Assembly: GCF_016584665.1 (NCBI RefSeq)
Contig: NZ_BBJB01000040.1
Span: 1-58,057, forward strand
Reading direction: 5' to 3'
DNA length: 58,057 bases
Source of the DNA: Pseudanabaena sp. lw0831
Lineage (GTDB): Bacteria > Cyanobacteriota > Cyanobacteriia > Pseudanabaenales > Pseudanabaenaceae
In this document: one piece after another, positions 1-58,057 of the stretch
Position numbering within the stretch: the stretch's first letter is position 1
How the letters are laid out: each line of letters starts with the position of its first letter
Translations under genes and position numbers: made by a program
Notes under the pieces: model-generated
Seen by the model: only the letters and a program-made list of their open reading frames with translations
Databases searched by the model: none
What the model was told of the DNA's origin: nothing

Positions 1-47
1 CCGCCTCTCTTTATTTTGGGTTTTATATTTAATTGAGCCTAGCTACT

Positions 48-75
48 TAGGTTTTAATTTTGCAATTAAAACCTA
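48..75. repeat. 12-bp perfect inverted repeat upstream of dnaB
   Basis: The arms at 48-59 and 64-75 are perfect complements around a TTGC loop. The sequence before it (about 15-50) carries the GGGTTTTAT tail that follows other hairpins in this window, so it may be the end of an upstream gene's terminator. It lies about 77 bases before the dnaB start. Confidence 0.55.
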
Positions 76-152
76 GAATTATGAATGCACTCAAACCTAG
101 CCTCCAACTTTCTAGGTCTTTTTCCCAGACAACAAACTAGTCAGTAAGTTAT

Positions 153-1535
153 ATGAGCAAAGATTTTGAATCTATCAGCGATCGCCTACCACCACAGAAC
201 ATTGAGGCAGAGGAGGCTGTCTTAGGTGGTATCTTGATCGATCCAGAAGCAGTTTCGCGAGTGCTAGATACCTTGCGTCCTGAAATGTTCTATGTGGCGG
301 CGCATCAAGAGATTTTTCGGGCTTGCCTGATGTTACATAATCAGTCCAATCCGACAGACATGATGAGCTTGACCACATGGCTAAGCGATCGCGATATGCT
401 CGAAAAAATTGGCGGTCAAACTAAAATTGCCCAACTTTGCGATCGTACCGTCAGCGCGGTCAATATCGATTTTTATGCTCAATTAGTTGCTGACAAATAT
501 GCAAGACGCAAACTTGCCGAAGCTGCCAGAGGTGTAGTCGAGATTAGTTACAGCAATGAAATCGAATTGCCACAACTACTTGACCAATCGGAACAAAAGA
601 TTTTTGCGGTTACTCAATCCCGCGCCCAACAAGGGCTTACTCCTGCCGCCGATATTCTCACAAAAACCTTTTATGAATTAGAAAATCGCTTTAATTCTCT
701 TGGTACTGGTAATTCCACTGCCACAGGTTTAATTACGGGGTTCTACGATTTCGATGCAATGACTAACGGCTTGCAGCGATCGGATCTGATTGTTCTTGCG
801 GGTCGTCCGTCAATGGGTAAAACTGCTTTCGGTTTAGAAATAGCGAGAAAGATGGCCGAAATCCATCGTCTGCCTGTGGCGATATTTAGTTTAGAAATGT
901 CGAAGGAGCAGTTAGTTTACCGTTTGCTTGCTAGTCAATCTAAAGTTCGTTCCAGTGATATGGGGATCGATAGTAACCGCCTCCGCACTGGACAAATAAG
1001 TGAAAATGAATGGGGAACGGTTGCGATGGCAATCAGTGGACTATCGGAGTTGCCACTATTTATTGATGACACACCCAATCCGCCAATTACGGAATTACGC
1101 TCCAAAGCTCGTCGATTGCAGTCAGAAAAGGGAGGCGTGCTGGGTCTGATTTTGATTGATTATTTGCAATTAATGGAAGGTTCTGGCTCTGATAATCGGG
1201 TACAGGAAATTTCGAGAATTACTCGATCGCTAAAAGCTTTAGCCCGTGAATTGAATGTACCTGTAATTGCTCTATCGCAATTGAGTCGAGGCGTAGAAGC
1301 GAGAACTAATAAACGCCCAATGTTATCAGACTTGAGAGAATCTGGAAGCATTGAGCAAGACGCAGATTTAGTAATTAATTTGTATCGTGATGAATATTAC
1401 AATCCAGAGACACCCGATCGCGGAGTTGCCGAGATTATTATTGCCAAACACCGTAATGGACCAGTTGGTACTGTTAAATTACTATTTGAACCACGCTTAA
1501 CTAAGTTTGAGAATATGGCTTCTAGTCGCAGTTAA
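153..1535 (+). CDS. dnaB: Replicative DNA helicase DnaB
   Basis: This is the hexameric 5'-3' helicase that unwinds DNA ahead of the replisome and recruits primase. The 460 residues match the normal bacterial length. An N-terminal DnaB domain (about 15-115) leads to the RecA-like ATPase domain. Visible motifs are Walker A GRPSMGKT at 217-224, Walker B ILIDYLQL near 333-340 and the DNA-binding ALSQLSRGVEAR near 373-384. Some cyanobacterial DnaB proteins carry an intein between RESG and SIEQDAD. That junction is uninterrupted here (RESGSIEQDAD, about 395-405), so there is no intein. The ATG at 153 gives the conserved N-terminus with LPPQNIEAEEAVLG. The gene ends just before a strong hairpin. Confidence 0.97.
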   Translation: MSKDFESISDRLPPQNIEAEEAVLGGILIDPEAVSRVLDTLRPEMFYVAAHQEIFRACLMLHNQSNPTDMMSLTTWLSDRDMLEKIGGQTKIAQLCDRTVSAVNIDFYAQLVADKYARRKLAEAARGVVEISYSNEIELPQLLDQSEQKIFAVTQSRAQQGLTPAADILTKTFYELENRFNSLGTGNSTATGLITGFYDFDAMTNGLQRSDLIVLAGRPSMGKTAFGLEIARKMAEIHRLPVAIFSLEMSKEQLVYRLLASQSKVRSSDMGIDSNRLRTGQISENEWGTVAMAISGLSELPLFIDDTPNPPITELRSKARRLQSEKGGVLGLILIDYLQLMEGSGSDNRVQEISRITRSLKALARELNVPVIALSQLSRGVEARTNKRPMLSDLRESGSIEQDADLVINLYRDEYYNPETPDRGVAEIIIAKHRNGPVGTVKLLFEPRLTKFENMASSRS

Positions 1536-1541
1536 GATCGC

Positions 1542-1594
1542 AAACCCAATATTAGTGAGGCGGGCTTCGCCCGCCCCACTAAATATTGGGTTTT
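1542..1594 (+). terminator. Hairpin terminator after dnaB
   Basis: Two long arms close on a TTC loop at about 1566-1568, with one mismatch and one bulged A. The sequence GGGTTTTATTT follows. It starts 7 bases after the dnaB stop. The tail matches the dispersed GGGTTTTAT hairpin family of this window. Confidence 0.8.
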
Positions 1595-1649
1595 ATTTAG
1601 AGATATAATTTAGATAAGCTCAACTATAGCCAGACTATCTAGTGACTCT

Positions 1650-2246
1650 ATGCAGAAACTTGGACAGCATTCGGATCCGATCACCTTAGTTATCTCAGAA
1701 GTTGTTGAGCCACACCTCATAGAAGAATATGAAACTTGGACAAAAGGAATTAATCAATCAGCTCAGCAGTTTGAGGGATTTATGGGGGTTGAAGTAATTC
1801 GTCCTCGCGATCATCAATATCCTGAATATGTAGTTATCGTTAAATTTGATAACTATGCTCATTGTAAAAATTGGCTTGCTTCACCTGTTTATCAGCAATG
1901 GATGCAGAGATCTGAAGAGTTTATCTCCAAGCGATCGCAACAACATCAGCAAAATGGATTAGAACTATGGTTTACTCTACCTAAAAGTAAATCAGGCAAT
2001 CCAACAGAGCCAGCTTATTACAAACAAGTAATTATTGGTGTAATTACAGTTTATCCTCTGATTTTGCTCTCCAACTTACTTTTAGCTCCATTTTTGCAAG
2101 GACTGCCTCCACTATTAAGCTTACTAATTTCGGTCACTTTTATATCTGCGCTACTGTCCTATCCAGTCATGCCATTTTTAACTAAAATACTAGCTTTTTG
2201 GCTCTATCCCTCATCCCAAAAACGAGCTAGAAAAAAAAGAAAGTAA
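1650..2246 (+). CDS. ABM-domain protein with two C-terminal membrane helices
   Basis: Residues 10-110 look like an antibiotic-biosynthesis-monooxygenase (ABM) ferredoxin-like domain, with the pattern EEYETWTKGI, FEGFMGVEVIRP, YVVIVKFDNYAHCKNWL and YQQWMQRSEEF. Residues about 125-185 hold two hydrophobic segments, and the tail is basic (KRARKKRK). This is the COG3224-like membrane-anchored arrangement. ABM-fold proteins range from oxygenases to heme-degrading or stress proteins, and no substrate can be named. The gene stands alone between two terminators. Its stop codon lies in the left arm of the following hairpin. The family call is good; the function is unknown. Confidence 0.8.
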   Translation: MQKLGQHSDPITLVISEVVEPHLIEEYETWTKGINQSAQQFEGFMGVEVIRPRDHQYPEYVVIVKFDNYAHCKNWLASPVYQQWMQRSEEFISKRSQQHQQNGLELWFTLPKSKSGNPTEPAYYKQVIIGVITVYPLILLSNLLLAPFLQGLPPLLSLLISVTFISALLSYPVMPFLTKILAFWLYPSSQKRARKKRK

Positions 2247-2278
2247 ATAAATCATAAAGTGCTTCATTTACTTTCTTT
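2236..2278 (+). terminator. Hairpin overlapping the ABM gene stop codon
   Basis: Perfect 13-bp arms at 2236-2248 and 2266-2278 surround a 17-nt loop. The TAA stop at 2244-2246 is inside the left arm. The right arm runs into T-rich sequence. Confidence 0.7.
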
Positions 2279-2438
2279 CTATTTTATTTGCGATCGCGAT
2301 ATTGCGGCTTTATAATTGCTTTGTAATAATCATTACAGCAATTTACGATCAAAAAAACCACAGTAAATTTTAAAAAAGTTTATTGATTCAAGTTTGAGCG
2401 CAAAGCGCTGTAAATTAATCAGCTTTGATGAGGAATGA

Positions 2439-3278
2439 ATGGTAAACATTGGTTATCACGCGGCAAAGATCCAAGGTAAATTTCTCCGATCTGTCTATAA
2501 ATCGAGTCTTTCAAGTTTAGTGAGTTTCCCGATCGCCCAAAAGCGCCAAGTCCCTATTAAAGTTTATGCCCTATCCTGTGAACGAGACTTACCCGAACAA
2601 GTAGCAAGTCTACGCTCTTTCCTTCGCCATGTAGGAATTCCTAAAGCATTTACGATCATGTCTGATGGAAGTTATACAGAAAAGAGTATGAAGTTACTTC
2701 GTCGTGTTCATCCTTGTGTAGATGTTCAGCTTCTCACCAAATTTCAACGAGACGATTTGCCTCAATCAGTCTATGAATATGCATCTCAGCAAGCCATGGG
2801 CAAAAAATTAGCGGCGCTGATGTCCATTCCCATTGATGAAGCAACACTTTACACGGATTCAGATATTTTGTTCTTTCAAGGAGCCTCAGATTTAGCTGAA
2901 TTGGCTGCTTCAGCAGATCTAGATACTTATTATTTACCTGACTGCAAAAACTCTCTAGACAAGCGGCTCATATATGAGGATATCGAACAGCAAAATCCAA
3001 TTAATGCTGGATTTATTCTATTCAAAAAAGCCTTAGATTGGGATGAATCCGTACAAAGATTGGCTAGCCTGAAAGAGCCTCCAAATTATTTTTCTGAACA
3101 AACAATTGTCAATCTAACGATTAAACGTAATCACGGAAATGCTCTTGCTCGCGAGAAATATATTATGAATGTTGACGATCAGTTTATCTATTCAGACAAA
3201 TTCGCAACTAAGCAAATTGCCATGCGACATTACGTCAGCGATATTAGGCATAAATTTTGGCAATCGGTATTTGTTTAA
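2439..3278 (+). CDS. GT-A-fold glycosyltransferase-like protein
   Basis: The 279 residues contain YTDSDILFF (138-146), a DxD motif of the kind that binds the metal and nucleotide-sugar in GT-A enzymes. INAGFILF (188-195) and HYVSDIRHKFW near the C-terminus follow, an order seen in GT8-like transferases. A core strand KVYALSCERDLPEQVASLRSF starts near residue 41. There is no signal peptide, so it is probably cytoplasmic. Donor and acceptor cannot be deduced. It precedes the COG5610-type HAD protein by 200 bases on the same strand, and proteins of that type often accompany surface-glycan genes. A role in polysaccharide assembly is therefore an inference from context. Confidence 0.65.
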   Translation: MVNIGYHAAKIQGKFLRSVYKSSLSSLVSFPIAQKRQVPIKVYALSCERDLPEQVASLRSFLRHVGIPKAFTIMSDGSYTEKSMKLLRRVHPCVDVQLLTKFQRDDLPQSVYEYASQQAMGKKLAALMSIPIDEATLYTDSDILFFQGASDLAELAASADLDTYYLPDCKNSLDKRLIYEDIEQQNPINAGFILFKKALDWDESVQRLASLKEPPNYFSEQTIVNLTIKRNHGNALAREKYIMNVDDQFIYSDKFATKQIAMRHYVSDIRHKFWQSVFV

Positions 3279-3478
3279 TAGATACTGTTAAACCAAAAGC
3301 TCAAGTTCTTAGCTAAATGCTAAAGTCTGCTGAAGCTTACTAAAGAATATTTCTAATCACTCCGTTGAAATATTTTTGAGCTTTGGGTATCGCAAGTTAT
3401 TGCAAAGGACTAAAGCCTAAGCCATATTAATGTAATGACTCTATCTATCTCCTCAACAAATCTAAATATCTTTTCTAT

Positions 3479-5488
3479 ATGTCACAAATATCTAGCTTTG
3501 ATATCTTTGATACTCTGTTCACAAGATTAGTAAGCGAACCCACAGAAATTTTTAAAATCTGTGGCGATCGCGCTTTGCGTTTTGGCTGGATCGATTTCTC
3601 GGCTGAGACTTTTTGCGCAGTTAGGGTTAATGCTGAGTGGAGATCGCGTTTGTTTTATGAAGGTGGGGAAGTCAGTCTCGATGAAATCTATCGTGAAATT
3701 GCGAATACTTTAGAAATTGACACGGGAACCATTGATAAACTCAAAAATCTAGAATTGGAAGTTGAAGCGGAATATCTGGTGGCTGTTCCTAGAGCTTATC
3801 AACTGATTGAGCAGACAAGGCGATCGCATCCGAATGTTTTGTTCCTATCAGATATGTACTTGCCCGAAGCCTTTCTGGAGGAACGCCTCAAGCAGCATGG
3901 CTTTTGGCAAGAAGGCGATCGCTTATATGTATCTTCACAGTTTAGGAAATCTAAGGGTAAAGGCGATCTATTTTTAAAAGTACTGGAAGATTTAAGCTTA
4001 CAGCCCCAAGCTCTTACTCACATTGGCAATAGTTGGCAGCCTGATGTTGCTATGCCTAGTTCATTAGGTGTTAATTCTGTTTATTTTAATGATGCAAATC
4101 CTAATCGCTATGAATTAATACTTCAAAAATATGCTGATACTACAAATGGTATTACTTCTCTTTGGGCAGGTATATCTCGCTATACGCGCCTAACTAGAGA
4201 GACAAAAACACCAAAAGAATCAATCATTCAAGATATTGCCGCTTCCGTTGCTGCACCTATCTTAACAGCCTATACGATTTGGATTTTGCAACAGGCTAAA
4301 TCCAAACAACTCGCCCGCATCTACTTCTTAGCAAGGGATGGGGAAATGTTGCTGCAAATTGCCAAGGAACTTGCTCCCAAGATTTATCCAGAAGTGGAGC
4401 TGCGTTATCTTTATGTCAGTCGTCAAGCGTTGAGAATGCCTGGGCTAACCAAGATTAACAAAGCTTTTTGGGAATGGATGTTTGATGATACGACTTTTTT
4501 TACAATTGATAGTCTGCTTGCCAGAATGTGTCTCGAACGCCAAGCCGCTAAGCCAATTTTTGAGCCGTTGGGCTATCCCGAAGATCTTTGGCAAAAGGAT
4601 TTAACGGCAAAAGAAAGAATTTCGCTACGATCTAAGTTAGAACAGCATCAACCTTTACAATCATTAGTTCTCCAAGTGGCTGAGCAGAAACGTGAAGTTT
4701 TAAAAGCTTATTTGCATCAGGAAAAAATGCTTGATGGACAAGCATTTGGCTTGGTTGATGTAGGCTGGCGTGGCAGCTTGCAAATCTCTCTGGAAAATGC
4801 TTTTGAGATATTTGGGACTAGAAATCCTGTCGGTTTCTATTTTGCCTTGGACAAACCAACTGGCGGACTCAAACATAAAGGAGAAGCACTTGCCTTTTTC
4901 TTTAATTTAAATAATTCTGTGGGACTTCGCAATGATATCGACTATCGCTATGTGTCGGCGATGGAAGTTTTTTGTGCAGGCTGTGAAGGTACAACCCTTG
5001 AGTATACTTTGCAAGCCGATGGTTCTGTAGTTCCATTGCTCAAGCATAAAAGTAATGAACCTGCTCTGGGCTGGGGGCTAAAATCTTTTCAGCAATCTGT
5101 GGTTGCTTTTGTGCGTCATCTTGTGGAGCGATCGCCTACTGATTTCTCTTTTGATACTTCTCCAAAATTATTGCGTGAAGCCTTAGATGAAATGTTTCTT
5201 ACTTTTAATAACTCACCAACGCAACAGGAGGCAGCAGCCTTCATGGATTGTCCATTTTTTGATGATCCTAATGAGCTTTATCATTTTTATTGGGCGATGC
5301 CTTTACGCATAGATGATGTTGTTAAATATGCGATCGCAAAACGTGATGGCTTTAATGTGCATCGCAATGCATGGAGTGAGGCAAGTCTGCAAGTTAGCTC
5401 TCCACTGATCAAAGCATTAGTCCCTTTAGCGATCATCCAACGCAAGGCGCTGAAGCGATTAAAAAAATTGGTTCGCCCCAAACATTAG
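3479..5488 (+). CDS. COG5610-type HAD-superfamily protein
   Basis: The N-terminal half is a HAD hydrolase: motif I FDIFDTL (7-13), motif II-like LFLSDMYLP (121-129), a lysine-rich FRKSKGKGDLF (155-165) and motif IV HIGNSWQPDV (181-190). The C-terminal 400 residues begin with IYFLARDGEML (281-291), the hallmark of COG5610 proteins, and resemble nothing else I know. Such proteins are often found in capsule or O-antigen loci, but no reaction is established, to my knowledge. A shorter upstream ATG is not available; the ATG at 3479 sits directly before the HAD core. The TAG stop (5486-5488) is inside the arm of the following hairpin. Confidence 0.78.
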   Translation: MSQISSFDIFDTLFTRLVSEPTEIFKICGDRALRFGWIDFSAETFCAVRVNAEWRSRLFYEGGEVSLDEIYREIANTLEIDTGTIDKLKNLELEVEAEYLVAVPRAYQLIEQTRRSHPNVLFLSDMYLPEAFLEERLKQHGFWQEGDRLYVSSQFRKSKGKGDLFLKVLEDLSLQPQALTHIGNSWQPDVAMPSSLGVNSVYFNDANPNRYELILQKYADTTNGITSLWAGISRYTRLTRETKTPKESIIQDIAASVAAPILTAYTIWILQQAKSKQLARIYFLARDGEMLLQIAKELAPKIYPEVELRYLYVSRQALRMPGLTKINKAFWEWMFDDTTFFTIDSLLARMCLERQAAKPIFEPLGYPEDLWQKDLTAKERISLRSKLEQHQPLQSLVLQVAEQKREVLKAYLHQEKMLDGQAFGLVDVGWRGSLQISLENAFEIFGTRNPVGFYFALDKPTGGLKHKGEALAFFFNLNNSVGLRNDIDYRYVSAMEVFCAGCEGTTLEYTLQADGSVVPLLKHKSNEPALGWGLKSFQQSVVAFVRHLVERSPTDFSFDTSPKLLREALDEMFLTFNNSPTQQEAAAFMDCPFFDDPNELYHFYWAMPLRIDDVVKYAIAKRDGFNVHRNAWSEASLQVSSPLIKALVPLAIIQRKALKRLKKLVRPKH

Positions 5489-5522
5489 TGAGGTGGGTTG
5501 CGCCCACCTCACTAATGTTTGG
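5478..5522 (+). terminator. 20-bp perfect hairpin containing the HAD gene stop
   Basis: Arms at 5478-5497 and 5503-5522 are perfectly complementary around TTGCG and are followed by TTTTATCC. The last codons and the TAG of the upstream gene lie in the left arm. Confidence 0.85.
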
Positions 5523-5552
5523 TTTTATCCAGAAGCATTGTAAAATTTGATT

Positions 5553-6683
5553 ATGAGTGTATCGAGTCAAAATAAAACTATTGAACCAGCCCTTGCTGCG
5601 GTGAAGCAACGCCTAGAATCAGGTGGTGCATTGCTTCCAGATTCTCCTGAAAACTTGCTAGAGGTTGTTGGCATCCTCAAAAGCTATGGTGTAGTGCTGG
5701 GTGAATATTATAGGAATCTTACCTATATTTCTGAGCATCAGTTTCTTGTGTTTTTCCCATTCTTTAAGTTCTTTAATGGTGATTTCTCCTTAAGTAAACT
5801 CGGTCGCCATTTGTGGCACGATCGCATCAATTTTGAATTTGCCGAATATTGCATGAAAGCAATGTTTTGGCATGGCGGTGGCGGGTTAGATGCTTATTTA
5901 GACTCCGAAGAATTTAAAAAACTTGCTAAATTAGCGATCGCTGCCAAAGTTGGTCGTAATCCTTTGATGGCGGCAGCAAATCAATTATTTCCAGATTTCT
6001 TGATTGAGCAGGTACGTCTAATGACCTACTACAGCGCTCTGGGATATTTTTGGTCGTTTATGTCGCCAATGTTTTTGGAATTAAGCGATCGATATGATCG
6101 CGGTGAGATTAAAAGCATTCCCGATGTCGTTCAGCATGTTCAAGATGGTTTAGTTGCTGCGGCCAGTGTGCCTTATATCTATAAAGTATCGATCAATGGG
6201 AAAGATTACGAAATCGTACCTGTATCGGCAAATTTAACATTCTTAATGGATACAGCAGTGCCATATGTAGAAGCAGTGTTTTTCCGCTCCTTCCCATTTC
6301 GTGGCACTATTTCTTACAATGCCCAAGCGCATCAAATTTCTACGGAAATTTCGCAATTCAATTATGGTGTACTATACGCCGATCATTTACCCGTAGGCGG
6401 TGCAGGGATTCCACCCACATTGCTAATGCAGGATATGCGACATTTTTTGCCCGACTATTTGCATGAGGTTTACAAAAAGGGCGATCGCGGTGAAGAGGAT
6501 TTGCTAGTCAAGATTTGTCTATCTTTCCAAAAGTCGATGTTTTGCGTAACCACAGCCGCCTTGCGTGGTTTAGCACCCCATCCTTTGGAAACTGAAGATC
6601 CTCAGGAAAAGCAGGCCAATGACAAATTTCTTGCTCCTTTCTTGGCGCGTCTATCGCGATCGCGTTTATATACAATGCAATAA
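5553..6683 (+). CDS. CO2 hydration protein (ChpX/ChpY, CupA/CupB family)
   Basis: This matches the cyanobacterial CO2-hydration proteins that join specialised NDH-1 complexes and turn CO2 into bicarbonate at the thylakoid membrane. Residues near the N-terminus such as EYYRNLTYISEHQFLVFFPF and WSFMSPMFLELSDRYDRGEI are typical. Histidines in GRHLWHDR (86, 89) and FWHGGGG (107) are plausible zinc ligands by analogy with CupA; I infer this and did not align it. A TTG at 5547 could also start it, but the ATG at 5553 gives the natural MSVSS start. No ndhD or ndhF homologue is next to it, so its class (constitutive or low-CO2 inducible) cannot be told. Confidence 0.88.
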   Translation: MSVSSQNKTIEPALAAVKQRLESGGALLPDSPENLLEVVGILKSYGVVLGEYYRNLTYISEHQFLVFFPFFKFFNGDFSLSKLGRHLWHDRINFEFAEYCMKAMFWHGGGGLDAYLDSEEFKKLAKLAIAAKVGRNPLMAAANQLFPDFLIEQVRLMTYYSALGYFWSFMSPMFLELSDRYDRGEIKSIPDVVQHVQDGLVAAASVPYIYKVSINGKDYEIVPVSANLTFLMDTAVPYVEAVFFRSFPFRGTISYNAQAHQISTEISQFNYGVLYADHLPVGGAGIPPTLLMQDMRHFLPDYLHEVYKKGDRGEEDLLVKICLSFQKSMFCVTTAALRGLAPHPLETEDPQEKQANDKFLAPFLARLSRSRLYTMQ

Positions 6684-6693
6684 ATTATTTTTA

Positions 6694-6730
6694 CCCCAGC
6701 AGTAAATAGCGGCGCTATTTACTGCTGGGG
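6694..6730 (+). terminator. 17-bp perfect hairpin after the CO2-hydration gene
   Basis: Arms 6694-6710 and 6714-6730 pair perfectly around a 3-nt loop. It lies 10 bases after the stop codon and directly abuts the decayed flavoprotein fragment. Confidence 0.75.
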
Positions 6731-6880
6731 TTAGACATTAGCAAAATGCTGGTGGACAAATTGCAATCAAATTGAACCTTCACCTGAAGCAAAACGATTG
6801 ACGGAGCTATGAAACATATTACTAATTACAAAGATTCCAGAAATATTTGTCTCTACTAAAAAGCGATCGCGCTCTAATCT
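6731..6880 (-). pseudogene. Decayed 3' end of a REC/FAD-oxidoreductase paralogue
   Basis: Read on the minus strand, this stretch aligns base by base with the last 150 bases of the FAD-oxidoreductase gene at 18305-19957. The last 30 bases of similarity differ at only one position. Translation gives ETNISGIF, then a diverged part, then SGEGSI, a stop codon, LQFVHQHFANV and the terminal stop. The intact gene has SGVGEGSICVQFVHQHLANV. It therefore has a 6-base deletion, an internal TGA and many substitutions, and nothing upstream of the fragment resembles the rest of the gene. It is a remnant of a duplicated or displaced copy. Confidence 0.85.
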
Positions 6881-6911
6881 GTTGAACCTTCCAACAAATG
6901 TGGGACATTAC

Positions 6912-6948
6912 CCAAAGCACAAAATGGAGTTGCCATTTTGTGCTTTGG
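6912..6948 (-). terminator. 16-bp perfect hairpin downstream of the porin
   Basis: Arms 6912-6927 and 6933-6948 pair perfectly around AGTTG. It sits 13 bases beyond the final stop of the minus-strand porin gene and probably ends the flavodoxin-porin transcript. Confidence 0.75.
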
Positions 6949-6961
6949 TATTGATTCCTTC

Positions 6962-8482
6962 TCAAAACGAGAAAACTGTGCGTAAAGTGCCGACGAAAAT
7001 AGTGCCATTTTCATTACGGTTGTCAGCATTGGTAATAACTTGAATCAGTGGCGTAATCCGAATAAACTTATTGATAGGAATGTTGTAAAAAGCCTCAAAA
7101 TCTGTTTGCATAGCATTGCCAATCTCTCTAACAATTAGCGGCTGTCCAACCGCAATTCCTGTGGTAGAACCTTGCATAAACAGATCCTTAAACTAGAAAC
7201 CTGCCATCCAGTAATTTGGATTGATATTTCCAAATTCGGTATCTTTGTAACTACTTAAGCCATAGCGACCAAAAACGCCGATGCGACCGCTAATTCCCCA
7301 ATCAAAATTAACACCAAAAGCATGAAAGGCACTGCCAACAACCTTGCCCCCTGCATATTGCAAGCGTAAAGCAAAGTTTTTGTCTGCTGAGTATTCCAAT
7401 TCCACAATACCTTGATAGGGATCGCCAAATAGCCCTTGTTCACCACCACGATTAGGAAAGATTAAAACTGGTAACTCTGCGGACTCACTCGATCGCAACG
7501 AATTAACGATCACTGAACCAGTCGGTCTATTAGCATTGGCGGCTACATATAAAGCGCGTAATTGAATAGGAATTTGCTTAGGCGACCATTCGGCTACGAC
7601 ACCAGCACCACCAGGACGAGATAAAAGAATGAAATTATTGACCAAGGATTGGGTTGAGAAGTCATTAAAACTAACATTGGCGTAGCGGTTTTTATCGATG
7701 AAATCACCAGCCACCATGAAGGGGGCGATCGTTAAACGAACTTCATCCACAACATTAAACGAATAGTAAAGTCGCGCTAGGCTAATCTGATTGTCTCGGC
7801 CTTGGATGGAATAGTCGAGGGCGCTAGCAAAGTTTGGTTCTAAAAATCCTGAAGTACTATCATTTGCGCCAGCACTACCTGTCACCAAGCGGATTTTGAG
7901 TAGATCGTTACCGACAAAGCTAGTATTCAGATCGAGGGAGAGTCGATAGAGAAAAGTAGCAGTGGGTTGGGTACGGGTAACGATCGCACGAGTTGGGGAA
8001 ATTATGCGATCGCCATTAAAGCCTCCTGCCGAGACTGCAAAAATTGCCTGTCCTGAAAGTTTGGTTGTCGGAGAAAATTTTTGAGTTTCTAGCAGATCTC
8101 TACGTTGTTCTAGAGTATCAACTTTTTGAGAAATTATTGCTAATTCTGATGTAAATTCGCTTTGTAAACGCTGTAATGCGCTCAGATCCTCTTGACGAAT
8201 CTTGTCGCTCAGTCCATTGTCAAGCATCTCATCTAACTTATTGATGCAGGATCGCAGTCCTGCGGCAAGCTCATAGCGAGTCAGTGCTGAGTTGCCGCGA
8301 TAGATGCGATCGGGATAGCTCTTGAGACAGCCATAGCGTTCGCGTAGGGATTGCAAAGTTATAAATGCCCAATCTGTAGTTCTTACATCAGAGAGTTGGT
8401 TTATCGTTAACTCTTCAGCCTCCGAAATAGAATGACTTGCTAAAAACAGTAAAACTATTGCTAGATATAACTTTCTTTGCAT
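6962..8482 (-). pseudogene. SLH/OprB-type outer-membrane porin with one in-frame amber codon
   Basis: The reading frame has a signal peptide (1-22), an SLH domain (about 28-85, with DVRTTDWAFITLQSL and ALTRYELAAGL), a coiled coil (95-130) and an OprB-like beta-barrel. This is the usual cyanobacterial major porin plan. A TAG at 7193-7195 (codon 430) interrupts the frame after NYWMAGF. The same frame then continues without a break through FKDLFMQGSTTGIAVGQP to VGTLRTVFSF, the expected C-terminal strand ending in Phe. Without the TAG it would be about 505 residues, a normal length. The product up to TAG lacks the last strands and the Phe signal for BAM insertion. It could be a nonsense mutation, a read-through site or a base error. 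A good ribosome site (AGGAGAG) precedes the ATG, 12 bases after the flavodoxin gene. Confidence 0.85.
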
Positions 8483-8494
8483 ATCTCTCCTAAT

Positions 8495-9097
8495 TTAATT
8501 GGCATTTTTCCATTTTTTTGTAGCATTAGCAACGCGCTCACCATATAGCAATGATGACAAGCGATCGCCAGATTCAAGCTCTGCGGCTTTAGTGCCTGAA
8601 AAGTCTGGAACAGACTGTCCCATCACTCCCATATAAGATCCTAGACGGTTCACACCATTTTGATTCATCTCTCCCGCGCCGACCCAAATCATCGAATGTT
8701 GCGCCGCATTAATCGCGAGATAAAGCAGCGTGCCTTGCTTGTCTCCACTAGGAGAACCAGAATGAGTGAAACCACCTGCTAATTTATCTTTCCATAGTTG
8801 TCTTGCCCAAATACTACTAGCGCCATCAATAAAGGCTTTGAAAAAGGCTTTGAACTGGGCAGCTACGCCTCCCATAGAAGTGGGTGAACCGAAAATAATT
8901 GCATCAGATTGATTGAGGGCTCCTAAAATCTCGGCATTGCCCCAACGTCCATTATGGATTTGTTCGCCAGTAATTCTGAAAAGCTGAACTTTAGTATCAG
9001 CAATCTTACTTGCACCTTCAGCAAAGGCTTCAGCCATCAGATGAGTATGTCCAGAACCAGAAAAATAGACAATGGATATAGAAGTCATAGTATTCAT
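8495..9097 (-). CDS. WrbA-like flavodoxin-fold NAD(P)H:quinone oxidoreductase
   Basis: The N-terminus has the FMN phosphate-binding loop YFSGSGHTHLMAEAF (residues 11-25). FGSPTSMGGVAAQFKAFF (about 69-86) and a C-terminal half typical of WrbA/flavodoxin-2 proteins follow. Members use FMN to reduce quinones by two electrons and limit oxidative damage. The length of 200 is usual. ATG 9095-9097 or the ATG three codons later could start it. It is the first gene of a two-gene unit with the porin. An insertion sequence ends 42 bases upstream of its start, and four ATAG repeats lie at 9111-9126, so its native promoter has been displaced or replaced. Confidence 0.82.
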   Translation of the reverse strand: MNTMTSISIVYFSGSGHTHLMAEAFAEGASKIADTKVQLFRITGEQIHNGRWGNAEILGALNQSDAIIFGSPTSMGGVAAQFKAFFKAFIDGASSIWARQLWKDKLAGGFTHSGSPSGDKQGTLLYLAINAAQHSMIWVGAGEMNQNGVNRLGSYMGVMGQSVPDFSGTKAAELESGDRLSSLLYGERVANATKKWKNAN

Positions 9098-9110
9098 TTC
9101 GTATGTTTGA

Positions 9111-9126
9111 ATAGATAGATAGATAG
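9111..9126. repeat. Tetranucleotide repeat (ATAG)4
   Basis: Four tandem ATAG units lie 14 bases before the start of the flavodoxin gene, in its 5' leader. Slippage here could change leader length. Confidence 0.7.
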
Positions 9127-9225
9127 AAATTTAAGATACCTCAGATCTTGCACCATTCTAGAAAGGGGTTGCAAAGAGAGCAAAAGTGTGAAAAAAAGGG
9201 GTGGTAATAAATTCAAATAACGATT

Positions 9226-9561
9226 ATGGAAAGCATCGTTAAGTACGCCCAAGGACTAGTGTATAGCCTACTGTGTTTGATGCCAAGTGTGTATCAAAAA
9301 GCAAGTCTCAATGCAATACTAGGACTATTTCTGGAAGCACAAGGTCATCCCTATCCAGAACATACAGAGGTAAAATCAGCGAGTGCGTTGAGTCGATTTC
9401 TCAATCACTATAACTGGTCAACAAGAGGGCTGATTCGAGCAACAAGGCAGGCTATTTTGGGACAAATCGGCAAGCATCGCCCAGCGAAACAAGTGCCATT
9501 CAAAGATATTGATAGACTTGACCACCTTAGAAAAATGCGGCAAGTTTTTACATTTGAGTAA
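9226..9561 (+). pseudogene. Transposase, N-terminal part (frameshifted)
   Basis: This frame gives the N-terminal helical, DNA-binding part of an IS4-like transposase (MESIVKYAQGLVYSLLCL to GKHRPAKQVPFKDI). After about residue 93 it runs out of frame to a stop at 9561. The catalytic domain continues in the +1 frame from near 9503-9511. An intact protein would read from QVPFKDI straight into LIDLTTLEKCGKF, so one base is missing or gained there. No obvious slippery heptamer supports programmed frameshifting at the join. Confidence 0.82.
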
Positions 9562-10369
9562 TCCCACGCAAAACGAGCCTGACCCATGGGTGAGAATACT
9601 AAACGGCAAGCGAGGACTACATCTGGTTGTACTGTATTTGGTCTATGGTGAGTGGCGCGTACCATGGAGTTTTAGAGTATGGCGCGGCAAAGGATACCCC
9701 AGTCCCTCTGACTTAGCTTGTAAGTTATTGGGGACAGTACCCAAGCAACTAACCCAAGGCACGACTGTGATTGTGCTTGCCGATACTGAGTTTAGTACCG
9801 TGAAGTTTTTCAATGCTGTCCGCGCAAAGTCTTGGCGCATTGTTGTCGGCGTACGCAACAATCGTAAACTTCAAGATGGACGTACAGTCAAACAGCTTTA
9901 TCGCCATGGCAAACGCGGACAACAAGTTTTGCTAGAAGGGCTAACTAAGCCTTTGACGATTTCTTGGTTTTGGCTCAAAAGAGCTGATAGTAAACGGGAG
10001 TTACGCTTTGTTGTCTCTTCGCATCCTTATTCTGGTGCTTATCTGGTGATGTTGGGACGTAAGCGTTGGGCAATTGAAGGCTTCTTTAAAACTATCAAAC
10101 ATCGCTTTGGTTTGCATTGTTTTGGGCAATCTACAAAACCTGGCGTTTATCGTTGGCTTATCCTCTCTCTACTTTCTTATCTTTTGGCTCATTGGATCGA
10201 TCAATGGTTTCTTCCTCCTGTCTTGGACTGGAAAGCTACCTGTGATTTAACTCTTTCTATTTTATTCCCTTCTGTCCTTTGGTTGAAACTTCTCAGGTAT
10301 CTTCAAATTAGTGCCGATATTGCTGCTCGTCATGGCTTTGAAATTGTTCTCAAACCCATTCCCACTTAA
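9509..10369 (+). pseudogene. Transposase, catalytic part (frameshifted)
   Basis: This frame carries the RNase H-like DDE core. The first Asp is in LIDLTTLEKCG, the second in VLADTEFST, and the Glu in KRWAIEGFFKTIKHRFG has the Y/R-E-K spacing of IS4-type enzymes. The frame is open upstream to 9434, so the break from the N-terminal frame can lie anywhere in 9434-9561. Protein similarity of the joined text puts it near 9503-9511. A TTG at 9509 is the only start-like codon here. Separate translation is unlikely. Confidence 0.82.
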
Positions 10370-10482
10370 CTCTTTCAGGAATGGTGCAAGATCTGAGATA
10401 CTGTTTTAAGAAACAAGTAATTAAACCTTCCAACGTAACAAACTGATTAATTAAGTACCTTGGCATAATCAAAAAACCAGAG

Positions 10483-10525
10483 CCAAAAACTGTACTGACC
10501 GCGCAGCAGGCGGTACAATTTTTGG
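10483..10525 (-). terminator. Hairpin downstream of the SDR gene
   Basis: The 13-base outer arms at 10483-10495 and 10513-10525 differ from perfect by one G-T pair. The bases after it (10521-10557) repeat the sequence at about 15-50: GGGTTTATATTTAATTG, then TAGCTACTTA. Confidence 0.6.
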
Positions 10526-10553
10526 GGGTTTATATTTAATTGTGCTTAGCTAC

Positions 10554-11297
10554 TTAAATGGAAGTTGGCAACATCATTGCCATTGCTTTTTCAAGAGATT
10601 TAGGATCTTGAAGCAACTGGGCAGCCATTGCTTTGGCTTGTTCCCCAGGATAAACATCTTCAACCTGATCGATTACCGCTTGTAAGGCATCTCTGACAAC
10701 GTCTTCGGGAGACACCTTGGGATCGGGATAGGATTTCCCCATGCCAATGTCAATGGTCGCAGGTAACACTGCTACCACTAGAGTTCCTTGAGCCGCTAGC
10801 TCTGCACGGACTCCCTGTGTAAGGGATAGAGTAGCCGCCTTAGATGCACTATAACTACCATTAAAAGGAAGGTTGACTTTCGCTACCATCGATATCATAT
10901 TGACGATCGCACCACCTTGATTGTGACTAAGCACAGGGGCAAAAGCACGACACATCATTAAGGTTCCAAAATAGTTGACTTCAATTTCCATCCGAGCTTG
11001 GGATAAATCCTTAGCAGCAATTAGTCCCTGATTGAAACCAACCCCAGCGTTATTGATCAGTAATGTCACATCTTGACATAGGGAAGCTGCTTGGTTAACG
11101 GAATCTTCGTCAGTAATTTCTAGAGCAATTGGAACAATTCTTTCGGGATCGCTAGCCACCAGTGACGCTAGTTTCTCTATGTTACGCGCACCTGCGTAGA
11201 TTTTGGCAGCCCCCTGAGATCGCAACGCCTCAACATAGTACTGACCTAAACCGCCATTCGCTCCAGTTACTAGAGCAATACTATTCGCAATTTCCAT
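10554..11297 (-). CDS. Short-chain dehydrogenase/reductase
   Basis: This is a classical SDR oxidoreductase of about 247 residues. TGANGGLG binds the nucleotide near residue 10, LLINNAGVG is the NNAG motif near 80, and YSASK with the upstream Ser is the active site near 150. The substrate is unknown. The ATG at 11295-11297 follows a strong ribosome site (GAGGG five bases before). A GTG four codons upstream lies inside that site and is rejected. It is the last gene of the CDGSH-MFS-SDR-SDR series on the minus strand and follows a broken SDR gene. Confidence 0.87.
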   Translation of the reverse strand: MEIANSIALVTGANGGLGQYYVEALRSQGAAKIYAGARNIEKLASLVASDPERIVPIALEITDEDSVNQAASLCQDVTLLINNAGVGFNQGLIAAKDLSQARMEIEVNYFGTLMMCRAFAPVLSHNQGGAIVNMISMVAKVNLPFNGSYSASKAATLSLTQGVRAELAAQGTLVVAVLPATIDIGMGKSYPDPKVSPEDVVRDALQAVIDQVEDVYPGEQAKAMAAQLLQDPKSLEKAMAMMLPTSI

Positions 11298-11334
11298 TGT
11301 TTCCCTCACTAAATTAAACTCTAATTTTTTTTTT

Positions 11335-11569
11335 GTGAAGCACTTGATGAATCCACCATCGCTAATGCGCTTAGCCGCTTGCTTTAGTATAAAGAAAGTT
11401 CCTTTACTCCGCGACTTTGAAAATCTGCGATAAGAGTTTCAGCTTTCTCTTTATTCCCGACATAGGTGATTGCTACTTTAGCTCCATCTATGCTGAATCG
11501 TTCAGAGATCGCCTTACCAATACCTCTGGAAGCCCCTGTAACCAGAGCAACTTTCCCTTTGAGTGACAT
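11335..11569 (-). pseudogene. SDR gene with a large internal deletion
   Basis: A strong ribosome site (GGAGG) and ATG at 11567-11569 begin a typical FabG-like SDR: MSLKGKVALVTGASRGIGKA, then KVAITYVGNKEKAETLIADF. The frame stops at 11384 after only 61 codons. About 10 bases further on, another frame reads KQAAKRISDGGFIK. This matches the segment that normally follows about 60 residues later, just before the catalytic Ser. The middle of the gene, the active site and the rest are gone. Only a nucleotide-binding stub could be made. Confidence 0.8.
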
Positions 11570-11608
11570 AAATTTACCTCCTCGATAAATTTGCAGTAAA
11601 AACAATTT

Positions 11609-12793
11609 TTAATCGTGCCAATTCCAAAGCAAAATCACGAAGGCAAAAGCTAATATCACCATCGCAATCCCTGCTACGCCGTAGGTCATATTCAATCCGA
11701 TCGCGAGGCTCAAAGGTTGGCTCACGAGGGGTGATACGAACTGACCTAAAAACATAGAATTTGTTAAACCACCTAAAATCTTGCCGCGCATATTCGCAGG
11801 AGTAGCGGAAGTCAGACAAAAGGTCATATTTGGCATAACCAAACCCAGTCCAATTCCTACAGTTCCTAAACCTACAACAACAATTGCAAAACTACTGCCA
11901 AGGCTAATCAAACCAAACCCTAAAGCCATAGTACTAAAAGCGATTCCATAGATGCTAAAAAATGTCAGCTTGGCTTTGATCCGTTGATATTGAAAAGCAG
12001 AGATAGCAGAACCAAGAGTGCAAATTGCGATCGCGATCCCACTTTGAGAAGCAGAGGATTGGAATAAATTCTTAAGATAAAAGGGGATCTGCACTGGAAT
12101 CGTATAAAAAGCCATCTGACCTAGCAATGCGGCTGCAAATGTCAGACCAACAATTAGATATGGCAAGCGACTAGACTTTTCAGAATGATTAGAAGATTGA
12201 GTTGAATCTTGGCGCGGTGGCTCTGACAGAAAATACAAGACCGCAGGCAATACCAACAATGCCGCGAAGTAGATCAGAAAAGGATTACGCCACCCGATAT
12301 CGGTCAACCATCCGCCCAAAGAGACAAATACCACACCGCCTAAAGAACTAAAGGCAGCCTGTAAGCCCAGAAACTTTCCTCTAGGTGCCCCACTGTAGTA
12401 GTCAGCAATTAAAGCAGTGGTAGAAATGGAAATCCCTGCAACGCTAACTCCTAGTAACGCTCGACTAATAATAATCGTATCTAAAGAATTTAGCCATAAG
12501 CCTGAACTACCCGATAAGCCATAGATAATTAGGGATAGAAATAATAAGGGTTTTCGTCCTATCCGATCTACTAAAACCCCTAGTAATGGAGCGCTGATCG
12601 CTATAAATAGCGCGGGTAGAGTCAGTACTAACCTTACCCAATAAGCAGAGTTTGGTACTGATTCAAAATGCTTTAACATCGCAGGCAAAGAAGGTGCGAT
12701 CGTCGCACTTGCCATGATTGTCAGCATACTAGCAACCAGCAAGGTCACGCGAGTAGGCAAAGAGTTGTATTTTTGGGCGATCGCAATTTTCAT
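11609..12793 (-). CDS. MFS drug/multidrug efflux transporter
   Basis: The 394 residues form about 12 hydrophobic segments, the usual length for a major facilitator exporter. Motif A GVLVDRIGRKP (near 72-82) lies between helices 2 and 3, and RALLGVSVAGISIS and LGGWLTDIGWRNPF follow as in DHA1-type drug:H+ antiporters. A hydrophilic loop rich in Ser (near 200-212) separates the two six-helix halves. The substrate is unknown. It lies 15 bases downstream of the CDGSH gene and 39 bases before the truncated SDR start, which suggests one transcript. Confidence 0.88.
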   Translation of the reverse strand: MKIAIAQKYNSLPTRVTLLVASMLTIMASATIAPSLPAMLKHFESVPNSAYWVRLVLTLPALFIAISAPLLGVLVDRIGRKPLLFLSLIIYGLSGSSGLWLNSLDTIIISRALLGVSVAGISISTTALIADYYSGAPRGKFLGLQAAFSSLGGVVFVSLGGWLTDIGWRNPFLIYFAALLVLPAVLYFLSEPPRQDSTQSSNHSEKSSRLPYLIVGLTFAAALLGQMAFYTIPVQIPFYLKNLFQSSASQSGIAIAICTLGSAISAFQYQRIKAKLTFFSIYGIAFSTMALGFGLISLGSSFAIVVVGLGTVGIGLGLVMPNMTFCLTSATPANMRGKILGGLTNSMFLGQFVSPLVSQPLSLAIGLNMTYGVAGIAMVILAFAFVILLWNWHD

Positions 12794-12808
12794 GATCCGA
12801 GTTTATTT

Positions 12809-13078
12809 TTAGGCTGAGACTGAATCGGTCAATTTCAAATGAGAACCATCACAGCTTGGTGCTCCAGCAGTATATTTACAAAGACATAAAGCCATTTTCT
12901 TTGGTTCAGATAGCTCAAATACTACGGGACGGAAATCAGTTCCCTTGTGTGCGCCATTACAGAAAGGTTGATTTACTGACAGCCCACAACTACACCAGAA
13001 ATACTTTCCTGCTTCTAGAGTCATTACTACTGGTTTTTTATCAACAATTTTTGGTTCAGGTAGGTTGGTTTCTGACAT
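12809..13078 (-). CDS. Twin-CDGSH iron-sulfur protein
   Basis: Two CDGSH-type motifs are present: CSCGLSVNQPFCNGAH and CLCKYTAGAPSCDGSH. Each supplies three Cys and one His for a [2Fe-2S] cluster. The protein is about 89 residues from the ATG at 13076-13078. An earlier start would add 12 residues without similarity. CDGSH proteins act as small redox or Fe-S carriers. It heads the minus-strand MFS/SDR unit, so a redox or detoxification role is an inference. Confidence 0.9.
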   Translation of the reverse strand: MSETNLPEPKIVDKKPVVMTLEAGKYFWCSCGLSVNQPFCNGAHKGTDFRPVVFELSEPKKMALCLCKYTAGAPSCDGSHLKLTDSVSA

Positions 13079-13216
13079 AATTTCAGTGAATAAGTTAGTA
13101 GGTATTAACTGCAATAGAATCTATTTTTAATTGCATTCGCATGTTATCAGGAAGATGCATTATCAGTCCCTAGCGTCACGGCTTAAATTCGTTAAACAAT
13201 TGACTGGTTTATACCC

Positions 13217-13228
13217 GTACTTAAGTAC
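13217..13228. promoter_or_regulatory. 12-bp palindrome in the divergent promoter region
   Basis: GTACTTAAGTAC is a perfect palindrome between the divergent CDGSH and histidine-kinase genes. It is a plausible operator for the adjacent NarL-type regulator. There is no direct proof. The related string TGTACTTAAG occurs at 20071-20080, upstream of another regulator gene. Confidence 0.35.
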
Positions 13229-13300
13229 AGGATTTGTGTCTGGATCAAGAAAATGTAGAAATCGTTATAGAATTAAGCCGATATTAGCAAACCGAAACAG

Positions 13301-15670
13301 ATGCCGCAGGACTTCTTAGCTCTAAATGAAGATAATAAGGAGACATTAGGCGATCGCCTGTTACGAGCCTCTGCGAATGCTACCAATGCCTTACTCACAA
13401 TTCCATCCGTTGATGATGCAGTTAATACAGCCCTTAAGATTATTGGTGAGGCATTGGATACTGATCGCGTTACCGTAATTGAGAATTTTGATTGTCCAGA
13501 ACAACAGCTACCTTGTTGGAAAATGTTATATGAGTGGGATTCTCCAGACACCGTCTCACAAATTACCCATCCAGAAATTTCTCAAGGAACATATGAAGGT
13601 ATTGAATCATGGTATGAAAGCATTAACCAAGATCGAAGCTTAATTTATTTGACTAAGGACATGCCCGAACCATTTCGGAGTGGTCAAGAGAAACTTGGAG
13701 TGAAAGCACTACATGTTGTTCCGATTTTTGTGGAAAATAAATGTTGGGGAGTAGTTGGTATTGATGACTGTCGTGAAGTAAAACATCGAGGTCAATCTGA
13801 ATTATCAGTACTAAAAATTGCGGCGAATTCTATTGGTAGTGCAATTCAGCGCGATCGCACTCAGAAAGCTCTGCTTCGATCTGAACAAGAACGTGCAACC
13901 GAATTAGAAAAAGTAAATAAAGCCTTACGCGGTGGGATCGCAGGTATGGCAAGGCTCGAAAATCTAGAGCATGTTTTAGCAGAGATGTTAAAAGTGAGTA
14001 TGGAAATATCGGGAGCACATTCGGGTGCAGTAGTCTTAATAGAAGAGGATTTTCTTTGTTATCCAGTGCTATTTGACAACAAAGGATTGGTAGATCCACA
14101 AATCCAAAGATCGCGAGGATTAAATGTTTCAGCACTTTCACCAGAATTAATGGATCTAGCTCTAAGTATTCTTAAATCGCCAAACACTTGGGTCGTAAAC
14201 CCTAACGATCCGAGAATGCCTCCAGAATTTGTAGCATTTCACCAAGAACACAATAATCGTTCTATTAGGCATATACCAATGCAGATTAGCGATCGCTTAA
14301 TCGGTTGGCTAGGGCTTGGCTTTGCCGAAGAAGACCCACCTATGGGTAAAAGCTTTGGATTGCTAAAAGTTCTCGCTGAACAGATGACGATGGTAGTAGA
14401 AATGTTGCGCTTATCTAATGAAGCGAAGCAGACTGCGATCGCCCGTGAGCAAGAAAAAGCCGCAAAAGAAAGAGCCACCGAACTAGAAAAGATCAATGAG
14501 ACCCTACGTCGCAGTCTCACTTGGCTAGCAAGAGAAGAAAATCTCAATAATTTTTTAGAACAGATCTTGCTAGAAATTAGTGCTACTGTGCAAGCCGATC
14601 TGGCGCATTTATTGGTATTACATCAACCAGACAGAATACTAGAGGTGGTAGCAAGGGTAATTAATGGTGAACTCATCCAAAAACCTTCCCCATCTGAACC
14701 TGCCATTTTTTCTACTCCCTTTTCAGCAGATATTACCCCTTTATTTTCGATGATGGAGGAGCAGAACCTTGTCCTAATCGAAGATGTGGCGAAACTACCA
14801 CCAGAACTTAAAGCAGTTGCTTGGCCAGATAGTATCGAGTCTCATATTCGAGGAGGATATAAAGCCTGCGGAATTCTGGTGCTAAAAACTGGCGATCGCA
14901 GCGTGGGTTTTCTCGGTCTATCTTTTAACGAAAAGCTTGAGCTAGTAGAAGAAAAACGCCAACTAGTAATTGCTTTGGCAAATCAAGCAGCACTGGCAAT
15001 TCTGTTAATTCAATTAGCTGAACAATCCAAACAAGCAGCTTTGTATGAAGAACGCAACCGTTTAGCGGGTGAAATTCACGACACCCTCGCCCAAGCTTTT
15101 ACAGGGATATCGCTCCAGTTGGGTGTAGCAAAGTGGTTATTTAATGAAGATCCTAAAACTATAGAACCAATCCTCGATCGCATCAACGAAATCGCTCAAT
15201 CTGGACTAGCCGAAGCCCGCAGATCTGTTTGGGAAATTTATCCAACCGCCCAAGAATATGCTGACTTAGCGAACAAACTATCTCAATATATTGAAAATCT
15301 TAAACAAACAGCTCTCGATAATTCTCTACTAGTTGACTTTCAGATCTTCGGAACAGCTTATCAGGTGGCTGCGATAATTGGATACAACTTACTTAAGATT
15401 GCCCAAGAAGCGATTATCAATGCTTTAAAGCACGCTAAGCCGAAGAATCTCTCAATTGTTCTTACCTACAAAAGCTCTCTTATCTCTCTTGCAATTACAG
15501 ACAATGGTTGTGGGTTTCAACCTAGTCTGGATAACGGCGGTTTTGGTATTTTGAGTATGTCAGAGCGTAGCGATCGCCTTGGTGGACAACTATCAATTAA
15601 CAGCATTTTAGGACAAGGCACAGAAGTTTTAGTAGAGATTCCATTGGAGACCCAAAATCATGATCGATAA
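13301..15670 (+). CDS. Three-GAF NarL-type sensor histidine kinase
   Basis: The 789 residues hold three GAF-like sensor domains (about 30-195, 215-375 and 405-570), joined by helices with repeated RATELEK coiled-coil text. A HisKA_3 dimerisation domain follows with EIHDTLAQ, phospho-acceptor His593. The C-terminal ATPase has an N-box QEAIINALKHA, a G1 box TDNGCGF and a G2 box GGFGILSMSERS. There is no membrane segment, so it senses a cytoplasmic signal. GAF1 has no obvious CBCR chromophore Cys motif. The stop overlaps the start of the response-regulator gene by 11 bases, so the two are translationally coupled and a cognate pair. Confidence 0.93.
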   Translation: MPQDFLALNEDNKETLGDRLLRASANATNALLTIPSVDDAVNTALKIIGEALDTDRVTVIENFDCPEQQLPCWKMLYEWDSPDTVSQITHPEISQGTYEGIESWYESINQDRSLIYLTKDMPEPFRSGQEKLGVKALHVVPIFVENKCWGVVGIDDCREVKHRGQSELSVLKIAANSIGSAIQRDRTQKALLRSEQERATELEKVNKALRGGIAGMARLENLEHVLAEMLKVSMEISGAHSGAVVLIEEDFLCYPVLFDNKGLVDPQIQRSRGLNVSALSPELMDLALSILKSPNTWVVNPNDPRMPPEFVAFHQEHNNRSIRHIPMQISDRLIGWLGLGFAEEDPPMGKSFGLLKVLAEQMTMVVEMLRLSNEAKQTAIAREQEKAAKERATELEKINETLRRSLTWLAREENLNNFLEQILLEISATVQADLAHLLVLHQPDRILEVVARVINGELIQKPSPSEPAIFSTPFSADITPLFSMMEEQNLVLIEDVAKLPPELKAVAWPDSIESHIRGGYKACGILVLKTGDRSVGFLGLSFNEKLELVEEKRQLVIALANQAALAILLIQLAEQSKQAALYEERNRLAGEIHDTLAQAFTGISLQLGVAKWLFNEDPKTIEPILDRINEIAQSGLAEARRSVWEIYPTAQEYADLANKLSQYIENLKQTALDNSLLVDFQIFGTAYQVAAIIGYNLLKIAQEAIINALKHAKPKNLSIVLTYKSSLISLAITDNGCGFQPSLDNGGFGILSMSERSDRLGGQLSINSILGQGTEVLVEIPLETQNHDR

Positions 15671-16286
15671 ATCAATCCGAATTATGGTGGTGGATGATCA
15701 TCCGATTGTAAGAAGTGGATTGGTATTAATGATCAAGTACACTCCCAATATGGAAATTGTAGCTGAGGCAAATAATGGACTGGAAGCCATTGAGTTGTTC
15801 CGTCAGCAGCGACCAGATGTCACTTTAATGGATTTACGAATGCCAGAGATGAGTGGAGCAGATGCGATCGCCGCCATTCATCAAGAATTTACGGAGGCAA
15901 AAATTATTGTTCTCACGACTTACGATGGCGACGAAGATATTTATAAAGGCTTAAAGGCAGGAGCCAAGGGATATATTTTTAAGAATGCACCTGTGGATGA
16001 GATTATTAAAGCTATCAAAACAGTTTATGAAGGCAAAAAATATATTCCCCCTGAAGTTGGTGAAAAGCTCTCTGAAAGGCTCAACCGCCCCCAATTATCC
16101 AACCGAGAACTAGATGTATTAAAACTTGTGGCGAAAGGGCTGAATAACCAACAAATAGCCAGTGAGTTATATATTTCCGAAAGTACGGTCAAGTATCATA
16201 TCAACAGTGTTTTAAGTAAACTGAGCGTAAGCGATCGCACTCAAGCAACATTAGTTGCGATCAAGCGCGGAATCGTTAGTTCTTGA
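15660..16286 (+). CDS. NarL/FixJ-family response regulator
   Basis: The receiver domain has the acidic pair Asp12-Asp13, phospho-acceptor Asp58 in TLMDLRMPEMSG, the switch Thr in VLTTYDGD and Lys108 in GYIFKNAP. The C-terminal LuxR-type helix-turn-helix spans about 145-205 with LSNRELDVLKLVAKGLNN and SESTVKYHINSVLSKL. The length of 208 is standard. It overlaps the kinase gene and is its likely target. Divergent genes for a CDGSH protein, an MFS exporter and SDRs are candidate targets. Confidence 0.95.
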   Translation: MIDKSIRIMVVDDHPIVRSGLVLMIKYTPNMEIVAEANNGLEAIELFRQQRPDVTLMDLRMPEMSGADAIAAIHQEFTEAKIIVLTTYDGDEDIYKGLKAGAKGYIFKNAPVDEIIKAIKTVYEGKKYIPPEVGEKLSERLNRPQLSNRELDVLKLVAKGLNNQQIASELYISESTVKYHINSVLSKLSVSDRTQATLVAIKRGIVSS

Positions 16287-16366
16287 AGCAGATCGCAATT
16301 TCTTACAGCGCTTTCCCAACTTAGTCACAACAAAAAACTCTATCAGTCAATAATACGGAGATAGCA

Positions 16367-16600
16367 ATGGATTCAGGTTATTTTAAAGATATTATGGACA
16401 ATCGCAATCAATGGTTAGAAGAACAAATTCGGCAGTTGAGTATCGATTTGCTTGAGATCGGCACTTATACCTGTACAGCCTGTGGAGAGGTATTAGGTGA
16501 GTATATTATTGACCATTCAGGAGAAAAGTTTAGACTTTCTAAATCTGAGACCTATTCATTCCTTAAATTTATTCTTACAACTAAATCACCCTCAAAGTAA
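16367..16600 (+). CDS. Small protein with one CxxC pair, function unknown
   Basis: The gene has a good ribosome site (GGAG, nine bases before ATG). The 77 residues begin with a helical, acidic part (MDNRNQWLEEQIRQLSIDLLE), followed by YTCTACGEVLGEYI. One CxxC pair could bind metal as half of a zinc ribbon, or form a disulfide. I do not recognise a family. It lies 80 bases after the response regulator on the same strand and may be in the same transcript. Confidence 0.6.
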   Translation: MDSGYFKDIMDNRNQWLEEQIRQLSIDLLEIGTYTCTACGEVLGEYIIDHSGEKFRLSKSETYSFLKFILTTKSPSK

Positions 16601-16607
16601 ATTAGTC

Positions 16608-16703
16608 CTATAGCAATGCAAGAGATAGATAGGACAAATCAAAACCCAAAAGATGAGTGGCGGCGCTTCGCACCGCCACTCATCTTTTGGGTTTTATGTC
16701 CTA
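16608..16703. repeat. 96-bp dispersed repeat, copy 1, with a 23-bp-arm hairpin
   Basis: This 96-bp unit recurs in inverted orientation at 51688-51783 with only two differences by my reading. Its core is a hairpin, arms 16641-16663 and 16673-16695, ending in GGGTTTTAT. The ATAGCAATGCAAGAG end and the TCCTA end lie outside the hairpin, so the repeat is larger than a terminator. Confidence 0.85.
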
Positions 16704-16752
16704 CAGCAATTACCAATCAAACGAACCACAAGAAATTTTTTGAAAGCGCTGT

Positions 16753-16771
16753 AAGCAAAACTTACATTGCT
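16753..16771 (-). repeat. AGCAATGTAAGTTTTGCT repeat, copy 1
   Basis: The reverse complement of this stretch matches 51670-51687 and, with two changes, 38716-38733. At 51.7 kb the same motif directly touches the 96-bp repeat, whereas here about 50 bases separate them. Confidence 0.6.
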
Positions 16772-16781
16772 TATATTACGC

Positions 16782-16826
16782 TAATCAAAGGATATAGCGA
16801 TTCTGAAGCGCTATATCCTTTGATTA
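16782..16826. terminator. 18-bp perfect hairpin overlapping the kinase stop codon
   Basis: Arms 16782-16799 and 16809-16826 pair perfectly around a 9-nt loop. The stop codon of the minus-strand kinase (16824-16826) is in the right arm. Confidence 0.8.
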
Positions 16827-18242
16827 AGCTTCTTGTATGGGCAAAAACACTATAAAGCAGGTTTTACCAGAGCCTGACTCGATCGCAAGACTTCCCTGAT
16901 GACGATTTTCGATGATGCGTCTGACTACATCTAGTCCCAATCCCGAACCTTTCCCCATTGGTTTAGTCGTAAAGAATGGCTCAAGAATACGGTTTTTCAC
17001 CTCTGGAGCGATGCCATGTCCATTATCAATAATTTCTACGATTACACATTTGTCCTTGCGGCAAGTGCGAATCGTAATCGTTGAAGGCGATCCGTCAAAT
17101 GTACCTTTGTTCTCCAACTCATAAATTGCGTTATCAATTAAATTTGTCCACACCTGATTTAGCTCGCTCCCAAAAGCTAAAATCTGCGGTAGATTCTCAG
17201 CATATTCACGTTTAACTGTAATCCCTTGTTTGAGTTTAAAGGAAAATAGCCGCAGCGTATCTTCTATCCCATCGTGAATATCAATTTTTTGCTGAGCGCC
17301 TCGATCCATATAGGAATATGACTTCATGGAATGTACTAATGTCGAGATTCTTTCTGCACCATTAAGCCCATTGTCAATCATTGCCATCACATCAAAGGAT
17401 AGAGCTAGCCAACGCAATCCCAGATCTCTCAGTTCTGTAGAGTCATCTCGCCAAGGCTCCATCATTGGCGATAACATTTCAGGCTCAACACCACCTAGAG
17501 CCAAAGGTTCTACCAGTTTCCAAGCCTCCTGTACGCCATAGTCTTCTAACCAGTCAAGTAGTCGATCTTCGCGATCGCTTAATTCTAGAGAATTAGGTAA
17601 TGGATTGGCGATCGCTGCAAATCCGCGATCGCGGATTTCTACCCATTGTGCAGTATGCGCTTCATCGACTTGGCGCTGACCATATATCAGATTCATGCGT
17701 TGCAGCTCAAGCATAGTTGGTTGTAAATCCTTTAAAGCCCGAACTAGCGCTGCCGCAGGATTATTGAGTTCATGGGCAAGCCCTGCCGAGAGCGTACCTA
17801 GGGCTGCCATTTTTTCACGGGTTTGAATAAAGGATTCCAGACCGCGCAAACGTTTCTGTACTGTGCGAAACATCAATTTCTCAAATTCGCGACAGGAATG
17901 TAGTACTTCGAGAAAATCTTCGGCGGAGAGACGATAGAGTTGCACTTCGCAAACAGCCTCTAAAGTAACAGGCACATCGTCGTCAGAGAGTACTTGAATC
18001 TCGCCAAAAAAGGATAATCCCTCATGGCGACCAATCGGCATATCGACACCTTGGCTCTTGCGACTTAGATTAATAGTCCCACTTACTTGTATATAAAATC
18101 CATTAGGGCGATCGCCCTCTCGACTGAGAATATCACCTGCTTTGAGTTGAATAGACTGGACGCGATCGCAGATCCACTCAAGCTTTCCAATTGGCAAAGT
18201 TTGGAACAGTTCAAGTTGTAACAGAGTATCAGCACAGAGCAT
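16824..18242 (-). CDS. Cyclic-nucleotide-binding-domain sensor histidine kinase
   Basis: Residues about 10-125 form a cNMP-binding fold (LKAGDILSREGDRPNGFYIQVSG, then SFFGEIQVLSDD). A His-box LSAGLAHELNNPAAAL follows with phospho-acceptor His157. A helical middle (190-320) leads to the HATPase_c domain with NLIDNAIYEL, IIDNGHGI and GKGSGLGLDVVRRI. It has no membrane segment. It is the second gene after the REC/FAD-oxidoreductase fusion, 62 bases downstream, separated by a hairpin. Kinases with this domain order are commonly found beside such fusions, so the two probably form one redox signalling pair. The ligand is not certain; the domain need not bind cAMP. Confidence 0.92.
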   Translation of the reverse strand: MLCADTLLQLELFQTLPIGKLEWICDRVQSIQLKAGDILSREGDRPNGFYIQVSGTINLSRKSQGVDMPIGRHEGLSFFGEIQVLSDDDVPVTLEAVCEVQLYRLSAEDFLEVLHSCREFEKLMFRTVQKRLRGLESFIQTREKMAALGTLSAGLAHELNNPAAALVRALKDLQPTMLELQRMNLIYGQRQVDEAHTAQWVEIRDRGFAAIANPLPNSLELSDREDRLLDWLEDYGVQEAWKLVEPLALGGVEPEMLSPMMEPWRDDSTELRDLGLRWLALSFDVMAMIDNGLNGAERISTLVHSMKSYSYMDRGAQQKIDIHDGIEDTLRLFSFKLKQGITVKREYAENLPQILAFGSELNQVWTNLIDNAIYELENKGTFDGSPSTITIRTCRKDKCVIVEIIDNGHGIAPEVKNRILEPFFTTKPMGKGSGLGLDVVRRIIENRHQGSLAIESGSGKTCFIVFLPIQEA

Positions 18243-18265
18243 GAGAAATCTCCTAAACTATTAAC

Positions 18266-18300
18266 AATGCAAAAGCATTGCGAAGCAATGCTTTTGCATT
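18266..18300 (-). terminator. 16-bp perfect hairpin between the fusion gene and its kinase
   Basis: Arms 18266-18281 and 18285-18300 pair perfectly around GAA. It lies inside a presumed operon, so it may attenuate or process the transcript rather than end it. Confidence 0.7.
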
Positions 18301-18304
18301 GGGA

Positions 18305-19957
18305 TTAAACATTTGCAAGATGTTGATGGACAAATTGCACGCAAATTGAGCCTTCACCGACACCAGAAGCCACGCGCTTGACTGAGCCGTGGCGCACATC
18401 TCCTACAGCAAAAATCCCAGAAATATTTGTCTCTAATAAAAAGCGATCGCGCTCTAATTGCCAAGGCGTAGTTTTGTTAATATCTAACCCAGTCTTCACA
18501 AATCCGCGATCGTCTTGTTCGATCAAATCACCTAGCCATTCTGTACTGGGAGTTGCACCAATGAAAATAAAAAGAGAACTCGCCGCCAAGGTTTTCAACT
18601 GATCTGTTTGAAAATCCTTTACGACAAGCTCTTCTAGCTTGTCACTTCCTTTTACTTCTACAACGCTGTGAAAAGGCAAAACTTCGATGTTGTGAGTTCC
18701 CGCGATTTGGTCGATTAAATACTGAGACATACTCTTGGTCAGCGATTCACCACGTACTAACATTCGCACTTTGCTCGCATACTTAGAGAAATACATCGCC
18801 GCTTGACCTGCTGAGTTTGCACCGCCAACAATATAAACTTCCTCATTCTGACAAGCCAAGGCTTCTGTCTGAGCTGCGCCATAGTAGACACCAGCACCCG
18901 TAAATTGATCGATGCCCTTCACATTCAGTCTGCGCCAAGCCACCCCCATCGCCAAAATCAGGGCATGACAGCTAATTTCCGAACCATTAGCGAGTGTAAT
19001 GATGCGGTAGTTATTTTCTAATCGGATACTTTTTGCTTCGGAGGGAGTGAGGATTTCCACTCCAAAACGCTTGGCTTGTGTAACACCCCGCCGAGCAAGG
19101 TCACTACCGCTCAATCCCACAGGAAAGCCTAGATAATTTTCGATGCGCGAACTCGTTCCCGCTTGTCCACCAGGAGCTTCCTTCTCGATCATTACTGTCC
19201 GTAAGCCTTCAGAAGCACCATAAACTGCGGCGGCTAGTCCTGCGGGACCACCTCCGACGATCGCTAGATCGTAGAATGGCTTTTCGGCTTGAGTTTGGAG
19301 TCCTACTTTCTCGGCGATCGCAGTATTACTAGGTTTAACTAATTTTGTTCCATCGGGCAAAATCACTAAAGGCAAGCAGGGGTTATCTTTGTCGCCTGCA
19401 TATTTTAAAAAATTCTGAGCTTCAGGATTGGTTTCAATATCGAGCCAGCGATATGGAATTTGGTTGCGGGCAAGGAAATCGCGAATATTGTGAGATTGTG
19501 GAGACCAGCGATCGCTAATGACTTTTACGCCTTGAAATTCTGGTTTAAAGTTGGCTTGCCAGTCATTGAGCAAGTCATCAAGGGCAGGGTAAAGCTTTTC
19601 CTGTGGAGGGTCCCAAGGCTTTAATAGGTAGTAGTCCAATCTAGCGGTGTTAATCGCAGCGATCGCAGCATTCGTATCGGCATAGGCTGTCAGCAGCACC
19701 CGTTTTGCTTCTGGAAAGATCTCGCTGGCACGTTCTAAAAATTCCACACCACTCATTTGCGGCATTCGCTGATCCACTAAGAACAAGGCGATCGCTTCGT
19801 TGCGAAGTTTGAGTTGCTGTGTAGTATCAAGCGCCGATGCTCCAGAGTCCGCCCGTACAATCCGAAAGCGATCGCCATATTGCTGTCGTAAGTCTCTAGC
19901 CACCACTTGCAATACTGCGGGGTCATCATCAACGGTAAGTATTACAGGCTTGAGCAT
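18305..19957 (-). CDS. Response regulator / Trx-fold / FAD-oxidoreductase fusion
   Basis: Three modules are fused in 550 residues. A receiver domain (1-125) has Asp10-12, phospho-acceptor Asp62 and Lys113. A thioredoxin/glutaredoxin-like fold (about 143-222) has SPQS at 152-155 where CPxC would be. A thioredoxin-reductase-like flavoprotein (228-545) has the FAD loop GGGPAG (235-240), GGQAGTSSRIENYLGFP (263-279) and an NADPH loop GGANSAGQAA. The CxxC of true thioredoxin reductase is absent: GVYYGAAQTEA (356-366) stands at its place. It cannot pass electrons through the usual disulfide. The phosphorylation state probably controls flavin redox chemistry, or the reverse. It is the first gene of a pair with the cNMP-domain kinase. 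A decayed fragment of a paralogue lies at 6731-6880. Confidence 0.92.
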   Translation of the reverse strand: MLKPVILTVDDDPAVLQVVARDLRQQYGDRFRIVRADSGASALDTTQQLKLRNEAIALFLVDQRMPQMSGVEFLERASEIFPEAKRVLLTAYADTNAAIAAINTARLDYYLLKPWDPPQEKLYPALDDLLNDWQANFKPEFQGVKVISDRWSPQSHNIRDFLARNQIPYRWLDIETNPEAQNFLKYAGDKDNPCLPLVILPDGTKLVKPSNTAIAEKVGLQTQAEKPFYDLAIVGGGPAGLAAAVYGASEGLRTVMIEKEAPGGQAGTSSRIENYLGFPVGLSGSDLARRGVTQAKRFGVEILTPSEAKSIRLENNYRIITLANGSEISCHALILAMGVAWRRLNVKGIDQFTGAGVYYGAAQTEALACQNEEVYIVGGANSAGQAAMYFSKYASKVRMLVRGESLTKSMSQYLIDQIAGTHNIEVLPFHSVVEVKGSDKLEELVVKDFQTDQLKTLAASSLFIFIGATPSTEWLGDLIEQDDRGFVKTGLDINKTTPWQLERDRFLLETNISGIFAVGDVRHGSVKRVASGVGEGSICVQFVHQHLANV

Positions 19958-20111
19958 GGTGTACTTAGGGAAATAACGGGTCTCAACTATATTTATATTA
20001 CAAAATAGCTAGGTTATCTGTTGTGAAGCGATCGCTATTTCTTGAATTATCCCTAAGTTTAATAAAATCCTGTACTTAAGTTTGGGTTTGTAGTTGTGAG
20101 TTAGGGAAGGT

Positions 20112-20160
20112 GGCAATCGCTATTATCGTGAGTCATGATTTCTAGGCGATCGCTCAACTA
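20112..20160. repeat. About 42-bp HIP1-bearing repeat, copy 1
   Basis: GTCATGATTTCTAGGCGATCGCT and the preceding GCTATTA text recur at about 23326-23368. Both copies are intergenic. Confidence 0.55.
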
Positions 20161-20192
20161 ATATTTTTCTTTGTTGTTCAAACTCCAGTTCA

Positions 20193-20477
20193 TTAATATT
20201 TGGATTTTAGTTCAAGTGCTGCACAAAAGCTGTTGAGGCTATTTAACAAGGCATTGTAGTAAGCATAAGCATCATCACGTTCGTTCTGAAGGTGGGCATA
20301 CAATGCTAGTTCTGGCTCTGATAGTAGAGGAGCTTTTGGGATGTCTAAGCCTGCTGCGGTTAAGCGTATGGATGCGATCGCGATTAATAGTGACCCGATA
20401 GTATTATTTTTGCCTTGGTAAAGATCTTCCAGCCCAAGTAAGATTAAATCCGATCCTGGTAATTCATTTAGCTCCAT
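20193..20477 (-). CDS. Small helical protein coupled to a nucleotidyltransferase-fold gene
   Basis: The 94 residues look all-helical (LEDLYQGKNNTIGSLLIAIASIRL, then ALYAHLQNERDDAYAYYNALLNSLNSF). I do not recognise the family. No Rx4-6H motif is visible, so it is not an obvious HEPN protein. Its ATG overlaps the stop of the upstream nucleotidyltransferase gene by one base (TAATG), so the two are translationally coupled. A partner in a toxin-antitoxin-like pair is a guess from this arrangement. Confidence 0.6.
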   Translation of the reverse strand: MELNELPGSDLILLGLEDLYQGKNNTIGSLLIAIASIRLTAAGLDIPKAPLLSEPELALYAHLQNERDDAYAYYNALLNSLNSFCAALELKSKY

Positions 20478-21025
20478 TATTTCTCTCTCTCTGATGTACT
20501 TTCACAATGCTCAATGAATTTTTCAATCCTATTTCTCAGGATGTCAGGATTAAGAGAAGGAAATCGGATCAATTCAGGTGCGATCGCTTCAAAGCAATCT
20601 CGTAATTTTTCTAAAGAAAATAACTTCTGTTCGTACATGGCTTGAACATCGTCAATGTCGCGGTTATATCCTCTAGATATTTTAGCAAGGGCTTGGGCTG
20701 TGAAGTCATAATGATAAAACGAGATTTCACCGTATCTTGCAATAAAGATGCTTCTGTCACGCCATTCTGGAAGTGGTGGTAAGAAATCCTGCGGAGAAGC
20801 TAGCTCAATATTGATGTCCAGTTCTTGTTTGAGTTTGGCGATCGCTTGAAAAATCCCTAGTGGTTCAGGATCTAGACGAATATCGATATCCACTGTGGAA
20901 CTACGCCAACCAATGAGTAAAGCACTAGCGCCACCTGTAAAGTAGATACAGCCAGAACCACGGGCTTCTCTACCTAAGGCTTTCATGAGTTGTTCGATTT
21001 TCTGAGGATCGACATTTGAGCGCAT
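20477..21025 (-). CDS. DUF6036-like nucleotidyltransferase-fold protein
   Basis: Residues 25-50 read YFTGGASALLIGWRSSTVDIDIR. This is the GG...D-x-D pattern (Asp46, Asp48) of nucleotidyltransferase-fold proteins of the DUF6036/AbiEii-like group. The remaining half has FIARYGEISFYHYDFTAQALAKISRGYNRDIDDVQAM, as in DUF6036 proteins. Members may transfer nucleotides to RNA or protein, but none of that is shown here. The stop overlaps the start of a small helical gene by one base. This is the beginning of the 20.2-23.0 kb accessory cluster. Confidence 0.7.
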   Translation of the reverse strand: MRSNVDPQKIEQLMKALGREARGSGCIYFTGGASALLIGWRSSTVDIDIRLDPEPLGIFQAIAKLKQELDINIELASPQDFLPPLPEWRDRSIFIARYGEISFYHYDFTAQALAKISRGYNRDIDDVQAMYEQKLFSLEKLRDCFEAIAPELIRFPSLNPDILRNRIEKFIEHCESTSEREK

Positions 21026-21135
21026 AATTTGACATCAGTTCAGGTGAGCTTCTCTAATTTAGCAGATCGCACTTGGCTCAGTGGCAATCGCACTTTTGAA
21101 AATCTAATGCGATCGCCCTAATGTATCTAAGCCGA

Positions 21136-21239
21136 ATCGCCTATCAATTTCTTAACTTTGCGATCGCCAATAACTTCTCCAAACTCAATAGCCAAGTAGA
21201 TTTGTCATGTCCCGATCGCCTATCAATTTCTTAACTTTG
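21136..21239 (+). repeat. Direct repeat of 25 bp, two copies
   Basis: The 25-base string ATCGCCTATCAATTTCTTAAC plus TTTG occurs at 21136-21160 and 21215-21239, 79 bases apart. It lies in the gene-free stretch 21026-21250, between the nucleotidyltransferase gene and the zinc-ribbon gene. Confidence 0.75.
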
Positions 21240-21250
21240 TAGTTTTTTGT

Positions 21251-21484
21251 TTATTTCTTAAAAATATCTTTCAGCATATTTGATATTTCACCTTTAGCAT
21301 AACTTGCAAAAGCTGCCTTTCCTTCCTCAATTGCCATATCTTTCAATGAATCATAGTCATTTAACTCTCCACACTCTTGACACTTTAGTACGTCTCCTGA
21401 TTTACATTCTTTTTTCGAGACTATGTTTAAGTCTGAGCCACAGAAAAAGCACTTTAACGAAATATGAAATTCTTTATTTTCCAT
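21251..21484 (-). CDS. Zinc-ribbon protein (two CxxC pairs)
   Basis: The 77 residues contain LKCFFCGSDL and LKCQECGEL, two CxxCG knuckles 19 residues apart that make a four-Cys zinc ribbon. A short acidic helical tail follows. The ATG overlaps the stop of the upstream gene by one base (TAATG), so it is coupled to the membrane-anchored protein. The function is unknown. Codons and flanks are AT-rich and no HIP1 site is visible. Confidence 0.65.
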   Translation of the reverse strand: MENKEFHISLKCFFCGSDLNIVSKKECKSGDVLKCQECGELNDYDSLKDMAIEEGKAAFASYAKGEISNMLKDIFKK

Positions 21485-21888
21485 TACTTTGTTACTCCGA
21501 AAAATTTTGATGCAAATGTGGCAAGCGCAATAAGAAACCCAAAAAAAACAAACAATCCTTTATGCTCCTCTATGTAATCTGAAGCTTTTTTAATGATCGT
21601 TTGCGAACTTTTATTTTCTTCTGACTTTATCTTTGACCGTGCAGCCCCTACGCCTTTTGGAGTAATGCCAATATCTTTGTATTTTTCAAAGGAACGCTGT
21701 GCTAGCCATTCATTTGCGAGGCATTTATCTACTGCCTTCTTCAAGTCAGAAACTGTATATCTGATGCCGTATTTTGAGCTAATTTCATTCGCAAATTTTT
21801 GGTCTACTTCAAACTTAACAACCTGTGAAGTTACACCATTCGCCTCCATAGAGTCTATGATATAAGCGAGAATCTTGAACTCAGCCAT
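21484..21888 (-). CDS. Winged-helix-like protein with a C-terminal membrane anchor
   Basis: Residues 1-85 resemble a small winged-helix-like module (FKILAYIIDSMEANGVTS, then YTVSDLKKAVDKCLANEWL and YKDIGITPKGVGAA). The polar linker at 86-110 is followed by one hydrophobic helix (KGLFVFFGFLIALATFASKFF). This suggests a cytoplasmic N-domain tethered to the membrane at the C-terminus. The family is not recognised. It is the first gene of a two-gene coupled unit with the zinc-ribbon protein and lies 49 bases downstream of the HEPN-domain gene. Confidence 0.6.
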   Translation of the reverse strand: MAEFKILAYIIDSMEANGVTSQVVKFEVDQKFANEISSKYGIRYTVSDLKKAVDKCLANEWLAQRSFEKYKDIGITPKGVGAARSKIKSEENKSSQTIIKKASDYIEEHKGLFVFFGFLIALATFASKFFGVTK

Positions 21889-21937
21889 GTCAACTCCTTG
21901 AAACCTAACTTAAATTTCTAACGCAATTGCTGTTTAA

Positions 21938-23008
21938 TTATACGAATTCTTGCATCGACATCGTTTCTGAAAAATCAAAACCACTACTATCCTCCATTAT
22001 GAGTTTTTGGAGAGAGGCTACTATCAAAATCATTGCAAGTTCCAAGTGTTGATATAATTCATTATGATACTTATTTAATGCCTCATCCTCTACAAGGCTT
22101 ATTGCTATTGGATTAGGTAATAAAATCTCGCCATGAACATATCTCGATCTGTAATTATAGAATGCATTAATATCTTTTTTAACCTTGTTGAGATTTTCAT
22201 GTGGCTCTCCCAATACTAAAAAAGCTCGTTCTTTTAACGTATTGGCGATACCTACTTGGGGCGTATTGAACAAAGCTTCCATTGCTTGGGATAACCAAAT
22301 TAAAGTGGTCGGATCAGGCTCTTTATGCATACACGAGTACAATAATCCAAAAATAGCGCGTTCAGTATTTGAATTAGCAAAGCTTGACCTTGAAAAACCG
22401 ATTTTTTCAAGCCACTGCATTACGGTTCTAACAGGGATTGCATGAATTTCTGGCCAATTCATTTTATCAATTAGTTGGATCGAACATTCAATAGTAAATC
22501 CACTAAGTCCAAGCCTTACCTCTCTGCTAGAAGTATCATGATCTGCTTCAAATCGGCGAATAATTGCTGAATCAAAATCACAACTACCTGGAACTGAAAG
22601 ATTCATTACTAGGAAAAGCTGATATAGCACATTAGTCACATATTCAAAGTTGCGAAACTCGTCGGAGGAGTTATATATACAAAATTCGATTTCAGGATTA
22701 TATTTGAAAGCTCCAACAGATTTTAGCCGTCTATACTCCTCAAACTCTGTAATCATTGCATCTAAATCTTCCTTCGTTTTTATTCTGTCTAAGTCAATCA
22801 TATTGCTCTCTTGTTGAACTATAAAATCCTTAGTACCCATCCAATCAATAGAAACAACAACATCCCCATTAGAATATTTAAATCTGAATTCAGTAGCAGC
22901 TTCAACTAATTCATGCCAAGCTTCTATATACCCAAGCATCTTCGAGAAACTGGGCCCGAATCTATTAAATTGAACACGAAAAATAGCTGGCTTATCTTCA
23001 AGAGTCAT
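21938..23008 (-). CDS. ApeA-like HEPN-domain protein
   Basis: The last third (about 215-345) is an ApeA-like HEPN fold. TLIWLSQAMEALFNTP is followed by ALVLGEPHENL-type text and FYNYRSRYVHGEI, in which Arg287-x4-His292 matches the Rx4-6H ribonuclease motif. The first 210 residues are of unknown fold. HEPN proteins of this type include the anti-phage ApeA. Membership in that class is an inference from the motif; activity is not shown. The gene has no HIP1 site and is AT-rich compared with its neighbours, a sign of recent arrival. It leads a minus-strand run with the membrane-anchored and zinc-ribbon genes. Confidence 0.68.
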   Translation of the reverse strand: MTLEDKPAIFRVQFNRFGPSFSKMLGYIEAWHELVEAATEFRFKYSNGDVVVSIDWMGTKDFIVQQESNMIDLDRIKTKEDLDAMITEFEEYRRLKSVGAFKYNPEIEFCIYNSSDEFRNFEYVTNVLYQLFLVMNLSVPGSCDFDSAIIRRFEADHDTSSREVRLGLSGFTIECSIQLIDKMNWPEIHAIPVRTVMQWLEKIGFSRSSFANSNTERAIFGLLYSCMHKEPDPTTLIWLSQAMEALFNTPQVGIANTLKERAFLVLGEPHENLNKVKKDINAFYNYRSRYVHGEILLPNPIAISLVEDEALNKYHNELYQHLELAMILIVASLQKLIMEDSSGFDFSETMSMQEFV

Positions 23009-23325
23009 TTGGCAAGAACTTTTTGATCGACTTCTATCTTCAATTGTACCGTATAGCTAATATTATCTTGTAGATTAAGTGATAAATATCTACATATTAT
23101 AAATATTACAAGCTTGTCAGCTAAAGAAACCGATGAGTGTAATAACAAAATTTTTGCAGGCTAATATACCTGAATAGAGCTTTATTTATCAAAATTCAGC
23201 ATAACATTCCTAAACCTGTGCTTGGAAATAATCCACATTTCCCATCCACAACCGATCAAGTTGAGCCACCGCCCAGAAAGCTGTGCGATCAGCTCAATTA
23301 TCTATCTGTTAAAGGGTTTGCTGTA

Positions 23326-23368
23326 GGCGATCGCTATTACTATAAGTCATGATTTCTAGGCGATCGCT
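23326..23368. repeat. About 42-bp HIP1-bearing repeat, copy 2
   Basis: It matches 20112-20160 over GTCATGATTTCTAGGCGATCGCT and part of the flanking sequence. Confidence 0.55.
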
Positions 23369-23508
23369 TTTACATTTTGAACAGTGATATTTCTTCATCG
23401 AAATCGATTACATGGTTTCTATAGACATCATTAGGGTATTGGAATTATACCAATCCTCAATGTGGCGTTGCTATTTTGAGGATTCAAAAGCCTTACTGGG
23501 ATTATTTT

Positions 23509-23546
23509 CCAATTCTCGAAAGTGTGCCTATACTTTCGAGAATTGG
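23509..23546 (-). terminator. 15-bp perfect hairpin after devC
   Basis: Arms 23509-23523 and 23532-23546 pair perfectly around an 8-nt loop. It lies 19 bases beyond the devC stop on the minus strand and probably ends the devBC transcript. Confidence 0.75.
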
Positions 23547-23565
23547 AATTAGAAATGCGATCGCT

Positions 23566-24951
23566 CTATCCAAAAATTTCCGCAGGATCAGCAGATTGGA
23601 CTTTGCGAAGTGATATTGCCCCAGAAATAACACACATCACTATCGTTAAGATCATGACTGGGATTGCTTTGTCCCAAATGTACAACGGTAACAGAGTCGC
23701 ATTTTTGGTGAGGTTATACAGAAAGAAAGAAATTCCTAATCCTGGGATAAAGCCTAAAATCGATAGTACAAAAGCTTCTTGAATTACAACTTGAGCCAAG
23801 TATAAATTCCCATAGCCCATCGCTTTGAGAGTTGCATATTCTGCAAGGTGATCGGAGACATCAGTATAAAGAATCTGATAGACAATCACAATTCCAACAA
23901 TGAAACCCATCACGGTTCCAAGACTGAAGATAAAGCCGATCGCAGTGCTTTTTTGCCAATAGCCTTTCTCAAAGTCAATATAGCCTTGGATCGTCATGAT
24001 TCTTGTATCATCGATCGCTGCATCCTCGGTCTTTTTGAGATCTTCCACCGTCAAATCAGCTTTAGAGATCACGACCTTATTCTTATCTTCTTCGCTGGTA
24101 ATTTTTCCATCTGCACCAATCTTCTCTTGATATAAACTCCGAATTCTTTTCCCATCAGGTTGTAATTTCTCTCGCGGCAAAATCACATTATCAGTTGGCT
24201 GACTCAGAATAAAGTTTCGCATCGCTTCATAAGGAGATGTGTCAGGTTTTAAATTAACCAATCCCACACTAATTAATCCCGCACGTCGATTATCAAAAAT
24301 CCTGAGGAAATTAGTATCACTAGTAATCATCGCTCCATCTGCGGCAAAAGAGGCTCCTAGCTCAAATAATCCACCTACAGTAAGTTTGCGATTGGCAACT
24401 TCACGACTGACCAATTTATTGCAGACAAAAGCTTCATCATTAAATTGTGCTTTTAGGGCTAATGTGCCGCACTCGCCAACAATTGGGCCAAACTCCGCGC
24501 GCGAGGCTCGATCGAATAAAACTACATCTTGAGTTTTAACGCGATCGATGTTTGATATAGAACCAGGCATCTTAAAGACCTTAGCATCAGGATTTGCGCC
24601 TAGAACTAGAATGTTGCGAGTTTGTCCTGCTGGGTCTTCTTTGATCTTCCAAGCCCCAATACCAATGTAAAGCGGATTTACGGAAGCGACTTCTTTCATC
24701 CCTAGGGCTTGATATAAGCGACGCTGAGAGAAGTTCCGCATTCCCACTAGGTTAGTAGATTGAGGGCTAATAATCACTAAGTCGCCCACCAAATTACTTT
24801 GTAGTCGAATCGCGCTGTTAAATAGAGCATCTCGGAATCCTAATTGCAAAAACATTAAGACCACCGCAAAAGTAATCCCAGCGATCGCAACTAGCAGTCG
24901 GCTTTTTTCGTAAGTAAGTTGTAGCCAAGCAAGAGGTACGGCAAAAATCAT
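23566..24951 (-). CDS. devC: DevC-type ABC exporter permease
   Basis: This has the FtsX/MacB-like permease plan: one N-terminal helix (residues 14-36), a large extracytoplasmic domain and three C-terminal helices (about 335-455). IGFIFSLGTVMGFIVGIVIVYQ and HLAEYATLKAMGYG are hallmarks of cyanobacterial DevC. DevC works with the DevB membrane-fusion protein and the DevA ATPase to export glycolipids or other compounds. At 461 residues it is longer than the usual 385 or so. The extra text lies near 250-315 (PDGKRIRSLYQEKIGADGKI, then KADLTVEDLKKTEDAA) in the extracytoplasmic domain. No devA follows; a terminator does. Confidence 0.88.
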   Translation of the reverse strand: MIFAVPLAWLQLTYEKSRLLVAIAGITFAVVLMFLQLGFRDALFNSAIRLQSNLVGDLVIISPQSTNLVGMRNFSQRRLYQALGMKEVASVNPLYIGIGAWKIKEDPAGQTRNILVLGANPDAKVFKMPGSISNIDRVKTQDVVLFDRASRAEFGPIVGECGTLALKAQFNDEAFVCNKLVSREVANRKLTVGGLFELGASFAADGAMITSDTNFLRIFDNRRAGLISVGLVNLKPDTSPYEAMRNFILSQPTDNVILPREKLQPDGKRIRSLYQEKIGADGKITSEEDKNKVVISKADLTVEDLKKTEDAAIDDTRIMTIQGYIDFEKGYWQKSTAIGFIFSLGTVMGFIVGIVIVYQILYTDVSDHLAEYATLKAMGYGNLYLAQVVIQEAFVLSILGFIPGLGISFFLYNLTKNATLLPLYIWDKAIPVMILTIVMCVISGAISLRKVQSADPAEIFG

Positions 24952-24972
24952 AAATTCATCTTTAATAAATAG

Positions 24973-25017
24973 TTGACAATTAAGTAAGAGCGCTTCGCGC
25001 TCTTACTTAATTGTCAA
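24973..25017 (-). terminator. 21-bp perfect hairpin between devB and devC
   Basis: Arms 24973-24993 and 24997-25017 pair perfectly around TTC. The right arm encodes the last residues (IDN) and stop codon of devB. It lies inside an operon, so it could lower devC expression relative to devB. Confidence 0.8.
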
Positions 25018-26269
25018 TCTTGACTCTGACTTGTAAATTGGTAAGCCCTGAGACCTTGGTACTGTCATCTAACTTGATCTTGACTTCGATAATCCGCACA
25101 TCAGTCTTGGCGGCTGGGTCAGTACCGAGGACATCATTTTTGGCAATCCGCAAACCAATGCGATCGACTTTGCCAGTAATCAGACCTTCAAAGGCTTCAC
25201 TCTCAATCGTGGCAGTCTGTCCAACCTTGATTTTGCCGATATCAGTCTCATAGATTTCCGCAACTACATACATCTGGCTAGTATTGCCAAGATCCATGAC
25301 TCCATTTGTCTGACTGACAACTTCGCCAGTTTTAGAATTGATTTTGAGAACTTGTCCATCAATCGGGGCGCGAACTTGCGCTAGATCAAGATCAACTTCT
25401 GCTTTTTTGACATTGACGATCGCAGTTTGCAGTTGGGCTTCAGCAAACTGGATATCTGTGGGACGGACTTCTCTAACGCTACTGAGCAACCCTTGAGACT
25501 GACGCAACTGGAATTGTGCTTGCTGAATTTGCTGCTGAGATTGCATAAACTGACCTTGCAAAGTCTCGACCTTGAGGCGATAGGTATCAAGAATTGTCTG
25601 GGAAATTGCACCTTCTTTGAAAACTTCAAGAAAGCGATTGTAATCTCGAACAGCAATTTCTAATTCAGATTTAATTCTAGTCGCATTGGCTTCTACTGAT
25701 TTGATATTGGCGGCGGCAGACATGACATTCCCTTCTTGGGCAACAATATCACCACTTTTTGCACCTGCGCGGACTCTAGCAAGATTGCGATCGCTTTCTT
25801 GAGCCTGACTTTGAGCTTGGAGTAATGCAGCCACAGAGCGATCGTAACTGTCGAGAATGGCGATCACTTGTCCCTGTTTGACCGTATCACCTTCTTTGAC
25901 CATCAATTTCACAATGCGCGATGTCCCCAGTGCGGAGGGTGAGGCAACCTTGATGACTTCGCCTTGTGGTTCTAATCGCCCTAATGCACTAATTGCTTTT
26001 TGCTGATCTTTGGCACTGGTATTAGTTGCAGGTGTAGACGCGGATGGGTTACTACTAAAACGTCCGATGACAAACCAAATACTCACGCCCAGTGCGGCTA
26101 GGGCAAGTGCGATCGCAGGGATTACAAATTTGTTTGAGCTTTTTGGCTCTAGAGCATTTTTCATGGTACTAGTTTTACTTCTAGCCGCTGTGCTTGGTGT
26201 ATCTCCCGATATGTTACCGATCTCCGTAGACGTTTCTACCTGTTTATCCGCCTGATTATCTACCTGCAT
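25007..26269 (-). CDS. devB: DevB/HlyD-type membrane-fusion protein
   Basis: A cytoplasmic N-tail (1-47) precedes one membrane helix (about 48-68). A biotinyl-lipoyl half follows (VMKEGDTV-like VKEGDTVKQGQVIAILDS), then a long coiled-coil hairpin (about 150-275), the second lipoyl half (VRAPIDGQVLKI) and a beta-barrel domain. This is the adaptor that links an inner-membrane ABC exporter to an outer-membrane channel. The 420 residues are normal for DevB. It is immediately upstream of devC on the same strand, with a hairpin between. Confidence 0.9.
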   Translation of the reverse strand: MQVDNQADKQVETSTEIGNISGDTPSTAARSKTSTMKNALEPKSSNKFVIPAIALALAALGVSIWFVIGRFSSNPSASTPATNTSAKDQQKAISALGRLEPQGEVIKVASPSALGTSRIVKLMVKEGDTVKQGQVIAILDSYDRSVAALLQAQSQAQESDRNLARVRAGAKSGDIVAQEGNVMSAAANIKSVEANATRIKSELEIAVRDYNRFLEVFKEGAISQTILDTYRLKVETLQGQFMQSQQQIQQAQFQLRQSQGLLSSVREVRPTDIQFAEAQLQTAIVNVKKAEVDLDLAQVRAPIDGQVLKINSKTGEVVSQTNGVMDLGNTSQMYVVAEIYETDIGKIKVGQTATIESEAFEGLITGKVDRIGLRIAKNDVLGTDPAAKTDVRIIEVKIKLDDSTKVSGLTNLQVRVKIDN

Positions 26270-26449
26270 ATGCTCTTTGCCTCAATGTAATTCAAACCAG
26301 ATTTAAAAACTAGCCAATAGTTTACCAAGCTATAACAGTTTGTCTATGTCTGAGACATCCTACATTAGCGCTAACTTAGTAAAGTAAATCTAACAATTTT
26401 TCATGATAAGGCTTACTTCTTTGTTTTTATGTTCGCGATCTCAAAAATC

Positions 26450-26653
26450 TTAATTTTCAAAAAGCAACTTGCGATCGCTAGGTATTACCTTAACGATTCT
26501 CTGACTCGTCAGATCGCGCTCACAACAAAAATATTGATATCCTAAGTTCCAAAAATAGCCTAAGCCCAAACCAGTTAGAGCAAATAAAAGTAAAACAAGG
26601 AAGATATAAAATTCATTAATACTCTTTTGAAGTTCCTTTCTAACTTGCGCCAT
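26450..26653 (-). CDS. Possible small single-pass membrane protein
   Basis: The 67 residues begin with a short basic and helical part (MAQVRKELQKSINEF), followed by one hydrophobic helix (YIFLVLLLFALTGLGLGYF). A tail with CCERDLTSQRIVKVI resembles the start of a longer beta-rich domain, so the gene may be truncated. No family is recognised. It could also be chance. Confidence 0.35.
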   Translation of the reverse strand: MAQVRKELQKSINEFYIFLVLLLFALTGLGLGYFWNLGYQYFCCERDLTSQRIVKVIPSDRKLLFEN

Positions 26654-26789
26654 TACTGGAATTGTTCTCCAGAAAAGAAGTAAAAAAACGATCCCTAGAA
26701 TCTCTTCAGACCAAGTCTCTACACCAGCAACTTGAGGAACTTCGCTAACACATCCATGTTCCTTTTCAATGCTCTAACTCCCGAATCAA

Positions 26790-26836
26790 TAAATTTTTAA
26801 AGGTGTTGCTTTGCAACACCTTTAAAAATTTATTGT
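26790..26836. terminator. 22-bp perfect hairpin
   Basis: Arms 26790-26811 and 26815-26836 pair perfectly around TTT. It lies just past the DUF4259 gene stop on the minus strand and also beyond the 5' end of the small membrane-protein gene. Confidence 0.8.
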
Positions 26837-26843
26837 GGTTCGA

Positions 26844-27254
26844 TTATAAATTGACACGATTCTTTAATTCAGTAACTGCTGCTAACCAATCTGTATATTC
26901 TTCGCTATCCTGCCATAATTCTTTCAATTCAGAATTTTCAGCAAGAATGAGATCGATCGCTAAATGAGCTTTCTGGATTAAAGCAGTTGAGGGCTGAATT
27001 TTGTTGGCTTCAACCCAATTGTCAAGCCTCTCGGAATAAGCACTGCGTTTACCCCAGTTGCCTTGCAAACAAGCAATAACTTCGATCGCGGCGATCGCTT
27101 CAGTTGCTTCAGAGGCTTCAACACCTTCTTCCCCAGCATTAAGTACTGCGTTTAGAGCTTCCTCAACTGGGGAAAGGTCATTAACTTTTTCAAGTTCATA
27201 CGTCCAGTCGCAAGCATCATCATTTCCAAAGGAATCAACAGCCCAAGTTCCCAT
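26844..27254 (-). CDS. DUF4259 domain protein
   Basis: The N-terminus MGTWAVDSFGNDDACDWTYEL is the hallmark of DUF4259 (the usual form is MGxWGxxxFxNDDAxDW). The protein is acidic and helical, with a long Glu/Ala-rich stretch (NAGEEGVEASEATEAIAAIE). Its function is unknown. Small proteins of this family occur next to toxin or immunity genes in some genomes, but no such partner is visible here. The 136 residues are a normal length. Confidence 0.8.
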   Translation of the reverse strand: MGTWAVDSFGNDDACDWTYELEKVNDLSPVEEALNAVLNAGEEGVEASEATEAIAAIEVIACLQGNWGKRSAYSERLDNWVEANKIQPSTALIQKAHLAIDLILAENSELKELWQDSEEYTDWLAAVTELKNRVNL

Positions 27255-27353
27255 AAATCTCTCTTACTAAAGTAAATTATGCATTTTTCTGAGCAAGAGC
27301 AAATTACCGTAGATTTCCACCTTAAGTCAATCGCGATCGAATATAGCTATCAT

Positions 27354-27404
27354 AAAAGATTTGAGAGAGTGCACCACCTTGTGGGGCATTCTCTCAAATC
27401 TTTT
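27354..27404. repeat. 24-base-arm hairpin
   Basis: Arms 27354-27377 and 27381-27404 pair with one mismatch and one G-T pair around CTT. Text with ATAGCT lies on both sides. Confidence 0.65.
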
Positions 27405-27465
27405 AATCTCACAAATGCATTGGGATCGCATATAGCTGTCGCAAAGTTTATCAGGACATAAGCCC

Positions 27466-27500
27466 AATAGAGTTGCGGCGCTTCGCGCCGCAACTCTATT
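27466..27500. repeat. 16-bp perfect hairpin, GAGTTGCGGCGC type, copy 1
   Basis: Arms 27466-27481 and 27485-27500 pair perfectly around TTC. Its core AGAGTTGCGGCGC is shared with the hairpin at 42803-42837, which has a TTT loop. Confidence 0.75.
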
Positions 27501-27604
27501 TTGGCGATAGCTATTGAGTTACAGAAAATGTAACAGCTCTAAGTGATCGCAAATAATGTCCTAAACTAAAAATATATAAATATAGATATCTTAAAATCAG
27601 TATC

Positions 27605-28912
27605 ATGAAAACTTATTGTCGCGCCACGCTCATAAGTCTGCTAGCATTAGCCTTAATAGGATGTGCAGTCCCAGACACTCGCAATCCTCAAGCTTCGCTA
27701 ATTAGCACAGTGAGTCCAACACCAATTAATGTCGCTGTATCCCCAAAACCAATTATCAATAATCGCCCAGATAATCGCAAAGTAAAACTTGATGATCGAT
27801 TAGTTGAAGCAAGTACCAGTTTTGGATTTAATCTATTCGATCGCATTGCCAAACAAGATCCTAATAAGAATATATTTATCTCTCCTTCGAGTGTCGCGAT
27901 CGCCTTATCGATGACCTATAACGGCGCGAGTGGCGAAACCCAAGAGGCGATCGCCAAGACTTTAGAATTGCAAGGCATCAAAATCGATGAGGTAAATGAC
28001 TTCAATCGAAATATTCAACAATTACTAGCCAATGGCGATACCAATGTGGAATTGAACATTGCTAACTCCCTTTGGGCGCGAAAGGATATTGTATTTGAGC
28101 AGGCTTTTCTAAATAAAGTGAAGGAATTCTATCAAGCCGAAATTAGCAACCTTGACTTTAAAGATCCTAATGCAGCAAATATGATTAATGCTTGGGTAAA
28201 AAAAAATACTAAGGACAAAATCGATAAAATCGTTGACCGCATTGATGCGGATAGTATGCTCTTTTTAATTAATGCCGTTTATTTTAAAGGTAAATGGGAA
28301 GCTCCCTTTGAAAAATCTCTCACCAAGCCACAGCCCTTTACCCTTGCCGATGGTACAAAAATCCAACATCCTGCCATGTCGCGATCGGGTGAGTATCGCT
28401 ATTACGACGCACCGACATTTCAGGTAATTAGTCTTCCCTATGGCACTGGACGCTTCAGCATGGAGATTTTCTTACCAAAGTCTAAATCAAGTCTTTTGGG
28501 ATTTCAGAAACAACTAACGGCAACGAACTGGCAAGAATGGTCAACGAAATTCACTCGCAAAGAAGGATTGATTCAATTACCGCGCTTTAAAGTGGAATAC
28601 GAGACTAGTCTCAAATCAGCTTTGCAAAATCTGGGTATGGCGATTGCTTTCGAGTCAGACAAGGCAGATTTTCGTAATCTCTCAAACGTTAAAGCCTTTA
28701 TTGGAGATGTAAAGCATAAAGCCTTTGTAGAAGTCAACGAAGAAGGAACAGAAGCGGCAGCAGCTACTTCTGTCGAGATGAAAGTAACTTCGGCAATGCC
28801 TTCCGAAGAACCTCCATTTCAGATGATTGTCGATCGCCCATTTTTCTTTACAATTAGCGATCGGCAAACTGGCACGATTATCTTTATGGGTGCAATTAAA
28901 AATCCCAAGTAA
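27605..28912 (+). CDS. Serpin lipoprotein (serine protease inhibitor)
   Basis: A lipoprotein signal peptide ends with LIGC (lipid Cys20). A Pro/Asn-rich linker (21-60) is followed by a complete serpin fold (about 65-435), with KNIFISPSSVAIALSMTYNGA, FLINAVYFKGKWE and FFTISDRQTGTIIFMG. The reactive-loop hinge EEGTEAAAATS (379-389) fits an inhibitory serpin. Counting 17 residues from Glu379 puts P1 at Thr395 and P1' at Ser396, in KVTSAMPSEEP. Serpins trap serine or cysteine proteases by cleavage of this loop and insertion into a beta-sheet. Being lipidated, this copy probably acts outside the cytoplasm. It is the first of two tandem serpin genes. Confidence 0.93.
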   Translation: MKTYCRATLISLLALALIGCAVPDTRNPQASLISTVSPTPINVAVSPKPIINNRPDNRKVKLDDRLVEASTSFGFNLFDRIAKQDPNKNIFISPSSVAIALSMTYNGASGETQEAIAKTLELQGIKIDEVNDFNRNIQQLLANGDTNVELNIANSLWARKDIVFEQAFLNKVKEFYQAEISNLDFKDPNAANMINAWVKKNTKDKIDKIVDRIDADSMLFLINAVYFKGKWEAPFEKSLTKPQPFTLADGTKIQHPAMSRSGEYRYYDAPTFQVISLPYGTGRFSMEIFLPKSKSSLLGFQKQLTATNWQEWSTKFTRKEGLIQLPRFKVEYETSLKSALQNLGMAIAFESDKADFRNLSNVKAFIGDVKHKAFVEVNEEGTEAAAATSVEMKVTSAMPSEEPPFQMIVDRPFFFTISDRQTGTIIFMGAIKNPK

Positions 28913-29682
28913 AACAAGTAAAACTGGAAAAGCAATTTTATTTGTTTTAGAATATCAATTAGAGAGTGTTTGAAAAGTCAAATTGGGGGCTAGTGGGGCA
29001 GAAACAAAACTTCTCAAACGCTCTCTTAGAGCGTTATATATGGATAAAGCCGCCTAATTATTAGTGATAAATTGTCTGTTCATTTGCTCATCGTTATGAT
29101 TTATAGACTGCTATTATTGAAAACATAGAAGCCTTCCTAAAAAAATGTCAATTAATCAAACAGAATTGCTTGATAAAAGACTAGTTTATGCAAGTACTAG
29201 TTTTGGATTTAATCTATTAGATCACCTTGCTAAGCAAAATTCCAATAAGAATATATTTATCTCTCCTTTGAGTGTAGCGTTCGCTTTGTCGATGACTTAT
29301 AACGGCGCGAGTGGCGAAACGCAAGAAGTGATCGCCAGAACTATGGAACTGCAAGGCATCAAAATTGATGATGTGAATAGCTTTAATGAGACTCTTCAGC
29401 TATTACTTGCTATTGGTGATACCAGTGTGGAACTGAACATTGCTAACTCCTTGTGGGTTAGAAAGGATATTGCCTTAGAGCAGACTTTTTTAAATGAAGT
29501 CAAAGAGCTCTATCAAGCCGAAATTAGCAACCTTGACTTTAAAGATCCTAATGCAGCAAATATGATTAATGCTTGGGTAAAAAAAAATACTAAGGACAAA
29601 ATCGATAAAATCGTTGACCGCATTGATGCGGATAGTATGCTCTTTTTAATTAATGCCGTTTATTTTAAAGGTAAATGGGAAG
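28129..29682 (+). repeat. 173-bp identical block shared by the two serpin genes
   Basis: Bases 28129-28301 and 29510-29682 are identical by my reading, while the sequence on each side has diverged. The block spans LDFKDPNAANMINAWVKKNT to AVYFKGKWE. This points to recent gene conversion between the two copies or selection on this segment. Confidence 0.85.
28961..29026. repeat. 66-bp inverted-repeat element between the serpins
   Basis: The ends (28961-28977 and 29010-29026) are inverted repeats of 17 bases with two mismatches, and the middle is AATTGGGGGCTAGTGGGGC. A related end, GTGTTTGAGAAG, starts at 57994 near the right edge of the window, with GCCCCCCTAGCCCCCCAATT text inside. It may be a small non-autonomous mobile element. 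Confidence 0.55.
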
Positions 29683-30296
29683 TTCCCTTTGAGAACTTTC
29701 TGACTAAGCCACAACCCTTTACCCTTGCTGATGGTACAAAAATCCAACATCCTGCCATGTCGCGATCGGGGAAATACCGTTACTACGATGCGCCGACATT
29801 TCAAGCAATCAGTCTTCCCTACGGCTCTAGACTCTTCAGCATGGAGATTTTCTTGCCAAAGCCAGAATCCAATCTTTTAGAATTTCAGAAGCATCTGATG
29901 ACAAAGAATTGGCAAGAATGGTCAACAAAATTCATGCGCAAAAAAGGCTTGATTCAACTGCCGCGATTTAAAGTGGAATACGAGACTAGTCTCAAACCAG
30001 CTTTGGAAAATATGGGTATGGAGATCGCCTTCGATCGCGATAAGGCAGATTTTCGTAATCTCTCAACCGCTAAAGCTTTTATTGGTGATATTAAGCATAA
30101 AACTTTTGTCGAAGTTAACGAAGAAGGAACAGAAGCAGCAGCAGCTACTTCTGTCGATATTGAGACAATCTTCACACAATCCTTTGAAGATATGCCATTC
30201 CGAATGATTGTCGATCGCCCATTTTTCTTTGCAATTAGCGATCGGCAAACTGGCACAATCATCTTCATGGGCGCAATTAAAAATCCATCCACATAA
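29145..30296 (+). CDS. Leaderless serpin paralogue
   Basis: This is a tandem paralogue of the upstream serpin without the signal peptide and linker: it begins MSINQTELLDKRLVYASTSF. The rest is a complete serpin fold. The hinge EEGTEAAAATS is conserved, but the loop beyond it differs: VDIETIFTQSFEDMPFRM. The predicted P1-P1' is Ile-Phe, against Thr-Ser in the first copy, so it should inhibit a different protease. Without a signal it is probably cytoplasmic. It ends in a strong terminator. The spacing between the two serpins is 232 bases and contains a mobile-like repeat. Confidence 0.92.
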   Translation: MSINQTELLDKRLVYASTSFGFNLLDHLAKQNSNKNIFISPLSVAFALSMTYNGASGETQEVIARTMELQGIKIDDVNSFNETLQLLLAIGDTSVELNIANSLWVRKDIALEQTFLNEVKELYQAEISNLDFKDPNAANMINAWVKKNTKDKIDKIVDRIDADSMLFLINAVYFKGKWEVPFENFLTKPQPFTLADGTKIQHPAMSRSGKYRYYDAPTFQAISLPYGSRLFSMEIFLPKPESNLLEFQKHLMTKNWQEWSTKFMRKKGLIQLPRFKVEYETSLKPALENMGMEIAFDRDKADFRNLSTAKAFIGDIKHKTFVEVNEEGTEAAAATSVDIETIFTQSFEDMPFRMIVDRPFFFAISDRQTGTIIFMGAIKNPST

Positions 30297-30347
30297 AACC
30301 GAATATTTGTAAGGTGGGCTTTGCCCACCTTACAAATATTCGGTTTT
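30295..30347 (+). terminator. 25-bp perfect hairpin after serpin 2
   Basis: Arms 30295-30319 and 30323-30347 pair perfectly around TTT and end in CGGTTTTGAA. The final bases of the stop codon lie in the left arm. Confidence 0.85.
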
Positions 30348-30397
30348 GAATTGCACAAGTTATTTACAGCTATAATTAATCACATCAAGTTTTGTAA

Positions 30398-32500
<2,103 letters not shown>

Positions 32501-32514
32501 AAAGGCGGTGCATT

Positions 32515-32564
32515 AGCCCTGCACTCAAGTGCGGGCTAAAAGCTCAAACCCGTTTCAACGGGTT
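32515..32564 (+). repeat. Double hairpin repeat downstream of ligA
   Basis: Two hairpins lie side by side: AGCCCTGCACT with AGTGCGGGCT (32515-32537), and AACCCGTT with AACGGGTT (32547-32564). The text between is AAAAGCTCA. I recall the same double hairpin as a common dispersed repeat in cyanobacterial genomes, but I could not check this. Confidence 0.6.
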
Positions 32565-32576
32565 AATTGGAATTAT

Positions 32577-32609
32577 CCAAAAGAGAAAAGCGGCGCTTTT
32601 CTCTTTTGG
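32577..32609 (+). terminator. 15-bp perfect hairpin with GGGTTTTA tail
   Basis: Arms 32577-32591 and 32595-32609 pair perfectly around GGC and are followed by GGTTTTAAG. It is the probable terminator for ligA. Confidence 0.75.
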
Positions 32610-32653
32610 GTTTTAAGACAGCTATATACTTACAAAAAAGCCTATAAAAAAAT

Positions 32654-34012
32654 ATGACAAGTTTTGATTACGATTTATTTGTGATTGGGGCAGGTAGTGG
32701 CGGACTTGCTGCCTCTAAACGCTCAGCCGCATTTGGTGCAAAAGTAGCGATCGCTGAAGGTGACCTCGTAGGTGGTACTTGCGTGATTAGAGGTTGCGTA
32801 CCCAAAAAGCTAATGGTCTATGCATCACATTTTTCGCATTTTCCTCAAGAGGCTGCTGGCTATGGCTGGGATATTCCCGCAGGTAAGCTTGACTGGAGTA
32901 AACTCCGCGATGCTATTCAAACCGAAGTATTGCGCTTGAATAAGCTGCACATTAGTTTTTTAGAGAAAAGTAATGTGCAGCTTATTTCAGCATTTGCCAA
33001 ATTTGTAGACGCGCATACAGTAGCAGTTGGAGATCGCCAATTTACAGCCGAACGCATCCTCATCGCCGTCGGTGGTGAAGCCGCCAAGCCAAACTTAGCA
33101 GGTATGGAGTTTGCCATTACTTCCAAAGAAATGTTTTTATTGCCGCAATTTCCACAGCGCTTTGCGGTGATTGGTGGAGGTTATATTGGTACTGAGTTTG
33201 CAGGAATTATGCGCGGTCTAGGGGCTGAGGTGACGCAAATAATTCGCGATCATTCAATTTTAAAAGGCTTTGATAACGATGTACGAACCAATGTCCAAGA
33301 AGGGATGGTCAACCATGGCATTAATTTTCATACCTGCGTTGACAGCAATTCTCTAACGATTTCTAAAAATGAGAGCGATCTCACAATTTCCTTTAATGAT
33401 GGCGACGGTAACGCGCAGCAAATCACCGTTGATACCGTTTTAGCGGCAACAGGCCGCAAACCAAATCTCGTGCCTCTATGTTTGGAACAAGCAGGAATCG
33501 AAGTTGTTAATGGCGCGATCGCGGTCAAAGAAGATAGCTGCACCAGTCAACCACATATCTATGCGATCGGGGATTGTACTAATCGGGTGAATCTAACGCC
33601 TGTTGCGATCGGAGAAGGTCGTGCCTTTGCTGATACGGTCTATGGTCATACGCCCAGATTCATCAGCCATACCAATATTCCCTCAGCGGTATTTTCCCAA
33701 CCCGAAGCCGCTACCGTTGGTCTATCTGAAGAAAAAGCACGAGATCTGTATGGCGATCGTATAAAAATTTATAAAACCAAATTTCGCCCGATGTTCTATA
33801 GCCTTGCGGGTGGAGAAGCCAAAACGATGATGAAACTAATCGTAGTCGGTGAAGAAGAACGAGTTTTGGGGCTACAAATGGTGGGCAAAGATGCAGCAGA
33901 AATTATTCAAGGCATGTCGTTAGTCGTAACGATGGGCGGTTGCAAAAAAGATCTTGACAACACTATGGCAATGCATCCCACTGCCGCCGAAGAATTCATG
34001 ACGATGCGTTGA
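32654..34012 (+). CDS. gor: Glutathione reductase
   Basis: This is a class I flavoprotein disulfide reductase that uses NADPH to reduce oxidised glutathione. FAD loop VIGAGSGGLAAS (10-21) is followed by the redox pair Cys43-Cys48 in GGTCVIRGCVPKK. The second Rossmann motif is GGGYIGTEFAGI and the C-terminal HPTAAEEFMTM carries the catalytic His and Glu. The 452 residues and the sequence CVIRGC fit a glutathione reductase rather than a dihydrolipoyl dehydrogenase. A 16-bp palindrome lies within its coding sequence at 32939-32986 but does not disturb the protein length. Confidence 0.93.
   Translation: MTSFDYDLFVIGAGSGGLAASKRSAAFGAKVAIAEGDLVGGTCVIRGCVPKKLMVYASHFSHFPQEAAGYGWDIPAGKLDWSKLRDAIQTEVLRLNKLHISFLEKSNVQLISAFAKFVDAHTVAVGDRQFTAERILIAVGGEAAKPNLAGMEFAITSKEMFLLPQFPQRFAVIGGGYIGTEFAGIMRGLGAEVTQIIRDHSILKGFDNDVRTNVQEGMVNHGINFHTCVDSNSLTISKNESDLTISFNDGDGNAQQITVDTVLAATGRKPNLVPLCLEQAGIEVVNGAIAVKEDSCTSQPHIYAIGDCTNRVNLTPVAIGEGRAFADTVYGHTPRFISHTNIPSAVFSQPEAATVGLSEEKARDLYGDRIKIYKTKFRPMFYSLAGGEAKTMMKLIVVGEEERVLGLQMVGKDAAEIIQGMSLVVTMGGCKKDLDNTMAMHPTAAEEFMTMR
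32939..32986 (+). repeat. Palindrome inside the glutathione reductase gene
   Basis: Perfect 16-base arms (32939-32954 and 32971-32986) surround a 16-nt loop. It lies in the codons for NKLHISFLEKSNVQLI. Confidence 0.65.
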
Positions 34013-34492
34013 TTTAATGCAATTCTTGTAAAGATTTATATGACTTTCTATATTGAATATTATTCTTTAACTATTTTTTAATCATCAATCAATTCCCTAC
34101 AGCCGAGCAGGGTCTAGTAATTAGTTCTCACTATTTATAAGGCGGGGATCGCCTATCTGGCAATGATCCCCATTTTTAATGCTTATAATTGGTGCATGTT
34201 TGAAATTGATGTTAGAAGTTTATCTCGCACATACTTGTCTGAAACTAAGTTTCAAAATTCATTTAAAATTTCTAACTATTCCTTTAGAAATACTTTTAGC
34301 AAGACCCATTGAATTTTTAAATCCTAATAAATTTAGCTCTTTCTTGTGATGAATCCATTACAAATCCTTAATAATCAAGAAATATAATGTACCTGTTCTA
34401 AGCTCATTAAACATTTTTTAATAAATCAGTTACCTCAAATTCTTCTAAATACTTAATTTAAATTCACCTATATATTGAAGGACTTAACCAAA
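34013..34492. other. AT-rich gene-free stretch
   Basis: The 480 bases carry no gene. A GC-rich hairpin with GGGGATC and GATCCCC arms (about 34143-34171) followed by a T-run may terminate the glutathione reductase transcript. The rest is AT-rich and may be a leader for the next gene. No known small RNA was recognised. Confidence 0.5.
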
Positions 34493-34756
34493 ATGATTGA
34501 ATCTATACGCTGCCCTAATTGTGGTGCGATCGCTGAACGTCATCACCTCTCATATCTCGCTCAAGTCAAAACCCAATGCGAAGCATGTGACTATCTATTA
34601 GTAATGTGTACTCGTAGTGGACATGTCCTAGAGTCCTATGCTCCAGGCTTACCATCAGAGCCACGCCCCAAGCCAATTTCTATCCGTTTCACTCCTCTAG
34701 CTCAACAACCTCAAAGCAATAATTCTCGTAGAGATGTTGCTACTCTGAGCGCTTAG
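34493..34756 (+). CDS. Small cyanobacterial zinc-ribbon protein
   Basis: The 87 residues begin MIESIRCPNCGAIAERHHLS and continue with TQCEACDYLLVMCTRSGHVLESYAPG. Two CxxC pairs form a zinc ribbon. Small cyanobacterial proteins of this type are often labelled as PriA, but nothing of the PriA helicase is present and that label should not be used. A TTG six codons upstream is a worse start; AAGGA lies 11 bases before the ATG at 34493. The function is unknown. Confidence 0.75.
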   Translation: MIESIRCPNCGAIAERHHLSYLAQVKTQCEACDYLLVMCTRSGHVLESYAPGLPSEPRPKPISIRFTPLAQQPQSNNSRRDVATLSA

Positions 34757-34816
34757 CTTCATATTTACAAAGCGAGGCAATTAGGATTGAGATGCAAACA
34801 CCTAACAATAGAAAAA

Positions 34817-34865
34817 TAGCTCTCTTAGATCTGATTCACGAGTTAATCAAATCTGAGAGAGCTTA
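34817..34865 (+). terminator. Imperfect hairpin after the zinc-ribbon gene
   Basis: About 20-base arms (34817-34836 and 34845-34865) with few mismatches, AGCTCTCT pairing with AGAGAGCT, lie 60 bases after the gene. Confidence 0.55.
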
Positions 34866-34947
34866 AAATTTTACAGGATGAATTTATTTATTATGGTTGC
34901 CCTATGCGATCGCTTAGATTTTGCTCAGCTAACATATCTTTTTCTCT

Positions 34948-34986
34948 AAAGACGAGAGGCGGCGCAAAGCGCCGCCTCTCGTCTTT
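34948..34986. repeat. 18-bp perfect hairpin, GAGGCGGCGC type
   Basis: Arms 34948-34965 and 34969-34986 pair perfectly around AAA. The right-arm text GCCGCCTCTC resembles the first bases of the window (CCGCCTCTCT). Confidence 0.75.
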
Positions 34987-35184
34987 GGAGATGGCAGTAG
35001 CAATAGCTATAAACTTAATCAATATAGCTACCCAAAAAAAGTTAAAATTCAAAAGCCTCAAGTCATCGACTACTAACAAAATCGTAAGTAGTGACTGAAA
35101 GCTCAATCGGGATTTGCAACCTATCAAAACAGAGCAACCAATCACCGATTACCCAACACTAAACACCAATTACCGTTCTGAAAC

Positions 35185-36549
35185 ATGGCTCCTATCGCCA
35201 AACTACTGATTGCCAATCGAGGTGAAATTGCCCTCCGAATTATTCGGACTTGCGAAGAACTCGGAATTCCCACAGTTGCGGTTTATTCCGATGTTGATCG
35301 CAACTCTTTGCATGTACAACTAGCCCATGAAGCTGTCTGCATTGGCGATTCCCCCAGCAGCAAAAGCTATCTAAATATTCCCAATATTATTTCGGCGGCA
35401 CTGACCCACAATGCCACTGCCATTCATCCAGGATATGGTTTCTTATCAGAAAATGCCAGATTTGCCGAAATTTGCGCCGATCATAACTTGCTGTTTGTTG
35501 GACCAAGTCCTCACTCGATTCGCTCAATGGGCGATAAGTCCACTGCCAAAAAGACGATGCAGAAAGCAGGCGTACCGACTATTCCTGGAAGTGAAGGCTT
35601 AATCGATTCAGAAGAGCAGGCGATTAAAATTGCCCATGACATTGGCTATCCCGTGATGATTAAGGCGACAGCAGGTGGTGGCGGTCGCGGTATGCGTCTG
35701 GTCATTAATCCTGATGATTTATTACGTTTATTACGTGCTGCCCAAGGCGAGGCAGAAGCAGCTTTTGGGAATGGTGGTGTCTATATTGAGAAAGTCATTG
35801 AGGAGCCACGCCACATTGAAGTGCAAATCTTGGCAGATATGCATGGTCATGTGGTGCATTTGGGAGAAAGAGATTGTTCGATCCAACGCCGCCACCAAAA
35901 GTTATTAGAAGAAGCGCCTAGCAGTGCGGTAAATCCTAAATTGCGCGAAAAAATGGGTGACGCGGCGGTAAAGGCTGCCAAGGCGATTAATTATGTTGGA
36001 GTGGGGACGGTCGAGTTTCTTCTGGACAAATACGGCAAGTTTTATTTCATGGAAATGAATACTCGTATCCAAGTCGAGCATCCCGTTACCGAGATGATTA
36101 CAGGTATTGATTTGATTGCTGAACAGTTACGAGTTGCTCAAGGTGAGAAGCTAAAATTTCAACAAAATAATATTGAGATCCGTGGTCATGCGATCGAATG
36201 TCGGATCAATGCCGAAGATCCCGATCACAATTTTCGTCCTAACCCAGGTCGCATCAGTGGTTATTTACCTCCTGGTGGACCTGGTGTTCGCATGGATTCC
36301 CATGTGTATACGGATTATGTGATTCCTCCATATTATGATTCGCTGATTGCGAAGTTGATTGTCTGGGGTAGCGATCGCCCTGCTGCAATTTTACGCATGA
36401 GGCGAGCTTTGCGCGAATGTGCAATTACAGGCGTACCAACCACGATTCCCTTTCATCAGAAGGTATTAGATGATGAGGAATTTAGATTAGGGCATGTGTA
36501 CACTAACTATGTGCCATTGCTGCAAGCCAGACTAGCCGAACAAGAATAA
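35185..36549 (+). CDS. accC: Acetyl-CoA carboxylase biotin carboxylase subunit
   Basis: AccC carboxylates the biotin of AccB with ATP and bicarbonate, the first half-reaction of fatty-acid synthesis. The full 454 residues have the N-terminal [17 protein letters not shown], the ATP-grasp lid GGGGRGMR (near 163-170) and [14 protein letters not shown] in the catalytic core, followed by the C-terminal domain with [11 protein letters not shown]. The ATG at 35185 gives the standard N-terminus. The partner subunits are not in the window. The stop codon sits within a 21-bp terminator arm. Confidence 0.97.
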
Positions 36550-36585
36550 AAGAAGCACCCCGACGGGGTGCTTCTTTTATTCTTG
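36541..36585 (+). terminator. 21-bp perfect hairpin containing the accC stop
   Basis: Arms 36541-36561 and 36565-36585 pair perfectly around GAC. The last codons of accC and the TAA (36547-36549) are in the left arm. Confidence 0.88.
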
Positions 36586-36605
36586 TCCTGATGTTGGTGC
36601 GATCG

Positions 36606-37061
36606 CTATTCCCAGAAATCAACATTTAACATCGAGTCAATATCACGCCCAAATTGCCATGTATCAGGGATTGGATGCCCTTTAGGTTCATAATGGTCGC
36701 GAACTGAACCTAAAGCAAGTTCCCAAGCATCATCAAAAATTTCATCCCAAACTGCTCTAAGGCTAGGGGTTTTTCTTAGCCTTAGAGCGATCCGTCTTCG
36801 TTGCTCTTTAATTGTATTCTGCCATCCATTGAAGCAATAAGGCATATTTACATAAAGCCGTTTGAGGCAATGAGCTAACAAGGTTTCTAGACGACTTTCT
36901 AACTCATCACGGCAAGAACTTCCCAACGATTCGATCTCCTCTATTAAGTTTTCTATGTCCACATGGTCAAAGTCCCTAGCCTTGAGCTTGGTTACTGTTT
37001 CTTGAGTCCAAAGGAGGAAATCGGACTCATATAAACTTTTACGAGCGATCGCTTGTGTCAT
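36606..37061 (-). CDS. DUF29 domain protein
   Basis: The 151 residues show the DUF29 pattern: SLYESDFLLWTQETVTKLKA, then IENLIEEIESLGSSCRDEL and LLAHCLKRLYV. It is a helical cyanobacterial family of unknown function. A second member lies at 41561-41995 in a toxin-antitoxin operon, and the N-terminal halves of the two are clearly similar. This copy has no toxin-antitoxin neighbours; it stands alone between accC and lpdA. Confidence 0.85.
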   Translation of the reverse strand: MTQAIARKSLYESDFLLWTQETVTKLKARDFDHVDIENLIEEIESLGSSCRDELESRLETLLAHCLKRLYVNMPYCFNGWQNTIKEQRRRIALRLRKTPSLRAVWDEIFDDAWELALGSVRDHYEPKGHPIPDTWQFGRDIDSMLNVDFWE

Positions 37062-37197
37062 TTGTTTTGCTCCTTTGTTATTGATGAGATCGCCTAACTT
37101 TCTATCTTCTTTTTACGTTGCATCTCAATACAGATTTTACATACATAGACTTTAAATAGATATGCCCTAAAAAATTAGGCGATCGCAAATGGATATA

Positions 37198-37226
37198 AAA
37201 AAAGCATCCCGATGGGATGCTTTTTT
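37198..37226 (-). terminator. 13-bp perfect hairpin before the lpdA 3' end
   Basis: Arms 37198-37210 and 37214-37226 pair perfectly around GAT, with A- and T-runs at the ends, a classical bidirectional intrinsic terminator. Confidence 0.8.
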
Positions 37227-37228
37227 AG

Positions 37229-38632
37229 TTAAACGTGCGCTGCGCGTTTATACGCTTCATCCAAAACTTCGCTGAGAGTTGGGTGCGCGTGAACAATCGT
37301 CGCTAACTTCTGCACCGTTTGGCGATCGCGTATTGCTGCCGAAGCCTCATGAATTAAATCTGAAGCATGGATACCAATGATATGAACGCCCAAAAGTTCA
37401 CCCGTATCTTCACGGTAAACAATCTTCGCCAAACCATCGGTTTCTCCTTCTGCGATCGCCTTGGAATTGCCCTTGAAGTAAGACTTCGTCGTAGCAACCT
37501 TAAAGCCTTCTGCTGTCCCTTTTTCTTTTGCCTGTGGTTCAGTCAAGCCAACAAAGCTGACCTCAGGATGAGTGAATGCTGCCGCAGGAATGCTTTGATA
37601 GTCGATGGTGGTAGTGCGATCGCAAATATTCTCAACAGCTACAATTCCCTGAGCTGAGGCTGCGTGAGCCAGCATCATTTTGCCAGTAGCATCGCCAATC
37701 GCCCATAGATGTGGAACTGAAGTTGCCATCGTGTCATCAACATCAATAAATCCGCGTTGATTTGGCGCAATACCTACACTTTCTAAACCAAGATCCTTGG
37801 TAAGCGGAATCCTACCTGTGGCGACTAGACAAGCATCTACTTCTAAGACCTCAATGACTTTCTTTGTCTTCGCGTCAGTAAGTTCAATCTTGACAGGTGA
37901 ACCTGCGGAAATTTTGGTGGCAAATACGCCAGTTCTGGTTTCGATGTCGCGAGGCTTCAGCAATACGCGCTCGGCAATTTTGGCAATATCAGGATCGAAT
38001 CCTGGCATCAATACATCCAAAGCTTCGATCATCGTTACTTCAGAACCAAGCGCCGTATAGACATCCGCAAATTCGAGACCGATATAGCCACTACCAATAA
38101 TCGCGACCCATTGGGGCAAAGTTTCTAGACGTACCGCCTGATCGCTGGTAAATACAGTTTTGCCATCGATTTGAATACCCCGTGGGACAAATGGCTCGGA
38201 ACCTGTGGCGAGAATAATGTCTTTAGTGCTGTAAATTTTGTCGCCGACGCTAACCTTCTGCGTGCCCGCCACTTTGCCGCGACCTTGCAAAATATCTACA
38301 CCTAATTTTTTGAGGCTATTGGTTAAGTCCCCACGCAATTTTAAAACTAAGTTATCGGCATGACTTGCGATCGCCCCGCGATCAAAATTCACTTCGCCCA
38401 CCTCAATTCCTAACGCCTTAAGGTGAGACTTTGCGCGCATTTCCCGCACACGTCCCGAAGCTGCCAATAGGGCTTTTGAAGGAATACAACCGCGATTGAC
38501 ACAAGTTCCACCCATCACGCCATCTTCAACGATCGCTGTTTTTAAGCCACAGGCGACAGCATGGAGGGCTGCGCCATGTCCACCAACGCCAGCGCCAATA
38601 ATGATCAAATCGTAATCAAATTTGTCCGACAC
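37229..38632 (-). CDS. lpdA: Dihydrolipoyl dehydrogenase (E3)
   Basis: E3 re-oxidises the dihydrolipoamide of 2-oxoacid dehydrogenases and glycine decarboxylase with NAD+. FAD loop [12 protein letters not shown] (11-22), the redox pair Cys44-Cys49 in [15 protein letters not shown] and C-terminal [12 protein letters not shown] are present. The 467 residues are a normal length. The N-terminal [11 protein letters not shown] text is typical of the cyanobacterial form. It works with PdhA (49733-50761), which is not in the same operon. It is monocistronic with its own terminator. Confidence 0.96.
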
Positions 38633-38713
38633 CTAATCTTTCTCCAGTAGAATCGATCTACTATTTTTGCATCGTTTGGGTATCGCTATATTAGCTAACG
38701 CTGATTAGCTACC

Positions 38714-38735
38714 ATAGCAATACAAGTTTTGCTAT
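38714..38735 (+). repeat. AGCAATGTAAGTTTTGCT-like repeat, copy 2
   Basis: ATAGCAATACAAGTTTTGCTAT differs from the copies at 16753-16771 and 51668-51687 at two positions. It lies in the promoter region of the Uma2-family gene. Confidence 0.5.
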
Positions 38736-38796
38736 AAAGTATCAGTTACAGCTAAAATTTGGTAAGCTGAAAATACTAATTGGGGCTAGATGAGCT

Positions 38797-39420
38797 ATGA
38801 CCCTTGCGATAGCACAAGTACAGCATCAACCTGTAAGCCTAGATGAGTTTATTGCGCTTTATGGTGGTGATAATCGCTATGAATTGATTGATGGAGAGAT
38901 ATTCGACTTGGAACCAACGGGGCAGCATGAGGAAGTTGCGGCTTTCATCACGGCAAAAATCTGTGTACAGATTGATCGATTAGGATTGCCTTGGTTTGTG
39001 TTGCAAAGAGGCTTGTTTCGTCCCTCTAGTGCGAGTATGACGGCTTTTCGTCCTGATGTGATGGTTGTAGATCGGACGGAAGTTGCGAAAGAATCTCTCT
39101 GGCAAGAACAATCGATCATTACAAGGGGTAGCTCAATCAAGTTTGTTGCAGAAGTTGTGAGTGGTAATTGGCAAAATGATTATGCGCGTAAGGTTGAGGA
39201 TTATGCAGCTTTAGGTATTTCTGAATATTGGATTGCTGATTATTTAGGTTTGGGTGGGATTCGACATATTGGCAAGCCTCAGCAACCTACTCTTTCGATC
39301 TGTACGCTGGTAGATGGAGAGTATGAAATTAATTTGTTTCGCGGTAATGATGCGATCGTTTCGCCCACATTTCCAAATTTGAATTTAACTGCTGAGCAAG
39401 TTTTGAATGCTAGTAAGTAG
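38797..39420 (+). CDS. Uma2-family endonuclease-like protein
   Basis: The 207 residues have the Uma2 (DUF820) plan of a PD-(D/E)xK nuclease fold: NRYELIDGEIFD, FRPDVMVVD (catalytic Asp) and FVAEVVSGNWQNDYARKVEDYAALGISEYWIAD (Glu followed by the R-x5-Y text). Such proteins are numerous in cyanobacteria, and some are linked to mobile DNA. The substrate is unknown. It begins the 38.8-42.5 kb accessory stretch. Confidence 0.88.
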   Translation: MTLAIAQVQHQPVSLDEFIALYGGDNRYELIDGEIFDLEPTGQHEEVAAFITAKICVQIDRLGLPWFVLQRGLFRPSSASMTAFRPDVMVVDRTEVAKESLWQEQSIITRGSSIKFVAEVVSGNWQNDYARKVEDYAALGISEYWIADYLGLGGIRHIGKPQQPTLSICTLVDGEYEINLFRGNDAIVSPTFPNLNLTAEQVLNASK

Positions 39421-39446
39421 CAGATATCACTTATAAATTTGACACT

Positions 39447-39507
39447 AATTATACATTTTATAATACAGTAGCTTTAAAAAAGCTACTGTATTATAAAATG
39501 TATAATT
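39447..39507. repeat. 29-bp perfect hairpin
   Basis: Arms 39447-39475 and 39479-39507 pair perfectly around AAA. This is the longest perfect stem seen in the window. It is AT-rich and lies between the Uma2 and DUF4365 genes. Confidence 0.8.
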
Positions 39508-39569
39508 TTGACAGTCTGTTTTGCTATTAAAACTACCTTTTATAACTACTTAATTACAAGCTAAAAACT

Positions 39570-40292
39570 GTGAACAATAAATTTTTTGATAGGCTATACA
39601 AAGGTTATGCAGCAGAAAACTTTATAACTGGACAACTATTTGAGTATGGTTTTGAAGCTTTTCGATTGCCTGCTGATTTTGGAGTTGATCTTGTTGTTAC
39701 AAATCAATTCAAAAAACTAAGAAATAAAGGAATAGATGATGAGTCATTTCCATTTGGTTTTCAAGTAAAGTCTAGACGTTTAAGGGGATCAGACACCTTA
39801 CAAGGACCAAATGGGAGGAATGAGTATCAATTTTATTACTTAATAAAAAATGATGAAATCACAGTTCTTAAGGAATTTCCAAATTCTGCTTATGCTTTTG
39901 TGTTTATCATACCGTTTGGTTTTTCAGCGCAAAACATATACGCATTTTGTATTCATTCAAATGAAATTGATAATATGATTCAACATAAATTTTTTATTCA
40001 AGATGGTGAACATTACAAATTGAATGTTTGTTTTCGAGCATTTCCTCAGCAGAATCGCGAATATTTCATCAAAGAGATGTTGGACGGAGGATTGATTGAT
40101 AAAGTTGGTGTTAAGTTTTTAGAGAAAAATCTACCAGTAAGTTTTCAGAAGAACTGGAATGCATCAGAATGTTTATATCTATGTAGAGAGAACTATTCAA
40201 AAAATTCTACAAATCAGCTCGTAAGCAGAGCTATTGTGAGTATTTACAACTTCTCAGAGTTCCCATATTTTCATCCAGTCTGTTACTCATGA
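39570..40292 (+). CDS. DUF4365 restriction-endonuclease-like protein
   Basis: The N-terminal part (10-70) has GYAAENFITGQLFEYGFEAF, LPADFGVDLVV and FGFQVKSRR. These are Glu16, Asp36/Asp40 and Gln65-x-Lys67, the core of the restriction-endonuclease-like fold in DUF4365. The C-terminal 170 residues are of unknown fold. GTG at 39570 starts it. The gene is AT-rich and has no HIP1 site. Its stop overlaps a possible ATG of the GNAT gene (ATGA at 40289-40292). A defence role is possible but not shown. Confidence 0.72.
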   Translation: MNNKFFDRLYKGYAAENFITGQLFEYGFEAFRLPADFGVDLVVTNQFKKLRNKGIDDESFPFGFQVKSRRLRGSDTLQGPNGRNEYQFYYLIKNDEITVLKEFPNSAYAFVFIIPFGFSAQNIYAFCIHSNEIDNMIQHKFFIQDGEHYKLNVCFRAFPQQNREYFIKEMLDGGLIDKVGVKFLEKNLPVSFQKNWNASECLYLCRENYSKNSTNQLVSRAIVSIYNFSEFPYFHPVCYS

Positions 40293-40366
40293 TTTCTAGT
40301 ACCTACAGCAACTACTGCTCATATGAGAAAATTCTTCAAAAGTCTACGATAATAATTACCGATATT

Positions 40367-40783
40367 ATGTATATCAAAATTGATACTCTCACTGATGAAC
40401 AAGCAACACAACTTTATGAGCTTTATCAGCATGAGTGGTGGACAAAAGGAAGAATATTAGATGATGTTCATAAGATGTTAATTAACTCCGATTACATATT
40501 TGGAATTTGTAAGTCCCATTCTCAAGAACTAGTAGCATTTGCTCGTGTTGTCAGCGATCGCACCTATAGAGCGATCGTCTATGATGTCATTGTGGCAGCA
40601 GATAATCGTCATCAAGGGTTAGGTTCATTACTTATTGAACAAATTGTGACACATCCCGAAATATCACAACTTGAGTGTATCCAATTATTTTGCTTGCCAG
40701 AGATGATTCCTTTTTATCAAAAATTTGGATTTGCTAAACCTGAAACATCTTTATTAGTGCGCCAAAGGGTAGAAAAAAGCTAG
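40367..40783 (+). CDS. GNAT-family acetyltransferase
   Basis: A GNAT fold with the acetyl-CoA loop RHQGLGSLLIEQI (R-x-x-G-x-G) and C-terminal IPFYQKFGF. The 138-residue protein starting MYIKIDTLTD gives a complete domain. An earlier ATG at 40289, which overlaps the DUF4365 stop as ATGA, would add 26 unrelated residues and cannot be excluded. The substrate is unknown. It lies directly after the DUF4365 gene. Confidence 0.78.
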   Translation: MYIKIDTLTDEQATQLYELYQHEWWTKGRILDDVHKMLINSDYIFGICKSHSQELVAFARVVSDRTYRAIVYDVIVAADNRHQGLGSLLIEQIVTHPEISQLECIQLFCLPEMIPFYQKFGFAKPETSLLVRQRVEKS

Positions 40784-40902
40784 CATGTTTTTTTAATTAC
40801 TCATCGCTTTTACTATTCCAAAGAACCTCTTGTTAGATCGAGTTGATTTTGCAAATTCAACTCTTTCCCTATAACTTTAATCAAGTTAAGCAAAAAATAA
40901 CT

Positions 40903-41175
40903 ATGTTACCAACAACAACTTTTCAAAATATTGAAAAAAGCTTAAAGCAACTGCCTGATTCTTTGCAAATTGAGGTGCTACATTATATTGAATTTCTCAA
41001 GAGTAACTATGTAAAGCAAATTGATAGTAAAACTCAATCTCTTGATCAATCCAGCATAGAAACTCTAGAAGATAAAAAAGTCAAAAAGCGTGATGGCTTT
41101 GGTATTTGGCAAGGTCAAATCATAATGTCAGAAGATTTTGATGCGCCAATGGAAGAATTTGAGGAGTATATGTAA
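40903..41175 (+). CDS. DUF2281-type antitoxin
   Basis: The 90 residues begin MLPTTTFQNIEKSLKQLPDS and continue with EVLHYIEFLKSNY, as in DUF2281 antitoxins. The C-terminus GIWQGQIIMSEDFDAPMEEF matches the tail by which such antitoxins bind a PIN-domain toxin. The ATG at 40903 is preferred; a TTG upstream adds unrelated residues. It ends two bases before the toxin gene. Confidence 0.8.
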   Translation: MLPTTTFQNIEKSLKQLPDSLQIEVLHYIEFLKSNYVKQIDSKTQSLDQSSIETLEDKKVKKRDGFGIWQGQIIMSEDFDAPMEEFEEYM

Positions 41176-41177
41176 AC

Positions 41178-41564
41178 ATGGATGTACTGTTAGATACACA
41201 TACATTCATTTGGTATATCGAAGGCAATCCAAGCCTGACAGAAAAAGCTAGAGAGACCATTGAATTTTCTGCGGATAATGTCTATTTAAGCATCATTAGC
41301 CTTTGGGAAATTGCAATTAAAACTGGCAAAAATAAGCTTGCTATGCAAAATGAATATGATGTTTTGTTAGACGTTCTAAATTCATTGAATATTGAGATTT
41401 TACCAATCACCTTTGCAGATACCCAGATCTATAAAAATCTGCCTTTGCATCATGGCGATCCATTTGATCGCATGATTATTTCTCAAGCAATAAATAACAA
41501 TTTAACGATAGTCGGTTGCGATCGCGCTTTTAATGATTATTCGGTGGAAATGTTGTGGCAATGA
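41178..41564 (+). CDS. VapC-like PIN-domain toxin
   Basis: The PIN domain has DTHTFIWY (Asp6), SLWEIAIKTGKNKL (Glu44), HHGDPFDRMIISQA (Asp94 and Asp97) and GCDRAFNDYSVEML (Asp115), the acidic residues of a metal-dependent RNase. The pattern is that of the Sll0205-like PIN group. The 128 residues are a standard length. The antitoxin gene is two bases upstream. Its stop overlaps the start of a DUF29 gene (ATGA at 41561-41564). Confidence 0.88.
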   Translation: MDVLLDTHTFIWYIEGNPSLTEKARETIEFSADNVYLSIISLWEIAIKTGKNKLAMQNEYDVLLDVLNSLNIEILPITFADTQIYKNLPLHHGDPFDRMIISQAINNNLTIVGCDRAFNDYSVEMLWQ

Positions 41565-41995
41565 ATCAGTCTTTATTTGACCAAGATTATATACTTTGGG
41601 TTCAGGAAAATGTCACTAAGCTTAAAGCCAAAGACTTTGAAAATCTGGACTTAGACAACCTGATTGAAGAATTTGAAAGCTTGATCTATATCCTCAAAAG
41701 AGATTTAGATGACGCTCTGAAAAACTTGCTCGTAAATATGCTCAAACGACTATACGTCCCCTTATCCAATCAATTTGAGAGGTGGCTAAGCGACATCAGC
41801 TTTTATCGATGCGGTATTGAGCATATTTTTAGAGATGCCCCTAGCTTAAAGGAAGATTGGGATGAAAGGTTTGATTTTAACTACTCATCTGCGCTCTATG
41901 CTCTGAGTGCGGATTATCCAGATACAAATTTTCCTGAAGCATGGGAATTTGAACGAGATATTGAAGCAATTTTGCATAAAAGATTTTGGAAATAA
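41561..41995 (+). CDS. DUF29 domain protein coupled to the VapC-like toxin
   Basis: This DUF29 protein (144 residues) has SLFDQDYILWVQENVTKLKA and LDNLIEEFESL, like the copy at 36606-37061. It starts with the ATG that overlaps the TGA of the toxin gene (ATGA), so it is translated after it by coupling. A GTG two codons upstream is also possible. The coupling suggests a third partner of the toxin-antitoxin pair, perhaps a modulator or a chaperone-like protein. There is no direct evidence for this. Confidence 0.8.
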   Translation: MNQSLFDQDYILWVQENVTKLKAKDFENLDLDNLIEEFESLIYILKRDLDDALKNLLVNMLKRLYVPLSNQFERWLSDISFYRCGIEHIFRDAPSLKEDWDERFDFNYSSALYALSADYPDTNFPEAWEFERDIEAILHKRFWK

Positions 41996-42017
41996 CTGTC
42001 TTGTATTCAAAAAGCGG

Positions 42018-42266
42018 TAGTCCTAAAAAGGAAAGGATATCCAAAAGCCTCTACTAGCATGGAATCCATGGATTTACTATTGTATAAAAATATTTAAGAT
42101 TCAGCACTAGGAAGATACTGCAAAGCTCATGAATTCGTCAAAGATTGGTTTATTCAGCCAGAATAATGCCTAAGCAGTCTAGATACTTCGGGGCTTTAAT
42201 TTTTCCTGTATTCGGTGAAACATTTATCCTAAGAGCCTTACGCAGATCCTTTCCTTTTTAGGACTA
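42018..42266. mobile_element. 249-bp miniature element with 21-bp inverted repeats
   Basis: The ends 42018-42038 and 42246-42266 are perfect inverted repeats of 21 bases. They begin and end with TA, so a 19-bp repeat GTCCTAAAAAGGAAAGGAT flanked by a TA duplication is the likely form. That is the IS630/Tc1-mariner type of insertion. It is too short for a transposase. It lies between the DUF29 gene and the vapC remnant. Confidence 0.75.
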
Positions 42267-42270
42267 TCAG

Positions 42271-42321
42271 ATTATCGGTTGCGATCGCGCTTTTAATGAT
42301 TATTCAGTGCAAATATTATGA
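42271..42321 (+). pseudogene. Remnant of a second vapC, 3' end
   Basis: The frame reads IIGCDRAFNDYSVQIL and a stop. It matches VGCDRAFNDYSVEML at the end of the VapC-like toxin, and the DNA ATCGCGCTTTTAATGATTAT is identical. Only the last 17 codons remain, directly after the miniature element, which probably cut a duplicate toxin gene. Confidence 0.8.
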
Positions 42322-42532
42322 GATTAGCGGTATTACCCTAAACCAAATAAAACCTTTACCAGCTTCTATCTTTGAAAAACTCATGATAGGGGCTAGTTAT
42401 TCTAGAACAAACAGCGCTCCTGCCAGTGGAAGTAGATGGTTTATATATTTTGAGAATCCAACTTTCGACAGGGTTGAAGCTGTTTACTCACCTAATAAGA
42501 AAATGGTGATTACTGCTTATCATCCTAGCTAA
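42296..42532 (+). CDS. Small protein of unknown function
   Basis: This 78-residue frame overlaps the vapC remnant at its 5' end in another frame. The body GSRWFIYFENPTFDRVEAVY and KKMVITAYHPS looks like a natural protein. The N-terminal 10-15 residues come from the remnant and may not belong, so the gene may have lost its start. It may be a toxin-like or antitoxin-like protein by location only. No family is recognised. Confidence 0.45.
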   Translation: MIIQCKYYEISGITLNQIKPLPASIFEKLMIGASYSRTNSAPASGSRWFIYFENPTFDRVEAVYSPNKKMVITAYHPS

Positions 42533-42540
42533 ATTTCGTT

Positions 42541-42850
42541 TGTCACGATGCATTCTCAAGACTTTTTTGATTTATAATGAAGTTCATAATGATTGATTTT
42601 TACGCTAGCGATCGCCACACACTACAACAAAAATTCTAGATTCACCATGAATCCGTAACAAATAACCACTTTTTAGGGTTAATCTGTACCATGCAGATAC
42701 AAAGTAGCTGCTAAGCCCTGAAACGCATACATATGAAGAACTTCGCCTTATCTTCTAAGCAATCAGTCGATGGTTAGAGTCCATCCTAGCCTGTTTTAAA
42801 GAAGTAGAGTTGCGGCGCTTTGCGCCGCAACTCTACTCTGGGTTTTAAAG
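42541..42850. other. Gene-free stretch before the rRNA methyltransferase gene
   Basis: No gene in about 310 bases. It contains the GAGTTGCGGCGC-type hairpin at 42803-42837. Confidence 0.6.
42803..42837. repeat. 16-bp perfect hairpin, GAGTTGCGGCGC type, copy 2
   Basis: Arms 42803-42818 and 42822-42837 pair perfectly around TTT. The core is shared with 27466-27500. TGGGTTTTAAAG follows and leads directly into the start of the next gene. Confidence 0.75.
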
Positions 42851-43975
42851 ATGAATCAATATTTTGCAACCGTAGCGAGAGGCTTAGAAGCACTGGCTGC
42901 ACAAGAATTAGAACAACTCGGCGCACATTCCGTTGAATCAGGATTTTGTGGTGTTAGCTTTGAAGGCGATCGCACTTTGCTTTATCGGGTCAATCTCTGG
43001 GCACGGCTACCGTTTCGGATCTTGATGCACCTCGATCAGTTTGATTGCCTCGATGCTGATGATCTTTATAAAGGGATCAAAGAGATCGACTGGTCAGAAT
43101 TTCTCACACCTGAAATGACCTTGGCAGTTAATGCCACTGGCAAAAACGATCACCTCAATCATACGCATTTCACCGCCTTGCAAGTCAAAAATGCGATCGT
43201 CGATCAGCAGAAAGAGAAATTTGGTGAGCGATCTGATGTCGATGTACAGGAAGCAGATGTGCGGATCGGAGTTCATATTGATGACAATGGCTGTACCGTC
43301 AGTCTCGATAGCTCTGGCAATAGTTTGCATCGGCGCGGCTATCGCCCCGCCGTAGGAGCCGCCCCGCTAAAAGAATCTCTTGCTGCGGCCCTAATTCAGA
43401 TGTCAGGTTGGCAACCAGACCAAATGTTTTACGATCCCCTTTGCGGTTCTGGAACTTTGCCCCTAGAAGCAAGTTTAAAAGCGCTGAATATTGCTCCAGG
43501 CATGTTTCGTGATAGTTTTGGCTTTGAGACTTGGCTAGATTTTGATCAAGAGCTTTTAGCTCGACTAATCCAAGAAGCCGATGATAATCGCTTAGATGCT
43601 TTACCTGCACCAATCTGGGGTAGCGATCGCAATCCTGAAGTGGTGGATCAAGCGATCGTCAATGCTAAAAATTGTGGCTTATCCAATCATGTCTATTTCT
43701 CGGCTCTAGATCTTGCAGAAGTAGTTGCTCCTGCTAATAGTGGCGTTCTATTCTGCAATCCTCCCTATGGTGAAAGATTAGGAAGAGATAGCGATTTGGG
43801 AGCTTTTTACAAAGAATTAGGCAACATTCTCAAACAACGCTTTAAAGGATGGACAGCTTTTGTCTTGAGCGGCAATAAGCAACTATCGCAAACGATTGGA
43901 TTGAAGTGTGCTGAACGAACAGCCATATTAAATGGCGCATTGCCCTGTCAGTTAATGAAGTATGAACTCTATTAG
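42851..43975 (+). CDS. THUMP-domain 23S rRNA methyltransferase (RlmL N-terminal type)
   Basis: The N-terminus (MNQYFATVARGLEALAAQEL, 1-60) and a THUMP domain (about 60-160) bind RNA. The C-terminal Rossmann domain binds S-adenosylmethionine and has DPLCGSGTLPLEA (near 193-205) and the catalytic CNPPYGERLG (near 303-312), the N6/N2-type NPPY motif. It resembles the N-terminal half of RlmL, which methylates guanine 2445 of 23S rRNA. The exact target in this organism is an inference. The gene stands alone. Confidence 0.88.
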   Translation: MNQYFATVARGLEALAAQELEQLGAHSVESGFCGVSFEGDRTLLYRVNLWARLPFRILMHLDQFDCLDADDLYKGIKEIDWSEFLTPEMTLAVNATGKNDHLNHTHFTALQVKNAIVDQQKEKFGERSDVDVQEADVRIGVHIDDNGCTVSLDSSGNSLHRRGYRPAVGAAPLKESLAAALIQMSGWQPDQMFYDPLCGSGTLPLEASLKALNIAPGMFRDSFGFETWLDFDQELLARLIQEADDNRLDALPAPIWGSDRNPEVVDQAIVNAKNCGLSNHVYFSALDLAEVVAPANSGVLFCNPPYGERLGRDSDLGAFYKELGNILKQRFKGWTAFVLSGNKQLSQTIGLKCAERTAILNGALPCQLMKYELY

Positions 43976-44069
43976 CTCATACGTGGAACTTTGATGACGA
44001 ATCTCTTGCTGAATCGCGAAGTAGGGTAACCACGGGGGGATTGTCCATACCCCAAAATTTCGAGGCTCA

Positions 44070-44216
44070 ATAGGTGTTTCGGGGAGTCAATGTATCTCGA
44101 AAGCCCTAAGTGCTTGATAGGTAATGTTTTTAGCGTCGGAGGTCTGCAATTCCTGAAATATTTGTCCTTAAAAGCTTTGAGCCATTTATCATGTTTGCCC
44201 TCCCCGAAACACCTAT
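44070..44216. mobile_element. 147-bp inverted-repeat element (MITE-like)
   Basis: Perfect 17-base inverted repeats lie at 44070-44086 and 44200-44216. A TA dinucleotide sits next to GGTGTTTCGGGGAG at each end, so a TA-target insertion is possible. The middle has no gene. Outer bases GGCT and AGCC extend the pairing. Confidence 0.6.
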
Positions 44217-44277
44217 AAAGCCAAAGTAACAACTCGCCATGCGATCGCCTTTTTGGGGAATATCAATCATACTAGAT

Positions 44278-44322
44278 CAGCAATTCTCATTATGAAACCG
44301 ATTTTTATAATGAGAATTGCTG
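44278..44322. repeat. AGCAATTCTCATTAT inverted repeat, copy A
   Basis: CAGCAATTCTCATTAT (44278-44293) and its complement (44307-44322) surround GAAACCGATTTTT. The 28-base arm plus loop recurs exactly, in inverse orientation, at 47840-47867, and a partial copy is at 57954-57981. Confidence 0.75.
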
Positions 44323-44391
44323 ACAGTAGATCGCAAATCTGACAGCCACTCTACTTTGATATATAATCAAGCTCAAGTTAGTACCTTTGAT

Positions 44392-45675
44392 ATGACACCT
44401 AATCTGTTTTCAAGCCTCAACCGCCGCAAATTTATCGGAATCTCCACCCTGTTTCTACTCGGAGCCTGTGGAGCGCAAACCACTCAAACCACAGCTTCAG
44501 GCAAAAGCAAAATTGTCTTCTGGACAATGCAATTAAAACCTCAGTTTGACAAATACATGACGGATTTAATTGCGGGATTTGTGAAGGAAAATCCGACAGC
44601 AGAAGTGGAATGGGTGGATATTCCTTGGGGAGAGATGGAAACCAAGATTTTGAGTTCAGTAGCGGCAAAAACTGCTCCTGATGTCGTAAATCTAAATCCT
44701 CAATTTGCATCGAAACTAGCCGAGAAAAAAGCATTAGTGGATATGGGCAAAGCCATATCTGATGCTGAAAAAGCTAGTTATTTCCCGAATATTTGGAAAG
44801 CCAATCAACTTGATGATGTGACATTTGGGCTGCCTTGGTATGTGGCAACTGACATCACAATTTACAACCGATCACTATTTGAAAAAGCTGGCTTAGATCC
44901 CGCGAAACCACCAAAAACCTTTGAGGAACTCACCAAGGTTTCCGAACAGATTAAAGCAAAAACTGGTAAATATGCTTTTATGCTGACGATGGATGGTGGG
45001 CAAGTTCTAGAAGCGATGGTACAGATGGGCATGAAGCTGCTGGATGCTAATGGCAAAGCTGCTTTTAATGATGTTGCTGGCAAAGCCGCCTTTGACTACT
45101 GGGTAAATCTATTTGAGAAGCAATTGATCCCTCGCGAAATCCTGACAGAAGGACATCGCAAGGCGGTAGAACTCTATCAGGCTGGTGAATTGGCGATTTT
45201 ATTGACTGGCCCCCAGTTTTTACAAACGGTGGCTCAAAACGCACCTGAGACCGCCAAAGTAACCGATATCGGCTCACAAATTACTGGCTCAACGGGTAAA
45301 AAGAGCGCCGCCGTGATGAATGTCGCCGTACCGACTACATCCACAAATCAAGCTCTAGCCGTAAAATTCGCATTGTATTTAACCAATGCTGAGAATCAGT
45401 TAGCCTTTACAAAAGTAGAGAATCTTTTGCCTTCCACAGTCAAGAGTTCTAGCGATCGCTATTTCACGGAAGCCGCCAAGGATGCCTCAATCCTTGATCG
45501 TGCTAGATTAGTCAGCGCGTCACAACTCCCTCAATCTGAAGTTTTAATTCCTCCTGCTAAAGATATCGAGAAGCTGCGCAAGATTATTTACGAAGAATTA
45601 CAACTTGCTATGCTCAAAGAGAAACCTAGCGACAAAGCGATCGCCTCGGCTGCCGAAAGATGGAACTCACTTTAG
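44392..45675 (+). CDS. Sugar-type ABC transporter substrate-binding lipoprotein
   Basis: This is a family-1 extracellular solute-binding protein. The N-terminus NRRKFIGISTLFLLGACG combines a twin-arginine-like start and a lipobox ending in Cys, so it is probably a lipoprotein. KIVFWTMQLKPQFDKYM and PTAEVEWVDIPWGEMETKIL start the mature domain. WYVATDITIYNRSLFEKAGL and GELAILLTGPQFL are characteristic. The ATG at 44392 is chosen because the sequence before it lacks signal-peptide character. No permease or ATPase gene is adjacent, so it is an orphan binding protein. A sugar ligand is inferred from the family. Confidence 0.85.
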   Translation: MTPNLFSSLNRRKFIGISTLFLLGACGAQTTQTTASGKSKIVFWTMQLKPQFDKYMTDLIAGFVKENPTAEVEWVDIPWGEMETKILSSVAAKTAPDVVNLNPQFASKLAEKKALVDMGKAISDAEKASYFPNIWKANQLDDVTFGLPWYVATDITIYNRSLFEKAGLDPAKPPKTFEELTKVSEQIKAKTGKYAFMLTMDGGQVLEAMVQMGMKLLDANGKAAFNDVAGKAAFDYWVNLFEKQLIPREILTEGHRKAVELYQAGELAILLTGPQFLQTVAQNAPETAKVTDIGSQITGSTGKKSAAVMNVAVPTTSTNQALAVKFALYLTNAENQLAFTKVENLLPSTVKSSSDRYFTEAAKDASILDRARLVSASQLPQSEVLIPPAKDIEKLRKIIYEELQLAMLKEKPSDKAIASAAERWNSL

Positions 45676-45678
45676 AGG

Positions 45679-45715
45679 AAGCACAACTATTTGCCTACGG
45701 CAAATAGTTGTGCTT
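45679..45715 (+). terminator. 17-bp perfect hairpin after the binding-protein gene
   Basis: Arms 45679-45695 and 45699-45715 pair perfectly around TAC, 4 bases after the stop codon. Confidence 0.8.
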
Positions 45716-45795
45716 GTTAATTTTCTTAGTGGATTTAGAGGATTTCCTGAGAACTGCGCTAGATTAGCAGCAGTTCTGAAAGAGGGGTTTTACCT

Positions 45796-47799
45796 GTGAA
45801 GAAATTAATTAATATTCAGGATATTGGTCAAAACTTTAGCAAGAAATTTTGGCGGCGATCGCTTGTCTCAGGTGCAGCGATCGCGATGCTTAGTGCTGTT
45901 ACATTGCCTGTTGTCACGGGGAGTGGATCAGCGATCGCTCAGCAAATTTCGCAGAAAGTAACTCAGCAAGATCAAACTCAAACCCGATCGCAACCTGTAC
46001 AAATGATGCAAGCTGGCGATCTTAACTTTCCATTGTGGGTATGGGTAATTGGCGGCGTAGTAGTCGTATTTATCTTTTTGCCACAGATGGGTTGGATCTT
46101 AGGATTAATCGTAGTGGGCGAGCGGGAAGTTGGCATTGTCGTCAAGAAATTCTCGCTGAAGGGAGACTTACCACCTGGGCAACTAGTTGCACTCAATGGG
46201 GAAGCAGGCTATCAAGCGGATACCCTCGCTCCAGGGTGGCATTTTGGATTTTATCCTTGGCAATATGGGATTCGTAAGGAATCGGTCATTGTGGTTCCTC
46301 AAGGTGAAATCGGGCTGATTATTGCTAACGATGGTAAGTCAATTCCACCAGATCGCATTCTGGGTAAAACTGTACCCTGTGATAACTTCCAGAACTCTAG
46401 AGAGTTCCTTTTAGCTGGCGGGGAAAAAGGAAGGCAGCTTGGTATCCTGACCGCAGGAACCTATCGAATTAATACAGCTTTATTTACGATTATTACTTCT
46501 GCAACTGCCGCCTCACATGGAATGTCTCCTGCGGAATTGAGGCTCTATTCAGTAGCAACCGAAAAGGTCGGTATCGTTACGGCACTGGATGGAATTCCCA
46601 TTGAAGCGGGGGCGATCGCAGGGGCGATTATTCCTGAGCATGATAATTTTCAGAATGCACAGCTATTTATCAATGGCGGCGGTCGTCGTGGTTTGCAAGA
46701 GCAGGTAATTCTATCAGGCTCATGGAATATCAATCCTTGGTTTGCCCAAATTGAACAGGTAAAAATGACTGAGATTCCCATCGGCTATGTCGGTGTGGTC
46801 ATCTCCTTTGTGGGTGGTGCTCAAGATGATGTCAGTGGAGCTTTGTTTACTCATGGACACTTGGTAAACGTCGGCGATAAAGGTGTCTGGATCGAGCCGC
46901 TTTATCCCGGAAAGCATCCATTGAATACACATATTATGAAAGTGGAACTAGTTCCTACAACCAATATTGTGTTGAACTTTAGCGATCGCACTGAAGAACA
47001 TGGCTATGATTCTAAACTCAGAGCTTTAAATGTACGCTCTATCGATGGATTTGCCTTTAATTTAGAAGTAGCCCAAATTATTCATGTCGGCTCTTTGGAT
47101 GCCCCAAGGGTGATTTCGCGAGTCGGCTCGATGCAAAATCTGGTCGATCATGTGTTGCGCCCTACCGTCGGTAATTACTTCCGTAATTCAGCACAGGCTT
47201 ATACTGTTTTAGATTTCTTGATTGCCCGTAGCGATCGCCAAGCTGAAGCTGCCGATTTCATTCGTACGGCGATGCACGCTTATGACGTGCAAGCAGTCGA
47301 TACATTATTAGGTCAAATCGAGCCACCTGAAACCCTGATGCAGACTCTCACCGATCGCAAGATTGCTGAGGAACAGCGCAAAACTTACGAAGTGCAGCGG
47401 ATCTCCCAAACTCAACGTCAAGAACTCGTCCGCGAAACTTCCCTTGCGGATATTCAGAGAGAAGTGGTCACAGCTGAGCAAGGTGTCCGCATTGCCGAGC
47501 TGCAAGCTAATGCCAAAGTTAAAGAAGCAAGTGGTGAAGCTGAAGCGATCAGAGTTACTGGTGAAGCCAAGGCTGATGCCTATCGGGCTGGGGTCGATGC
47601 CCTTGGTGGCAACTCCTATGTGGCTCTGCAACTGATGCAAACCATCGGCGATCGCAATGTGCGGGTTGTACCAGATGTGGCAGTCAATGGTGGCGATCGC
47701 GGCGGCGGTTTGCTTGATGGCGTATTAGGAATGTTGCTTTGGAATCAAAATAAAGAAGCTAAAGAAGCAAAAAACGATCATCTAACTAGACTTCCATAA
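45796..47799 (+). CDS. SPFH/flotillin-like membrane protein
   Basis: The N-terminus (RRSLVSGAAIAMLSAVTLPV, then AIAQQ) looks like a signal peptide. A second hydrophobic helix (residues about 77-105) precedes the SPFH part, REVGIVVKKFSLKGDLPPGQ. A long beta-rich middle (110-520) leads to a coiled coil (about 525-630) with EEQRKTYEVQRISQTQRQEL and EASGEAEAIRVTGEAKADA, as in flotillins, and a charged tail. Flotillins order membrane microdomains. The GTG at 45796 follows AGAGGGG. At 667 residues it is longer than a typical flotillin, because of extra N-terminal and middle parts. Confidence 0.8.
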   Translation: MKKLINIQDIGQNFSKKFWRRSLVSGAAIAMLSAVTLPVVTGSGSAIAQQISQKVTQQDQTQTRSQPVQMMQAGDLNFPLWVWVIGGVVVVFIFLPQMGWILGLIVVGEREVGIVVKKFSLKGDLPPGQLVALNGEAGYQADTLAPGWHFGFYPWQYGIRKESVIVVPQGEIGLIIANDGKSIPPDRILGKTVPCDNFQNSREFLLAGGEKGRQLGILTAGTYRINTALFTIITSATAASHGMSPAELRLYSVATEKVGIVTALDGIPIEAGAIAGAIIPEHDNFQNAQLFINGGGRRGLQEQVILSGSWNINPWFAQIEQVKMTEIPIGYVGVVISFVGGAQDDVSGALFTHGHLVNVGDKGVWIEPLYPGKHPLNTHIMKVELVPTTNIVLNFSDRTEEHGYDSKLRALNVRSIDGFAFNLEVAQIIHVGSLDAPRVISRVGSMQNLVDHVLRPTVGNYFRNSAQAYTVLDFLIARSDRQAEAADFIRTAMHAYDVQAVDTLLGQIEPPETLMQTLTDRKIAEEQRKTYEVQRISQTQRQELVRETSLADIQREVVTAEQGVRIAELQANAKVKEASGEAEAIRVTGEAKADAYRAGVDALGGNSYVALQLMQTIGDRNVRVVPDVAVNGGDRGGGLLDGVLGMLLWNQNKEAKEAKNDHLTRLP

Positions 47800-47839
47800 A
47801 CTCTCTAGCATTACCGTCACACTTTTGAGAATTGGTACT

Positions 47840-47867
47840 AAAAATCGGTTTCATAATGAGAATTGCT
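47840..47867 (-). repeat. AGCAATTCTCATTAT repeat, copy B
   Basis: The reverse complement is identical over 28 bases to the arm and loop of copy A (44279-44306). It lies between the SPFH gene and the NAD kinase gene and has only one arm. Confidence 0.7.
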
Positions 47868-47960
47868 TGTTTCTGGATTTTATATCTCGACCGCCTTGGC
47901 GGTTGCTATATAATTACAAAACTGACAAAATTTTTTGAATAGTCTAGGTAGTCATTGAGC

Positions 47961-48878
47961 GTGCCAAAAGTCGGGATTATATATAACGACGCAAAACCTG
48001 TCGCTGAGCGCGTAGCGTTGGATATGAAGTTATGGCTAGAAAAGCGTGGCATCCAGACTGTTATAGCGACGGGAACTGGCGGTATTTTGGGCTACGGCAA
48101 GCCAGACGCACCTGTATGTCACACCTTGATCGAAAGCTTAGTGCCCTTAGGATTTGATAGCGATGTCATGTTTGCAGTGGCTTTGGGAGGCGATGGCACT
48201 GTACTATCCGCTTGTCGTCAAATTGCTCCCCTCAGTTTACCAGTCCTAAATGTGAATACAGGGCATATGGGCTTTTTAACTGAAACTTACCTGACTGATT
48301 GGGAAGAAGCGATCGCCCAAGTCGTCGAAGGTAACTACGTGGTTGAGCAGCGATCGATGATGACGGTGCGCGTCTACGATAGCCAAGGCTTACTCTGGGA
48401 AGCCCTATCGTTGAACGAAATGGTACTACATCGGGAGCCATTGACCAGTATGTGTCACTTTGAAGTACAGATTGGTCGTCATATGCCCGTAGATATTGCA
48501 GCGGATGGCGTGATTATTTCCACGCCTACAGGTTCGACTGCCTATGCGCTCTCCGCAGGTGGCCCAGTGATCGAGCCAGGGATTCCTGTATTTCAGCTTA
48601 TTCCTATTTGCGCTCACTCAATGGCATCACGAGCTTTAGTATTTGCCAATACCGAGAAAACGGTTGTCACTCCCGCTAATAGTCATCGTTTGGTGTTAGT
48701 TGTCGATGGCAATGCTGGATGTTATGTCTATCCCGACTATCGCGTTGAGGTGGAGCGATCGCAATATCCCGCGAGGTTTATCCGATTACAGAACGGCGAG
48801 TTCTTTAAAGTTTTGCGCGAAAAATTAGGCTGGGGACTGCCACATATTTCTAAGCCATCCTTGGGCGAATTGACTTAA
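47961..48878 (+). CDS. nadK: NAD kinase
   Basis: NAD kinase makes NADP+ from NAD+ and ATP or polyphosphate. The catalytic GGDGT (76-80), [10 protein letters not shown] (99-108) and [18 protein letters not shown] are all present in the correct order, and the C-terminus ends with the usual beta-rich lobe. The GTG at 47961 gives [10 protein letters not shown], a natural start. A TTG two codons earlier is possible. The 306 residues are normal. It is alone on the plus strand, 70 bases before the pentapeptide gene. Confidence 0.94.
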
Positions 48879-48885
48879 AATTCAT

Positions 48886-48924
48886 AAAGGTTTAGATAGA
48901 TGCAAAGCATCCATCTAAATCTTT
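48886..48924 (+). terminator. 18-base-arm hairpin after nadK
   Basis: Arms of 18 bases with two mismatches surround AAA. An ATG at 48900 lies in the arm and is less likely as a start than 48945 for the next gene. Confidence 0.65.
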
Positions 48925-48944
48925 ATAAGCTTATCAATGGCGCT

Positions 48945-49703
48945 ATGAGTCAAAGCCTCAACTTTGTAAATCAAGATTTGCGCGATCGCTCCTTTAAAGG
49001 TAAAAATTTGGTCGGTGCTGACTTTAGCGGCGCAGATATTCGCGGATGCAACTTTTGTCGCTCTCAACTTAAAGCTGCTAATTTTTCTAATGTACGGGCG
49101 GGTGCAAGCCAACGTCAAAACCTAATCGCCAGTATGGCAGCGTTTGTAATGGCGCTAATGTTTGCTGGTACGGCTATGATTGCCACAATCTTACTGATTA
49201 CCTTTGTAATTACTTTCATTTTTGGCGCAGCAAAAATTGATCGCGAAACAGTCTATTGGGTAGCGATCGCCGCGATCATTGTGTTTTCCGTTAGTTTTGC
49301 GATCGCTTTCACAGCTAGCTTTACCTTCACTGGCAGAAAAGGAACTTTCATAGCGACTACCATCTCCTTGATCATTGCCTTTGGATTTGGGTTCTTTGGT
49401 TCAACATTCACAAAAATATTAGTTTCTGGCGCATTTAATGCGATTATTGGCTCATTAAGGTTTAATAGCTTTACCGCGCTACTAATGTTTTTAGCGATCG
49501 AGCCATTACAATTTTTTGGCAGTCTTTATTTATTTCGCCTCACAATTAATACATCGCGAACAATGATCGGTACAAGATTTCAGTATGCAAACCTAACTAA
49601 AGCCTCTTTTCACAAGGCAACCTTAGTTAATTGCGATTTTTCCCATGCAATTACCAATGATGTGGATTGGGAACAAGCTCAAATATCCCGTTGCAAACTA
49701 TAA
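48945..49703 (+). CDS. Pentapeptide-repeat membrane protein
   Basis: The N-terminal part (8-50) and the C-terminal part (about 220-252) have A(D/N)LxX pentapeptide repeats: NLVGADFSGADIRGCNF, then ANLTKASFHKATLVNCDFS. About five hydrophobic segments lie between (65-205). The two repeat runs may form a single right-handed beta-helix around a membrane domain. The ATG at 48945 is chosen over 48900, which lies in the hairpin arm. The function is unknown. Such proteins are common in cyanobacteria. Confidence 0.82.
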   Translation: MSQSLNFVNQDLRDRSFKGKNLVGADFSGADIRGCNFCRSQLKAANFSNVRAGASQRQNLIASMAAFVMALMFAGTAMIATILLITFVITFIFGAAKIDRETVYWVAIAAIIVFSVSFAIAFTASFTFTGRKGTFIATTISLIIAFGFGFFGSTFTKILVSGAFNAIIGSLRFNSFTALLMFLAIEPLQFFGSLYLFRLTINTSRTMIGTRFQYANLTKASFHKATLVNCDFSHAITNDVDWEQAQISRCKL

Positions 49704-49734
49704 AAAAAGGAGTCGCTTTGCGACTCCTTTTTTT
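49702..49734. terminator. 15-bp bidirectional terminator
   Basis: Arms 49702-49716 and 49720-49734 pair perfectly around TTT with A- and T-runs on the two sides. It ends both the pentapeptide gene (plus) and pdhA (minus), whose stop codon overlaps it. Confidence 0.85.
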
Positions 49735-50761
49735 ATTCGTCTTCGGCAAACTGATAGCGGAACAGATCCTTAGGATCTGGTTCAGGGGAAGTCTCTGCAA
49801 AGCGGACACATTCCTCGACCACATCACGGATTTTCTTGTCGATCGCTTTTAATTGACTCTCTTCCACCAAGCCATGCTCCAGAAGGCGGCTAGCAAAGAT
49901 TTTAATCGGATCGCGTCCAAACCATTTGTCCTTGTCTTCCTTGCTGCGCAGCTCATCGGGGTCAGCCAGAGAGTGACCTCTAAAGCGATAGGTCATACAT
50001 TCTAAAACTGTAGGACCTTCCCCAGCACGACCACGACGGATTGCCTCTTGAGCGCGATCGCGGACTGCCATGACATCCATCCCATCCACTTCAAACCCAG
50101 GTATTCCAAATGCTTCAGCTTTCTTATGAATCCTGACATCGGAAGTGGCGCGGTGATGTTTCATACCGATTGCCCAGTCATTATTTTCAATTACAAAAAT
50201 AATTGGCAACTTCCACAAAGCCGCCATATTCAAGGTTTCAAAAAATTGACCGTTGTTGCTTGCACCATCACCAAAGAAGCAAGCCGTTACTTGGTCAGCG
50301 TTGGGATCGCCCATCACTTCACGACGATATTTTGACTGAAATGCTGCACCCGATGCGACGGGAATTCCTTCAGCAACAAAGGCATATCCACCCAAAAAGT
50401 TATTCTTGGCTGAGAAAATATGCATTGAGCCGCCACGACCCTTACTACATCCTGTTTCTTTGCCAAAGAGTTCTGCCATGACTTCGTTTGCGGTGACCCC
50501 TGCGCTCAAAGCATGAACATGGTCGCGGTAGGTGCTGCATACATAGTCATCGGAGCGCATTGCCTTAATTACGCCGCTAGCAACGGCTTCTTGACCGTTA
50601 TACAAATGCACAAACCCAAACATTTTTCCGCGATAATACATTTCAGCGCACTTATCTTCAAAAGTACGCCCCAGTACCATGTCTTCGTAGACAATTAGGG
50701 CTTCGTCTGTGGTGATATTGGGTGCAGAAGTCGAAACAGTCGCAACAGTGTCTTGAGGCAT
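49733..50761 (-). CDS. pdhA: Pyruvate dehydrogenase E1 component, alpha subunit
   Basis: The alpha subunit binds thiamine diphosphate and starts the decarboxylation of pyruvate to acetyl-CoA. The thiamine-diphosphate motif runs from GDGASNN (164-170) to IENN (191-194). [14 protein letters not shown] and the phosphorylation-loop-like area are conserved. The 342 residues are the usual length for the cyanobacterial and plastid type. The beta subunit and E2 are not in the window; LpdA (E3) is at 37229-38632. Confidence 0.96.
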
Positions 50762-50880
50762 CGATTCAATAGGTGTGCTAATCGCTAAATTTTTCTTTTA
50801 CTTAGTCTAGCAGTGAATGTCGATAGCGTTACAGAGACAAAACAAAGCCAGTGCTTCCAGCAATTATCATTTTAAAAATT

Positions 50881-50923
50881 AGTGTTGATGAAAGATCGCC
50901 GTTGGCGATCTTTCATCAACACT
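50881..50923. terminator. 20-bp perfect hairpin
   Basis: Arms 50881-50900 and 50904-50923 pair perfectly around GTT. It lies just beyond the stop of the retropepsin-like gene (minus strand) and upstream of the pdhA promoter region. Confidence 0.8.
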
Positions 50924-50925
50924 AT

Positions 50926-51552
50926 CTAAAAAAACTTGCGAGGAGATAATTCAATCTCTGATCGCCCAATCTTAATGTCAAACTGTCCAAAGAAATCATT
51001 ACCGAGCAAACCAATATCTGACTTTTCAGCAATTACAACAGGCATTATTTGGATCTTGAATGAACCTATCTCAATTGACTTTACTTCGCCAACAGGAAAT
51101 CTGACATTACTGCCATCTGCAATATTAAAATCAGCATAGTTGTATGGCACAACGCTCAGCGATCTCGCCATTTCAGAAGTGATTAATGTATGACTTGCGC
51201 CAGTGTCAAAAATCATCTCATATGTACGATCTCCATTAAAAACCACATCAATAGTTGGTATTTTGTTTCTGAATCTCTTGATCCGAATTTTAATCGTTCC
51301 ATTCGGATCAGACCTAACTTCAGATGCTCTAGAAGGCTGAGCAGTTGGTTGAATTGCATCGCTACTACCACATAGCTTACTTAAATCAATCCGCCTTCCT
51401 CGCGAGTTAATCATAAAACAGTCTGATGAATCTTGCGCGATCGCACTGTCCCCATCACTTGCCCAATTCAGCGTGCATATCCCTCCAAAGCTAATGACAG
51501 CACTTAACAATATGGTATTGATAGCGATTTGTGATAGTTTCATACAAGTCAT
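50926..51552 (-). CDS. Retropepsin-like aspartic protease, exported
   Basis: A signal peptide (about 1-39, ending near SAIAQ) precedes a linker and a single retropepsin-like domain. This has IFDTGASHTLIT (the catalytic Asp-Thr-Gly) and GLLGNDFFGQFDI at the end. The family members dimerise to form the active site. The 208 residues are typical for the bacterial TIGR02281-like group. ATG at 51550-51552 or the ATG three codons later is the start. The substrate is unknown; it probably acts in the periplasm. Confidence 0.83.
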   Translation of the reverse strand: MTCMKLSQIAINTILLSAVISFGGICTLNWASDGDSAIAQDSSDCFMINSRGRRIDLSKLCGSSDAIQPTAQPSRASEVRSDPNGTIKIRIKRFRNKIPTIDVVFNGDRTYEMIFDTGASHTLITSEMARSLSVVPYNYADFNIADGSNVRFPVGEVKSIEIGSFKIQIMPVVIAEKSDIGLLGNDFFGQFDIKIGRSEIELSPRKFF

Positions 51553-51667
51553 CTGGTTGGTCTAAATTGCTGTATGGAGATTTTTGATTAGCTGTATTTT
51601 ATTATAGCGCTAGCCATTGTTGAGCTATGCAGATAAAACTAGCTTCATCTCTTCGCAGCCTATTTAT

Positions 51668-51687
51668 ATAGCAATGTAAGTTTTGCT
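51668..51687 (+). repeat. AGCAATGTAAGTTTTGCT repeat, copy 3
   Basis: This copy is identical over its 18-base core to the reverse complement of 16753-16771. It abuts copy 2 of the 96-bp repeat. Confidence 0.6.
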
Positions 51688-51783
51688 TAGGATATAAAAC
51701 CCAAAAGATGAGTGGCGGTGCGAAGCACCGCCACTCATCTTTTGGGTTTTGATTTGTCCTATCTATCTCTTGCATTGCTATAG
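51688..51783. repeat. 96-bp dispersed repeat, copy 2
   Basis: Inverse copy of 16608-16703, identical at 94 of 96 positions by my reading. Its hairpin arms are 51697-51719 and 51728-51750. Confidence 0.85.
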
Positions 51784-51820
51784 AAGTCTAAACAAGTTTA
51801 GGACTTATGCAAAAGAACGA

Positions 51821-51854
51821 AATGTAGGAGCAATTCATGAATTGCTCCTACATT
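51821..51854. repeat. 17-bp perfect palindrome
   Basis: Arms 51821-51837 and 51838-51854 are perfect complements without a loop. The arms contain TAGGAGCAATTCA. The text GGACTTATGCAAAA lies just before it. I recall a similar arrangement as a common cyanobacterial repeat, but could not check it. Confidence 0.65.
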
Positions 51855-51877
51855 AGAGGAACAAAAAAAAACAAATG

Positions 51878-54274
51878 CTATAGGTTAACAGCGATCGAAA
51901 TCTCATCACTCGCATAAAGAGCAAGATCAATAAAGTTTCCTTCCATAACTTGACCATTAACTGTCATCTGTTTGGCCTCACTATGATTAACCACGGTTAG
52001 CGAGAGCACCTTGCCGCGAAACTTGCGTTGAGCTGTAAACCCAGACCATTCAGCAGGAATTTTCGGATCGATGATCATGCCTGTGAAAGTGGGTTGGAAT
52101 CCTAAAATATAATCAAGTCCAATGCGTAACATCCACACCGCAGTGCCAGTCAGCCATGAATGACTTGCCTGTCCTTGAGTCTCGTGATCGGGGCTGGTTA
52201 CATATTCAGGATAGATATAGGGTTCCGTTTCAAAGCGATCGCATTTTGCATCCGTTGCTTGTGAAGAATTAATCGGCATCATCCGACGATAGATTTCCCA
52301 ACCAAATTCTGTATCACCATTGAGCAGAGAAGCCAGCACAAACCAAGCCGAAGCATGGTTAAATACTGCGCCATTCTCCTTCTTGCCTGGGACACAACGA
52401 CTGATTAAGCCAACGGTATCATCGATTTCCGTAAAAGATGGCGCAACAATCTGCATTCCAAAAGGAGTAGCTAGATGTTCGCGACTGCTTGCCATTGCTC
52501 TGTCAGCGCGATCCTTTGGCGCGAGTTCCGAAATCACTGCCCATGATTGCGCGTTCAAAAAGATTTTGCCCTGAGTTGCTGCCGATACACCAATCGGTTC
52601 GCCATTATCACGGAACGCACGTAAATACCATTCGCCATCCCAACAGATGTCATTAGTAACTTGGCGCAGATGCTCATAGAAGTTTTGAAATTTCTCTAAA
52701 GACTTGAGATCGCCTTGATGTTCACATACTGGCAGAGACTTATTCAACACATAGCCCAAGAAGAAAGCACCCCAAGTCGTTTCGCCCTTACCCTGTGAGC
52801 CAACATGATCGAGCGTATCATTCCAATCACCTGTAAAAATACGGGGCATTCCCTTCTCGCCTGTATTTGCGATCGCAAAGTCTAGCGCTCTGACCAAATG
52901 TTCATAGACAGTACCTGAACTATCGTCATGATAGGGAACAACTTCATCGAGAATCGAGAAATCTCCTGTTTCCTTGAGATATTCGACAATACCGAAGGGA
53001 ATCCAAAGCGGTGTGTCGGAATGGTTAGTGCGTTCGCCAGTATTTGTGAGAACAAAGTAGTTGTGTAAAGTAGAACCATCCTTAAACTGGAAGTTGAGAG
53101 CCTTAATTAATCTTTCGCGTACTCTCGCAGGATCGACCATCACCACACCGAGAATATCTTGGAAGCGATCGCGCATTCCCGTCCCAAACAACAATCCCCC
53201 GTGATAGTAACCAGAATTTCTTGCCATATCAAAGGTGACAGCCGCCTGATACTGATTCCACACATTGAGCATCGCATTAAAGGCTGCATCGGGTGTTCGC
53301 ACTTGTACACAGGATAAATGCTGATCCCATTTCTGTTTAAGTTGCAGGAATTTACTGTCAGCAACCTTTACAATCTCGCCCCTCTTTACAAGAGGAGTAG
53401 GAGGCATCTCTTTGGGAACAATCTCCAAAACCACAGCAAAATCAACAGAACCATTTGCCGCCAACGCAATCTTTGACTGCAAAGCCACTACTGGATCGCC
53501 AGCCGTAATTTCAGTATTCTGCATCACTCCAGTTTCTATCGCCACAGGATTCGCTTCCGATCTCCATCTACCGATAAAAGTATCGAGACTGCTATCAAAA
53601 CCAGCGATCGGCAAACTTTGCGAGAAATAAATCTGATATTTCCAATCGATATTTGGCTGCTTAACCGAAACCCCTTTATTCAGCACCCAATAGCGGCGTG
53701 TGGCAACCAATGCTTGCAAGTCTTTGTCGAAGTGAATATCCGTAAAATGCTTGTCATTAGGTTGATTGATCTGATCGTTGAGGGCATTCCCCATCAACAA
53801 TTCTAAAAAAGAATAAATCTCTAAATCTCGCGACTGTCCCGAAAGTTCCGTTAATTTCACTCGCCAAATTTCGGCATTGGTATCTGTAGGAACGAAGTAA
53901 GTGATTTCCCCACGAATTCCATTGATCTCAGTTGTGATTTTGGTGTATCCCTGCCCGTGCCGACATTCATAAAAGTCATAGTTAAGATTGATCGTTGGCG
54001 ACCAACTTAATGACCAATATTTCCCTGTAGTAGTATCTTTGACCATCACATAACGCCCAGGACGATCCCAAGGAAGGCAGTTATAGCGCATCCGACTAAT
54101 GCGGTTATCGCGTGGTGATTCCAAAAAGCTGAAGCCTCCGCCTGTATGGGAAATTAGCCCTGCATATTGGCTATTCCACATATAGTTAAACCAAGGGCGC
54201 GGGGTGCGCGGATCTGTAATCACAAATTCCCGATAATCTTCGGTGTAATAGCCGTATTGGTTTGCGATCGCCAC
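51878..54274 (-). CDS. GH94-family glycoside phosphorylase (cellobiose-phosphorylase-like)
   Basis: This 798-residue protein has the GH94 plan: an N-terminal beta-sandwich (1-280, YGYYTEDYREFVITDP, RPWFNYMWNSQYAGLIS), a helical linker and an (alpha/alpha)6 barrel. In the barrel, GLLFGTGMRDRFQDILG and GDWNDTLD are visible, and Asp486 of the latter is the probable catalytic acid. Such enzymes split a beta-glucoside with phosphate to give a glucose-1-phosphate. The actual disaccharide is unknown. The start is GTG at 54272-54274. A short PPTPLVKRGE peptide (near 293-302) is encoded by an inserted repeat-like sequence at 53381-53395. The gene is divergent from the EndoU gene. Confidence 0.88.
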   Translation of the reverse strand: MAIANQYGYYTEDYREFVITDPRTPRPWFNYMWNSQYAGLISHTGGGFSFLESPRDNRISRMRYNCLPWDRPGRYVMVKDTTTGKYWSLSWSPTINLNYDFYECRHGQGYTKITTEINGIRGEITYFVPTDTNAEIWRVKLTELSGQSRDLEIYSFLELLMGNALNDQINQPNDKHFTDIHFDKDLQALVATRRYWVLNKGVSVKQPNIDWKYQIYFSQSLPIAGFDSSLDTFIGRWRSEANPVAIETGVMQNTEITAGDPVVALQSKIALAANGSVDFAVVLEIVPKEMPPTPLVKRGEIVKVADSKFLQLKQKWDQHLSCVQVRTPDAAFNAMLNVWNQYQAAVTFDMARNSGYYHGGLLFGTGMRDRFQDILGVVMVDPARVRERLIKALNFQFKDGSTLHNYFVLTNTGERTNHSDTPLWIPFGIVEYLKETGDFSILDEVVPYHDDSSGTVYEHLVRALDFAIANTGEKGMPRIFTGDWNDTLDHVGSQGKGETTWGAFFLGYVLNKSLPVCEHQGDLKSLEKFQNFYEHLRQVTNDICWDGEWYLRAFRDNGEPIGVSAATQGKIFLNAQSWAVISELAPKDRADRAMASSREHLATPFGMQIVAPSFTEIDDTVGLISRCVPGKKENGAVFNHASAWFVLASLLNGDTEFGWEIYRRMMPINSSQATDAKCDRFETEPYIYPEYVTSPDHETQGQASHSWLTGTAVWMLRIGLDYILGFQPTFTGMIIDPKIPAEWSGFTAQRKFRGKVLSLTVVNHSEAKQMTVNGQVMEGNFIDLALYASDEISIAVNL
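53381..53395 (-). repeat. PPTPLVKRGE-encoding palindrome inside the GH94 gene
   Basis: CCTCTT and AAGAGG surround TAC. The minus-strand translation reads MPPTPLVKRGEI. That peptide is, from memory, a recurrent translated form of a short dispersed repeat in cyanobacterial genomes. Confidence 0.5.
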
Positions 54275-54296
54275 AGTTTAAAATATCCTCTCTTTG

Positions 54297-54302
54297 TATA
54301 AT
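54297..54302 (+). promoter_or_regulatory. -10 promoter box of the EndoU gene
   Basis: TATAAT, preceded by TG (an extended -10, TGTATAAT), lies 109 bases before the ATG at 54411. No clear -35 element is seen. It supports the downstream start because an ORF beginning at 54294 would overlap the promoter. Confidence 0.5.
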
Positions 54303-54410
54303 GATCGTATTTTGCTAGCCTCAATAAAGCCGCTGCAAAATACAACTAGATTGCGACATAGATTATCTCAATTTTTTATCTCAATTTTTGGAATAGCTTC
54401 AAATAAAACT

Positions 54411-54974
54411 ATGACAAATGCAATGATTTCTAAGTTAGTAGTTGGGTTTGCGTCATTGGGGGCAATATTTAGTACTGTTTTCCTAAGTCCACAAGCTACC
54501 ACACCTCAAACTCAGCTTTCTGCGACTATCGTCCAAGACTCCAGCTATACAACGATTGCTAAAGCTCCTGTTGCTAAGTTGCTTACGATTAACAAAGCTC
54601 ATATCTTTCAGGGAGAAATTAATCGCCGAGGCTTGGCAGTTGGTTATCATCATCGACTTAACGGCAAAGATAGCAATAATGCCAGAATGGTCAAAATTAC
54701 AGGGTTGCCCAATAGGCAAGGTGTTTATATTGGTCGCGTCGAAATCCGTAATCCTGCCAATGGTCAATGGGTTAGCAAGTTGTCCAGTTCTACTTTTTTC
54801 CCAGATCGGTGGTCTCAGGTTCAAGTCTTGTCAGAAATCCAAAGTGCTTTTGCCTCAGCTAACAAATCTAAAGAACCTTGGCAAGGCACTTCACCAAGCG
54901 GTTTAAAAATTGAAGGTTATTACAATAAAGCCACAAATACAATTACCACCGCTTATCCCATTTATCGTAGGTAA
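54411..54974 (+). CDS. Secreted EndoU-type ribonuclease-like protein
   Basis: Residues 5-27 form a signal or anchor peptide (KLVVGFASLGAIFSTVF, then SPQA). The rest is a small bacterial EndoU-like domain: HIFQGEIN (His64), GYHHRLN (His80/81), VSKLSSSTFFPDRWS (Lys123), QSAFASANKSKEPWQG and the C-terminal TITTAYPIYRR. Two His and one Lys fit the EndoU active site, which cuts RNA at uridines. In polymorphic toxins this domain is a C-terminal toxin tip; here it stands alone with its own export signal. The ATG at 54411 is preferred because the frame upstream overlaps a promoter. A small acidic protein gene follows 75 bases later. Confidence 0.78.
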   Translation: MTNAMISKLVVGFASLGAIFSTVFLSPQATTPQTQLSATIVQDSSYTTIAKAPVAKLLTINKAHIFQGEINRRGLAVGYHHRLNGKDSNNARMVKITGLPNRQGVYIGRVEIRNPANGQWVSKLSSSTFFPDRWSQVQVLSEIQSAFASANKSKEPWQGTSPSGLKIEGYYNKATNTITTAYPIYRR

Positions 54975-54982
54975 AGCAGTAG

Positions 54983-55023
54983 TAATTTTTTGTGGCTCTG
55001 CAAAGCCGCGCCACAAAAAATTA
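54983..55023 (+). terminator. 14-bp perfect hairpin between the EndoU and acidic-protein genes
   Basis: Arms 54983-54996 and 55010-55023 pair perfectly, with a 13-nt loop. It lies 8 bases beyond the EndoU stop and may reduce read-through into the acidic-protein and recF genes. Confidence 0.65.
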
Positions 55024-55049
55024 GTTCTTTATTAAATCGCACAACCCTA

Positions 55050-55370
55050 ATGATCAATATCAAATTTTACCGAGATACGGAAGGCTATTTTAAAGCTGAT
55101 ACCGAGCCTCAATATCAACTACTCAGTCAATACTTTCAATCAGAAGTTCAAGGTGTAGCGGCTGTATGTGAAGATCTTTTAGTCACGATCGCAGAGATTG
55201 AAATAGGCGATCTCATTCAGCTAGAAGGCGTTGGTAATACTTGTGGATTGGAACTTACAGCAGATCGAGCATTGCTATGGAATGAGTTTAGCGAAGCCGA
55301 GCTAACTTTAGAACTTTCTCTAGCAGAATTCAAACAAGCTTTAGAAGACTGCCTTAGCTTTTTGCGATAA
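55050..55370 (+). CDS. Small acidic protein of unknown function, coupled to recF
   Basis: The 106 residues from ATG 55050 (MINIKFYRDTEGYFKADTEP) are strongly acidic, with many more Asp and Glu than Lys and Arg. They have the look of a small alpha/beta protein (EDLLVTIAEIEIGDLIQLEG). The ATG at 55050 is preferred over an earlier one at 54990, which lies in the hairpin. Its stop overlaps the recF start by one base (TAATG). It is not a recognised family. Because it follows an EndoU-like nuclease and is acidic, it could be an inhibitor or immunity protein. It could equally be a RecF partner. Confidence 0.62.
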   Translation: MINIKFYRDTEGYFKADTEPQYQLLSQYFQSEVQGVAAVCEDLLVTIAEIEIGDLIQLEGVGNTCGLELTADRALLWNEFSEAELTLELSLAEFKQALEDCLSFLR

Positions 55371-56500
55371 TGTATCTTAAATCTCTCCATATCAAGCAGT
55401 TTCGTAACTACATCGATCAAGAAGTTAACTTCACCGCCCCCAAGACCGTGATCGTGGGCAACAATGCTCAGGGTAAATCTAACTTGCTCGAAGCAATTTT
55501 GCTATTGGCGACCCTGAGATCGCATCGAGTGAGTAAAGATCGTGACTTAGTGAGGAATGGTGAGGCGATCGGTGAAATCATCGCAACTTGTCAGAGATCG
55601 CGATCGCCTGAGAGCTATCCCGTAGAATTATTGATGCGAATGCGGGCTAGTGGCAAGCGGACTTTAAATGTGAATGGGGTGAATCAAGCAAGGCATTTGG
55701 ATTTTTTGGGCAACCTGAATGCAGTCATGTTTTCGAGTTTAGATTTGGATTTGGTGCGGGGTAGTCCAGAGAGTCGGCGCAACTGGTTAGATACGGTATT
55801 GATTCAACTAGAGCCGATTTATATCAATCTTTTACAACAATATAACCAAGTTTTGCGGCAGCGCAATGCTTTATTAAAGTCCATCAAACAAGGGCAAATC
55901 CAATATGAATCTCAACAGATGGCACTATGGGATGCTCAACTAGTGACTGCGGGGACAAGATTAATCAGAAGGCGATCGCGTTTATTGGAAAGATTAACGC
56001 CGATCGCCCATACTTGGCATCAATCGATTAGTGGCGGTAGTGAACATTTAGAGATTACTTACGTTCCTAAATTTGCATTCTCGCCAACGGATACAGTTGA
56101 GCATATTCATCAAGCTTTTTTTGAGACACTTTTGCAGAAGGCGATAATTGAACAACATCAAGGCACTAGCTTAGTTGGACCCCATCGTGACGAGGTTTCG
56201 CTGACAATTAATGCTACGCCTGCGCGTGAATATGGCTCTCAAGGGCAACAACGCACTTTAGTACTGGCGCTAAAACTTGCTGAGTTAGAATTGCTAGAAT
56301 CAGTAGTTGGAGAACCACCATTATTACTGTTAGATGATGTACTAGCTGAGCTTGATCTGCAAAGGCAAGATCATTTACTGAATGCGATCGGCGATCGCGT
56401 TCAGACAATTATTACTACTACTCATTTGGGTTCGTTTGATGCTCAGTGGCTAAATTCCGCCCGAATTTTTCAAGTAGAAAGTGGCAAAATTTTATTTTAA
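55370..56500 (+). CDS. recF: Recombination mediator RecF
   Basis: RecF helps load RecA at gaps in replication forks. It is an ABC-type ATPase with Walker A GNNAQGKS (30-37), a long coiled-coil middle, signature YGSQGQQRT and Walker B LLLLDDVLAELD. The 376 residues are normal. The gene begins with an ATG that overlaps the stop of the acidic-protein gene. It ends in a 25-bp perfect terminator that contains the stop codon. Confidence 0.95.
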   Translation: MYLKSLHIKQFRNYIDQEVNFTAPKTVIVGNNAQGKSNLLEAILLLATLRSHRVSKDRDLVRNGEAIGEIIATCQRSRSPESYPVELLMRMRASGKRTLNVNGVNQARHLDFLGNLNAVMFSSLDLDLVRGSPESRRNWLDTVLIQLEPIYINLLQQYNQVLRQRNALLKSIKQGQIQYESQQMALWDAQLVTAGTRLIRRRSRLLERLTPIAHTWHQSISGGSEHLEITYVPKFAFSPTDTVEHIHQAFFETLLQKAIIEQHQGTSLVGPHRDEVSLTINATPAREYGSQGQQRTLVLALKLAELELLESVVGEPPLLLLDDVLAELDLQRQDHLLNAIGDRVQTIITTTHLGSFDAQWLNSARIFQVESGKILF

Positions 56501-56550
56501 AACACAAAAAATACAAGCTTGCAAAGCAAGCTTGTATTTTTTGTGTTTTA
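56498..56550. terminator. 25-bp perfect hairpin between recF and cyAbrB
   Basis: Arms 56498-56522 and 56526-56550 pair perfectly around AAA. The recF TAA (56498-56500) is in the left arm. A- and T-runs near the ends fit a bidirectional terminator for recF and the minus-strand cyAbrB gene. Confidence 0.88.
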
Positions 56551-56554
56551 AATA

Positions 56555-56935
56555 TTATTCTTCGTCATCTACACCAACTTGACGCAGATGAATATGTTTA
56601 CGTCCGAGGCGAATTTCTAACTCGTCACCAGCCTGTAAACCCATCAATTGTGTGTATGCTGAGCCGATTAGTAGGTTGCCATTTTTTTGTACGCTAACGC
56701 GATAACTGGCACTGCGTCCACCTTTGCCACTACCTTTCGCTTCAAGCTCTACGCCATCAGCTTCCATCAAGGCATTATAAAACTTCATCAAGTTAACACG
56801 GGCTTGATTGTTTTTAGTAACGGTGGCATATCCACAAGCCTTAGCTTTTTCTTCTTTCGACAGATGCTCTAGTTCTTTGACTTTCTGTAACAATGCATCA
56901 CCAGAGAGTTGAACTGGTTGTTTAACTTTTACCAT
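56555..56935 (-). CDS. cyAbrB-type transcriptional regulator
   Basis: The 126 residues include KACGYATVTKNNQARVNLMKFYNALMEA and the C-terminal AbrB-like part with NLLIGSAYTQLMGLQAGDEL, the hallmark of cyanobacterial cyAbrB proteins. These bind DNA as global regulators of carbon and nitrogen genes. Which of the two cyAbrB types it is cannot be told. A promoter-like sequence lies 40 bases upstream of the start. Confidence 0.9.
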   Translation of the reverse strand: MVKVKQPVQLSGDALLQKVKELEHLSKEEKAKACGYATVTKNNQARVNLMKFYNALMEADGVELEAKGSGKGGRSASYRVSVQKNGNLLIGSAYTQLMGLQAGDELEIRLGRKHIHLRQVGVDDEE

Positions 56936-56974
56936 TTGTACTTAACAGCTTAATATTTAATATCTTTACATTAG

Positions 56975-57002
56975 TATCTAAGATAATTGTACTACTAGTC
57001 AA
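56975..57002 (-). promoter_or_regulatory. Candidate promoter of the cyAbrB gene
   Basis: On the minus strand TTGACT (57002-56997) and TAGATA (56980-56975) are separated by 16 bases. The spacing and boxes resemble a vegetative promoter. The region is AT-rich and lies 40 bases upstream of the ATG. Confidence 0.45.
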
Positions 57003-57195
57003 ACTTTTTCATAAAGATATATAACCTATTTATTTTTACTTATAACTATCATCTATATCTAATTAACTAGCTTGACAAATAATGAGTTAGTGGTGAGCTG
57101 TTAAGATGAAACTATAAAATTGATTCTGACAGTATAGAATGTCGTGAAAATCATGAAGACAATTTATATCAATCTGAAACCTCAAAAAATAAAGG

Positions 57196-57903
57196 TTATA
57201 TAACTCCTCCATAAATCGCAGATTCCTCATTACTAATCCATGCCCAAAGTTGATCGCCATAGGAAAAGTGCCACCATTCATTTGGATGTCGCTGGAAACC
57301 ACTATGGGTCATTACTTGGTTTAATAATTCGCGATCGCGATTAAACACTACAGCTTGAGAATTACGAAAACCTGCAAAATAATCGGGCAAAGAGCGATCG
57401 CTAATCTCATCAATTGGCGAACCCATATTAACTTCTTGAATATTGTCCCCGCCGAAGGCGGGGACAATATAGAACGTCACATCGATCGCAGCACCCGTAC
57501 TATGCGGTGGTGGCGTTTTCGGATCGGGGCTAGGAATTGCCCAAAATTTCATCACTTCTGCCATAAGTGAATTTTTTTGCTCCTCAGTGAGATTTTTTAC
57601 TTCTAAATCCTTGCTTTCGGCTAACTGCGCGAAACTATAATCCACCATAAATTGCTGTACAGGAATTGGGCGATAGGCATCAAAGATTGCGATTTGATAA
57701 TTGGGGCAAATTGTTTGTAAATAGGTTTGAGATTTTTGTAATTTTTCTAAAATTCCTTGACGCACAAAAAAGGGATTGAGATCGCCATAGGGTGCGCCCA
57801 ATGAAATATATGGATGGGGATTGAGTTTAAAGATGTCATCAGGAATTGCCACCAGTGGCTCATTGCACTCAGCGATCGAAATTCCTTGATATGGCTTTGA
57901 CAT
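57196..57903 (-). CDS. VanX-like D-Ala-D-Ala dipeptidase
   Basis: The zinc ligands of M15D dipeptidases are visible: His134 and Asp141 in HSTGAAID, and His212 in NEWWHFSYGDQ, with Glu209 as the catalytic base. FDAYRP (Arg78) is typical. The enzyme cleaves D-Ala-D-Ala in peptidoglycan recycling. Most of the 235 residues are normal, but YIVPAFGGDNIQEV (145-158) is longer than in the usual VanX by about six residues. It is encoded by a 14-bp perfect palindrome. The ATG at 57901-57903 is the natural start. Confidence 0.87.
   Translation of the reverse strand: MSKPYQGISIAECNEPLVAIPDDIFKLNPHPYISLGAPYGDLNPFFVRQGILEKLQKSQTYLQTICPNYQIAIFDAYRPIPVQQFMVDYSFAQLAESKDLEVKNLTEEQKNSLMAEVMKFWAIPSPDPKTPPPHSTGAAIDVTFYIVPAFGGDNIQEVNMGSPIDEISDRSLPDYFAGFRNSQAVVFNRDRELLNQVMTHSGFQRHPNEWWHFSYGDQLWAWISNEESAIYGGVI
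57440..57470 (-). repeat. Palindrome inside the VanX-like gene
   Basis: Perfect 14-base arms (57440-57453 and 57457-57470) surround GAA. The minus-strand translation contributes the residues IVPAFGGDN in frame. Confidence 0.75.
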
Positions 57904-57953
57904 GATTTGCGGTAATTTTTGTTAAAAGAAAAAGTATCTCTAAGCATTACTTT

Positions 57954-57981
57954 CAGCAATTCTCATTATAAAAATCGGTTT
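57954..57981 (+). repeat. AGCAATTCTCATTAT repeat, copy C
   Basis: CAGCAATTCTCATTATAAAAATCGGTTT resembles copies A and B but has a changed loop. It lies beyond the VanX-like gene. Confidence 0.6.
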
Positions 57982-57993
57982 CGATGTAAGGGC

Positions 57994-58057
57994 GTGTTTG
58001 AGAAGTTTGGCTGTAGCCCCCCTAGCCCCCCAATTCTGGGGGGAACAAGATTAAAGT
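57994..58057. repeat. Partial copy of the serpin-region inverted-repeat element
   Basis: GTGTTTGAGAAG matches the end of the element at 28961-29026 (GTGTTTGAAAAG). The interior is C-rich (GCCCCCCTAGCCCCCC). The window stops before the other end. Confidence 0.5.

What the first reader, a model, noticed from the sequence alone, without database searches (positions are those of the whole stretch)
54411..55370. Stand-alone secreted EndoU nuclease followed by a small acidic protein coupled to recF
Seen: an EndoU-like domain (His64, His80/81, Lys123) with an export signal, a hairpin, then a strongly acidic 106-residue protein whose stop overlaps recF. Known: EndoU domains act as toxin tips of polymorphic toxins and need an immunity protein. 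Inference: the acidic protein inhibits the nuclease, or it serves RecF. Neither has been described to my knowledge. The hairpin between them could keep the two separately expressed.
Basis: partly seen in the sequence, partly recalled or inferred. Interest (0 to 1): 0.6.

Follow-up and report, generated by a model that had tools for sequence, protein, structure and literature searches.

The report
Secreted RNA-cutting enzyme with paired inhibitor
A cyanobacterium carries a gene for an RNA-cutting enzyme with an export signal, next to a gene for a small acidic protein that, judging from related genomes, is its dedicated inhibitor and belongs to the same family as YacL, an E. coli protein of unknown function, which gives that family a testable role.

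Summary
54411-54974 encodes a bacterial EndoU nuclease (PF14436, 1.9e-26) with a hydrophobic export-type start; 55050-55370 encodes a 106-residue acidic protein whose stop overlaps recF by one base. Among 388 cyanobacterial genomes an intact acidic gene was found in all 23 whose stand-alone EndoU falls in the same clade, directly downstream in 20; only 1 of the other 365 has one, in a polymorphic-toxin immunity array. In the genus, 13 of 25 genomes with recF lack an intact copy; three of them keep wrecks, two together with EndoU wrecks. The same protein family lies directly downstream of EndoU genes in Priestia, Listeria, Streptomyces and Pseudomonas aeruginosa, and is homologous to UPF0231/YacL (hhalign 96.8%; shuffled controls at most 0.61%). 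The hairpin is a dispersed repeat. Best reading: an exported RNase with a cytosolic inhibitor, working like barnase-barstar but made of an EndoU toxin/immunity pair. New as far as I could search: UPF0231 as an EndoU-immunity family. No bench test exists and the complex could not be modelled.

The parts
54411..54974 (+). EndoU ribonuclease, 187 aa, export-type hydrophobic N-terminus; basic; no cysteine
   Evidence: PF14436 1.9e-26; His64, His80, His81, Lys123 invariant in 12 aligned copies; hydropathy peak at residue 10, net charge +12 from residue 31 on; cysteine count
54983..55023 (.). hairpin between the two genes; a dispersed genomic repeat, not part of the pair
   Evidence: fold z -4.06; 13 copies of its core at up to 3 mismatches in the own genome, reversed control 0
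55050..55370 (+). acidic 106-aa protein, proposed cytosolic inhibitor (immunity protein) of the EndoU; UPF0231/YacL superfamily
   Evidence: co-occurrence and adjacency; homology to partners of EndoU genes elsewhere and to YacL
55370..56500 (+). recF, neighbour only; of 7 genus genomes with the order EndoU-acidic-recF, 2 (this one and G098) have the overlap
   Evidence: TIGR00611 4.6e-98; gene order
51878..54274 (-). glycosyl hydrolase 94 family gene, divergent neighbour; stays with the pair in G038 and G137, where recF is elsewhere
   Evidence: PF17167 1.6e-115; tblastn

Best explanation
The two genes are an exported ribonuclease and its cytosolic inhibitor. EndoU is made in the cytoplasm and exported, most likely through the Sec route; in the periplasm or outside the cell it cuts RNA. 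The acidic protein has no export-type start, stays inside, binds the basic nuclease that has not been exported and blocks it, so the maker's own RNA is spared. It works like barnase-barstar, but the parts are those of an EndoU toxin/immunity pair without a delivery module. The inhibitor belongs to a superfamily that includes UPF0231 (E. coli YacL). Shown here: both genes, their linkage, joint decay, co-divergence and the homologies. Inferred: RNase activity, export, binding, inhibition, and whether the released enzyme serves RNA scavenging or harms competitors.
For: (1) Of 388 cyanobacterial genomes 27 show the acidic gene, 24 of them intact; these include all 23 whose stand-alone EndoU falls in one clade; Fisher p 3e-36, which ignores relatedness. 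Same strand and directly downstream in 20 of 23. The window protein alone as query already found 16 of these 23. (2) Overlapping stop and start (ATGA or TAATG) in 7 of those 20. (3) Joint decay: in G232 EndoU breaks off at residue 58 and the acidic gene resumes at residue 28, as if by one deletion; G117 has fragments of both together; G065 has no EndoU and a broken acidic gene. (4) Co-divergence in 12 genus genomes: r 0.85, partial r given RecF 0.65, 0 of 5000 permutations as high; mean distance acidic 0.34, EndoU 0.23, RecF 0.08. (5) Genes directly downstream of EndoU genes outside cyanobacteria are homologues: hmmsearch with A1, E set for 1000 sequences: 2.8e-13, 9.9e-10, 4.2e-9, 7.8e-6, 7e-5; 12 other small neighbours and the shuffled and reversed copies gave nothing better than 0.11; hhalign 98.9%, and 98.07% without the Proteus row that had been picked by homology, column-shuffled controls at most 0.25%. 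(6) In G335 the acidic gene lies between two barstar genes in a polymorphic-toxin array. (7) Opposite charge in all 12 pairs tested: +11 to +16 against -9 to -15.
Against: No biochemistry. The model of both proteins as one chain was poor (pLDDT 54.9, pTM 0.40), so no interface is predicted. In 3 of 23 genomes (G019, G036, G063, one genus) the two genes are apart: other contigs in two, about 24 kb in G063. Three cyanobacterial EndoU domains in long ORFs (G034 second copy, G122, G152) fall in the same wide clade and have no such partner: counted so it is 23 of 26. Two partial EndoU matches (G328, G356) were not placed; neither genome shows the acidic gene. The commoner second EndoU type also has export-type starts and no such gene. 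Profile A4 was built partly from EndoU-adjacent genes, which favours finding such genes, and the genome search scored at most 12 candidates per genome, so remote copies may be missed. Both Cronobacter partners are only borderline (0.018 to 0.21) and the Fusobacterium partner does not match. The window protein itself is below the UPF0231 cut-off.
Confidence: 0.85

Rival explanations
1. Same pair, but EndoU is a released antibacterial toxin against close relatives, and the acidic protein is immunity against siblings' toxin as well as self-protection.
For: Patchy presence within one genus (12 of 26 genomes) and joint decay; 8 of the 15 plasmid records matched by this EndoU are annotated as LXG or hemagglutinin-repeat proteins, and the closest is a Cronobacter EndoU at 41%.
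Against: No delivery, receptor or entry module recognised: an export-type start, a short linker and the catalytic domain. A cytosolic inhibitor is needed against the cell's own enzyme in either case.
Confidence: 0.3
2. The acidic protein is an export chaperone that keeps EndoU unfolded or carries it to the translocon, rather than an inhibitor.
For: Small, acidic, encoded next to its client; type VII secretion chaperones appear among the middling structure matches (9mno, Z 6.8).
Against: Homologues also follow EndoU domains of proteins annotated as type VII LXG effectors (Priestia, Listeria), a different export route; Z below 8 is within the background stated for that search.
Confidence: 0.08
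3. The acidic protein serves RecF (repair or replication factor).
For: One-base overlap with recF in the window and in G098.
Against: 13 of 25 genus genomes with recF lack an intact copy; in 4 of 12 the pair lies away from recF; only 2 of the 7 with that gene order have the overlap.
Confidence: 0.02
4. Chance neighbours: unrelated genes that happen to be adjacent.
For: A repeat in the spacer here and gaps of up to 231 bases elsewhere.
Against: Adjacent in 20 of 23 genomes of six families, and the same pairing in three other phyla.
Confidence: 0.01

Closest known systems
EndoU toxin/immunity pairs of polymorphic toxins (LXG, CDI, MafB types)
   Same: EndoU domain of the same Pfam family; partner directly downstream and, in Priestia, Listeria, Streptomyces and P. 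aeruginosa, of the same protein superfamily
   Different: Here no delivery module, only an export-type start. The immunity kinds listed for Tox-EndoU in the 2012 survey are Imm-SUKH, Imm-SuFu and Imm28 (PMC3482391, passages); none of these came up for the acidic protein
Barnase-barstar (secreted RNase with cytosolic inhibitor; recalled)
   Same: Stand-alone basic RNase with an export signal and a small acidic cytosolic inhibitor
   Different: Different inhibitor family: no PF01337 match for the acidic protein up to E 10; a barstar scores E 46 with its profile
UPF0231 / E. coli YacL
   Same: Homologous over 105 columns; 4 of the 10 cyanobacterial members scanned pass the Pfam cut-off
   Different: yacL sits between acnB and speD in K-12; EndoU rang in none of the 14 control genomes, E. 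coli among them; YacL has an insert in its last third
Second cyanobacterial EndoU type
   Same: EndoU with an export-type start. A putative EndoU-like nuclease, All2314, was seen in the Anabaena exoproteome (PMC10957091, one passage read); I did not test which type it is
   Different: Extra N-terminal region, two invariant cysteines in 44 of 44 domains, no acidic partner

Membership tests
Bacterial EndoU nuclease (PF14436) | Profile match over cut-off | tested here: met
   93.3 bits against 25.3, positions 5-128 of 129
Bacterial EndoU nuclease (PF14436) | His-His-Lys catalytic triad (as named in PMC9086364, passage) | tested here: met
   His64, His80, His81, Lys123 invariant in 12 aligned copies; placed by sequence only
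Bacterial EndoU nuclease (PF14436) | RNA cleavage | not testable with these tools
   needs protein
UPF0231 (PF06062) | Profile match over cut-off | tested here: inconclusive
   Window protein 21.8 bits against 25, so below; relatives L010 36.9, L016 35.0, L013 26.9, L106 26.2 pass; 13 of 14 members of A1 match at E up to 1; family-level hhalign 96.8%
EndoU immunity protein of polymorphic toxin systems | Gene directly downstream of an EndoU gene, across unrelated lineages | tested here: met
   20 of 23 cyanobacterial genomes of the clade; of 8 EndoU loci fetched from plasmid records 5 partners clearly homologous, 2 borderline, 1 not
EndoU immunity protein of polymorphic toxin systems | Neutralises its cognate toxin | not testable with these tools
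   joint model uninformative
Polymorphic toxin | N-terminal trafficking/delivery module joined to a toxin tip | tested here: not met
   187 aa; EndoU match 62-184; no other Pfam family
Barnase-barstar | Inhibitor of the barstar family | tested here: not met
   no PF01337 match up to E 10

The most novel reading that the evidence does not exclude
UPF0231 is, at root, a family of EndoU-type RNase inhibitors. E. coli YacL is a domesticated, toxin-less member that still binds an RNase, either a cellular one or incoming EndoU toxins, so a gene of unknown function in E. coli and its relatives would be an RNase inhibitor or a resident immunity gene.
Probability: 0.35. Interest if true: 0.78.

Novelty: new variant of a known kind. 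Interest (0 to 1): 0.6.

Why it matters
It gives an uncharacterised family, UPF0231/YacL, a proposed function and an assay. It adds an immunity family for EndoU to those listed in the 2012 survey, found behind EndoU genes of Priestia, Listeria, Streptomyces, P. aeruginosa and cyanobacteria. It also shows a toxin/immunity pair reduced to a plain exported RNase with a cytosolic inhibitor, and raises a testable question: why one of two cyanobacterial EndoU types keeps such a partner and the other does not.

Tried and rejected
AlphaFold of both proteins as one read-through chain: EndoU part poorly predicted, no interface. Structure search with the good model of the acidic protein alone (pLDDT 89.6, pTM 0.83): no Foldseek match at E 0.001 or better; second look best Z 7.7 and 7.6 (viral L protein, Pur-alpha), a Whirly protein 5.5, inside the stated background; I draw nothing from it. 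Sequence search of EndoU against PDB chains: none up to E 10.

Disulfide idea (an EndoU with a cysteine pair needs no inhibitor): 44 of 44 type-II domains have two invariant cysteines and 13 of 21 clade-I domains have none, but the other 8 have five each, so it does not divide cleanly.

Whether the genus's EndoU was captured from a toxin tip: the tree puts it near the eight EndoU domains from plasmid records, but with weak support (85/16); left open. Two partial EndoU matches (G328, G356) were dropped, so 79 of the 81 places were used. The downstream-gene clustering covered 65 places only, 44 of them type II, and reports clusters of three or more.

EndoU in phage records: none. Literature: no paper in the library holds UPF0231 or PF06062, none holds YacL with 'immunity protein' or yacL with acnB and Escherichia coli; searches on EndoU with cyanobacteria, immunity, CdiI and barstar were seen as listings, and only three of those papers were opened, by passages. 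The library lacks most subscription journals; the 2018 EndoU toxin paper (PMC6173971) is not held.

The E-values are for small ORF sets and serve only to list places. One search was one base out of frame; one search is the right one. An alignment misplaced the acidic rows and was replaced.

Full report
What is there. The window lies most likely in a Pseudanabaena genome: of six named relatives found by the acidic protein, five are Pseudanabaena and one Phormidium tenue; the own genome has 5.26 Mb. Gene order: a GH94 glycosyl hydrolase gene on the minus strand (51878-54274, PF17167 1.6e-115), EndoU (54411-54974), a 75-base spacer with a hairpin, the acidic gene (55050-55370), recF (55370-56500, TIGR00611 4.6e-98). 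EndoU matches PF14436 at 1.9e-26 over almost the whole profile and is the only match in this genome at E up to 0.01. His64, His80, His81 and Lys123 are invariant in 12 aligned copies. It starts with a hydrophobic segment (peak at residue 10) and carries +12 from residue 31 on.

The hairpin. It folds far better than shuffles (z -4.06), but 13 copies of its core at up to 3 mismatches lie in the genome on both strands, against 0 for the reversed control. In relatives the spacer differs: 7 of 20 adjacent pairs have an overlapping stop and start (six by 4 bases, one by 1), the others about 27 to 231 bases (G027 and G055 judged only by the match positions). The hairpin is a visiting repeat, not a regulatory design of the pair.

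The acidic gene follows EndoU, not recF. In the genus 26 genomes were searched. recF: 25 of 26. Full EndoU: 12 of 26. Intact acidic gene: 12 of 26, the same 12; remnants in 3 more. The pair lies next to recF in 7 of the 12 and away from it in 4 (G038, about 307 kb; G137, about 580 kb; G172 and G199, other contigs); G310 is undecided because its recF contig begins at the gene. In G038 and G137 the pair keeps the GH94 neighbour instead. The remnants tell the same story: in G232 EndoU breaks off at residue 58 and the acidic gene resumes at residue 28, as if by one deletion; in G117 pieces of both lie together; in G065 EndoU is gone and the acidic gene beside recF is broken by a stop. The acidic protein diverges faster than EndoU and RecF, and its distances follow those of EndoU after RecF is taken out (partial r 0.65, 0 of 5000 permutations).

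Across cyanobacteria. The window's acidic protein alone finds 20 of 388 genomes of the class; a 17-sequence profile (A4) finds 27, of which 24 intact. A4 includes genes first seen next to EndoU, so it leans towards them, and at most 12 candidates per genome were scored. EndoU is in 77 of 388 genomes, at 81 places. The domains fall into two deeply separate groups (65 places, 79 places plus 8 from plasmid records; two partial ones left out). All 23 genomes with a stand-alone EndoU of the first group have the acidic gene. Most of these EndoU proteins are under 250 aa; G101 is a 417-residue lipoprotein-like form, and the start of G050 is unsure. In 20 the acidic gene is directly downstream on the same strand; in 3 of one genus it is elsewhere (G063 about 24 kb away, G019 and G036 on other contigs). 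The first group also holds three weakly matching domains in long ORFs without the partner (G034 second copy, G122, G152), so by wide clade it is 23 of 26. None of the 44 type-II places examined has the acidic gene downstream, and no downstream family recurs in three or more of them. Only one genome without the first type has an intact copy, G335. Relatedness inflates the Fisher p of 3e-36, but the adjacency spans six families.

G335. On a 7-kb contig the acidic gene lies between two barstar genes (PF01337 6.5e-20 and 2.6e-18), behind a DUF6861 protein (6.2e-39) with a barnase-like end (PF00545 4.3e-4) and an eCIS-core match (0.0033), both under their cut-offs; an Ntox1 gene (5.7e-10) and a second, broken acidic copy follow. 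This is a mixed immunity array, the kind of place where immunity genes gather.

Beyond cyanobacteria. A tblastn of EndoU against plasmid records gave 15 records, best a Cronobacter EndoU at 41% identity. I fetched eight EndoU loci and tested the gene directly downstream with the acidic-protein profile (A1; E set for 1000 sequences). Five are clear homologues: Priestia megaterium 2.8e-13, P. koreensis 9.9e-10, Streptomyces 4.2e-9, Listeria innocua 7.8e-6, P. aeruginosa 7e-5 (6.9e-7 with A4). The Priestia and Listeria EndoU proteins are annotated as LXG toxins; that of P. aeruginosa is a 117-aa EndoU domain. Two Cronobacter partners are borderline (0.018 to 0.21), the Fusobacterium partner (DUF5376) does not match. 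Twelve other small neighbouring proteins and all reversed and shuffled copies gave nothing better than 0.11. Profile against profile: 98.9%, 98.07% without the Proteus row chosen by homology, shuffled columns at most 0.25%. A Proteus mirabilis homologue (4.8e-20) lies upstream of an ORF whose start reads like an Rhs core end (by eye; no Pfam match).

UPF0231/YacL. 13 of 14 members of A1 match PF06062 at E up to 1. The window protein is below the cut-off (21.8 against 25 bits), but four of ten cyanobacterial members scanned pass it, up to 36.9 bits. hhalign of the acidic family with five YacL proteins: 96.8%, E 3e-10, 105 columns; column-shuffled controls at most 0.61%. In E. coli K-12 yacL stands between acnB and speD. 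Of 14 control genomes only E. coli has PF06062 and none has EndoU. So YacL has no EndoU partner there; what it does is open.

How it works, most likely. Shown: two genes that travel, decay and diverge together; an export-type start on the nuclease, while the partner's hydrophobic peak lies inside (residues 34-57; a predicted helix at 36-51); opposite charge in all 12 pairs tested; and genes of the same family behind EndoU genes in other phyla. Inferred: the acidic protein binds and blocks EndoU in the cytoplasm while the exported enzyme works outside, as barstar does for barnase (recalled). A released-toxin role cannot be excluded; no delivery module was recognised. That a cyanobacterial EndoU-like nuclease reaches the medium is reported for Anabaena All2314 (PMC10957091, one passage read), though I did not test which of the two EndoU types it is.

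Structure. The acidic protein alone gives a confident model (pLDDT 89.6; two strands, two helices, four strands, one helix) without a decisive match to solved structures. The joint chain failed, so the interface is unknown.

What is new. EndoU toxins with immunity partners are known; the 2012 survey lists SUKH, SuFu and Imm28 partners (PMC3482391, passages). I found no text on UPF0231 or PF06062, and none joining YacL with 'immunity protein', within an open-licence library. The variant is an EndoU pair stripped to an exported RNase and its inhibitor, and the assignment of UPF0231 to the inhibitor.

Noticed in passing
L120 (G335 contig 117), 1-7080: Mixed polymorphic-toxin array: barnase-like toxin end, two barstars, two UPF0231-like genes (one broken), an Ntox1-type gene.
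   Followed up: partly
window 54986-55020 and 12 other places in the genome: A dispersed GC-rich hairpin repeat flanked by T and A runs, 13 copies at up to 3 mismatches, both strands.
   Followed up: partly
L022-L035 and other type-II loci: A second, commoner cyanobacterial EndoU type with an export-type start, an extra N-terminal region and two invariant cysteines in 44 of 44 domains, without a recurrent downstream gene.
   Followed up: partly
L172, 2121-4436: Fusobacterium plasmid with two EndoU/DUF5376 pairs in tandem; DUF5376 does not match the acidic family and may be another EndoU immunity kind.
   Followed up: no
G290 contigs C9, C13, C17 (L072, L077, L079-L081): Several recF copies with equal scores, on both strands of one contig; probably an assembly fault.
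   Followed up: no
L114, 4131-5384 (G101): A lipoprotein-like 417-aa protein with a C-terminal EndoU and an unassigned N-terminal part that holds its 13 cysteines, overlapping its acidic partner by 4 bases.
   Followed up: no
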